This document shows positions 1 through 33,979 of a stretch of 33,979 nucleotides of DNA, piece by piece. The position numbers were made by a program, and so were the translations under genes. The notes beneath the pieces are model-generated. The model was given only the letters and a program-made list of their open reading frames with translations, did not search any database and was not told the origin of the DNA. Location of the stretch: positions 1 through 33,979 of IMG/VR virus record IMGVR_UViG_3300034082_000744; one strand, written 5' to 3'. Position 1 is the first letter of the stretch, and each line of letters starts with the position of its first letter. The stretch is from a virus.

Positions 1-2
1 GG

Positions 3-314
3 GATACTACAAAAGAATTTAGTTCATATCCTTATTTCAGACAAGTTGGTAAGGTTAATTATTGGAGAGATGGAAATAAAGACACTTTTATTGATAAAGT
101 TCAAAGGCAAATAGCAAAGATATTTGGCACACATTGGCACAGAATGAGTCAAAATAATACTTATGGAAGTGGATTAGTTAATAATTGGAGTTTGGGATGT
201 ATGGGAAGTCCAGAGCCTGAATTTGAAAAGATATTACCTATTACAAGAATATCGTGTGGTATTTATGGGAATAAGGTTACTGGAACAATCATCGAATCTA
301 AACATATAATTTAA
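3..314 (+). CDS. Lysis-type peptidase, YkuD-like, 5'-truncated
   Basis: The reading frame is open from the window edge to TAA at 312-314, giving 103 C-terminal residues; the start lies outside. Visible motifs are GTHWHR (residues 42-47 of the fragment) and NNWSLGC (60-66). His46 and Ser63 are separated by 16 residues and the second motif reads S-x-G-C. This spacing matches the HX(14-17)[S/T]HGC signature of YkuD/L,D-transpeptidase-fold enzymes, with Leu in place of the second His. The family makes or breaks peptidoglycan cross-links. The next two genes encode small membrane proteins, so I infer a cell-wall enzyme (endolysin) in a lysis cassette. A different peptidase fold sharing HxH and Cys is possible. 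The end of the frame is certain; the function is moderately supported. Confidence 0.6.
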   Translation, partial: DTTKEFSSYPYFRQVGKVNYWRDGNKDTFIDKVQRQIAKIFGTHWHRMSQNNTYGSGLVNNWSLGCMGSPEPEFEKILPITRISCGIYGNKVTGTIIESKHII

Positions 315-325
315 AAAATTAAGAT

Positions 326-541
326 ATGAAAAAGTATAAAGTATATTTCTCGGTATTTAATTTATTCGGGAATACCCAATCAGAGATTGTAAAATTACAG
401 CAATACGCAAAAGGTATAGTAAGTGCCATTGCAGGAATGACATGGTATGAATCTAATGCTACTTATGCTATTTATGTAGGTATAGGAGGTGTTATATTAG
501 ATACGTTATTAGCTTGTTTATATTTAGAAGAAAAAAACTAA
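326..541 (+). CDS. Small membrane protein, holin candidate
   Basis: This 71-aa protein starts 11 nt after the peptidase stop, behind an A-rich leader. The C-terminal half carries one clear hydrophobic segment (about residues 46-67, ATYAIYVGIGGVILDTLLAC), followed by a short charged tail ending EEKN. A weaker hydrophobic patch covers residues 29-40. Size, topology and position directly after a cell-wall enzyme fit a holin, which would make the lesion that releases the endolysin. No sequence family is recognised, so the role rests on context. Its TAA overlaps the ATG of the next gene by one base (TAATG), which indicates coupled translation. Confidence 0.6.
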   Translation: MKKYKVYFSVFNLFGNTQSEIVKLQQYAKGIVSAIAGMTWYESNATYAIYVGIGGVILDTLLACLYLEEKN

Positions 542-1176
542 TGGAAGTTTCGGTAGTTAAATATTGGTTAGGGGTAATAGGCAGAGGCATAGTAATATTA
601 CTTGCTTGTTTATTTGTATTTAGATATTGTGGCGGATGCGAGAATAAAATTGAAGTAGCTAAAACTGATAATAGTCAATACTTTGCTAAAATGAAGTCAG
701 ATAGTATGATAATTGTTAGTTTAATGCAAGAGAGGTATCAAGACAGCTTAAATACAATAGCTTCAAAACGCTCAGAAGACTCGATTAAGGTAATTGCTGA
801 TAAGAATGAGAAGTTATATAGAAGTTCATCTAAAAGAGTGAGAGAATTACTTGCTAGAGGTATTTGCGATACTATATTGATAAAGATTGCCATGAATGAT
901 TGCGATAGTACTATTAAATCAAAAAACAATTTACTTGCTCAGAAAGATTCTACTAATAAAAGTGTTAATGAAGAATTAAGTACAGTAAAAGAAGAGTTAG
1001 TTATAAGTAAAGGAATGGTTGTGACGGCGCAAACAATAATTAAAAATCAAGCAGAGGACTATAAAACTCTTGAAAAGGAGTCTAAAAAAGCTTTAAGAAA
1101 ACAAAAGATTAAAACAATAGGCGCTATTATAGTTGCATCAATTACAGAAGTTTTAACTATATTTGCTTTGAAATAA
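541..1176 (+). CDS. Membrane-anchored coiled-coil protein, possible spanin or lysis accessory
   Basis: The ATG at 541 is preferred because it overlaps the preceding stop as TAATG; an in-frame ATG at 514 would add nine residues. From 541 the product is 211 aa. It has an N-terminal hydrophobic segment (about residues 6-25, GVIGRGIVILLACLFVF), a long charged helical middle with heptad-like spacing (about 35-180), and a C-terminal hydrophobic segment (IIVASITEVLTIFAL) at the very end. Two membrane segments joined by a coiled coil could bridge envelope layers, as Rz-type spanins do. However, Rz proteins normally lack a C-terminal membrane segment, so the assignment is weak. It is the last gene before the terminator at 1211-1237, which supports a three-gene lysis unit. 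Confidence 0.6.
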   Translation: MEVSVVKYWLGVIGRGIVILLACLFVFRYCGGCENKIEVAKTDNSQYFAKMKSDSMIIVSLMQERYQDSLNTIASKRSEDSIKVIADKNEKLYRSSSKRVRELLARGICDTILIKIAMNDCDSTIKSKNNLLAQKDSTNKSVNEELSTVKEELVISKGMVVTAQTIIKNQAEDYKTLEKESKKALRKQKIKTIGAIIVASITEVLTIFALK

Positions 1177-1210
1177 ATCTAGGGTCGCAATCTTGAATTT
1201 AATTACAACT

Positions 1211-1237
1211 AGCCTTACAGAAATGTGAGGCTTTTTT
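1211..1237 (+). terminator. Rho-independent terminator after the lysis cassette
   Basis: A nine-pair stem AGCCTTACA/TGTGAGGCT (1211-1219 and 1224-1232, one G-U pair) closes a GAAA tetraloop and is followed directly by six T. It lies 34 nt after the last lysis gene and before the next promoter, so it separates the two rightward units. Confidence 0.85.
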
Positions 1238-1253
1238 AATTCAACTTTGAGTT
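1238..1253. repeat. Quasi-palindromic 16-mer, copy 1
   Basis: AATTCAACTTTGAGTT is the exact reverse complement of the 16-mer at 7744-7759, and differs by one central base from the copy at 33658-33673. Each copy sits at a gene boundary. The halves AACTCAA and TTGAATT form an imperfect dyad, as expected of an operator for a dimeric regulator. Here it follows the terminator T-tract and precedes a promoter-like box by 22 nt. Confidence 0.5.
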
Positions 1254-1275
1254 AAAAACAATTAATTATTTTCGT

Positions 1276-1292
1276 TACATTTGAGGTATAAA
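1276..1292 (+). promoter_or_regulatory. Putative promoter of the neck/tail operon
   Basis: TACATTTG at 1276-1283 matches the Bacteroidota -7 consensus TAnnTTTG. It is followed by GTATAAA at 1286-1292, 11 nt before the ATG at 1303. The same pair (TAnnTTT[G/A], two or three bases, GTATAAA) precedes the virion genes at 8382 and 20864. The only nearby TTTG (1246-1249) is 26 nt upstream, longer than the usual spacing, so no convincing -33 box is seen. Confidence 0.5.
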
Positions 1293-1302
1293 TAAGTAGA
1301 AT

Positions 1303-2148
1303 ATGCCAACTAAAAAACAAATCATAGACGATATTTTAATTTTAGCTGAAAGATTTTCTCGCACTGATGAATCTAGGATTGATGAAGATTGGGTTGGATA
1401 TAAAGTAGAGCAAGCAAGAGTTTCTGAAATTCTTAAAGAATACAACATTACTAAGGTTATTGACCAAAATTGGTTAGTGGACTTTGGTATTCACTCGTTA
1501 ACTAAGGTAAATTTCTCTGATGATCCAAACGTAGACTTTTGCGCTTGTGATATTATGAAGGCTGAAATACCCGAAGTAATCAATTTAACTTACTTAGGAG
1601 ACGGAAACTTAGATTTAGGGTTAAGGGTTATATCTGCTTGCGGAAAGACTACTTACACTTTCTATCCTATTGAAACGTGGAGAATGATACCTAAAGAACA
1701 CGTAAGGTCAATGTTTCATTATTATCAAAGATTTGGTACTACTATTTATATTAATAAAATTGTACAAAACCTAAGATTTTTTGGAATACCTACTACCACA
1801 GAAGGATTAATGATTAAGAAAACATTACCTGTTATTAGCGGTGGAATTAAGAGTGGATATTCATATACAGTAAAAGGAACAACAGGATTAGTAGTTTACA
1901 ATGGAGTTAATTATTTACCTAATGATACGTTCACAGGAACGGCTACAGCTACTTTTACAGCTAGCGGAAACTCACAAGTATTCTATACTAACTATGAAGT
2001 AGAGATGACTGAGAATGACCCATATCCTGTATCGTCACACTTAGCTAGACAAATTGTAATATCTATCTTAACAACTGAGTTTCAAATAGAGAAACAGCAA
2101 GTGGTGGATGTTTTAAATGATTCGGCGGATGATGTAGTAACTAAATGA
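1303..2148 (+). CDS. Neck/ring-region structural protein with an inserted beta-rich module
   Basis: First gene of the neck/tail operon, 281 aa, and its TGA overlaps the next ATG as ATGA. No named family is certain. Placement directly before an IHF/HU-like protein, a P22 gp4-like ring protein and a muzzle-like protein suggests a virion connector or ring component. Residues about 186-230 form a distinct Gly/Thr/Val-rich module (YTVKGTTGLVVYNGVNY, then a GTATATFTASG stretch). Versions of it also appear twice in the 1478-aa protein downstream. Flanking residues 130-165 and 235-281 look helical and continuous, so the module appears inserted near residue 180. Structural role likely; exact component unknown. 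Confidence 0.75.
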   Translation: MPTKKQIIDDILILAERFSRTDESRIDEDWVGYKVEQARVSEILKEYNITKVIDQNWLVDFGIHSLTKVNFSDDPNVDFCACDIMKAEIPEVINLTYLGDGNLDLGLRVISACGKTTYTFYPIETWRMIPKEHVRSMFHYYQRFGTTIYINKIVQNLRFFGIPTTTEGLMIKKTLPVISGGIKSGYSYTVKGTTGLVVYNGVNYLPNDTFTGTATATFTASGNSQVFYTNYEVEMTENDPYPVSSHLARQIVISILTTEFQIEKQQVVDVLNDSADDVVTK

Positions 2149-2606
2149 AGAAATTAGTAGATAAGAAGTTAGGAGAGTGGTCAACTCCAAGAGTACATGG
2201 ATTGATTAAAAGGGACTTTAAAAGAAGATTTAAACAAAAGATAACTACAAAGGATATTAACGATATTTGGAGTAGTTACATAGAAGAAGAGATATTGAAT
2301 AACTTAAAACTAGGAGCGATTATAAACTTAGATAGTCAAACTAAAATTTGGGTTAAAGCAACAAAGACAACGGATAGTAAAAGAATGATGTCGTTACTAG
2401 AAAAAGGATTAACGTATGTTGGAGGGCGAGTAACAAAAGCGAAGTTAAATTTAAGTAGTTCTAAGTATATTTACAAAATAGTACTAGAAACTAAAAGATA
2501 CAAAAAGAGTAAACAGATATTTTTTAAACCACATCAAGATTTAAGAGATGCTGTTACAGAAGGAATTAAAAAAGGAACATTAATAACAAGGCTAAAATGT
2601 CAATAA
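2145..2606 (+). CDS. IHF/HU-like protein within the structural operon
   Basis: A basic 153-aa protein whose ATG overlaps the previous stop (ATGA). Residues about 35-68 (KITTKDINDIWSSYIEEEIL, then NNLKLGAIINL) follow the helix and beta-hairpin rhythm of IHF/HU subunits, where a helical pair is followed by a phrase such as KKGEEVKIPGFGTF. The C-terminal half is Lys-rich and unassigned. crAss-like phages encode IHF-like proteins beside ring and muzzle genes, and this position agrees. Inferred role: a DNA-bending or virion-associated architectural protein. The similarity is faint, so it could instead be a purely structural adaptor. Confidence 0.65.
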   Translation: MKKLVDKKLGEWSTPRVHGLIKRDFKRRFKQKITTKDINDIWSSYIEEEILNNLKLGAIINLDSQTKIWVKATKTTDSKRMMSLLEKGLTYVGGRVTKAKLNLSSSKYIYKIVLETKRYKKSKQIFFKPHQDLRDAVTEGIKKGTLITRLKCQ

Positions 2607-3328
2607 ACAAACTAATATCAATAAACAATCCTATAATTAATGCGATGGATTTGGCGGCGGTTGACCACGCTAATCACAGACCGTTATTTATGACTTGGGC
2701 TTACCAAGCGGAAAAGGAAATAGGAAGTTACTATCAATACGAAAGACAATGGAAAGTTATTGATGTTTGCGGATGCACGGCACAATTACCTGATAATGCT
2801 ATTAAGGTAGAAGGTGCTATCTTAGGAAGTCACGATGTTAATTGTGGAAGTATATTTGCTAGAACATTTAGTAATCCAATAGTTAACGCTTCATTATCTG
2901 CGGATAACACTTTCTTAATAGTTGATACAGGAGTATCTGAAACTACAAGTGGATGCGGAATAGTGCCATATCATTTTCAGAATAATAAAATGATATTTGA
3001 TGTAGAATTGCATAATGATAAAGTAACTGTTCAATACATAGGATATAAGGTGGATTGTGATGGATTTATGGAGATAGGAGAAAATCACGTAGAAGCTATT
3101 ACTCAATTCATATTGTATAATTGGTGTATGAGAAGAAAAGATACTAAAATGATGCAATGGCACTATACACAATGGGATAGACTATGCGCTCATTCAAGAG
3201 CTTTAGATGCAGAATTATCAGAAACAGATAGAGAAGAGATTGCAAGATTATACCATGACCCTTATTCAGGTCGTGGATTATGGGTAGGAATGAATATAAA
3301 CAATACTTATGGCAGGTTCAGTTATTAA
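2597..3328 (+). CDS. Ring / tail-tube adaptor protein, P22 gp4-like candidate
   Basis: A 243-aa protein overlapping its upstream neighbour by 10 nt and its downstream neighbour by 20 nt. The N-terminal region (MDLAAVDHANHRPLFMTWAYQAEKEIG split over about residues 17-43) is helical. A beta-rich middle follows (about 48-150), then a helical C-terminus rich in Arg and Trp (about 155-230). This helix, beta, helix layout and size match the head-completion/ring proteins of podoviruses (P22 gp4 family) that sit below the portal. In crAss-like phages such a gene directly precedes the muzzle/stabilisation gene, as it does here. Cysteines are frequent in the middle (CGC, NCG, SGCG). Identity inferred from layout and order. 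Confidence 0.7.
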   Translation: MSINKLISINNPIINAMDLAAVDHANHRPLFMTWAYQAEKEIGSYYQYERQWKVIDVCGCTAQLPDNAIKVEGAILGSHDVNCGSIFARTFSNPIVNASLSADNTFLIVDTGVSETTSGCGIVPYHFQNNKMIFDVELHNDKVTVQYIGYKVDCDGFMEIGENHVEAITQFILYNWCMRRKDTKMMQWHYTQWDRLCAHSRALDAELSETDREEIARLYHDPYSGRGLWVGMNINNTYGRFSY

Positions 3329-6300
3329 TACATTTGACAAAGGACTTCATCAAGATAGTTCTTTTATATTACAGCCTGACGGCACATATCGAAACATGAA
3401 AAACGGTATGCTTATTTCTTATGACGGTAATCATTACACTGTAGAGATGACTAAAGGAAATAAGGTGTTACTTAAATTAACTCCAAGATATTTAACAACT
3501 ACAGCTACATTAGACGTAGAGCCTATGCCAATAGGTTTTGTTTCTTTTATTGATAAGTTAGTAGTGTTCTCGACAAATAGCGAGTCTACTACAGGATATG
3601 GAGAAATAGGCGTAATTTCATTTACTAGAAGTGAAATGGATTTCGTTGGAAGTTATGTGCCATATTACCATAATGCAGACTTAAATTTTACTAAATTACA
3701 TAAGATAGAAGGATTTTCTTTTAGAGAGAATACAAATAATCAAAGAGTATATTGGACTGATAATTTTAATGAGCCTAAAGTATTTGATATTGCTAATCCT
3801 ATTTTTACAACTTATTTTACAGGAGCAGCGGATTTAATAGCTAATAATACCTACATGGTATTGCAAGGAGCAGTTACTTATAATGGAGTTAAATATGGAG
3901 TAGGACTTACGGCAGGAAATATATTTAAAGCAAGCGCTGGTACATCATATACTTTACCTGTAGGTGCGCCATTAGTAATTGAATACTATCCATTATCTTT
4001 ATTAGATTGGTCTCCAAGTAGATTATTAGGTAATATTGAGTTTAAAGAATATGGTACAGGAGATAAGTATTGTGGAAGTCATATTTACTTCTATAGACTA
4101 TCTAATTCTTATGATGGCGTGGTAACTTCTTGGAGTTACGCAAGCACTCCTATTCACGTAGGAATGAATAATTCATCTACCTTTATTACAGGAAATGCTT
4201 ATAGAGATTTTGTAGGTAATGGAACCGCTACAACTCTTGAGAATAGTGGTAAGTCTGTAAAGTTAAATATAACAGATATTGATACTGATTTTGATACGAT
4301 TGAGGTAGCTTGTGCTGAGTTTACACAAGTGGCGGATGTACCTTATAGAATTATTATCACAAACAAAGAAGCTGTAACAGGAGCAACTATGTCTATTACT
4401 GACACTGGAGCGTCTAATTTAGGAACAGTAACCATTAGTGATTTAACATTATTCCCTGCTAGTATTTTAAAGTGTAAAACAGTAAATACAAATAAGAATT
4501 ACAGTACTATCGCTAACATAACAGAAAGAGAAGAGTTTGATTTAGATTTAAGTGGAGTAACTATTAATCAGTTTCAATATCCTTTAGTATCTCATGGAGA
4601 TTTGAATTTATGTTCTAATTGTAATGTTCCTGCTGATGTAAGTCCTCCATTAACAGGAAATCCACCAGCAAATTCAATTTTACCTTATAGCAGATGGTTA
4701 GTTACATTTGGAAACAACACAACTGATACAGTTACTTATAAAGGAGTTCAGTACGTTACAGGAGATGTAATAACAGGTTCATTTGGAGCTATTGTAACAG
4801 TTCCTTCATCTATTTTATTTACAGGAAATGGAGCTGTTAGACCATGTACAACTAAAAATAAATATACAGCTATTAGCGATGGTAAAAGACGAGAAGATGC
4901 TATACAATTAACAACGGGATTTTGGGATTACAAAGATCCTGCCGTAGCATCTCATAATAAAGGATATTGGAGTGGAGAAAAATATAGATTTGGAATTTTG
5001 TTTTTTGACTTAAAAGGCAATCCATTCTATGTAAAATATATAAAAGGAGACCCAACAACTTTTGACTACACTTTTGATACTATTCCTGATAAAGGAGGAT
5101 TAATGAAAAAAGACAATTACCGTCCAAGCGGAGGAGCTTTAATACAAGATTCTTATTCTTTAAATCCATCAGCTATAAATATAAGTGGATTAGATATACC
5201 TGAATCAGTAATGAATCAAATTAGTGGATTTAGTATTGTAAGAGCAGAGAGGGACCCGATTGTAATTACGCAAGGATTATTAATGCAAAGTGTATATAGT
5301 AATTTGCTTGGTTTTAATTCTGTTATGCCATTAGGTATATGCAGAACAGATTATAGTATTTTACCTATGTATGAAGTTGGAGATGGATACTATATTTACT
5401 CTGTATTATCGCCTGATATACAAACTGGATATTCTTTTCCTTCTGCGGTTAAAATTGGAGATAATTTAAAAGAAGCTTGTTGGTTAAATGGAAGTCAATT
5501 AAAAACAGATACTCAAAAAAGAGTAATGTTTACTAAATTATTTCAAATGTCTGCTGGAATCTTTGGTACAGGAAAAGATGCTAGTTCTCCAAGAACTTTA
5601 CCTCTTCAATCAATGAATGGAAATGCTGTTTATAATTTTGATGAGAATAATGGTGCTGGAGGTTTTTTAGGAACAAGTGTTGATTATAGAAATAGATATT
5701 CTAACGTAAACGAATTTCAAGTAACACTTAATTATGATTCTATTTGTGGCGTAACACCTTTTAGCCCAGGCTTTGATATTTTATCTGTTGGGTGTAAAAA
5801 GCAAATAATTAAATCTCAATTTAATCACTTTGATGCTTTAACGGATTATAACGCTACTGCTAATACGTCTAACTATAACAAGATGTTAGCTAATTTTATA
5901 ACAGATACAGACCCAGCTAATCAATACGGAGGAGCAAGCGAATCAGCTATAGCTAATACATTGTATATGTCTTGTGGTCACTTTCAACCTATTAACACAC
6001 AAGTTAAAGCGGATACTTTAAACGGAACGTTTGCTTCAGGAATTTACGCAGGAGAAAATAAATATACTTTTAATGATATAGAGGTGTTCGGCGGAGATTG
6101 CTTTACAAATCTTATTGATTTAGGATATGGATTATGGGATGAAGCATTTGAAACTAGCGACAATGCTATGTCTTATGCTTTATGGTTTCCATGTGAGGGT
6201 AATGTAAACTATAATTTAAGAAGAGGGCAAAAGGTATCAAATAAGAATATGTATCCTTCTTCGGGAGCTACAGGCATAGGATGGTTTGATTCATCTTTGT

Positions 6301-7745
6301 CTCCTACGACACAATTAGAATCTTATAATTATAACAAAGCATATACTACCGATGGTAATTTTATTAAATATCCGTCACTACCACTTAATTATAAGTTTAC
6401 AGGAGAATTTGATTACAGAATTAGATGGAGTAAATACAAAACGCCTGGTGAATTAATAGATTCATTCCGTGTATTTAGAATACCTGATTACAGAGATTTA
6501 GATGGACAGCGTGGACAAATTAATAATCTTAAAGCAAGAGATTCTAAACTATTCTATTGGCAAGACCACTCAGTAGGTTACACGCCGATATTAGAACGTC
6601 AATTAGTCGGAGGAAGTGCTTTAGGAGATGCTACTGCATTAGGTGTGACAGGAGTTATTGATAGATATGATGATATAGATACTAACTTTGGAAATCAACA
6701 CCAACACGGACTAACTGAAACAGAATATGGTTTTGCGTGGTTTGATATGCGTAGAAGAGCATTTATGGTAATGGGTATTGGAAGTAAGCCTGAAGAAATG
6801 TCTATGGTTAAAGGATTGCAAGTATTCTTTAATAATGAATTTAATGAAGGTAATATTTTTTATCCTAATAGTTTTTCAAATATTTATAATACAAATAATT
6901 TAGATATACCTGAAATTCCTTTAATGGGATATGGTATAGTGGGAGTTTATGACCCTACATTCAAAATGACTTATTTAACTTTTAAATACGCTAAGAGAGA
7001 TTTTATAGGAGAGAGTAATGAATCATTTGTAAATAGAGATTTTACTTTAGGATACAATCATATTTTAAATGCTTTTGTAGCTTTTACAGATTGTACTCCT
7101 GCTATATGGCATAATCATAATGACTTGGTATTAACAGCTAATAATCCTAAAAATACTAAGGCTTATAATACAGATATGCCATCTACTTCATTTGTAATTG
7201 GAGATACAGTATTAGTTGGCAATGTAGAGTATATTTGTGTTAAGGATGTAACCATAGCTTCATATCCAGGGACATTGACTGCAATAACAGGAACTAATCC
7301 ATTAGCACCAAGTAGTAATTCATGGTTAGCTATTAACAAAACTAATGAGATTTATTTACAAAACTTTGGAGCTGACTTATGTAAATTCTATGGTAAGGTA
7401 TGGGATTTTGAGCAAGAGGTTGTTGTTAATTTCAAGACTGACATGGCGGTAACCCCACAAAATATGCAGGTAAAGACTATTGGACCAAACTCTACAAGTG
7501 TTTATTTTGATACAGAGAATCAATCAGCAAGTGATTTAAATATATCTACAACTAATAGAAATTATAGATTTATAGATGGAGCATGGTTCTTTTCAGTTGC
7601 TTTAGATTCATTAAGAGGAAGATTGACTGATTATTACGTTAGAGTGAAATTTATTCATAAAAATTATGTAACTAATCCTACTACTGCTAAAAATATACAA
7701 AAGGTTTCTCAATGGTTAAAAACATTCTTTGTAAGTAAAAGATAA
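3309..7745 (+). CDS. Muzzle / tail stabilisation-like protein
   Basis: A 1478-aa, beta-rich protein. The N-terminus, VINTFDKGLHQDSSF followed by a GTYRNMKNGM phrase and a KGN about residues 50-52, follows the pattern at the start of crAss-like muzzle/stabilisation proteins (F-x-KG-x(2)-D ... YRNAxN ... KGN). These form the distal nozzle of the short tail. Three segments look like inserted modules: about residues 178-228 (VTYNGVKYG core), about 461-513 (VTYKGVQYV core), and about 1288-1345. The last has the spacing of a small carbohydrate-binding module (GDTVLVGNVEYIC, then Pro-rich to SWLAI). The modules suggest a surface-exposed protein that may touch host glycans. The start overlaps the ring gene by 20 nt; the stop lies inside the 16-mer at 7744-7759. 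Family call fairly good; binding role inferred. Confidence 0.8.
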   Translation: MAGSVINTFDKGLHQDSSFILQPDGTYRNMKNGMLISYDGNHYTVEMTKGNKVLLKLTPRYLTTTATLDVEPMPIGFVSFIDKLVVFSTNSESTTGYGEIGVISFTRSEMDFVGSYVPYYHNADLNFTKLHKIEGFSFRENTNNQRVYWTDNFNEPKVFDIANPIFTTYFTGAADLIANNTYMVLQGAVTYNGVKYGVGLTAGNIFKASAGTSYTLPVGAPLVIEYYPLSLLDWSPSRLLGNIEFKEYGTGDKYCGSHIYFYRLSNSYDGVVTSWSYASTPIHVGMNNSSTFITGNAYRDFVGNGTATTLENSGKSVKLNITDIDTDFDTIEVACAEFTQVADVPYRIIITNKEAVTGATMSITDTGASNLGTVTISDLTLFPASILKCKTVNTNKNYSTIANITEREEFDLDLSGVTINQFQYPLVSHGDLNLCSNCNVPADVSPPLTGNPPANSILPYSRWLVTFGNNTTDTVTYKGVQYVTGDVITGSFGAIVTVPSSILFTGNGAVRPCTTKNKYTAISDGKRREDAIQLTTGFWDYKDPAVASHNKGYWSGEKYRFGILFFDLKGNPFYVKYIKGDPTTFDYTFDTIPDKGGLMKKDNYRPSGGALIQDSYSLNPSAINISGLDIPESVMNQISGFSIVRAERDPIVITQGLLMQSVYSNLLGFNSVMPLGICRTDYSILPMYEVGDGYYIYSVLSPDIQTGYSFPSAVKIGDNLKEACWLNGSQLKTDTQKRVMFTKLFQMSAGIFGTGKDASSPRTLPLQSMNGNAVYNFDENNGAGGFLGTSVDYRNRYSNVNEFQVTLNYDSICGVTPFSPGFDILSVGCKKQIIKSQFNHFDALTDYNATANTSNYNKMLANFITDTDPANQYGGASESAIANTLYMSCGHFQPINTQVKADTLNGTFASGIYAGENKYTFNDIEVFGGDCFTNLIDLGYGLWDEAFETSDNAMSYALWFPCEGNVNYNLRRGQKVSNKNMYPSSGATGIGWFDSSLSPTTQLESYNYNKAYTTDGNFIKYPSLPLNYKFTGEFDYRIRWSKYKTPGELIDSFRVFRIPDYRDLDGQRGQINNLKARDSKLFYWQDHSVGYTPILERQLVGGSALGDATALGVTGVIDRYDDIDTNFGNQHQHGLTETEYGFAWFDMRRRAFMVMGIGSKPEEMSMVKGLQVFFNNEFNEGNIFYPNSFSNIYNTNNLDIPEIPLMGYGIVGVYDPTFKMTYLTFKYAKRDFIGESNESFVNRDFTLGYNHILNAFVAFTDCTPAIWHNHNDLVLTANNPKNTKAYNTDMPSTSFVIGDTVLVGNVEYICVKDVTIASYPGTLTAITGTNPLAPSSNSWLAINKTNEIYLQNFGADLCKFYGKVWDFEQEVVVNFKTDMAVTPQNMQVKTIGPNSTSVYFDTENQSASDLNISTTNRNYRFIDGAWFFSVALDSLRGRLTDYYVRVKFIHKNYVTNPTTAKNIQKVSQWLKTFFVSKR

Positions 7746-7759
7746 CTCAAAGTTGAATT
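7744..7759. repeat. Quasi-palindromic 16-mer, copy 2
   Basis: AACTCAAAGTTGAATT is the exact inverse of the copy at 1238-1253. It overlaps the stop codon of the muzzle-like gene and ends one base before the GTAACC promoter element at 7761. That places a possible operator against the promoter of the exported lipoprotein gene. Confidence 0.5.
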
Positions 7760-7760
7760 A

Positions 7761-7790
7761 TTTTGTAACCTTTTATGGATAACTACCGTA
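7761..7790 (+). promoter_or_regulatory. GTAACC-type promoter element, copy P1
   Basis: TTTTGTAACCTTTT (7761-7774) is followed by CGTA (7787-7790), 16 nt after GTAACC, and then an AT-rich tract up to the ATG at 7825. It is one of six copies of the same two-block element. The TTTG that opens the block could act as a -33 box. All four minus-strand copies precede early-region genes, so a copy inside the late region suggests separate control of the gene at 7825. Confidence 0.7.
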
Positions 7791-7824
7791 CAAGTACTTT
7801 ATAAACCAATTAATATTAGAAATT

Positions 7825-8334
7825 ATGGAAGCTATTAAATCTCGTAGAACAAACATTTTAGTTTTATTATTATCATTTGGATTCTTATTATTAAGCAGTT
7901 GTGCTTTTGGGCAATCTATGGAGATAGAAAGATATTCTAGTTATAATTCTTACTACAAGAAAAGTATCATTACAAAATATCCTTCTTATAATTTAGAGTT
8001 TGTTGACGGAAAAGATACTACTTATTTTTCTGTTTTCTCTGACAGTATCCGCGCTGGTCATTATGGAGTTAGATTGTATGCTTATTTCTCTAAGACTACA
8101 GATTTAAACAACTCTATTATAAAAATAGGATTTGAAGATGGTAGTGAAGATTATATTGCTGCGTTTGAAATAGATCATAAGTTGAGTTATGTTGAATATG
8201 CTATTCCTCAAAACGTGTTTAATAAATTATTTAGATTTAAAGTTGTTTCAGTTCAGTTTAATTACAGAGATAAGATTAATAAAATAGAAGATTCTTTATA
8301 TTTCTTTGCTTTTTTAAGTCGAGCAGCTCGTTAG
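7825..8334 (+). CDS. Exported lipoprotein of unknown function, probable moron
   Basis: A 169-aa protein with basic residues (KSRR), a hydrophobic core (about 11-24, NILVLLLSFGFLLL) and LSSC at about residues 23-26, a lipobox-like site; AFGQS just after could instead be a signal peptidase I site. The mature part is a Tyr/Ser-rich beta-type domain without a recognised family. It lies between muzzle and internal-virion genes but has a private promoter of the GTAACC class and looks like no virion protein. I infer envelope export of a phage-encoded host-surface protein, for example superinfection exclusion or lysogenic conversion. Alternatives are a virion-delivered envelope factor or a simple cargo gene. 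No terminator is seen between it and 8382, so some read-through into the next operon is likely. Confidence 0.75.
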   Translation: MEAIKSRRTNILVLLLSFGFLLLSSCAFGQSMEIERYSSYNSYYKKSIITKYPSYNLEFVDGKDTTYFSVFSDSIRAGHYGVRLYAYFSKTTDLNNSIIKIGFEDGSEDYIAAFEIDHKLSYVEYAIPQNVFNKLFRFKVVSVQFNYRDKINKIEDSLYFFAFLSRAAR

Positions 8335-8352
8335 AAGTATTATTAAAATATG

Positions 8353-8370
8353 TATTTTTGTTTGTATAAA
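8353..8370 (+). promoter_or_regulatory. Putative promoter of the internal-virion operon
   Basis: TATTTTTG (8353-8360) fits TAnnTTTG exactly and is followed by GTATAAA (8364-8370), 11 nt before the ATG at 8382. TTAG at 8331-8334 is a weak -33 candidate, 18 nt upstream. The layout matches the boxes at 1276 and 20838. Confidence 0.5.
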
Positions 8371-8381
8371 ACATAAATACC

Positions 8382-11300
8382 ATGCCTGAAGATAAAGGAA
8401 AAAGTGTTAAAGCACCTAAAAGTAAATCTAATGATGATTTTGCTCCTCAATTAGTTAAAAGCAAATCTGAAATACCAAAAAACGCTGTACTTAAAATTGA
8501 TTCTGACGGCGAAGAGTATTGGGAAGTTGAGACTAAGCATGAAGAGACTAAGAAAAAGATGTATTCGCCTTCTAGCGGAAAAAAAAGCACAGGTACTCCA
8601 AGAAAAAAAGACCCTGAAAAGTCTTCTACATTTGGGTCAACTGTACAACGATATAAATTACCGCCTCCAGAAGTAATACCTCCTGAGCAAACAGGTTTGT
8701 ATGGAGGTATTAGTACTTATGAAAAAATAGACCCAGCAAAACAATGGGGAGCTGATTATGGAATAACAACTGTTGAAACTCCTGATGCAGAAGGAAGATA
8801 TACCAATACATCAAGGAAATATAATATTGACAAAGAAGGTAGAGAAATTGTTTATGATTTAGCTAATCCGTTAAATAGTTTTAAAGACGGAAAATTCACT
8901 CCAACTTATACAGGAAGAACTATTGATGATATACGAAAAGAATATACTACTCAAAAAATAGAAACTCCTGCAATGAGTGGAGTGGATAAAGCTAACCCTA
9001 ATTACAAAGGAAGTTTAATGATGCCTGGAACTAAAGCTACAAGAATAGCTGGCGGAGGCGGTGGAGAATTTAACCAAAGAAATATCGCAGATGTTCCGAA
9101 TGCTTTATCTACTGCTCCTGTTGGATATATTGAACAAAAATACGATACTCAAGGAAATCCTATTGTTACTCCAAATGTAGGAGTTCAAATGAATACAAAG
9201 AATATAACTCCTTTAAGAAAAGGAGAAATGGAAGTAGGTAGAATGTACAATATAGATAATCCTATTGAGATTAAAGGTAAGTTTGCTAAAGGTGGTATTG
9301 TAAGTAAGATTAAAGGATATTATGATGGAGGTCCTGTCTATAATCCTAATATGAATATTGATGGAACCTATGGGGATTCAAACAGTTCTTATAAACCAAT
9401 AGATACATTCGGAAGTGGTGTAGTTGGACAGAATGATCAATATACTGCTCAAAACAATATGCAAGCTAAAAAGGCTATAGATGAAAATAAAAAGAAAGCT
9501 AATCAACAAAAAGCTAGAAATGTAGCCAATGGAATAGGAGAAGGAATGGGAGGTATAGGCTCAGCTTATTACAATTCACAACCTGCACAAAATGAAGGAG
9601 AATCTGCAAGAAATGCTGGAATGGCAGCAGTATCTCAAATGGGAGGTATTGGCGGAATGATAGGTGGAATTGCCGCAATAGGAGATAAGATAGGAAAACC
9701 TATTAAGGCTAGAAAAGAATCAATGAATGCAGAAGGAAAACTTAATAACGAATCTGATGCTAGAACAACAGCTATCGGAGCAAGTTTTTTAAGTCCAAGT
9801 AAAGCCTTAGCTACAAGAAGTTCTTATGCTGGAGGATGGACTGATGTATCAGGAAAAGGATATACTAAGTCATTAGAAGATAAAGCTCAGAAACAACTTC
9901 AAGAAGTAAAAGATGCTAACACCGCATCTAAACAACAACAAGCAATATTAGCTAGAAATAACCAAGAAGAAAATCCTACAATAACTAATCCTTATAATTT
10001 AACAGGAGTTACATTTGACGAGAATCAAAACATGATATTGGCTGATGGACAACAATTCGATAAGAATCGTCCTATGATGAATAGAGGTGGTGTAGTTGGT
10101 AAAATAAAAAATATGTATGCTGACGGCGGAGATATTAAAGGTAAAGGAACTGCTAAATCAGATAGTATAATGGCTGAAGTAAAAGAAGGCTCATTTGTAG
10201 TGCCTGCCGAGAATGCAGAACTAGCAAAAGGTATTCGTAAACTATATTTAAAAGCTCCTAATAAGAAAGCTAATCTTAAACAAGAAGAAGGAGAAGCGGT
10301 AAAACTATCTAATGGAGAACATTTGTTTACTCCTGAAGAGAATGAATACTTAGAATCTATTGGTATTGAATTAGAAGATTTAGCTCCTAACTCAGAAAAT
10401 AATAGTGAAGAAATGAAAATGGGCGGTATGCTAAAAAGAGCAGATGGTTCTTATTCTAAAAGAGGTTTATGGGATAATATTAGAGATGCTGCTGGTAGTA
10501 ATAAAGCTCCAACTGCGGATATGCTAAAACAAGAAAAAAAGATTAAAGCTGAATACGCTAAAGGCGGATATGTAGTTCAAAGGTCAGGTGATAGAGAAGG
10601 TAAAACTCATAAAGTAACAGGGCCAGATGGAACTGTAAAGTACTTTGGAGACCCTAACTTAGGACAACATCCTAAAGACCCTGCAAGAAAAGAAGCTTTC
10701 TATGCAAGACATAAAGAGAACTTAGATAACAATCCTCATTTCAGAGCTTATGCAAGAGAAACGTGGGCAGAAGGCGGAACGGTAGGAACTATGAATGACA
10801 GAACATACATAGGAGAATACAAAGACGGAGGATTAACTAAATCTAAAGCTAAGATTATGCTACATGAAGGTATGGCTAATGGTAAACCTATTACAGAACA
10901 ACAACGTAAGTATTTTGGTTTGGTAGCAGGCGGAAGTAAGCAATCTAAAATGGATGACGGAGAAGTTAAAGGTTACGCTGAAGGTGGTCCTGTAAAAGGA
11001 ACTAAAGTTGACGGCGCAACTTGGGATGGTAAAAATTGGGTATCAGCAGATGGAAGTAAATATTCTACTGAAGGTGGTAAGAAATTTACTGATAAATATA
11101 ATCAATCAGTAGCTAAAGAAAAATCTAATCAAGAACAAAAAACAGCATCAGAAATTAATCTTTATAGCAGAAAGTTAAAAGAAGCTACTGATAACGGAAA
11201 CACAGAAGAAGCTAAAAGATTACAGGCTAAAATAAATGAATTATCTGGCACTAAGAAAACTGAAACTAAGCCAAGTGTAGTTACTGAAAATATACCTACA

Positions 11301-12119
11301 GCTAAACCATCTTTAAAAGCACCTAAAGTAACTCCTAAAACAGAGGCAGGTAAATTTATACCTACATTAACTCCTGATACAGGAGAGGAAGTAGTTGTGC
11401 CAGGCAGTAGTTTATCTCCTAATGAAATTGCTAAAATAAAAGCGGATGAAGATAAAGCTGTTGCTCAAGCTACTGCTTTAAATAGTTCATTACCTCAAAC
11501 ATTACCTACTACATCAGCACCAGTTAAATCTAAAAATGCTTGGGCGAATAAATTAAGTAATATTGACCCAACTGCATTCGTAGGAATAGGACAATCTGCA
11601 TTAGGATTGAATATGCTAGGTAAAGAGAAGCGTCCTATTGATAAAGCTGTAATAGACCCAACATATAATGCTGCTGTTAACCGCGCTCAACAAGATGCTT
11701 TATTCGGATTAACTCCTGAGCAAAGATTTATGGCAGAGCAAGATATACAAGGAGGATTAAACGATGCTAAATTTGCAGGGTTAAACTCTAGTGCATCTGA
11801 TTCATTTAATCGTAACAGAGCTGCTATTAACGATGCTTGGAAGAATAAATTAGGGTTAAAACAAGCGGATGCAGAGATGAGAATGAATAAACAAAAGTAT
11901 GCTGATGTAATGGCTGCTGATAGAGCAACTATATTAGCAGCTAATAGAAGACAAGCTTATAACGATGCTATGAATACCTTTCAGCAAAAACAAAAAGCAG
12001 GAAGTGAATTAATAGGCGCAGGTTTAATGAATACTATTGATGCTTATAGATTCAAAAGGAGTATGGAGCAAAGAGATGCTGCTGAAAAACAGAAAACTGA
12101 TTTTGTAAATAAAATATAA
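8382..12119 (+). CDS. Large internal-virion protein with repeated KGG/DGG motifs
   Basis: A 1245-aa hydrophilic protein. The N-terminal third is Pro/Lys-rich and probably disordered. From about residue 300 it carries recurrent short blocks around paired glycines (AKGGIVSKIKGYYDGG, NRGGVVGKIKNMYADGG, KMGGML, AKGGYV, AEGGTV, KDGG, AEGGPV). One is followed by KGKGTAKSDSIMAEVKEGSF and VVPAE, a phrase frequent in phage internal-virion proteins. About residues 735-805 (KVTGPDGTVKYFG to RHKENLDNNPHFRAYARETW) resemble the DUF5754-type domain. ITEQQRKYFGLVAGG near 845 is another common phage phrase. The Ala-rich helical C-terminus (about 1090-1245) could pack or cross membranes. I infer a head-packaged, DNA-ejected protein; no enzymatic motif is visible. 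Confidence 0.75.
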   Translation: MPEDKGKSVKAPKSKSNDDFAPQLVKSKSEIPKNAVLKIDSDGEEYWEVETKHEETKKKMYSPSSGKKSTGTPRKKDPEKSSTFGSTVQRYKLPPPEVIPPEQTGLYGGISTYEKIDPAKQWGADYGITTVETPDAEGRYTNTSRKYNIDKEGREIVYDLANPLNSFKDGKFTPTYTGRTIDDIRKEYTTQKIETPAMSGVDKANPNYKGSLMMPGTKATRIAGGGGGEFNQRNIADVPNALSTAPVGYIEQKYDTQGNPIVTPNVGVQMNTKNITPLRKGEMEVGRMYNIDNPIEIKGKFAKGGIVSKIKGYYDGGPVYNPNMNIDGTYGDSNSSYKPIDTFGSGVVGQNDQYTAQNNMQAKKAIDENKKKANQQKARNVANGIGEGMGGIGSAYYNSQPAQNEGESARNAGMAAVSQMGGIGGMIGGIAAIGDKIGKPIKARKESMNAEGKLNNESDARTTAIGASFLSPSKALATRSSYAGGWTDVSGKGYTKSLEDKAQKQLQEVKDANTASKQQQAILARNNQEENPTITNPYNLTGVTFDENQNMILADGQQFDKNRPMMNRGGVVGKIKNMYADGGDIKGKGTAKSDSIMAEVKEGSFVVPAENAELAKGIRKLYLKAPNKKANLKQEEGEAVKLSNGEHLFTPEENEYLESIGIELEDLAPNSENNSEEMKMGGMLKRADGSYSKRGLWDNIRDAAGSNKAPTADMLKQEKKIKAEYAKGGYVVQRSGDREGKTHKVTGPDGTVKYFGDPNLGQHPKDPARKEAFYARHKENLDNNPHFRAYARETWAEGGTVGTMNDRTYIGEYKDGGLTKSKAKIMLHEGMANGKPITEQQRKYFGLVAGGSKQSKMDDGEVKGYAEGGPVKGTKVDGATWDGKNWVSADGSKYSTEGGKKFTDKYNQSVAKEKSNQEQKTASEINLYSRKLKEATDNGNTEEAKRLQAKINELSGTKKTETKPSVVTENIPTAKPSLKAPKVTPKTEAGKFIPTLTPDTGEEVVVPGSSLSPNEIAKIKADEDKAVAQATALNSSLPQTLPTTSAPVKSKNAWANKLSNIDPTAFVGIGQSALGLNMLGKEKRPIDKAVIDPTYNAAVNRAQQDALFGLTPEQRFMAEQDIQGGLNDAKFAGLNSSASDSFNRNRAAINDAWKNKLGLKQADAEMRMNKQKYADVMAADRATILAANRRQAYNDAMNTFQQKQKAGSELIGAGLMNTIDAYRFKRSMEQRDAAEKQKTDFVNKI

Positions 12120-12127
12120 ATTGTAAC

Positions 12128-12322
12128 ATGAGAACATTTAAAAATAACAAACTGCATTATTTGGAAGCTAAAAGGATTCTAGGGCAACCAGATAAGTATT
12201 TAGTAATTAATAATGATAGTCAGGAGTTTCATTTTTTTAATTCATCTCAAATAGAAGATAATGAAGATTGGGATGAAGTTCAGTCAGATTGGATAGAATT
12301 AGACCCAACTATTAATAATTAA
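12128..12322 (+). CDS. Small acidic protein of unknown function
   Basis: A 64-aa protein starting 8 nt after the 1245-aa gene. The first half is basic and the second acidic (EDNEDWDEVQSDWIELD). No signal peptide, membrane segment or known family is seen. Close spacing on the same strand supports expression with the internal-virion gene. It is the last gene before a spacer of about 160 nt with a promoter element and a terminator, so it ends this unit. Confidence 0.6.
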   Translation: MRTFKNNKLHYLEAKRILGQPDKYLVINNDSQEFHFFNSSQIEDNEDWDEVQSDWIELDPTINN

Positions 12323-12326
12323 ATAA

Positions 12327-12355
12327 TTTTGTAACCTTTTAAAATAACTTACGTT
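12327..12355 (+). promoter_or_regulatory. GTAACC-type promoter element, copy P2
   Basis: TTTTGTAACCTTTT (12327-12340) plus CGTT (12352-12355), 15 nt after GTAACC. The only full gene downstream begins at 12483, beyond a strong terminator at 12406-12431. The immediate product would therefore be a short RNA of about 70 nt. Confidence 0.65.
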
Positions 12356-12361
12356 AAACAA

Positions 12362-12431
12362 GTATTAATAATGATGATTAAAATAATCAACGAATGAATT
12401 AAAAGTAGGAGTAGAAATATTCCTATTTTTT
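12362..12431 (+). ncRNA. Predicted short terminated transcript between P2 and its terminator
   Basis: The segment runs from just after the P2 element to the end of a terminator T-tract. The 5' limit is estimated from the spacing of the other copies. It contains one tiny open frame, ATG at 12371 to TGA at 12395-12397 (MMIKIINE), which could be a leader peptide or chance. The RNA could act in trans, or could be an attenuator leader for the virion gene at 12483. It rests only on promoter and terminator patterns. Confidence 0.35.
12406..12431 (+). terminator. Rho-independent terminator before the 486-aa virion gene
   Basis: Stem TAGGAGTA/TATTCCTA (12406-12413 and 12418-12425, one G-U pair), GAAA tetraloop and six T. 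The architecture is the same as at 1211-1237. It can end transcripts from the 1245-aa/64-aa unit and from P2. Confidence 0.8.
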
Positions 12432-12456
12432 GTTTATAATGAGTTGTAAAATTTTA

Positions 12457-12464
12457 TATCTTTA
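12457..12464 (+). promoter_or_regulatory. Weak -7 box before the 486-aa virion gene
   Basis: TATCTTTA differs from TAnnTTTG only in the last base and lies 18 nt before the ATG at 12483. The nearest TTTG (12429-12432, inside the terminator tail) is 24 nt upstream, a long spacing, and no GTATAAA follows. Some promoter should lie here because a terminator immediately precedes it. Confidence 0.3.
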
Positions 12465-12482
12465 ACAACAAATATTTTACAC

Positions 12483-13943
12483 ATGGAAATCGGACTAGCG
12501 ACTGGACTTGCACAAAGCATGAAATATGATCAACGTATGGCTGACGAAAGGTATTATCAGCAACAGATGGATAGGGCTAAAGCTGAAAATGAAGCGTCTT
12601 TAAAGGCATTTGAGGATGATACGGACTATATGAATGCTGCAAATTCATTTGATTACGGGTTGATAAAAAATCAAGCTGATAAAACTATTAAAAAAATGGG
12701 AGCTTTAATTAGAGATAATCCCAACTATAAATATGATCCAGAAATAAGGAGGCAATTAAAAGAGTATAAAGTCTTCTTAAAATCTAATCCTGATGTTATT
12801 AGAGGCACGGCATCAGATGATAATTTTAAGAAAATGAATGAGTATATGCAAGAGGCTGTTAAAAATCCTCAAATGCACAGTATGAATGAGATAAATAAAT
12901 TAAAACAGCAACGGCAGAATTATTTACAATACGGGCATCAAGATGGAAAAGAAGCTGCTGATAAATTTGGCGCTCAGACGTTTGTTTTTAATAGACCTCA
13001 AGATTGGGTTAATTTGAACGATGAAGCGTTAAAAACAGGTAAATTAATTCAAGCAAGAGGGTTTAAAGAAACTGGTAATGGAGGGTGGCAAGAATTGGTT
13101 GATGAAAACGCTTTAGGTATATCTGCAACAGATTTTTATAATAGACACAGGGGTCAAATATTAGAATCTTATAATCCAAAAACAGAACAAGAAGGATTAG
13201 GCATCGCTAAAGAATTAATACGTCAAGGAATAGAATTAAAACGTAAGTTTGGAGAGCCTTACCATAACTCTGCTATTGAATTAGAGAAATGGAAAATGGC
13301 ACACGGACAAGCAAAAGCAAGTGGACAGTATGATTTAGATCCTTATATGTATGATATTAAAGGCGCAAAAGCTAATAGGTTAAATACTGATTTAGTGCAA
13401 GCTACATTAGGAATTACTCCACAAGCTAAGATTTACAATAAAGACGGTTCATTTAAAAAAGCTACAGAAGGATTAAAGTTTATTCCAACAGGAGCATTCC
13501 AACAAGCGGCGCAAGTAGAAAAGAAAATTAATCCTAAGACTGGTGCTTATGAAGGATACGGACGCTCATCAAGTAAAAACACAGGAGTGTTTCATGGTTA
13601 TGTAGAAATGACGGAAGCTGAATTAGATAATTCTGGATTGCTTGATGATAAAAATATGGAAGACTTAATAGTTCCTTACGAGGGGAAAGATGTTAAGGGT
13701 AAATCAGTAACTTTATACAGAGTGCCAGCGCAAGTAGAAGCTGATTTAAGTAACGAAGGATTTAGAACTAGATATAATAGTGCATCTAAATTGACTAGTA
13801 AACAAATGGATGCTTTAAATCCTATGAGTCAAATGGAGCAACAAAATATTCCATCAGCATCAGTTCAAGAATGGATTAATGCAGGATGGACTAAAGAACA
13901 AATACAACAAGGAGTACAATCAGGTGCTATTAAAGCTTTATAA
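12483..13943 (+). CDS. Internal-virion / cargo-type protein
   Basis: A 486-aa, mostly helical, hydrophilic protein. The N-terminal 150 residues are rich in Met, Gln, Tyr and charged residues (QSMKYDQRMADERYYQQQMD start) and look coiled-coil. The centre includes WQELVDENALGISATDFYNRH. The C-terminus (about 455-486) resembles a short helix-turn-helix peptide (VQEWINAGWTKEQIQQGVQSG). There is no signal peptide and no catalytic motif. It lies between two giant internal-virion proteins and only 2 nt before the 2295-aa gene, so a virion cargo or ejection role is inferred. The family is not recognised. Confidence 0.65.
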   Translation: MEIGLATGLAQSMKYDQRMADERYYQQQMDRAKAENEASLKAFEDDTDYMNAANSFDYGLIKNQADKTIKKMGALIRDNPNYKYDPEIRRQLKEYKVFLKSNPDVIRGTASDDNFKKMNEYMQEAVKNPQMHSMNEINKLKQQRQNYLQYGHQDGKEAADKFGAQTFVFNRPQDWVNLNDEALKTGKLIQARGFKETGNGGWQELVDENALGISATDFYNRHRGQILESYNPKTEQEGLGIAKELIRQGIELKRKFGEPYHNSAIELEKWKMAHGQAKASGQYDLDPYMYDIKGAKANRLNTDLVQATLGITPQAKIYNKDGSFKKATEGLKFIPTGAFQQAAQVEKKINPKTGAYEGYGRSSSKNTGVFHGYVEMTEAELDNSGLLDDKNMEDLIVPYEGKDVKGKSVTLYRVPAQVEADLSNEGFRTRYNSASKLTSKQMDALNPMSQMEQQNIPSASVQEWINAGWTKEQIQQGVQSGAIKAL

Positions 13944-13945
13944 TT

Positions 13946-16900
13946 ATGCCAGAAAATCCAAAATTACCATCTCCTAATCAAATATTAGGAACGAATAGTG
14001 CTAGTAGATTACCTAGTCCAGAAGAAGCTTTAAACTATAACTCTCCTCAATTAAGAGAAGGAGATAGTAGTGTAGTTTTACCTAAATATACAACTCCTCA
14101 AGATTTAGAGATAGATAGTACATTAAATTTTATCCAAGAAAATTCTTTTCGGACTATGCGTGATGATGAAAAGGATATATTGAAAAATATGATGAAAAAT
14201 CCTTTGACTTCTAAGGAGGAATTATCAGATGCTATAGTGACTCTACAAGGTAAAAAAGCAAAACAAATAGATAATAGTTGGACAACACCTGATTACTACA
14301 TGAAACGTGATGAAAATAGTGGTAATTATAAACCTATTGCTTTAGAGCAAGGAGAGAAAATACCTGTTGGATACCACGCTGCTAGTATTTGGGGAACTAA
14401 AGAATCTGCTAAAGACGATAATGCTTGGCAAGATATAGGTAAGAGTTTAGCTAATGGAGTATTTGGATTAATGGGTGGAGTTGTAGATGTCGCTCAAATG
14501 GGAGTTGAATTAGCTACAGGAAGTGAATCTGAAACTTTAAGAGGTGGGCAAAATGCAATAGAGGGATTAAAATTTGAGAAAGATGCTGATTTAGATAGAC
14601 CAGTTTATAACATGGAAGGCATTACTAAATTTGGTGACTTGCTAGATAAAGATAGGTTTGATTTTAGCCCACAGGCATTATGGGGAACTTTCAACTCGGT
14701 AGCGGAGTCGCTTACTGAATATGGCTTAGGCGTATATACTGGAGGAACAGCTATTAAAGGAGCAAAGGCTTTGAAGTATGGTTATCAAGGGGTTGATAAG
14801 GCTTTAACTTTAGGTAAAGCAGGAAAATTAGGAGCTTTATTTACAGGTTCTTTTTTTACTAATGCAGGAGACGCTTTAGATAGAGCGCACGAAGCTGGAT
14901 TAACAGGTAGAGATGCTCCTGCTTATGCTATGTTAGAAACTACAGTTAAGTCCTCTATTGATGCTGCTTTTGGCTTAGAAGGAAAGATTCTATCTAACGC
15001 ATTTAAAAGTACTGAGAAAGAAGTATTTAAAAATATAATTAAGAAAGTTGAAAGAGATGCAACTACAGGATTAATTACACCTAATGGGTTTAAGCAACTT
15101 GGTAAAGAAATGGCATCTGAATATAGCTTATTAGCTAAGGGAGCGATTAAGAGCAAGCAAGTTGTAAAAGATATGTTTGAAGAAGGTAGTAACGAAGTAG
15201 CTACTACTTTTGCGCAGAAGGCTGGAGAGAATTTATGGGATAAAATGACTGATGATGAAAGAGGTCAGTTTGGAACGGATGCTTTGTCGGCTCAATCATT
15301 TGGAGAATATATTAATAGCTTTACTACAGGATGGGTTAGTGGCGCACCGATGTCTTTAGTATCTCAAGTAGTAAAGAATAACCACGACAAACAATCTGTT
15401 AATGCTTACGAGAGAGTTAAGGAAGGACCAGGGGCGGTTACAGCATTAAAGACTGACCTGACTAATGCTTTTGAGAGGGGAGAGATTAATCAATCAGAAT
15501 ACGAGCAAGCTAACTTTAAAATAGATGCTTACAATAAATATAATGAAGAAACAAAAGGTGTTAATTTAAAACCTGAAAATGAAAAGAAGGCATTTGAATT
15601 ATCATTCCAAATACAAGGGCTTAAAACTGAGATACCAACTAATGAGAATGAAATCTCTAAACTTGATCCGATTGCTAGAGCAAAAGTTGAGAGTAAACAG
15701 AAACAAGCTAAAGAACTTCAATCTGAATTAAATGATATTATCCGCCAAGGAGAAATAAAAGGTGAACCAATAGTTCCTAAAAAGGAAGAAGAGCGTATCA
15801 AAAAAGAAAAAGAGAAGGAGATTAAGGTAGAAGAAACTAACTCAAAGTTGAGTCAAGAAAAGGAAGTTGAAAAAGCTAAAACAAGACAGCCTGATATTGA
15901 AGGTTTAGGTCAAGAAAAAGTAATTACATATCCTAAACTTGAAAATAAACCTTATTGGAAAGACGATAAAAGAACTTACAGTGAAATAGATACAGAAGAA
16001 TTTAATAATCCTGCTACTGATGCGAGGACTATACATAGAGTTATTCGTAAGGAAGCTTATAATAAACCTAACAGAAAACTATTCGGAAACTTAACTAAGA
16101 GATTATATTCTTACGTTAATGATAAAGGAGATAGAATGAAGGGTGATGTTATAGAAGTTACTATGGAAGATGGTAAGAAAATACGTGTAGCCTCTTCTAA
16201 GCAAGAATTTAAAGATGAGAATGATAAGACGGTAAGATGGGATGATATTTTTAGAAGACACTTTAGAAGTGAAAGAACACAAGGTAATGAAGAAGGATTA
16301 CCTGTAGGTATCCGCGCAGTCGACTTAAACAATCCGTTAAATGAAGATAAAGGACCTAATTACAAGCCTGGCAAAATAGCTTTAAAAGTATTTGATGCTA
16401 GAACAGGCAAGTTTTTATCATGGGCTAAAGAAACTAAATTAGGTAGCGCAGAGTCTTTAGATAAAGCAGGCAATGAATTATATACAGCAGAGCAAAAGGA
16501 TTTACTTAAAACCTTAGAGCAACAGATGTATAACGAAAATCCTGAAGGCGGAGATGTTATAGAAAGACTTACTAAACCTAAACCTAAACCAACTCCTACA
16601 GAGAAAGCTAAAGTAGCTACAAGTAAAATAGTAGAAGAAGCTAAAGCTAAAGTAAAAGAACAAAAAGCATCAGTTCCATTAACTATTACAGAAGCAGTAA
16701 GACAACGATTACTTGACTTGGGATATAGTAATGTTAATGTGGATAACATGAAGCCTGAAAGAGCATTAGATATTATTAACAAACAAGAAACTAATAAGAA
16801 AGAAGTTATTTCAGAAAAGGAATCTACTAAAAAAGAACCTACTACTAAAAAAGATAGTTCAAGTCTTAGAAGAAAAATAAAAGGTTATAATCAACTAAGT

Positions 16901-19900
16901 AGCAATAATAAGAAATCTGAATTTGGAGTTAATCTTAGAAAAGAAATTCAAAAAGAAGTTGAGGAGTTCGGCGGATCACTTAAACCTTTACTTAAAGGTA
17001 AAATACAATTATTAGATAGCGAAGGCAAGCAAGTAAAGAAAGCTCCTATAAAAAGAGAACAATCTGTTATTGATGCTGAAAAAGCTATTGTTAAGAAAAG
17101 AAAAGATGCTTTAAATACTACTCCAACTACTCCTGAGCAGTATATAGCTATGGTTATAGGTTCTAAGGGTCAGTTCAAAGAAAGTATAGTTGGAGAGATT
17201 CCTGATGTGCCTTCAATGATGAAGGATTTTAAAAATGGATATACATTAGAATCATTGTATCAAGAATATCAAGAGAAGTCTGGATTTTATGATATTAATG
17301 AAGATAACTTTAACTCTAGAGCTAATTCTTTTTTACAAGATTTTTTGACAGAAGGAGGTAGAGATTTAGCTATTGATTATGCTGTTGAAGCTTACGAGAG
17401 AGAAATTAATGACGGCAAAACCGACAAGGAGATAGCTGAAATGGTAGCTTATGGCGAGAGCTTAGGATTAATCGAGAATGAAGTTGTTGTAATAGATGAA
17501 TCTGTAGATAACTTAAACGAAGAAGAGGTAACTGAATTAGAAACTAAAATAGAAAACACAAATGAAAAAGACAGAAACGAAGAATCAGCAAACAAAATCA
17601 TCCAAAACATTGCAGGAGAGGAAGGAAGCAATAAAAGTCCATTTGATGAAATGGAAAGCGAACAGGACAGTGAAGAAGGAAAAGATATAATTAAAGGAGA
17701 AGAAGGTGCTGAACCATTCCAAAAAGTATCTCAACGTAAAGGAGATTTTCAAAAAGTATTTGAAAAAATAAAAGCTAACTTTAAAGGTATTACAGTAGTT
17801 AAAGATGCTAGTAAGTTTACTGGAGAGCAATCTACAGTTGCAGGTAAAGTATCTGCGGATGGTAAATTCATATACATTAATCCTAACTATGCAGGATTAG
17901 ATACTCCTATCCACGAGGCAGGTCATATCTTAATTGATGCTATGGGATATAATAATAAAATTATCCAAGCGGCAGTAAAACAATTAAGAACAACTCCTTT
18001 ATACGCAGAAACAAAAGAACGCTACAAAGAATTAAGTGAACAAGAATTAGATAAAGAAGTATTAGCAGAAGCAATCGGAAGAGAAGGTGCTGATATTTTT
18101 GATAAGGTTGAAGATAGAAGTAAGTTTAAAGCCTACCTAGACTACATATTTGATTGGTTAAAGCAGAAGTTAGGTTTAGATAAGAACGTAGCTAAGAGCC
18201 TTGCTAAACAGATAATCGGAGGCGTTAAAACTAAAGAGTTAAAAGGAGTTGCTACAGGTAAAGAACAATTACAGAAAAAAAAGAAAAAACCATTTGCGGC
18301 GCAAGCACTAAAGTATAATCAATATGCTATGGAAGAAGGCTTTGATGCTCAGAAAGAATTTGATAAATACGAGCAAGCTACTGTAGAATTAAGAGAGGTA
18401 AAAGAAGATGAAAAATTAGCTACAATAGCCGCCGATGAAGCTGTTACTGATGAAGAAATTAAGGCTGCTGATGCTGAGTTAGAGAAACAAAGAGCCTTAT
18501 TAAAAGAAGCTAGTAAAGAGTTTGCTATAAAAGCTAAAAGATACTTAGGATACTTGAAGTATAAAAAAGACTTTAGAGCAGTACAAGCTATCTTAGAAGA
18601 TGATAACTTAGATGAATACAATATTGAAGAACTTAATGATTTAATTACTAAGCTATTCGCATTTAATGATAGAGCTGCTAAATCTGTAAAAGAAAGAGCA
18701 TATCAAAGACTTGGACATCTAGTTACTGTTAAGCAAAACGAGATACATAAAGATAAAGAAGGATTCATAGAGGCATTAGGCAAAACAAGTGATATTAGTC
18801 CATTGCAAAGTAAGATATTACACTACTCTCAATTCTCTGAAAAGAACGCTGATATGCAAGCTTTAGCATTAGCAAACGGTAAAGCTATCATTGACAAGAT
18901 AACTGAAGCTAATTCATTAAAAGATACTCATGCTAAACTTGGATTAAAAGTAATTCAAGAAGAGAATAAGAGATTAGGTATTGTAGGTAAAGCCGCCAAT
19001 AGATTTAGTTCTGACTCAAGTAAGTACTTCGAGTGGATGATTAACGAAAAAGGTGATTACTTAACAATAGACGAAGCAAAAGCTAAGGGATTATCTAAGG
19101 CTAAACTTGACTACTTAGACTTCCATAGAGAAACAGTTGCAGGATATAGAGAATCTATGTCTTCAAATGACTATGAGAATGTTAAGATGGGTGCTATTAG
19201 AGTAGATAAGAACTTTAGAGAGGCTTATAAGTCAGAAGGTTTAATCCCTGCTTTTAGTTATTACTTAGGCGGCGGAGCAACTAATTTAGGTAGAGTAAGA
19301 ATCTTACATAATGGTAAAGTAATGTCTTATTCTGAAATAGAAAAAGAGATTATCGCTGGCGTTGATAAGAAAAACATTAAGAGTATAGCAAAGGCTTTAT
19401 ACAATTTACTTGTAGCTAACATTAAAGCTAGATACCAATTAAAGAAAGGTCAAAACATTGATGAGAAAGATAATCCTTTAGAATTAAAGGGAGATTCTGA
19501 GTATTCATTAAACGAGAAAGGTCAATTAGTAAGTAAGTTTGATAAGCCAAGAGCTGCGGATAGAGGTTACTCAAAAGACTTCTATAAAGCTATGAATCAA
19601 TTTATAGATGAGTCAGCACACGTTAAGCATATTAGTAAGATTATGCCATTAGTGGAGGCTATAGAGTATCTTAATAAGAATGGCTATATGGAAGAGGGAT
19701 ATGTTCCTAAAAAGAATGTATCTAAGTGGATTAACGATTGGAAAGCTTTACAGATTTTCAAAGAACCATACGTGAACGATCCTGTTATTGACGCTGCTAT
19801 TAAATCTTTAAGAAAATTAGTAGCAAGTACAACTATGTGGTTTAATATTCCTGCTAATACTATTAACGTATTTGTAGGTAACTACAATAATTGGAGAGCC

Positions 19901-20833
19901 GAGAATGCTGAAACATTAGCTAGAGGTAATGCTAGATTATTTGGAGGTAAGGGAAGTAGAAAAGAAATAGGTATTGTTAATGATTATGCTTTAGCTATTA
20001 TTAAGAAGTATAACTTAGTAAACCAAGACTTTGACTCACATCCTGTAATTAAAGCAGGTAGTGTATTTTCTAAGTTAGCAACGTGGGGTACTCAAGTAGG
20101 TGAATATCAAATACAAGGTTCATTAGGATTAGGATTACTTAGTCAAGAAGAGTTTGATAGCTTTGAGTTTACTAAAGACAAGTATGGTAACGATGTATTA
20201 ACTGTTAAACCTAACGGAAAATATACTGAAGATGAGATTAAGTCTAAAATGACTCAAATTAAGAATAGAGTTACAGACATACAAGGTAAATATCCTGACG
20301 AGGACCGCCGTAATATTATGCGCGGAGAGTTTGGTAAGGCTTTATTCCAATTTAAAGTATGGATGCCAGATTGGTTCAAAGAAAGATTCTCTGCTAGATA
20401 CTTTAATGCTTATGGCCAAGAGAAAGAAGGTTCTTATACTAAGATGTTAAGAGTAGGAATTAAAGAAATGGCTACCGATTTAAAGAAAGGTGATATTAAA
20501 AAAGCTTTAACTAATCCTGCTTTTGTTCAAAACTTAAAAGGAATGGCTACTATCGGCGCTTTATTAGCTCTTAAACACGGAGGAGATGACGATGATGATA
20601 AGAAAAAAGGTGGATTAAATTGGGATAGCGCATTAAGTCAAGTGTTATTCATCTTTGATTTAGAACAAGATAAGTACATGGTAAGTAACCCTGCGGCTGT
20701 TTTAGGTAAGATTAAAGATATGTTAAATGCTTTTAAAGCACTTGTAGGATTTGAGGAAGATGCTTGGCAGAAAACTAAGAGAATTTTACCAGGAGGTAAG
20801 GCTGTAACATTTGTTGAAAATCAAATAAAATAA
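13946..20833 (+). CDS. Giant internal-virion protein with HEAGH metallopeptidase domain
   Basis: A 2295-aa protein, the largest gene in the window. The N-terminal 500 residues include Gly/Ala-rich, partly amphipathic helices (about 165-470, such as GVFGLMGGVVDVAQMGVELA) that could interact with membranes during ejection. A long charged, low-complexity stretch follows (about 510-1290). HEAGH at 1323-1327 is followed about 50 residues later by DKEVLAEAIGREG. Together these give the two His and downstream Glu expected of a zinc metallopeptidase of the polyvalent-protein/ArdC-like type. The C-terminal 900 residues are helical (WFNIPANTINVFVGNYNNW, FKVWMPDWFKERF) and resemble large polyvalent-protein associated domains. 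An acidic run (GGDDDDDKKK) lies near residue 2211. Inferred role: packaged, ejected protein acting on DNA, wall or host proteins. No DxDxD polymerase motif is seen. Confidence 0.8.
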   Translation: MPENPKLPSPNQILGTNSASRLPSPEEALNYNSPQLREGDSSVVLPKYTTPQDLEIDSTLNFIQENSFRTMRDDEKDILKNMMKNPLTSKEELSDAIVTLQGKKAKQIDNSWTTPDYYMKRDENSGNYKPIALEQGEKIPVGYHAASIWGTKESAKDDNAWQDIGKSLANGVFGLMGGVVDVAQMGVELATGSESETLRGGQNAIEGLKFEKDADLDRPVYNMEGITKFGDLLDKDRFDFSPQALWGTFNSVAESLTEYGLGVYTGGTAIKGAKALKYGYQGVDKALTLGKAGKLGALFTGSFFTNAGDALDRAHEAGLTGRDAPAYAMLETTVKSSIDAAFGLEGKILSNAFKSTEKEVFKNIIKKVERDATTGLITPNGFKQLGKEMASEYSLLAKGAIKSKQVVKDMFEEGSNEVATTFAQKAGENLWDKMTDDERGQFGTDALSAQSFGEYINSFTTGWVSGAPMSLVSQVVKNNHDKQSVNAYERVKEGPGAVTALKTDLTNAFERGEINQSEYEQANFKIDAYNKYNEETKGVNLKPENEKKAFELSFQIQGLKTEIPTNENEISKLDPIARAKVESKQKQAKELQSELNDIIRQGEIKGEPIVPKKEEERIKKEKEKEIKVEETNSKLSQEKEVEKAKTRQPDIEGLGQEKVITYPKLENKPYWKDDKRTYSEIDTEEFNNPATDARTIHRVIRKEAYNKPNRKLFGNLTKRLYSYVNDKGDRMKGDVIEVTMEDGKKIRVASSKQEFKDENDKTVRWDDIFRRHFRSERTQGNEEGLPVGIRAVDLNNPLNEDKGPNYKPGKIALKVFDARTGKFLSWAKETKLGSAESLDKAGNELYTAEQKDLLKTLEQQMYNENPEGGDVIERLTKPKPKPTPTEKAKVATSKIVEEAKAKVKEQKASVPLTITEAVRQRLLDLGYSNVNVDNMKPERALDIINKQETNKKEVISEKESTKKEPTTKKDSSSLRRKIKGYNQLSSNNKKSEFGVNLRKEIQKEVEEFGGSLKPLLKGKIQLLDSEGKQVKKAPIKREQSVIDAEKAIVKKRKDALNTTPTTPEQYIAMVIGSKGQFKESIVGEIPDVPSMMKDFKNGYTLESLYQEYQEKSGFYDINEDNFNSRANSFLQDFLTEGGRDLAIDYAVEAYEREINDGKTDKEIAEMVAYGESLGLIENEVVVIDESVDNLNEEEVTELETKIENTNEKDRNEESANKIIQNIAGEEGSNKSPFDEMESEQDSEEGKDIIKGEEGAEPFQKVSQRKGDFQKVFEKIKANFKGITVVKDASKFTGEQSTVAGKVSADGKFIYINPNYAGLDTPIHEAGHILIDAMGYNNKIIQAAVKQLRTTPLYAETKERYKELSEQELDKEVLAEAIGREGADIFDKVEDRSKFKAYLDYIFDWLKQKLGLDKNVAKSLAKQIIGGVKTKELKGVATGKEQLQKKKKKPFAAQALKYNQYAMEEGFDAQKEFDKYEQATVELREVKEDEKLATIAADEAVTDEEIKAADAELEKQRALLKEASKEFAIKAKRYLGYLKYKKDFRAVQAILEDDNLDEYNIEELNDLITKLFAFNDRAAKSVKERAYQRLGHLVTVKQNEIHKDKEGFIEALGKTSDISPLQSKILHYSQFSEKNADMQALALANGKAIIDKITEANSLKDTHAKLGLKVIQEENKRLGIVGKAANRFSSDSSKYFEWMINEKGDYLTIDEAKAKGLSKAKLDYLDFHRETVAGYRESMSSNDYENVKMGAIRVDKNFREAYKSEGLIPAFSYYLGGGATNLGRVRILHNGKVMSYSEIEKEIIAGVDKKNIKSIAKALYNLLVANIKARYQLKKGQNIDEKDNPLELKGDSEYSLNEKGQLVSKFDKPRAADRGYSKDFYKAMNQFIDESAHVKHISKIMPLVEAIEYLNKNGYMEEGYVPKKNVSKWINDWKALQIFKEPYVNDPVIDAAIKSLRKLVASTTMWFNIPANTINVFVGNYNNWRAENAETLARGNARLFGGKGSRKEIGIVNDYALAIIKKYNLVNQDFDSHPVIKAGSVFSKLATWGTQVGEYQIQGSLGLGLLSQEEFDSFEFTKDKYGNDVLTVKPNGKYTEDEIKSKMTQIKNRVTDIQGKYPDEDRRNIMRGEFGKALFQFKVWMPDWFKERFSARYFNAYGQEKEGSYTKMLRVGIKEMATDLKKGDIKKALTNPAFVQNLKGMATIGALLALKHGGDDDDDKKKGGLNWDSALSQVLFIFDLEQDKYMVSNPAAVLGKIKDMLNAFKALVGFEEDAWQKTKRILPGGKAVTFVENQIK

Positions 20834-20854
20834 TCTATATATTTACAGTATAAA
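20814..20854 (+). promoter_or_regulatory. Putative promoter of the appendage gene cluster
   Basis: TTG at 20814-20816, then 21 nt, then TATATTTA (20838-20845, one mismatch to TAnnTTTG) and GTATAAA (20848-20854), 9 nt before the ATG at 20864. It overlaps the 3' end of the 2295-aa gene. This is the best-spaced of the three late promoter candidates. Confidence 0.5.
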
Positions 20855-20863
20855 AGTAATAAA

Positions 20864-21535
20864 ATGGCAATAGAAAGAATAGATTTAACAGGTTGTATCG
20901 AAATAGAGAAAGGTTGCACGCAGCTTTTGTTCTCAGATATAACTGGATTTCTTGTTACATTATGTAATGATGAGTATAATGAGTTTGGATATGGATTAAC
21001 AGATGGAGCAGCATTAGACGATGTTACTTCCGCGCAATTAAACGTCTATTATCCTTCGATGACTACTCCTATTACTTTTGATTTCACTATTTCTAGTCAC
21101 GTTATTAAAGAATGTTTATTCACTGATTTAAACGGAACAGTAACAGATATTACTGCTTTATTAGAATCTACAGTATTCCCTTTGACTAACTTTGATGTTA
21201 CTTTAGCTGCTTATGGAGTTACTTTACCTGAAATGGCTGATGGTATCTTTAAATGGGATTACACTATCAGTGGATTGATTGGAGAATTACCTTTCTCTTA
21301 TACTACTTCAGATGAAGCTTTGTCTAGTTGTTCAGTAAATTGTTGCATAGAGAATAAATATGTAGAAATGGACTTATCTTGCGGATGCTTTGACGATAAA
21401 TTAAAAAACTTAATTCTATCAGAAGTATTATTACAAGGCGCTAAATACGCCATGAATGTAGGACAAGATAGTAAAGCTCAAGGTATGTTAGATAAGGCTG
21501 CTGAGATTTGTGATAGTAATTGTACAGATTGTTAA
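20864..21535 (+). CDS. Cysteine-rich virion appendage/adaptor protein
   Basis: A 223-aa protein. Residues 1-150 are beta-rich with few charges, resembling a small virion beta-sandwich. The C-terminal 70 residues are helical and cysteine-rich (CSVNCCIENKY, LSCGCFDDKL, ICDSNCTDC) and contain LKNLILSEVLLQGAKYAM followed by a K-A-Q-x-x-L-D-K-A pattern. Such a C-terminus (CGC-DDKL, then LL-x(2)-KYA) is common in structural genes of Bacteroidota phages and may attach to the neck or tail. It starts the appendage cluster and is separated by 18 nt from the next gene. Exact function unknown. Confidence 0.65.
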   Translation: MAIERIDLTGCIEIEKGCTQLLFSDITGFLVTLCNDEYNEFGYGLTDGAALDDVTSAQLNVYYPSMTTPITFDFTISSHVIKECLFTDLNGTVTDITALLESTVFPLTNFDVTLAAYGVTLPEMADGIFKWDYTISGLIGELPFSYTTSDEALSSCSVNCCIENKYVEMDLSCGCFDDKLKNLILSEVLLQGAKYAMNVGQDSKAQGMLDKAAEICDSNCTDC

Positions 21536-21553
21536 AAATTAAAAATATTAAAT

Positions 21554-22021
21554 ATGTGTAAATGTTCAGGTAAATGTGGTTGTAATATCACATCAACAAC
21601 AAAAGGAGAAAAAGGTGATTCTGGAAACACGAGTGTGTTAACTACTAAAGTAACATTGACGACAGCTCAAATATTAGCTTTATTTACTACCCCTATACAA
21701 TTAGTGGCTGCTCCTGGCGTAAATTTAGCTATACAAGTAATAAAAAGTTCTGCTAGAATTAATTATAATACTGTTCCTTATGCTACAAATTTAGTGTTAG
21801 GTATAGGCTCTCCAACAGCATCAGTTAGTCAAGAAACTATTACTGGCTTATTAGGAGCATCTATTACAAAAATACAAAATGGGTTAGCTATTGGTTCTAC
21901 GGCATCTGAGACTCAATTAATATCTAATGCAGCAGTTAATGTAAGTGCGCTTGTTGGAAATCCTACGGCAGGAAATAGCTCAGTAGACATTTATTTAACT
22001 TATAGGATTATAGCTTTATAA
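21554..22021 (+). CDS. Small fibre-like virion protein with cysteine knot and collagen-like linker
   Basis: A 155-aa protein. The N-terminus is MCKCSGKCGCN, five cysteines in the first ten residues, followed by KGEKGDSGN, two collagen-like G-x-y triplets. The rest is a Thr/Ala/Val-rich beta domain without further cysteines, ending in a YLTYRII strand. Anchor, collagen-like linker and beta head is a common design of phage fibres, which are usually trimeric. It probably forms a host-facing appendage. Its TAA shares a base with the next ATG (TAATG), so translation is coupled with the 193-aa gene. Confidence 0.65.
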   Translation: MCKCSGKCGCNITSTTKGEKGDSGNTSVLTTKVTLTTAQILALFTTPIQLVAAPGVNLAIQVIKSSARINYNTVPYATNLVLGIGSPTASVSQETITGLLGASITKIQNGLAIGSTASETQLISNAAVNVSALVGNPTAGNSSVDIYLTYRIIAL

Positions 22022-22602
22022 TGGATATTCAAACTAATCATAGAGTAACTTTACTTAATGCAAAGTGTAATTACGTTTGCGCTGTAGATATTTTACAAAA
22101 AAAAATGTCTTATGGAGAGGATGTATCATGTTGTATTAATAAACTTTACTTGGCTCAAAAACTTATAGGAAGACTTGAGTGTTTTTGTTTTGAAACTCCT
22201 GTATATGACAATGCCGTGTCAGCAGAGTTTACTTTTACTGTAGCTAATAATGATTACTTAACAGGAACCGTATTACAATTAATAGTTGATGGTGTTCAAG
22301 TATCATCTGTTACAACTCCAGATGGGATATCTAAACCTACAGCGTGGTCACAAATATTAAATGACTTAGACTATGATTATGTATTAGTAAATAATGGCGA
22401 CAGTAGTACATTTACTTTAATCATGCCTTGTGACACTAAAAATATTACAGCATCAATAACTAAATCAGAAATAACTAATACATTTATTTTAACCAATACT
22501 GTTGTAGGAGTATGTGAAGTAACTACACCTCCTTGCTATAACTGTATAGATAACTCTGATTTACCTAAAATGTATGAAGTATTACATAAACTATTACAAT
22601 GA
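22021..22602 (+). CDS. Cysteine-rich appendage-cluster protein
   Basis: A 193-aa protein coupled to its upstream neighbour by TAATG and overlapping the next gene by 4 nt. The N-terminal 60 residues are helical with spaced cysteines (CNYVC, SCC, CFCF). About 70-165 form a beta domain (AEFTFTVANNDYLTG, LQLIVDGVQV). The C-terminus has CYNCIDNSDLPKMYEVLHKLL. The cysteines could form disulphides outside the cell or bind a metal. No signal peptide is seen, in keeping with a virion protein released by lysis. Family unknown; structural by context. Confidence 0.6.
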   Translation: MDIQTNHRVTLLNAKCNYVCAVDILQKKMSYGEDVSCCINKLYLAQKLIGRLECFCFETPVYDNAVSAEFTFTVANNDYLTGTVLQLIVDGVQVSSVTTPDGISKPTAWSQILNDLDYDYVLVNNGDSSTFTLIMPCDTKNITASITKSEITNTFILTNTVVGVCEVTTPPCYNCIDNSDLPKMYEVLHKLLQ

Positions 22603-23126
22603 TTTTTACAATAGCTCAGATAAATGCTATATGGCAAGATAAAACTGCCACATTAGATAAAATTTATCTTTGTGATGATAATTATATGTATAAGGGTGTG
22701 AGTAACGGAGCTTTAACAAGGATTCTTACTGGCAACTTAGATAATTACAAGGCTGAGTTAAGAAAGCAACAGTTGGCCGTTGAGCAAGAGGAATATCAAC
22801 AGCAATTAACTGTAGAGTCATTAGTTAACCAGGTGTCAGAATTAAATACTAAATCTGAAATAAAACAAGTAGAGATTGATTTTGGTAACGAAGGATTATT
22901 TGAAAAAGAATTTACTATATATGATAGTAGAATATTATTAGACACATTGATATTAGCATCATTAGCATACTCTAAACCAACCGATAAAGATTTAGATGAA
23001 TTAGAGATGGATGATTTAATAATTAAAGCAGGAGTATCATCTGAAGAAACATTTAACTTGTTTATAACGGCAGCAGATGGAAGTCCATTAGAAGGAAAAT
23101 TTAAAATTAACTACTCAATAAATTAA
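22599..23126 (+). CDS. Appendage-cluster structural protein with coiled coil
   Basis: A 175-aa acidic protein overlapping the previous stop (ATGA). The start (MIFTIAQINAIWQDKTATLD, then KIYLCDDNYMYKG) is a short alpha/beta domain. Residues about 50-85 are Gln/Glu-rich and predicted coiled coil (ELRKQQLAVEQEEYQQQLTV). The C-terminal half is beta-rich. This suggests an oligomeric fibre or linker between the cysteine-rich proteins and the last appendage gene, which begins 6 nt later. No known family. Confidence 0.6.
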   Translation: MIFTIAQINAIWQDKTATLDKIYLCDDNYMYKGVSNGALTRILTGNLDNYKAELRKQQLAVEQEEYQQQLTVESLVNQVSELNTKSEIKQVEIDFGNEGLFEKEFTIYDSRILLDTLILASLAYSKPTDKDLDELEMDDLIIKAGVSSEETFNLFITAADGSPLEGKFKINYSIN

Positions 23127-23131
23127 ATATT

Positions 23132-23740
23132 ATGGCAATTATTAAAGACTTATTAGGATATATTTGGAAAATAGACCAAACTTCTCAAGCAGGTAGAGTT
23201 ACACAATATAATACAGATGCTTCTTTAGTTAAAACTATTGATGGTGTTTCTAAAACATATTCAGCTTCTATAACAGGACTTGTTGTTGCGGCAGCGGCTA
23301 CTGATTTTATTATGATAACAGGAAGTGCTACTAAAACAATCCGTATAACTAAAATAGAAGTGATAGGTATAGCTACTGCGGCAGCAGCTACAGATGTTAT
23401 AGTTATAAAACGGTCTACATTAAATGACGGAGGGACATCAACAACTTTAACAAGCGTTCCTCACGATAGTTCAGATTCGGCAGCTACATCAGTTATAAAA
23501 GCTTATACTGTTGATCCAACAAGTTTAGGTACATCTGTCGGTAATATAATTTCTCATAAATTATTTTTAAGTACAGCCACAACTCAACCATACGCATGGA
23601 AAATGTTATTTGGAGATAGAGCTTCTAAAGCTATTGTTTTAAGAGGAGCTACTCAATGCTTATGTTTAAATTATAATGGCAGAACTAATGCAGGTAACTC
23701 CATATCTGTTTCAGTAGAGTTCATAGAAGACTCCTTGTAG
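23132..23740 (+). CDS. Fibre/head-appendage beta-barrel protein
   Basis: A 202-aa protein and the last rightward virion gene. The N-terminal 40 residues (MAIIKDLLGYIWKIDQTSQA) look like an attachment helix. The rest is Ala/Thr/Ser-rich beta structure with two related blocks (VVAAAATDFIMITGSATKTI and TAAAATDVIVIKRSTLN). It ends with a pattern often seen in Bacteroidota phage virion proteins: VLRGATQCLCLNYNGR, NSISVSVEFIED. A receptor-contacting knob or head fibre is plausible. Transcription through it should stop near the convergent hairpin at 23834-23856. Confidence 0.6.
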   Translation: MAIIKDLLGYIWKIDQTSQAGRVTQYNTDASLVKTIDGVSKTYSASITGLVVAAAATDFIMITGSATKTIRITKIEVIGIATAAAATDVIVIKRSTLNDGGTSTTLTSVPHDSSDSAATSVIKAYTVDPTSLGTSVGNIISHKLFLSTATTQPYAWKMLFGDRASKAIVLRGATQCLCLNYNGRTNAGNSISVSVEFIEDSL

Positions 23741-23747
23741 TAGGTTA

Positions 23748-23810
23748 ATGAATGAAAGTATAGAATCGTTAAAATCAGCCATGAATTATATTAATAAATG
23801 GACTGAATAA
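23748..23810 (+). CDS. Possible 20-aa ORF at the end of the appendage cluster
   Basis: ATG at 23748 to TAA at 23808-23810 encodes MNESIESLKSAMNYINKWTE, a possible amphipathic helix, 7 nt after the 202-aa gene and before the terminator. The length is within chance expectation in AT-rich DNA, so this is a weak candidate. Confidence 0.2.
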   Translation: MNESIESLKSAMNYINKWTE

Positions 23811-23833
23811 TAGTTAGCTATAGAATAATAAAA

Positions 23834-23856
23834 AACCCTCTTTTTTAGGGAGGGTT
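23834..23856. terminator. Convergent terminator between late (+) and early (-) genes
   Basis: AACCCTC (23834-23840) and GAGGGTT (23850-23856) are perfect inverted repeats. On the minus strand the stem runs into TTTTTATT, a good terminator for the leftward operon. On the plus strand it is followed by AATTA, weaker but possibly functional. It lies between the ends of the two opposing gene sets. Confidence 0.8.
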
Positions 23857-23866
23857 AATTACTGAC

Positions 23867-23939
23867 TTACGATTCAGATGAGCTAGTGGGCTTTAATTTA
23901 TTTAGGAATAGATTAAACGCATCTCATTTTTACGATTCA
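23867..23939. repeat. 10-bp direct repeat pair in the convergent spacer
   Basis: TTACGATTCA occurs at 23867-23876 and again at 23930-23939, 63 bp apart, in the gene-free 148 bp between 23810 and 23959. GATGAG after the first copy and ATCTCAT before the second give partial pairing. This DNA is likely transcribed leftward before the terminator. Function unknown; chance is possible. Confidence 0.35.
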
Positions 23940-23958
23940 CACGTCTGTGACCAATGTT

Positions 23959-24354
23959 TTAAACATCATTTAGGCTAAATATAATTCCTTTACAAAAGCT
24001 TTTACCGTCTTTTTTTAAATCATATTGAACGTGCTTTATAGTAGTTAAAAACTTCCATTTGAATATACTATGCTTATCCCAAAATACTTCTATTACCTTT
24101 CTTGACTTATTAGGACACTGCTTAGTATAAGGGACGAACTCATCTCCTTCTTTAGCCATGAATATCTGTCCGCCGTGAAGTAAATCAAACTCATCTTTTA
24201 AAGAACCACTAAAAATTATAGTATCATCACCAATAGCAGACACTATGACTAGATTACTGTATTTAGCTGAGTTAATAACACTTTTAGTAAAGCTATCATC
24301 TACGTCAAATCCATTTAATTGTTTTGCTAGTTCTTCAGCAGATATTTTGCTCAT
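23959..24354 (-). CDS. Conserved-looking hypothetical protein
   Basis: A 131-aa protein, the last leftward gene before the terminator, whose ATG abuts the stop of the GroES-like gene. The N-terminal helix (MSKISAEELAKQLNGFDV) is followed by an alpha/beta core: NLVIVSAIGDDTIIFSGSLK, then DEFDLLHGGQIFM. This resembles unnamed small proteins of Bacteroidota and their phages that carry DDTIEFRG-like and DE-x-GG phrases. A C-terminal basic beta region follows (KVIEVFWDKHSIFKWKF). No catalytic set is recognised. Co-transcription with the co-chaperonin is clear, but no functional link can be drawn. Confidence 0.6.
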   Translation of the reverse strand: MSKISAEELAKQLNGFDVDDSFTKSVINSAKYSNLVIVSAIGDDTIIFSGSLKDEFDLLHGGQIFMAKEGDEFVPYTKQCPNKSRKVIEVFWDKHSIFKWKFLTTIKHVQYDLKKDGKSFCKGIIFSLNDV

Positions 24355-24888
24355 TTACTTCTTTTTAGATTGTTTAGTAACTGCGAAAATTGTCTTTTTT
24401 CTAGCTTTCAACTTCTCTTCATAAGCATCTTCTTGGTTAGCTTGAGCTTTATCTACACGTTTTAATGTGGCTGCTTGCGTTTGTATTTTAGCATTTCTAC
24501 GTTTCTGTTCCGATGACTCTGGAGCTGCTTTTACTTGAGCCTCTTCATCTAATACAATGTAATAAATAGAACTCTCATGTGTCATTAAATAAGGCTTACC
24601 ATTGATAATAGACTCTAGGTTAGCCATTGAATTGTAAATCACTAATAATCCTACTTTAAGATAATCAGAACACTCAGGGCCTAATGCTATGATTCTAGCA
24701 GTGAACTCTTGAGTACTAACTGCATCAGGAATGATTAATCCTGTTTCAGACTTTCTTTCTCCGCCTTTAACGCGCTGTAATAAAACTGATTTACCTAATG
24801 GAATAACGTTTACATTACTTTTAACTAAATCCAATGGTACTTTTATTGCTTGGATTCTTTTTGCTAATTGCTGATTAATACTTTCCAT
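24355..24888 (-). CDS. GroES-like co-chaperonin with a charged C-terminal extension
   Basis: A 177-aa protein. Residues about 26-116 follow the Cpn10/GroES pattern: VNVIPLGKSVLLQRV, a mobile loop about 40-56 with ETGLIIPDAV, FTARIIALGP, VGLLVIYNS, and a last strand ESSIYYIVLDEE. The loop tripeptide of GroES (IVL/III) that contacts the host GroEL is represented by LII. About 60 extra residues follow, Ala/Lys/Gln-rich and strongly basic at the end (ARKKTIFAVTKQSKKK), where normal GroES (about 95 aa) stops. Phage co-chaperonins such as T4 gp31 replace host GroES so that GroEL can fold capsid protein. Known for the family; inferred here. The tail is unusual and might bind nucleic acid or cargo. 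Confidence 0.8.
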   Translation of the reverse strand: MESINQQLAKRIQAIKVPLDLVKSNVNVIPLGKSVLLQRVKGGERKSETGLIIPDAVSTQEFTARIIALGPECSDYLKVGLLVIYNSMANLESIINGKPYLMTHESSIYYIVLDEEAQVKAAPESSEQKRRNAKIQTQAATLKRVDKAQANQEDAYEEKLKARKKTIFAVTKQSKKK

Positions 24889-24991
24889 AAGTAGTTGGCT
24901 GTGTTGTTGTTAATTTAACTTTTGGGAATTTGTTTTCTGTCATCCATGCTTTTAAGCAATCGGCTCGTTTTGACATTTTTAATTTACTCAT
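24875..24991 (-). CDS. Small basic 38-aa protein upstream of the GroES-like gene
   Basis: ATG at 24991 follows an A-rich leader typical of this phage, and the frame runs to TAA at 24877-24875, overlapping the GroES-like start by 14 nt. The product begins MSKLKMSKRADCLKAWMTEN and ends TTYGKY, with many Lys residues and no membrane segment. The translational overlap and the leader favour a real gene that couples into the co-chaperonin. Function unknown; weak to moderate support. Confidence 0.5.
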   Translation of the reverse strand: MSKLKMSKRADCLKAWMTENKFPKVKLTTTQPTTYGKY

Positions 24992-25047
24992 TTTTTCTGT
25001 TTTTGTTTGGTTATAAAATTAAACTATTTGTATTTATTATCAAAATA

Positions 25048-25338
25048 TTAAGCGTAAAATCTATTTAGAAAATCCACTATTCGCTTTGCTTCTGAATCCC
25101 ATATTTCATAAAGATAATCTCCTTTGTGTTTATCTCGGATTTCTATTACTTTGTTTTTCCAATTACGGACTTGCTGAATATCATCAGCTAGTATCCAATC
25201 TAACTGCTTAGTAGTAGAGAATGGATAAGGTTCTTTAACATAGATTAACTCAGAACTATCATTTGTTTTGTTTTCTAAGATTTCTTTGTTAATGTCTTTA
25301 TCGGCTGAAGGATGTATTATGTTTATCATTATTGACAT
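25048..25338 (-). CDS. Hypothetical protein, 96 aa
   Basis: An acidic to neutral protein overlapping the preceding lipoprotein gene by 10 nt. The first residues (MSIMINIIHPSADKDIN) and EPYPFSTTKQLDWILADDIQ, followed by a helical Trp/Lys/Arg-rich second half (WKNKVIEIRDKHKGDYLYE), suggest a small cytoplasmic alpha/beta protein. No family recognised. In-frame AUGs at residues 1 and 4 leave the start uncertain. A spacer containing the small gene at 24875-24991 follows. Confidence 0.55.
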   Translation of the reverse strand: MSIMINIIHPSADKDINKEILENKTNDSSELIYVKEPYPFSTTKQLDWILADDIQQVRNWKNKVIEIRDKHKGDYLYEIWDSEAKRIVDFLNRFYA

Positions 25339-25574
25339 TCATTGCAACTGTTTTTTTCTATAACAGTTAGGTTCATTTGATTAGTTGCTCCATAGTTTGA
25401 AGTGGCTTGATATTCTGCATCCGTTGAGGTGCATTTGTAGAATATAAAAGAGTTGTTGAAACCCATTTGATACCAACAATATACTTTTGAAGTTGTTGTT
25501 TGTGTTGTGCTGCTTGGAGCAGTAGTTTTCTTTTGACATCCTACAAATAGGACTAAAATTAATAAGTGTTTCAT
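25329..25574 (-). CDS. Small phage lipoprotein
   Basis: An 81-aa protein. MKHLLILVLFVGC is a minimal lipoprotein signal peptide with the lipobox FVGC, so Cys13 would be lipidated. The mature part begins with a Lys/Thr/Ser-rich linker (QKKTTAPSSTTQTTTS) and then has a compact domain with four cysteines (YCWYQ, FYKCTS, NSCNECQ) that could form two disulphides. It is expressed from its own GTAACC element 28 nt upstream. Small phage lipoproteins often block superinfection by binding the outer-membrane receptor or by acting in the inner membrane. That is an inference from localisation and early expression, not from homology. Confidence 0.75.
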   Translation of the reverse strand: MKHLLILVLFVGCQKKTTAPSSTTQTTTSKVYCWYQMGFNNSFIFYKCTSTDAEYQATSNYGATNQMNLTVIEKNSCNECQ

Positions 25575-25601
25575 AATTATTTGTTTTTGATTTAAAGTTT
25601 A

Positions 25602-25630
25602 TACGATACTTGATGCAAAAGGTTACAAAT
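25602..25630 (-). promoter_or_regulatory. GTAACC-type promoter element, copy P3
   Basis: On the minus strand: ATTTGTAACCTTTT (25630-25617), 15 nt after GTAACC, then CGTA (25605-25602) inside TATCGTATAAA. It lies 28 nt before the ATG of the lipoprotein gene. Confidence 0.75.
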
Positions 25631-25655
25631 TAATCAATCATTTTAATTGTTTAAA

Positions 25656-25949
25656 CTAATCTTTGATAAATGTACCGTCTACAGTCTTTCCACTTCTATT
25701 AGATATTTCTACCCATGCAGCTTCTAAACAGTCTTCTATTCTTAATTGATTCTGCTCTGCGAGTATAATTAAAGTAACCATTACATCACCTATGCCATCA
25801 ATTAATTTAGGGGTATTCTTCTTCAATAAAGCAGATGCTACTTCTCCTACTTCCTCGGTTACCTTTGCCATTTGTGCAAATGAATTTTCTTTTTTCAATA
25901 GGTCTTTATCCTTAGCCCATTGTACTACTTTTTCGATTGTTTGTTTCAT
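25656..25949 (-). CDS. MazG-like nucleotide pyrophosphohydrolase
   Basis: A 97-aa all-helical protein with the MazG/all-alpha NTP-PPase signature: TEEVGEVASAL (E32, E33, E36) and DGIGDVMVTLIIL (D51, D55). These acidic residues bind Mg2+ and the triphosphate. The length matches single-domain phage MazG proteins (about 100 aa). The family hydrolyses NTPs or dNTPs to monophosphates. Phage copies are proposed to clean nucleotide pools or to lower host (p)ppGpp signalling. It follows the 67-aa gene by 19 nt and sits in the replication region, which agrees with nucleotide metabolism. Substrate unknown. Confidence 0.85.
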   Translation of the reverse strand: MKQTIEKVVQWAKDKDLLKKENSFAQMAKVTEEVGEVASALLKKNTPKLIDGIGDVMVTLIILAEQNQLRIEDCLEAAWVEISNRSGKTVDGTFIKD

Positions 25950-25968
25950 GTTTATTTGGTTTTAGTTA

Positions 25969-26172
25969 TTATTCAAATTCTTCACACCAACTATCAATAC
26001 ATTCTTGCTTATCTCCATGTTTAAAAAATGCAAATTCGCACTCTTGCTCATTTATCCTTATCACAACCCAATCTTTACCTTCTGATTCTATAACTGAATC
26101 ACAAAGATCAGATCTTCTTCCAAAGAATCCATTACAGTAAGAGTTTTTTATTATAAGACCAACGTTATTCAT
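25969..26172 (-). CDS. Small cysteine-containing hypothetical protein
   Basis: A 67-aa acidic protein directly downstream of the P4 promoter element (28 nt from CGTA to ATG). It contains SYCNGFFGRRSDLCDS, KDWVVIRINEQECEF and CIDSWCEEFE. The strand is chosen because the promoter points this way and the MazG-like gene follows; a similar-length open frame on the opposite strand has no support. No known family. Confidence 0.55.
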   Translation of the reverse strand: MNNVGLIIKNSYCNGFFGRRSDLCDSVIESEGKDWVVIRINEQECEFAFFKHGDKQECIDSWCEEFE

Positions 26173-26199
26173 GATGTTTAGTTTTGATTTAAGTATTTG

Positions 26200-26227
26200 T
26201 ACGAATATTAATTCAAAAGGTTACATT
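26200..26227 (-). promoter_or_regulatory. GTAACC-type promoter element, copy P4
   Basis: On the minus strand: AAATGTAACCTTTT (26228-26215), 15 nt after GTAACC, then CGTA (26203-26200) and CAAATACTTAAA. It lies just after the stop of the HNH/zinc gene and ahead of the 67-aa and MazG-like genes. Confidence 0.75.
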
Positions 26228-26228
26228 T

Positions 26229-26699
26229 TTAATTCATTTTTGAATTATATTCTTGTTTTAATCTATCTTCTAATTCAAATACTTTCTGCCACTCAGGTTT
26301 ATTGATTATTTCACTTCGCGGATTGTTATCGAAAATACTATGACACCCAGTTCCTTGTATATTATAACACATTATTCTGATATTATCAAGATTAAGTCTA
26401 AATCTCTCATACCTGCCTTTTCTGAGTATATGAGCAAAGTTTGAATGAGTCACAAGGCTAAGTCTTTTTCCGCACACAAAGCAAGTAATAGGATTATCCT
26501 CAAATGAATCTAATATAACTTGGAATACATCTTTTTCTCCTGTAGCTTTAAATACTTGTTTTTTAGCTACTGATTTACCTTCCGATTTCTTTTTAGCTTG
26601 TTTAAGTTCGTAATTACATCTTTGACAATAGCCTTTTTTAACAGCTATAATACCTTCTTTATCGCATTTTACGCAAATTCCGTGATGTGGTTGAAACAT
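26229..26699 (-). CDS. Zinc-finger/HNH-type protein, NinG-like candidate
   Basis: A 156-aa protein with an N-terminal four-Cys zinc finger (C9-x2-C12 and C25-x2-C28, CVKCDKEG and YCQRCNYE) and a C-terminal HNH-like part (CFVCGKRL at 73-76, NFAHILRKGRY around H90, LDNIRIMC to GCH at 119-120). The lysine-rich linker (about 33-58) is basic. HNH endonucleases nick or cut DNA using a His-metal site. NinG-type phage proteins act in recombination with a similar zinc layout, and the adjacent gene is a RusA-like resolvase, which favours recombination or packaging-related DNA processing. Motifs are visible; the exact family is inferred. Confidence 0.7.
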   Translation of the reverse strand: MFQPHHGICVKCDKEGIIAVKKGYCQRCNYELKQAKKKSEGKSVAKKQVFKATGEKDVFQVILDSFEDNPITCFVCGKRLSLVTHSNFAHILRKGRYERFRLNLDNIRIMCYNIQGTGCHSIFDNNPRSEIINKPEWQKVFELEDRLKQEYNSKMN

Positions 26700-26700
26700 A

Positions 26701-27264
26701 TTATTTTAAAAGTTTAATGTGAACTCCTGGATTATTTTTATCGTATTGATATGGCTTAAAAGATGGAATCAGAAAATCCGCAGAATCATCTTCAATCCAA
26801 TTATTTTCAGTGAATAAATCTTCGCAAGTTTGAGCCGCATTACAATAATCAAACCTATGCTTGCTTCCCCTTACAAATGTAAATTCAACTTTAAATGGTG
26901 GTTTTAATCCATAATGTTCAATAGCATTCCTAAATTCAATTCCAAAGATATTGTATTGCATTTTAGTCACATCTTTATACTTCTTATGATTTGCACTAGG
27001 TAAACTAATCTGCTTTCCATTTCTAACAAAGTTTATTCGGCTATTCTTTTTAGATGGAACGTTGTAAGTAATAAACCACTCAGTATTTATCTTATGTTCA
27101 AAATCAGGACTATCATTTACCTTTTGTCGGACAATAGAGATAGGTTCTTTTACTTCAATTCCACTAACAGATGCAGCTTTCTTTTTACTATAAGTTCCAT
27201 CTTCGTTACGAGTAAGTCCCATAGCTTCTAATCTCTCTATTGTAAAACCTAGTTTCTTAGCCAT
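26701..27264 (-). CDS. RusA-like Holliday junction resolvase
   Basis: A 187-aa protein. The N-terminal 30 residues (TIERLEAMGLTRNEDGTYSK) are an accessory motif. The catalytic part starts about residue 60: YNVPSKKNSRINF, then PFKVEFTFVRGSKHRFDYCN, then CEDLFTENNWIEDDSADFL. This follows the RusA pattern of a basic entry strand and acidic residues on a helix (D139, D149, D159-160) that bind Mg2+. RusA resolves four-way junctions arising from replication or recombination, which debranches DNA before packaging. RusA itself is about 120 aa, so this one is extended at the N-terminus. It ends 1 nt before the HNH/zinc gene, in line with joint use. Confidence 0.8.
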   Translation of the reverse strand: MAKKLGFTIERLEAMGLTRNEDGTYSKKKAASVSGIEVKEPISIVRQKVNDSPDFEHKINTEWFITYNVPSKKNSRINFVRNGKQISLPSANHKKYKDVTKMQYNIFGIEFRNAIEHYGLKPPFKVEFTFVRGSKHRFDYCNAAQTCEDLFTENNWIEDDSADFLIPSFKPYQYDKNNPGVHIKLLK

Positions 27265-27575
27265 TATCCAAATATTAATTTAAGTTTTTTAAGAGCCTCT
27301 GCTTCATCAAATTTAGGAGAAGTAACAAGTAATTGTATATTAATACCATATCTTACTGCTAACCATATAATCTGAGCTTCACTTAGTGTATTCTTTTGAG
27401 GCTTATCACTAAAGTATCTTGATAACTGCTCTGGAGCTATCTTGAATCGTCTTTCAGAAGCATCTAACACAACCGCCGAGTTCTTAAATCCAAATCCTAC
27501 ATTGGACGGATATAACTCTTTCAGCCTATCGTGGATATGCTTTTTTAAGACTTTACTATCCTTTACTAATGACAT
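27264..27575 (-). CDS. Putative HTH DNA-binding protein
   Basis: A 103-aa basic protein sharing one base with the RusA-like start. The centre has a helix-turn-helix-like rhythm: RRFKIAPEQLSRYFSDKP (recognition-type helix) and TLSEAQIIWLAVRYGINIQL. This resembles the Cro/XRE-related arrangement found in Bacteroidota phage proteins (SEETLxWLALRWGI). A role as transcription or replication regulator is possible. The fold assignment is by eye and uncertain. Confidence 0.55.
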   Translation of the reverse strand: MSLVKDSKVLKKHIHDRLKELYPSNVGFGFKNSAVVLDASERRFKIAPEQLSRYFSDKPQKNTLSEAQIIWLAVRYGINIQLLVTSPKFDEAEALKKLKLIFG

Positions 27576-27819
27576 CTAGGTATTCATCTATGTTGTTAAT
27601 AGCTATATCTAATTGTTTCTCTAGTAAATCATTTGTAGTTTTAGGAAAAGTAAGTCTTCCGATTTCTAATTTAGTTTTACGATCAACAAATGTTTGGAGG
27701 TTAAAAAATTCTCCATCGGCGTTTCTCCCTATTGGTTCTTTGAAAGTATCAATAGTAACAATTATGTTTCTTCCGTCTTTTGTTTTTGCTTCTTTAGCGA
27801 TTGATGCTGTTGGTTTCAT
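27556..27819 (-). CDS. Hypothetical protein, 87 aa
   Basis: Overlaps the following gene by 20 nt. It has a short N-terminal helix, a beta-hairpin core (NIIVTIDTFKEPIGRNADG, then FNLQTFVDRKTKLEIGRLTF) and a helical C-terminus (LLEKQLDIAINNIDEYLDV). It is small, soluble and without membrane segments. Overlapping genes on both sides place it in the recombination operon. No family recognised. Confidence 0.55.
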   Translation of the reverse strand: MKPTASIAKEAKTKDGRNIIVTIDTFKEPIGRNADGEFFNLQTFVDRKTKLEIGRLTFPKTTNDLLEKQLDIAINNIDEYLDVISKG

Positions 27820-27821
27820 GT

Positions 27822-28058
27822 TTATTGTTTTATGGTTATTTTAAATGTTAACATAGCGTATTTTAAAGTAAATGAATCACTACTCGCTATTACTTCATAT
27901 TGATTGTACTGAACATAAGGTATTCCTGTCATCAACTTACAATAGTTGTCGTAAGATAATTTTATCTCTAAAACTAAATTTTCAGGAATAATCTCGCACT
28001 TTTTTATAAAGTTCTCAGCAAATTCCTTTAAGTTTTCGTATGTTTTTACTTCTTTCAT
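27822..28058 (-). CDS. Hypothetical protein, 78 aa
   Basis: Starts 2 nt after the NinB-like gene stop and ends 2 nt before the next gene. The N-terminal helix is charged (MKEVKTYENLKEFAENFIKK). The rest is beta with Tyr/Ile residues (LVLEIKLSYDNYCKLMTGIPYVQYN). No motif or known family. Its only strong feature is the tight operon. Confidence 0.5.
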   Translation of the reverse strand: MKEVKTYENLKEFAENFIKKCEIIPENLVLEIKLSYDNYCKLMTGIPYVQYNQYEVIASSDSFTLKYAMLTFKITIKQ

Positions 28059-28060
28059 AT

Positions 28061-28528
28061 CTATTCTTTTACTGTTATTTCTCTGTAATATCGGTCTGTA
28101 TAAGACTCAGGAGATAATACTATCACCCCTTCTTGAGCCACAAAATTGAGGACATTGTCTATAAATTCAGATGTTTCTTTCTTATTCAACTCTGTTAAAC
28201 TCTTAACCATGTGTTTATCATACTTCTTTTTACCTACTACTACTCTTACTTGATAGCATAGGAACATTGGAGCCATGACTTCTTTATGTAATTCCTCAAC
28301 TGTAGTATAGTGACTAAAAGATTCATTCTGTAAACAAGTCTTTAGTATAGCCCCCCAGTAATATCCAAATTGAGATACACTAGGACGTTTATGGCGATCT
28401 TTAATAGTTAACTCAAACTCTTTTCCTGCTAAGGATTCTCTTTGCTCTTGCCAAAGTTCTACATTGTAAAAACTAATGTTTCCGTTTGGAAGGACGCGTC
28501 CGAAATGTTTTATGGTAATATTTGCCAT
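28061..28528 (-). CDS. NinB-like recombination-associated protein
   Basis: A 155-aa protein. KDRHKRPSVSQFGYYWGAIL (about residues 43-62) matches the R-S-x-N-Q-x-x-YYW-type phrase shared by NinB and related phage recombination proteins, with SVSQFGYYWG in place of SxNQNxYYW. A helical middle and a C-terminal segment (ETSEFIDNVLNFVAQEGVIV) agree with the usual length of 140-200 aa. NinB (Orf in lambda) helps recombination mediators load onto SSB-coated DNA. The neighbouring SSB, RusA-like and HNH genes support such a role. The similarity is short, so confidence is moderate. Confidence 0.65.
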   Translation of the reverse strand: MANITIKHFGRVLPNGNISFYNVELWQEQRESLAGKEFELTIKDRHKRPSVSQFGYYWGAILKTCLQNESFSHYTTVEELHKEVMAPMFLCYQVRVVVGKKKYDKHMVKSLTELNKKETSEFIDNVLNFVAQEGVIVLSPESYTDRYYREITVKE

Positions 28529-28550
28529 TCTAATTTATCTATGGTTTTTA

Positions 28551-28628
28551 CAAGCAGCCAACTCGTTTCGGTTAAAATATGTTTCGGGCTACTTGCTATC
28601 AAATCTACACTAGTAAACGAGTTAGCCC
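28551..28628 (-). other. Structured intergenic RNA or DNA element with interlocked inverted repeats
   Basis: Between the SSB and NinB-like genes. In minus-strand order: GGGCTA (28628-28623), AACTCGTTT (28623-28615), CAAGTAGCC region (28595-28586), AAACGAGTT (28568-28560) and GGCTGCTTG (28559-28551). GGGCTA pairs with TAGCCC, AACTCGTTT with AAACGAGTT, and CAAGTAGCC with GGCTGCTTG (one G-U pair). Pairs cross, so a pseudoknot or two exclusive folds are implied. No terminator T-run follows. Confidence 0.45.
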
Positions 28629-28666
28629 TCGCAAAGTGTTTCCGCCTTTAGAACGGATAGATTAAA

Positions 28667-29428
28667 TTAGAACGCTTCATCATCGTCTTCATCTGCTGGA
28701 TTGAAAACAATATCTTTTTCAGCTTCAATCTTAACTTCTGACTTAGGAGCTGATTTCTTAGTATTCAATCCATTATCTTGATTTTCTTCTATAACTTCAG
28801 CAGGTGCCGCCGATGCGTTTTTAGCTAAATAAGCAGATAAGTATTCTTGTAATTCTTTATCTAGTTCCACCGCCTCTGCGTTAGCTTTATCAGATACTTT
28901 TACCGCCGTGTAAATTGGTTCAAAGTAAACTGTTTTGCCTTTTTTCTTTTCAACTACTTCTTTAACCGATACAGCGATATTATTTACGTTATTTTCTTTA
29001 CAGAACTCAATGAAAGCAGATAATCCTGATCCTCCTAATTGGATATTATATAATCCTAATCCATCCGCTTCTTTCTGCCCAATGTAAACTGATTGATAAT
29101 ACTTTAATCCTTTTGTTCCTAATTTCTCTTTAGCCGCTTCATATAAGCCAGAGAATACGATTCCTTTCTTATTACGAACTGTAATAGTATCAGTCTTAGT
29201 ACTTCTTACTTCGTTTGAGTAATATCCCATTTGAAGGTTATCATCAAAACCTTTACAAGTACTTAGTGTGTCTAATACTAGAAAGTTGAATGGCATCTTC
29301 ATAAATACCTTCTCGCCTTTTTCTCCTTTTTCTTTATCGAAATAAAAGAATTGACCTTTGTCTCCTGAGTACTCGTAAAAACGTTTAGCGGGATTTGTTA
29401 ATTTTTCTGTTGGATTACTTCTTGACAT
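28667..29428 (-). CDS. Single-stranded DNA-binding protein, gp2.5-like
   Basis: A 253-aa protein. It opens with a Bacteroidota-phage SSB-like phrase (LTNPAKRFYEYSGDKGQFFY), then a beta-rich OB-type core (about 30-190, including KMPFNFLVLDTLSTCKGF and YNIQLGGSGLSAFIEF). It closes with an Ala/Glu-rich linker and a strongly acidic tail ending DEDDDEAF. An acidic tail with terminal Phe is the hallmark of T7 gp2.5-type SSBs and recruits helicase and polymerase. Length and fold fit this group. It has its own GTAACC element (P6, 33 nt upstream). The product protects single strands during replication and recombination and would work with the DnaB-like helicase. Confidence 0.8.
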   Translation of the reverse strand: MSRSNPTEKLTNPAKRFYEYSGDKGQFFYFDKEKGEKGEKVFMKMPFNFLVLDTLSTCKGFDDNLQMGYYSNEVRSTKTDTITVRNKKGIVFSGLYEAAKEKLGTKGLKYYQSVYIGQKEADGLGLYNIQLGGSGLSAFIEFCKENNVNNIAVSVKEVVEKKKGKTVYFEPIYTAVKVSDKANAEAVELDKELQEYLSAYLAKNASAAPAEVIEENQDNGLNTKKSAPKSEVKIEAEKDIVFNPADEDDDEAF

Positions 29429-29461
29429 TTGTTTTTGTTTTTATGGTTTATAATTAATTTA

Positions 29462-29489
29462 TACGTTTAATTTTGATATAAAGTTACAT
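29462..29489 (-). promoter_or_regulatory. GTAACC-type promoter element, copy P6 (variant)
   Basis: On the minus strand: TATGTAACTTTA (29490-29479), then 16 nt after GTAACT, CGTA (29465-29462) in AAACGTATAAA. One base of GTAACC differs, the weakest match of the six. It lies 33 nt before the SSB ATG. Confidence 0.6.
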
Positions 29490-29514
29490 ACTTTGATTAA
29501 AATATGCAAGGAAT

Positions 29515-29781
29515 TTAAAATAATAATGTTTTATCTGTGAAATTACTTAACTTATTCATATTCTTCCTGTGGTACTTTCTATCTACTATCTTAGCTCTGC
29601 TTACTGCATTTCCGTGTGTGTGGATAGTTCCTAATTTATTAATAGTTATTTTGAACGTCTCAGATTTAGAAAACATGATATTCATAGCGCCAACGTGTCG
29701 CATAATAACAAGTCTTATCTGTTCCTCAGTGTACTTAGGATGCTTATCTTTTAGTTTATGTATTAGTTGAGCGTTTAGCAT
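29515..29781 (-). CDS. Small basic protein, weak HU-like
   Basis: An 88-aa basic protein sharing one base with the preceding gene stop. Residues about 17-55 (YTEEQIRLVIMRHVGAMNIM, then ETFKITINKLGTIHTHG) have the helix, strand and LGxI/F rhythm of Bacteroidota phage proteins that resemble HU/IHF fragments. The C-terminus is Lys/Arg-rich. Nucleic-acid binding is plausible. Family uncertain; the operon placement upstream of the SSB gene is clear. Confidence 0.55.
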   Translation of the reverse strand: MLNAQLIHKLKDKHPKYTEEQIRLVIMRHVGAMNIMFSKSETFKITINKLGTIHTHGNAVSRAKIVDRKYHRKNMNKLSNFTDKTLLF

Positions 29782-30404
29782 TACACGGTTACTTTTAAAT
29801 CTTTGTAATACTTAATACCATTTACTATTTTACCATCTTCTAATGACTCAGAATTAGCTTTTAAATACTCTTTTACTTTACTCTCGTCTACCATTAAGAA
29901 CTCTTTAGGAACTGAGTTAATATCTACTATTTCATAGGTCCAGGGTCTCCTTACTTTAGATATAACTTCTACTTCAATAGGAGCTTCTTCAATTACTTGT
30001 TCAATACCCATTTCTGCCATAGCCGCTAACTCTTCTTCTTTAGCTTTTCTTTCAGCGTCTTTTAATCTAATCCAAGCAATCTTTTCATCTTTAAGATGCT
30101 TTAATGCTTCTTCTGAAGATTCAGACACATAAGCCGCCGCCGCATCAACAGCCTTACCTCTCTCGAAGTGTGGTTTCTTTTCAGCTACTCTAACAGACTC
30201 TACTGCTTTGATAAGTTCGTTCACTTTACCCATTTGATTCTCACAAACAGCTAGACTGTTCTCATCAGTTACTTTGATTTGTAGGCAGGTTTCAGCCGCT
30301 TTGTCGAGTTGTAATTTTACATTCTCGAATTTAAGAAGAGATGACTTTAACTCAGGAGTTTGTACTATCAATTCTTGTAGTGTTACTTTTTCTTTCTTTG
30401 CCAT
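29781..30404 (-). CDS. Coiled-coil early protein, DUF1351-like candidate
   Basis: A 207-aa acidic protein. About residues 1-130 are a long amphipathic helical region (KFENVKLQLDKAAETCLQIK; KIAWIRLKDAERKAKEEELA). The C-terminus is compact: RRPWTYEIVDINSVPKEFLM, then VDESKVKEYLK, ending GIKYYKDLKVTV. Coiled coil plus this W-x(2)-E-I-x-D-x(4)-P-x-E-F/Y-L tail is common in phage proteins encoded beside SSB and recombination genes. Their biochemical role is not established. It shares one base with the next gene start and is 3 nt from the previous gene, so it is co-expressed with neighbours from P5. Confidence 0.6.
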   Translation of the reverse strand: MAKKEKVTLQELIVQTPELKSSLLKFENVKLQLDKAAETCLQIKVTDENSLAVCENQMGKVNELIKAVESVRVAEKKPHFERGKAVDAAAAYVSESSEEALKHLKDEKIAWIRLKDAERKAKEEELAAMAEMGIEQVIEEAPIEVEVISKVRRPWTYEIVDINSVPKEFLMVDESKVKEYLKANSESLEDGKIVNGIKYYKDLKVTV

Positions 30405-30407
30405 GGT

Positions 30408-30746
30408 TTATTTTTTTAGTGATTTTAGAAAATTAGTTAATTCTTTAGCTAACATAGCTGAATTATATTGCGCGGATTCTATTTGATATAAAGCACTTTT
30501 TAATCCTCTTTTAGTTTGAGCCTCAAGGCTAGTTCCGTCTCCTTTTAAACAGATAAATCTGTCCCAAGGTATCTTAACTTCTTTTTTCTTCTTCATAACC
30601 ACAAAGTGATCTATTTTTACATCCAATACAGTAAAGCAACCTTCCATATCGGATATATGAACTTGACTTCCTGGAATGCAAGGCTTCTTATTCTTAACTA
30701 AAACTCCAGCGTTGTAATAATACCAAGGATTATAATATGTATTCAT
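30408..30746 (-). CDS. Hypothetical protein, 112 aa
   Basis: The first gene downstream of promoter element P5. The N-terminus (MNTYYNPWYYYNAGVLVKNK) is Tyr-rich. The middle (GSQVHISDMEGCFTVLDVKI, DHFVVMKKKKEVKIPW) is a small beta-barrel-like segment. The C-terminus is a basic helix (QTKRGLKSALYQIESAQYNS). A small beta domain followed by a helix might bind nucleic acid, but no family is recognised. Confidence 0.55.
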   Translation of the reverse strand: MNTYYNPWYYYNAGVLVKNKKPCIPGSQVHISDMEGCFTVLDVKIDHFVVMKKKKEVKIPWDRFICLKGDGTSLEAQTKRGLKSALYQIESAQYNSAMLAKELTNFLKSLKK

Positions 30747-30767
30747 AATGTGTAATTTTAATAGTTA

Positions 30768-30796
30768 AACGTATAAAAATAAATAAGGTTACAAAA
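30768..30796 (-). promoter_or_regulatory. GTAACC-type promoter element, copy P5
   Basis: On the minus strand: TTTTGTAACCTTATTT (30796-30781), 15 nt after GTAACC, then ACGTTTAA. It lies about 24 nt before the ATG at 30746 and opens the 112-aa/207-aa/88-aa unit. Confidence 0.7.
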
Positions 30797-30822
30797 AATT
30801 GATTATTTATTCAAATTATTTT

Positions 30823-31242
30823 TTATTCTTCTCTATTAAGCCTAAACTTATGGTATTGAGCATCTAATTTAGGAATAGGTATCTCATCAGGGAACACTCT
30901 TTTATCTAAGTCTGCTTTAATATTAAGCCATATCTCCGCCATCTTACATTTACAGTAGTCTTGGTATATCTTCTTATGCTTATCTTTATCTTTAATACTC
31001 TTATCTTGGATGACTAAGTAGTCTGATTTACAATTATCTAATACTTCTTTCTTGATATTTTCATCAATAGACATATCATTTCCAGCCCATTTAAGTAAAT
31101 CGTAAAGCATGGCTCCTGAGTGTGTATTTGTTATTATCCCACAACCTTCATTATCGTAAAGGTTATAGAACTCTTTTAGGCATATAGCCGATAAAGCTAA
31201 TCCTATTTCTGATTTAAAATCTACTTTAGAACTCATCTCCAT
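30823..31242 (-). CDS. Hypothetical protein downstream of the helicase
   Basis: A 139-aa helical protein overlapping the helicase gene end by 17 nt; a later AUG (residue 3) is possible. It contains LALSAICLKEFYNLYDNEGC and a Lys/Asp-rich central helix with spaced cysteines (DNCKSDY, DYCKCKM). No known family and no clear catalytic residues. The overlap with dnaB suggests it accompanies the replisome, for example as a loader or regulator, but nothing in the sequence proves this. Confidence 0.55.
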   Translation of the reverse strand: MEMSSKVDFKSEIGLALSAICLKEFYNLYDNEGCGIITNTHSGAMLYDLLKWAGNDMSIDENIKKEVLDNCKSDYLVIQDKSIKDKDKHKKIYQDYCKCKMAEIWLNIKADLDKRVFPDEIPIPKLDAQYHKFRLNREE

Positions 31243-32605
31243 TGCTACTTCCTGTTACTAATCCATTAACTTCATTAATATCAAAATCTTTAAATGCTGA
31301 GTATTTACCTTCAAATCTTACATAAACCTTCCCTGTGCTTCCGTATCGGTTTTTAGCCACATTAATTTCACATAGTCCGCGCAAATCCATTCCTGTTTTT
31401 GGATCTGTTGCATCAGAATTGTAGTAATCTGCCCTGTAAAGTAACCAAATTTGTACTGCGTTGGCCTCAATAGCTCCAGAGTCTTTTAAATCAGACATTA
31501 AAGGATATGGCGGATTTCTCTTCTCTACATCTCTCGATAGCTGAGATAATTCAATCATGCAACAATTCTCTGTTTTAGAAGTCTCTAGTAGCCCATTACA
31601 TCTATCTCCAACTTGTTCTTCTTTAGATTTTCCAACCGTTTCTTCTTTTGTATTCTTCATTAACTGTAAATAGTCAATCATTACAGTCATAAGTGTACTT
31701 AATGGAATACCTAATTGCTTACGAACCTTTCTTATCTTAGTTCTCATATATTGCCAAGTAATACCAGGAGTATCGTCAATAACTAGGTTTCTTTTAATTT
31801 TATCTCTTAGTTTCTTAATTCTGATTAAATCTTCATCAGATACATTGCCGCTTCTAATTTGCCAACTATTAATCTCTAGGCAGTTGGCCCAAATATTTTT
31901 CATTAGCTGTTTGGCAGGCATCTCTAAAGAAAATATAATCAAAGGCTCTCCTTTATCAACTGCGATATGTTTGGTTATATTGATAATTAAGCTAGTCTTT
32001 CCCATTCCAGGTCTTGCTCCAACAACAATAACTTCCTGCTTGGCTCCTGATGTAATTTTATTTAAGTCTTTTATACCATAAGAGTGTCCGATTGTTTCAG
32101 ATTTACTATTCTGCGCTTCCATTAACTCTTCAAAAGCTTCATCAAAAATATCTTCAACGTGCCTTTCTACTGATAAATTATTCTTAATACTCTCAATGTC
32201 TGACACTATTGACTTTAAATCTTCAATAGAACTATTTACATCAGTTATCTCATTACTAAGCTCTGAGTGAACGCTATGAAGTATAGGTAGCATTTTTCTC
32301 TTAGTGTACTCATCGAATATATCATTTACATATTCTGATACGTTTTTGGCAATAGCGTAGTTTGGTTCCGAAACTTCTAATCCAATCTCTTTCTTGTTAC
32401 AACCAGACTTAATTAACATATTAGAAAGTAGATAAACATCTGACTTCCTTCCTTTATCGTGGTTGTGTTTTATAATTTTATACTTAACCTTGTTAAAGTT
32501 TGTGGACCATAACTCTTCAAATATTAAATGATGACAAGTCTCAAATAGGTTTTCGTTATCTGCGTATAAATTAAGTACAGCTCTTTCTTTTTCTTTTAAT
32601 GTCAT
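31226..32605 (-). CDS. dnaB: Replicative DNA helicase, DnaB-like
   Basis: A 459-aa protein of DnaB size. An N-terminal helical domain (about 1-140) precedes a RecA-like motor. Walker A is GARPGMGKTS (196-205). IIFSLEMPAKQL (223-234) is helicase motif H1a. Walker B is VMIDYLQL (308-315). IELSQLSRDVEKR (351-363) carries the H3-type Gln/Arg. DLKDSGAIEANAVQIWLLYR (372-391) is the H4 region. DnaB unwinds the fork 5' to 3' as a hexamer and recruits primase; no primase is visible here. Start ATG 32605 shares bases with the stop of the HNH gene (TAATG), so its translation depends on that gene. Confidence 0.92.
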   Translation of the reverse strand: MTLKEKERAVLNLYADNENLFETCHHLIFEELWSTNFNKVKYKIIKHNHDKGRKSDVYLLSNMLIKSGCNKKEIGLEVSEPNYAIAKNVSEYVNDIFDEYTKRKMLPILHSVHSELSNEITDVNSSIEDLKSIVSDIESIKNNLSVERHVEDIFDEAFEELMEAQNSKSETIGHSYGIKDLNKITSGAKQEVIVVGARPGMGKTSLIINITKHIAVDKGEPLIIFSLEMPAKQLMKNIWANCLEINSWQIRSGNVSDEDLIRIKKLRDKIKRNLVIDDTPGITWQYMRTKIRKVRKQLGIPLSTLMTVMIDYLQLMKNTKEETVGKSKEEQVGDRCNGLLETSKTENCCMIELSQLSRDVEKRNPPYPLMSDLKDSGAIEANAVQIWLLYRADYYNSDATDPKTGMDLRGLCEINVAKNRYGSTGKVYVRFEGKYSAFKDFDINEVNGLVTGSSNGDEF

Positions 32606-33156
32606 TACTTATGGTATATAAACGTTGTGTTATTTTTTGTAACTCCTTGTAGCTTTCTTTTAAGTGCGCTATACCCTATATTGTTTTCTTTAGCAGCTAT
32701 TTTTATAGAATCATAAATCTTACCGTCTGATGTATTAATTACTTTCATAGAACATCTTTTTATGGTTCTACTTATTAATAAATCTATTTGATGAGGATGT
32801 ATCTTATTTAACCCTGTATCAAATGCGTGTTGACAATTTTCTTGATTAGTAGCCCATTCTAAATTAGAAATATGATTATTTAATTTATCTCCATCTTTAT
32901 GGTTAACTTGAGGTTTATTCTTATGGTTAGGAATAAAAGCAATAGCAACAAGCCTATGTACTTTTTTAGTATGTCCATTTTTATCTTTAACCAAGGATAC
33001 TAAATAATATTTCGTTGTACCTATTCCTGGTTTTAAATTTCTTTCTCCAAATCTACCTGCGAATTTTAGTGATTTTACATTTCCGAAAGTAGATACAGCA
33101 TATCTACCTTCAAATCCTTCAATGTCTTTCCAAATTTCTTTTTCTTTATGTTCCAT
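32605..33156 (-). CDS. HNH homing endonuclease (NUMOD4-HNH-NUMOD1 type)
   Basis: A 183-aa protein with three modules: NUMOD4 (WKDIEGFEGRYAVSTFGNVK, about 9-30), an HNH core (HRLVAIAFIP, then VNHKDGDKLNNHISNLEWAT, about 68-103) and a C-terminal NUMOD1/IENR1-like DNA-binding segment (about 137-183, DGKIYDSIKIAAKENNIGYS). This layout is typical of phage group I intron or free-standing homing endonucleases that cut a specific site and spread by gene conversion. No intron is obvious: dnaB downstream and the replication-type gene upstream are both intact. I infer a free-standing mobile endonuclease inserted ahead of dnaB, translationally coupled to it. Confidence 0.85.
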   Translation of the reverse strand: MEHKEKEIWKDIEGFEGRYAVSTFGNVKSLKFAGRFGERNLKPGIGTTKYYLVSLVKDKNGHTKKVHRLVAIAFIPNHKNKPQVNHKDGDKLNNHISNLEWATNQENCQHAFDTGLNKIHPHQIDLLISRTIKRCSMKVINTSDGKIYDSIKIAAKENNIGYSALKRKLQGVTKNNTTFIYHK

Positions 33157-33180
33157 AATTAAAATACCAGCGCCTACAAA

Positions 33181-33259
33181 GACTCATCCACTCGCTAAGT
33201 ATTAGCATTTGGCAATGTAAGCAACTGGATTTTTTTAATTTCTTTTTAGTGAATGAGTG
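33181..33259 (-). other. Structured leader upstream of the HNH/dnaB genes
   Basis: GACTCATCCACT (33181-33192) and AGTGAATGAGTG (33248-33259) pair over 11 of 12 positions, one as G-U. Inside, GCTAA-GTA-TTAGC (33194-33206) forms a small hairpin. It begins only about 4 nt after a TATATTTG box on the minus strand. Possible 5'-UTR structure or small RNA; no T-tract follows. Confidence 0.4.
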
Positions 33260-33262
33260 ATG

Positions 33263-33270
33263 CAAATATA
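33263..33270 (-). promoter_or_regulatory. Putative -7 box before the HNH/dnaB leader
   Basis: TATATTTG on the minus strand fits TAnnTTTG exactly and lies between the 125-aa gene and the HNH gene, with about 107 nt to the HNH ATG. No clear -33 TTTG is seen upstream and there is no GTAACC block. Moderate to weak. Confidence 0.35.
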
Positions 33271-33273
33271 CAA

Positions 33274-33651
33274 TTAACTTCTGAAAAAACTAGATGTTTG
33301 TTCTATTTTTTCTTGCACTTTATTCTTGTCAACAAACCAAACTGATAGCGCCTTTCCTTTCCAATTCAATACAGGTGAACCATTAGCCCCTTTCCATTCC
33401 ATTGTAGAATAATATTCAAAAAACTTATTCGCAGATTCTAAAGTATATCCTTTTGATTTAAAGTATTCTCTTACATCTTCTATTTTTGGAGCAGGAGCAG
33501 GCTTCTTTTTCTCCTTCTTAGGCTTACTAAAATAACTTTTAATAGCTTCATGTGTAGCTTTAGTGTATTTCTGCTGCTTCTTTGATCCGCCTGCCAAAGT
33601 GAAATTATATAGGAATAAATCTCCTTCTTCTATTACTTCTAGTTTTACCAT
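33274..33651 (-). CDS. Replication-type protein with WF/K C-terminal motif
   Basis: A 125-aa basic protein. The N-terminal 30 residues are beta. A Lys/Pro-rich linker follows (about 42-56, PKKEKKKPAPAP). The C-terminal domain is EDVREYFKSKGYTLESANKF, then FEYYSTMEWKGANGSPVLNW and KGKALSVWF. This Y-F ... A-x-K-F-F-x-Y-Y ... W-K ... NWK ... W phrase is a C-terminal signature of Bacteroidota phage replication initiators and primosomal (DnaD-like) proteins. Here only the tail-like domain is encoded, with no initiator N-terminus, so it is either a stand-alone adaptor or a remnant. Position just after the integrase gene and ahead of the helicase fits replication. Confidence 0.65.
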   Translation of the reverse strand: MVKLEVIEEGDLFLYNFTLAGGSKKQQKYTKATHEAIKSYFSKPKKEKKKPAPAPKIEDVREYFKSKGYTLESANKFFEYYSTMEWKGANGSPVLNWKGKALSVWFVDKNKVQEKIEQTSSFFRS

Positions 33652-33657
33652 GTTTTT

Positions 33658-33673
33658 AATTCAAGTTTGAGTT
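33658..33673. repeat. Quasi-palindromic 16-mer, copy 3
   Basis: AATTCAAGTTTGAGTT overlaps the integrase stop codon (33674-33672) and lies 7 nt before the 125-aa gene. It differs from the copy at 1238 by one central base. On the minus strand it faces the 125-aa gene, as an operator ahead of it would. Confidence 0.5.
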
Positions 33674-33979
33674 ATAATTTAATATTACTTAGTGGACTTT
33701 GGATTTTACTTATGTGATTATGGCTGATATGGAGGTAGATATTAGTCGTTTTTACACTAGAATGTCCAGCGAGTCTTTGGATAAGCGAAATATCAGTTCC
33801 GTTCTCAACCATGTGCGTAAAGCTGCAATGACGCATAAGGTGTGTGTAAACCCTTTTATTACATATTCCTGCTTTATCTGCCAACTGTTTAATTACTTCT
33901 CCTACACTTCTATCTGTGTATTGCAGTGATTTTTGTCCATTAAAAACATACTCGGCGGACTTGTACTCATTCCAGTAAC
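33672..33979 (-). CDS. int: Tyrosine recombinase (integrase), 5'-truncated at the window edge
   Basis: The open frame enters from the right edge and ends in TAA at 33674-33672; 101 C-terminal residues are visible. They hold the catalytic signature of tyrosine recombinases: HLMRH (His and the second catalytic Arg), LAGHSS (His) and NIYLH with the nucleophilic Tyr, spaced as in XerC/D-type integrases (H-x-x-R, about 22 residues, L-x-GH, about 9, Y). The usual RHSFAT reads RHCSFTH. It catalyses strand exchange for integration and excision. Its orientation is the same as the early genes. The N-terminal core-binding and SAM-like domains lie outside the window. The attachment site was not identified. 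Confidence 0.88.
   Translation of the reverse strand, partial: YWNEYKSAEYVFNGQKSLQYTDRSVGEVIKQLADKAGICNKRVYTHLMRHCSFTHMVENGTDISLIQRLAGHSSVKTTNIYLHISHNHISKIQSPLSNIKL

Follow-up and report, generated by a model that had tools for sequence, protein, structure and literature searches.

The SSB-NinB spacer and its setting

The window analysed here, the complete stretch of 33,979 nucleotides, contains a block of replication and recombination genes in which two minus-strand genes are separated by a spacer of 138 bp (28529-28666), with the minus strand as the sense strand. The upstream gene (28667-29428, minus strand) encodes an SSB-like protein of 253 aa (phrog_6706) with the acidic tail DEDDDEAF. 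Its label, which follows from the tail motif and gene order and has no fold match behind it, is not proven; a structure model of the protein is weak, with best PDB matches at E ~0.01, some of them to RPA. The downstream gene (28061-28528, minus strand) encodes a NinB/Orf-like recombination mediator of 155 aa (phrog_72, E 6.6e-7). The window also carries a crAss-like tail ring protein 2, a phage-encoded Cpn10 (GroES-like) co-chaperonin (24355-24888), and a NUMOD4/HNH homing-type endonuclease (32605-33156) beside a DnaB-like helicase gene. A segment of 3.2 kb (24626-27841) is 99.4% identical to the related locus L006, whose adjoining SSB protein is 61% identical, indicating strong mosaicism.

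A preliminary description of the spacer listed three complementary pairs of 6, 9 and 9 bp between these genes, in an order that makes two of them cross. All three are present where it placed them: AACTCGTTT (28560-28568) with AAACGAGTT (28615-28623), a perfect match of 9 bp; GGGCTA (28586-28591) with TAGCCC (28623-28628), a perfect match of 6 bp; and CAAGCAGCC (28551-28559) with GGCTACTTG (28587-28595), 9 bp including one wobble pair. The crossing order and the length of the spacer were likewise confirmed. As plain repeats, the three pairs are only mildly unusual, with one perfect 9-bp pair in the spacer against 0.06 expected (P ~0.05) and seven 6-bp pairs against 3 expected (P ~0.06). The description had seen no promoter element, and promoter-like matches at the spacer indeed occur only in the number expected by chance. 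No terminator was found in the spacer, and GC skew across the window shows no turn there.

A four-helix fold kept by compensatory changes

The minus strand of the spacer folds better than all 200 of 200 shuffled sequences (z -3.97), whereas no such excess of structure is seen on the plus strand (z -0.46). Relatives of the same lineage were gathered by searches with both flanking proteins, and further members came from pattern scans of other phages (see below). Seven distinct versions share a common architecture, in the order P1, P2 hairpin, P3, AGAUUUGAUA, P4, AAAAACCA and P1'. The predicted fold is a four-helix junction, closed by P1 and followed by P2, P3 and P4.

In the window, the element occupies 28528-28672, and all of its parts are read on the minus strand. 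It begins at the final codon of the SSB-like gene and runs as far as base 1 of the start codon of the NinB-like gene. The 5' strand of P1, UUCUAAUUUAAUCUA (28658-28672), includes the SSB stop codon TAA (28667-28669), and its 3' strand, UAGAUAAAUUAGAA (28528-28541), ends in the NinB-like start codon. P1 core pairing is maintained in L094 through UUCUA/UAGAA. The P2 hairpin UCCGU-UCUAAAG-GCGGA (28641-28657) presents an invariant 7-nt loop (28646-28652) on three different stems (UCCGU/GCGGA, GUAGU/ACUAC and GCUAU/AUAGC). P3 (28607-28639) pairs ACACU (28635-28639) with AGUGU (28607-28611) around a variable interior, and four different stems are found at this position (ACACU/AGUGU, ACUUAU/AUAAGU, AUUUAU/AUAAAU and GCUUGU/ACAAGU). 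P4 (28550-28596), also with a variable interior, pairs GCAAGUAGCC (28587-28596) with GGCUGCUUGU (28550-28559), and its stems number at least four (GCAAGUAG/CUACUUGU, GCAAGUAA/UUACUUGU, GCACUA/UAGUGU and GCACA/UGUGU). Between the helices lie J3/4, AGAUUUGAUA (28597-28606), and J4/1, AAAAACCA (28542-28549), both invariant in the alignment of versions; this invariance is partly a search effect, since exact patterns of both blocks were used to find four of the members, with P1, P2 and P3 outside the pattern.

Invariant nucleotides cluster in single-stranded parts around a compact junction. The tips of P3 and P4 vary freely in sequence and length, and the size of the element ranges from ~125 to 260 nt. 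Because the arms vary in this way, a coding role was rejected. The conserved fold is no more than ~3 kcal/mol above the minimum in any of the versions.

Covariation was assessed in a gap-free alignment (A4) of the seven distinct versions. Each was trimmed at set offsets from the invariant blocks, so that invariant flanks, rather than complementarity, determined the registers of P3 and P4. The variable tips of these two helices, and a single additional C in L070, were omitted. In this alignment 91.8% of the cells are paired and 15 of the 28 pairs show double-sided changes. None of 500 shuffles reached any of five measures, and sliding the partners by 1-3 bases lowered pairing to 32-42%, with at most four double-sided pairs. 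RNAalifold, unaided, recovered the same four helices. The wobble cells comprise 11 G-U and no A-C, all 11 fitting the sense RNA and none the antisense; the fold therefore belongs to the sense RNA. The preliminary description had proposed compensatory changes in homologous spacers as a check. They are present in number, in several helices and beyond both shuffled and slid controls, and thus support a functional structured RNA. That the spacer holds a conserved structured RNA of some kind is close to certain.

The complementary pairs of the window can be placed within this fold. The span first marked, 28551-28628, contains real repeats but cuts off the two outer helices, and the element extends from ~28528 to 28672. 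The pair GGCTACTTG/CAAGCAGCC is the conserved helix P4. By contrast, the 6-bp pair, which is in competition with P4, is not kept in relatives and occurs only in the window spacer sequence. AACTCGTTT/AAACGAGTT connects the inside of P3 with the inside of P4, as part of a loop-loop pairing (28559-28624, minus strand) of UAACUCGUUU (28615-28624) with AAACGAGUUG (28559-28568) that crosses both helices. This helix is unlikely by chance in the window sequence (P ~0.003), but complementarity is at chance level in the other six versions. The pseudoknot first suggested is therefore not supported, as the crossing helix is not kept by covariation; AACTCGTTT/AAACGAGTT could form a kissing helix locally, or belong to a 21-bp hairpin that is predicted as an alternative fold of equal energy. 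A switch pairing of the P1 5' strand with UAGAU of J3/4 was also considered. L094 changes P1 and P1' together but not J3/4, and P1 is favoured for this reason.

Distribution in sister phages and beyond

The SSB-NinB spacers of relatives fall into three kinds, containing the RNA element, a tRNA-like gene, or only a few bases. The element is identical in L001-L007, and diverged copies are present in L039 and L042-L045. In L016/L017, L018/L047, L038 and L046 the slot is taken by a tRNA-like gene, and only a few bases are left in L048 and L049. The content of the slot is independent of flanking-gene similarity: the SSB of L038 is 87% identical to that of the window, yet a tRNA gene is found in the slot, whereas the SSB of L006 is only 61% identical and the RNA element is the same. 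Thus, the slot has been exchanged by recombination. By covariance model, every phage carrying the RNA element has a single copy, split double matches in G006 and G009 being two halves of one long copy. The model gives no match in six relatives whose slot is empty or filled by a tRNA-like gene (one of these relatives is only a 4.4-kb fragment).

The tRNA-like genes of the slot (L016:3900-3983, L018:3910-3984, L038:3780-3855 and L046:3347-3421) have abnormal anticodon arms. That of L038 has the ochre anticodon TTA, those of L018 and L046 have an 8-nt loop in the anticodon arm, and that of L016, which is not called by ARAGORN, has a loop of ~14 nt with CTA. These genes may be suppressors, decoys or insert-bearing tRNAs.

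Exact-pattern scans of viral contigs with the two conserved blocks yielded four further members, L077, L075, L093 and L094, on contigs of 85-117 kb, each of which also has P1, P2 and P3. Further viral pattern matches lacked P4 complementarity and were judged to be chance. A crAss-like tail ring protein 2 is encoded on three of the four contigs, as in the window; the L094 contig (G009) gave no match to this protein. In these four phages the element is flanked by small ORFs that are unrelated and have no family match; the only PHROGs match nearby is to one membrane protein. The constant downstream genes typical of a gene-specific leader or riboswitch are thus not seen. A stop codon precedes the element by a few bases in three of these phages and by ~130 nt in the fourth. 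At the SSB-NinB loci, as in L094, P1 reaches the following start codon with its 3' strand, a contact that would also fit a role in cis.

Because these four members stand beside unrelated genes in other phages, the element is neither a dedicated leader of the recombination genes nor a replication origin. The earlier idea of a regulatory RNA in such a leader thus stands as to a structured RNA, borne out by compensatory changes, but not as to the leader.

Several tRNA and tmRNA genes were observed in related contexts. In L151 (IMGVR_UViG_3300015050_000678, crAss-like) the RNA element is followed ~1.4 kb downstream by a tmRNA match of 68 bits (L151:8368-8779). Two other crAss-like phages (L150:5921-6378 and L151:3122-3685) have a tRNA gene directly after a small gene that is SSB-like by eye, without a family match, an arrangement as in the sisters of the window. 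A tRNA match in L156 (G006:10728-10855) is 128 nt long and so has a sizeable insertion in its anticodon region.

No Rfam 15 family matched at the gathering threshold in the window, L070, L072 or the loci of other members. In loose scans of three members (E up to 10, ribozyme families included), below-threshold matches were at chance level, and covariance models of known small self-cleaving ribozyme classes found no match. The element did not match a tRNA (ARAGORN, RF00005) and has neither T-arm nor anticodon arm. DNA similarity searches of 50,697 annotated phage records with the window locus and the elements of two relatives returned nothing real. In genome contigs, a search for the SSB found no relative, and the core pattern gave 32 matches, none (0/32) with P4. 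Sampled Bacteroidia/Bacteroidota genomes contained no member by pattern or by model, the latter run with strict filters. As no member was found in annotated phage records or host genomes, the family is small as seen here. The stretch ACTAGTGTAGAT bears a passing resemblance to a Cas12a direct repeat; it spans the variable P3, is not kept in relatives, and was set aside.

Possible roles and known counterparts

Our best reading is a new family of structured phage RNA that would be co-transcribed with its operon. Judged from sequence comparison, the element probably functions as an independent RNA unit. It would be transcribed within the early operon and, because P1 closes it off, might fold autonomously; excision near P1 could then follow, as for intercistronic tRNAs. 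The putative active or binding surface would consist of L2 (UCUAAAG), J3/4 (AGAUUUGAUA) and J4/1 (AAAAACCA), and the invariant junction strands point to either catalysis or a specific binding partner. The full proposal, that the spacer encodes a conserved four-helix-junction RNA absent from Rfam and released from the operon transcript as an autonomous phage unit, is put forward tentatively, at a little under an even chance. Still more tentative is the view that it represents a new class of autonomous phage RNA (a ribozyme, or an RNA directed at polymerase or ribosome), moved between operons as a cassette swapped with tRNA genes.

An element acting in cis, by self-cleavage, antitermination or translational coupling, is possible, and these three are the main rivals. 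The first is a processor, either a new self-cleaving ribozyme or a site cut by a protein, that separates the upstream message from the downstream one and has the invariant junction strands as its catalytic core. Invariant nucleotides in single-stranded parts of a compact junction are a feature of small ribozymes, the element directly follows stop codons in co-directional operons of unrelated genes, and the HDV-like theta ribozymes of phages adjoin tRNAs (PMC10879173). Against this, none of the Rfam ribozyme families matched even at E up to 10, and a fixed cut site is not readable from the sequences; we regard a processor as unlikely.

Distinctly unlikely is an element that promotes antitermination or polymerase loading by acting on its own polymerase, by analogy with put of HK022. 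It would account for a single-copy RNA confined to the sense strand, within operons and without ties to particular genes, and for the lack of its own promoter or terminator at the window site. However, the position is mid-operon and not at a transcript start, as far as promoters can be judged, and in close relatives the slot is empty or filled by a tRNA-like gene.

Translational coupling, in which P1 hides the NinB-like start region until opened by ribosomes finishing the SSB-like gene, fits the window, where P1 spans the SSB stop codon and reaches the NinB start codon at its first base, and also L039, L042 and L094, where P1 abuts the start codon. It appears improbable given L075, L077 and L093, where the next start codon lies well downstream of P1, and given relatives whose gene order is the same although the element gives way to a few bases or a tRNA-like gene; the invariant loops are left unexplained.

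A regulatory switch in the window phage, between the conserved junction and the 21-bp hairpin built from the crossing repeats, has in its favour the near-equal energies of the two folds (-41.4 and -41.9 kcal/mol) and the low chance probability of the loop-loop helix. The alternative fold is absent in the other six versions, which makes a switch very improbable; copies in L006/L007 and in near-identical phages do not differ, which leaves covariation uninformative here. A replication origin or other DNA-level site, also suggested at first and in keeping with the replication and recombination gene block, is scarcely credible, as the 11 G-U and absent A-C pairs mark an RNA of one strand, the element occupies unrelated genomic places in other phages and is missing in sister phages, and GC skew, which had been proposed as a check, shows no turn at the spacer.

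Orphan structured RNAs are a known kind in phages; what is new here is a well-supported fold without an Rfam relative. Since one and the same slot holds the RNA in some sister phages, a tRNA-like gene in others and neither in the rest, a natural comparison is built in, and the role of the element is directly testable.

The closest counterparts by position are phage tRNA and tRNA-like genes, which occupy the same SSB-NinB slot in sisters (L016, L018, L038 and L046) and, like the element, are sense-strand, intercistronic and closed by a terminal helix. The element differs from them in its other helices and its invariant loops, and in having no T-arm, anticodon arm or tRNA match. The put RNA of phage HK022, a pair of hairpins with which early transcripts begin, causes antitermination by acting on the polymerase that makes it. 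A similar activity would account for an RNA of the sense strand that is not tied to the gene beside it, a likeness judged by Rfam and position only. The stable RNAs C and D of phage T4, of unknown function, are also non-tRNA RNAs encoded among tRNA genes, and are likened to the element by description, not sequence.

Theta ribozymes are HDV-like, small structured RNAs in the operons of gut phages, often beside tRNAs (PMC10879173). They form an HDV-type nested double pseudoknot, in contrast to the four-helix junction of the element, which has no HDV-like Rfam match at E up to 10. GOLLD and ROOL are orphan structured RNAs, some of them in phages (PMC2864571, PMC12286853). Both are much larger than the element, which has no Rfam match; like them, it combines a conserved fold with variable peripheral arms.
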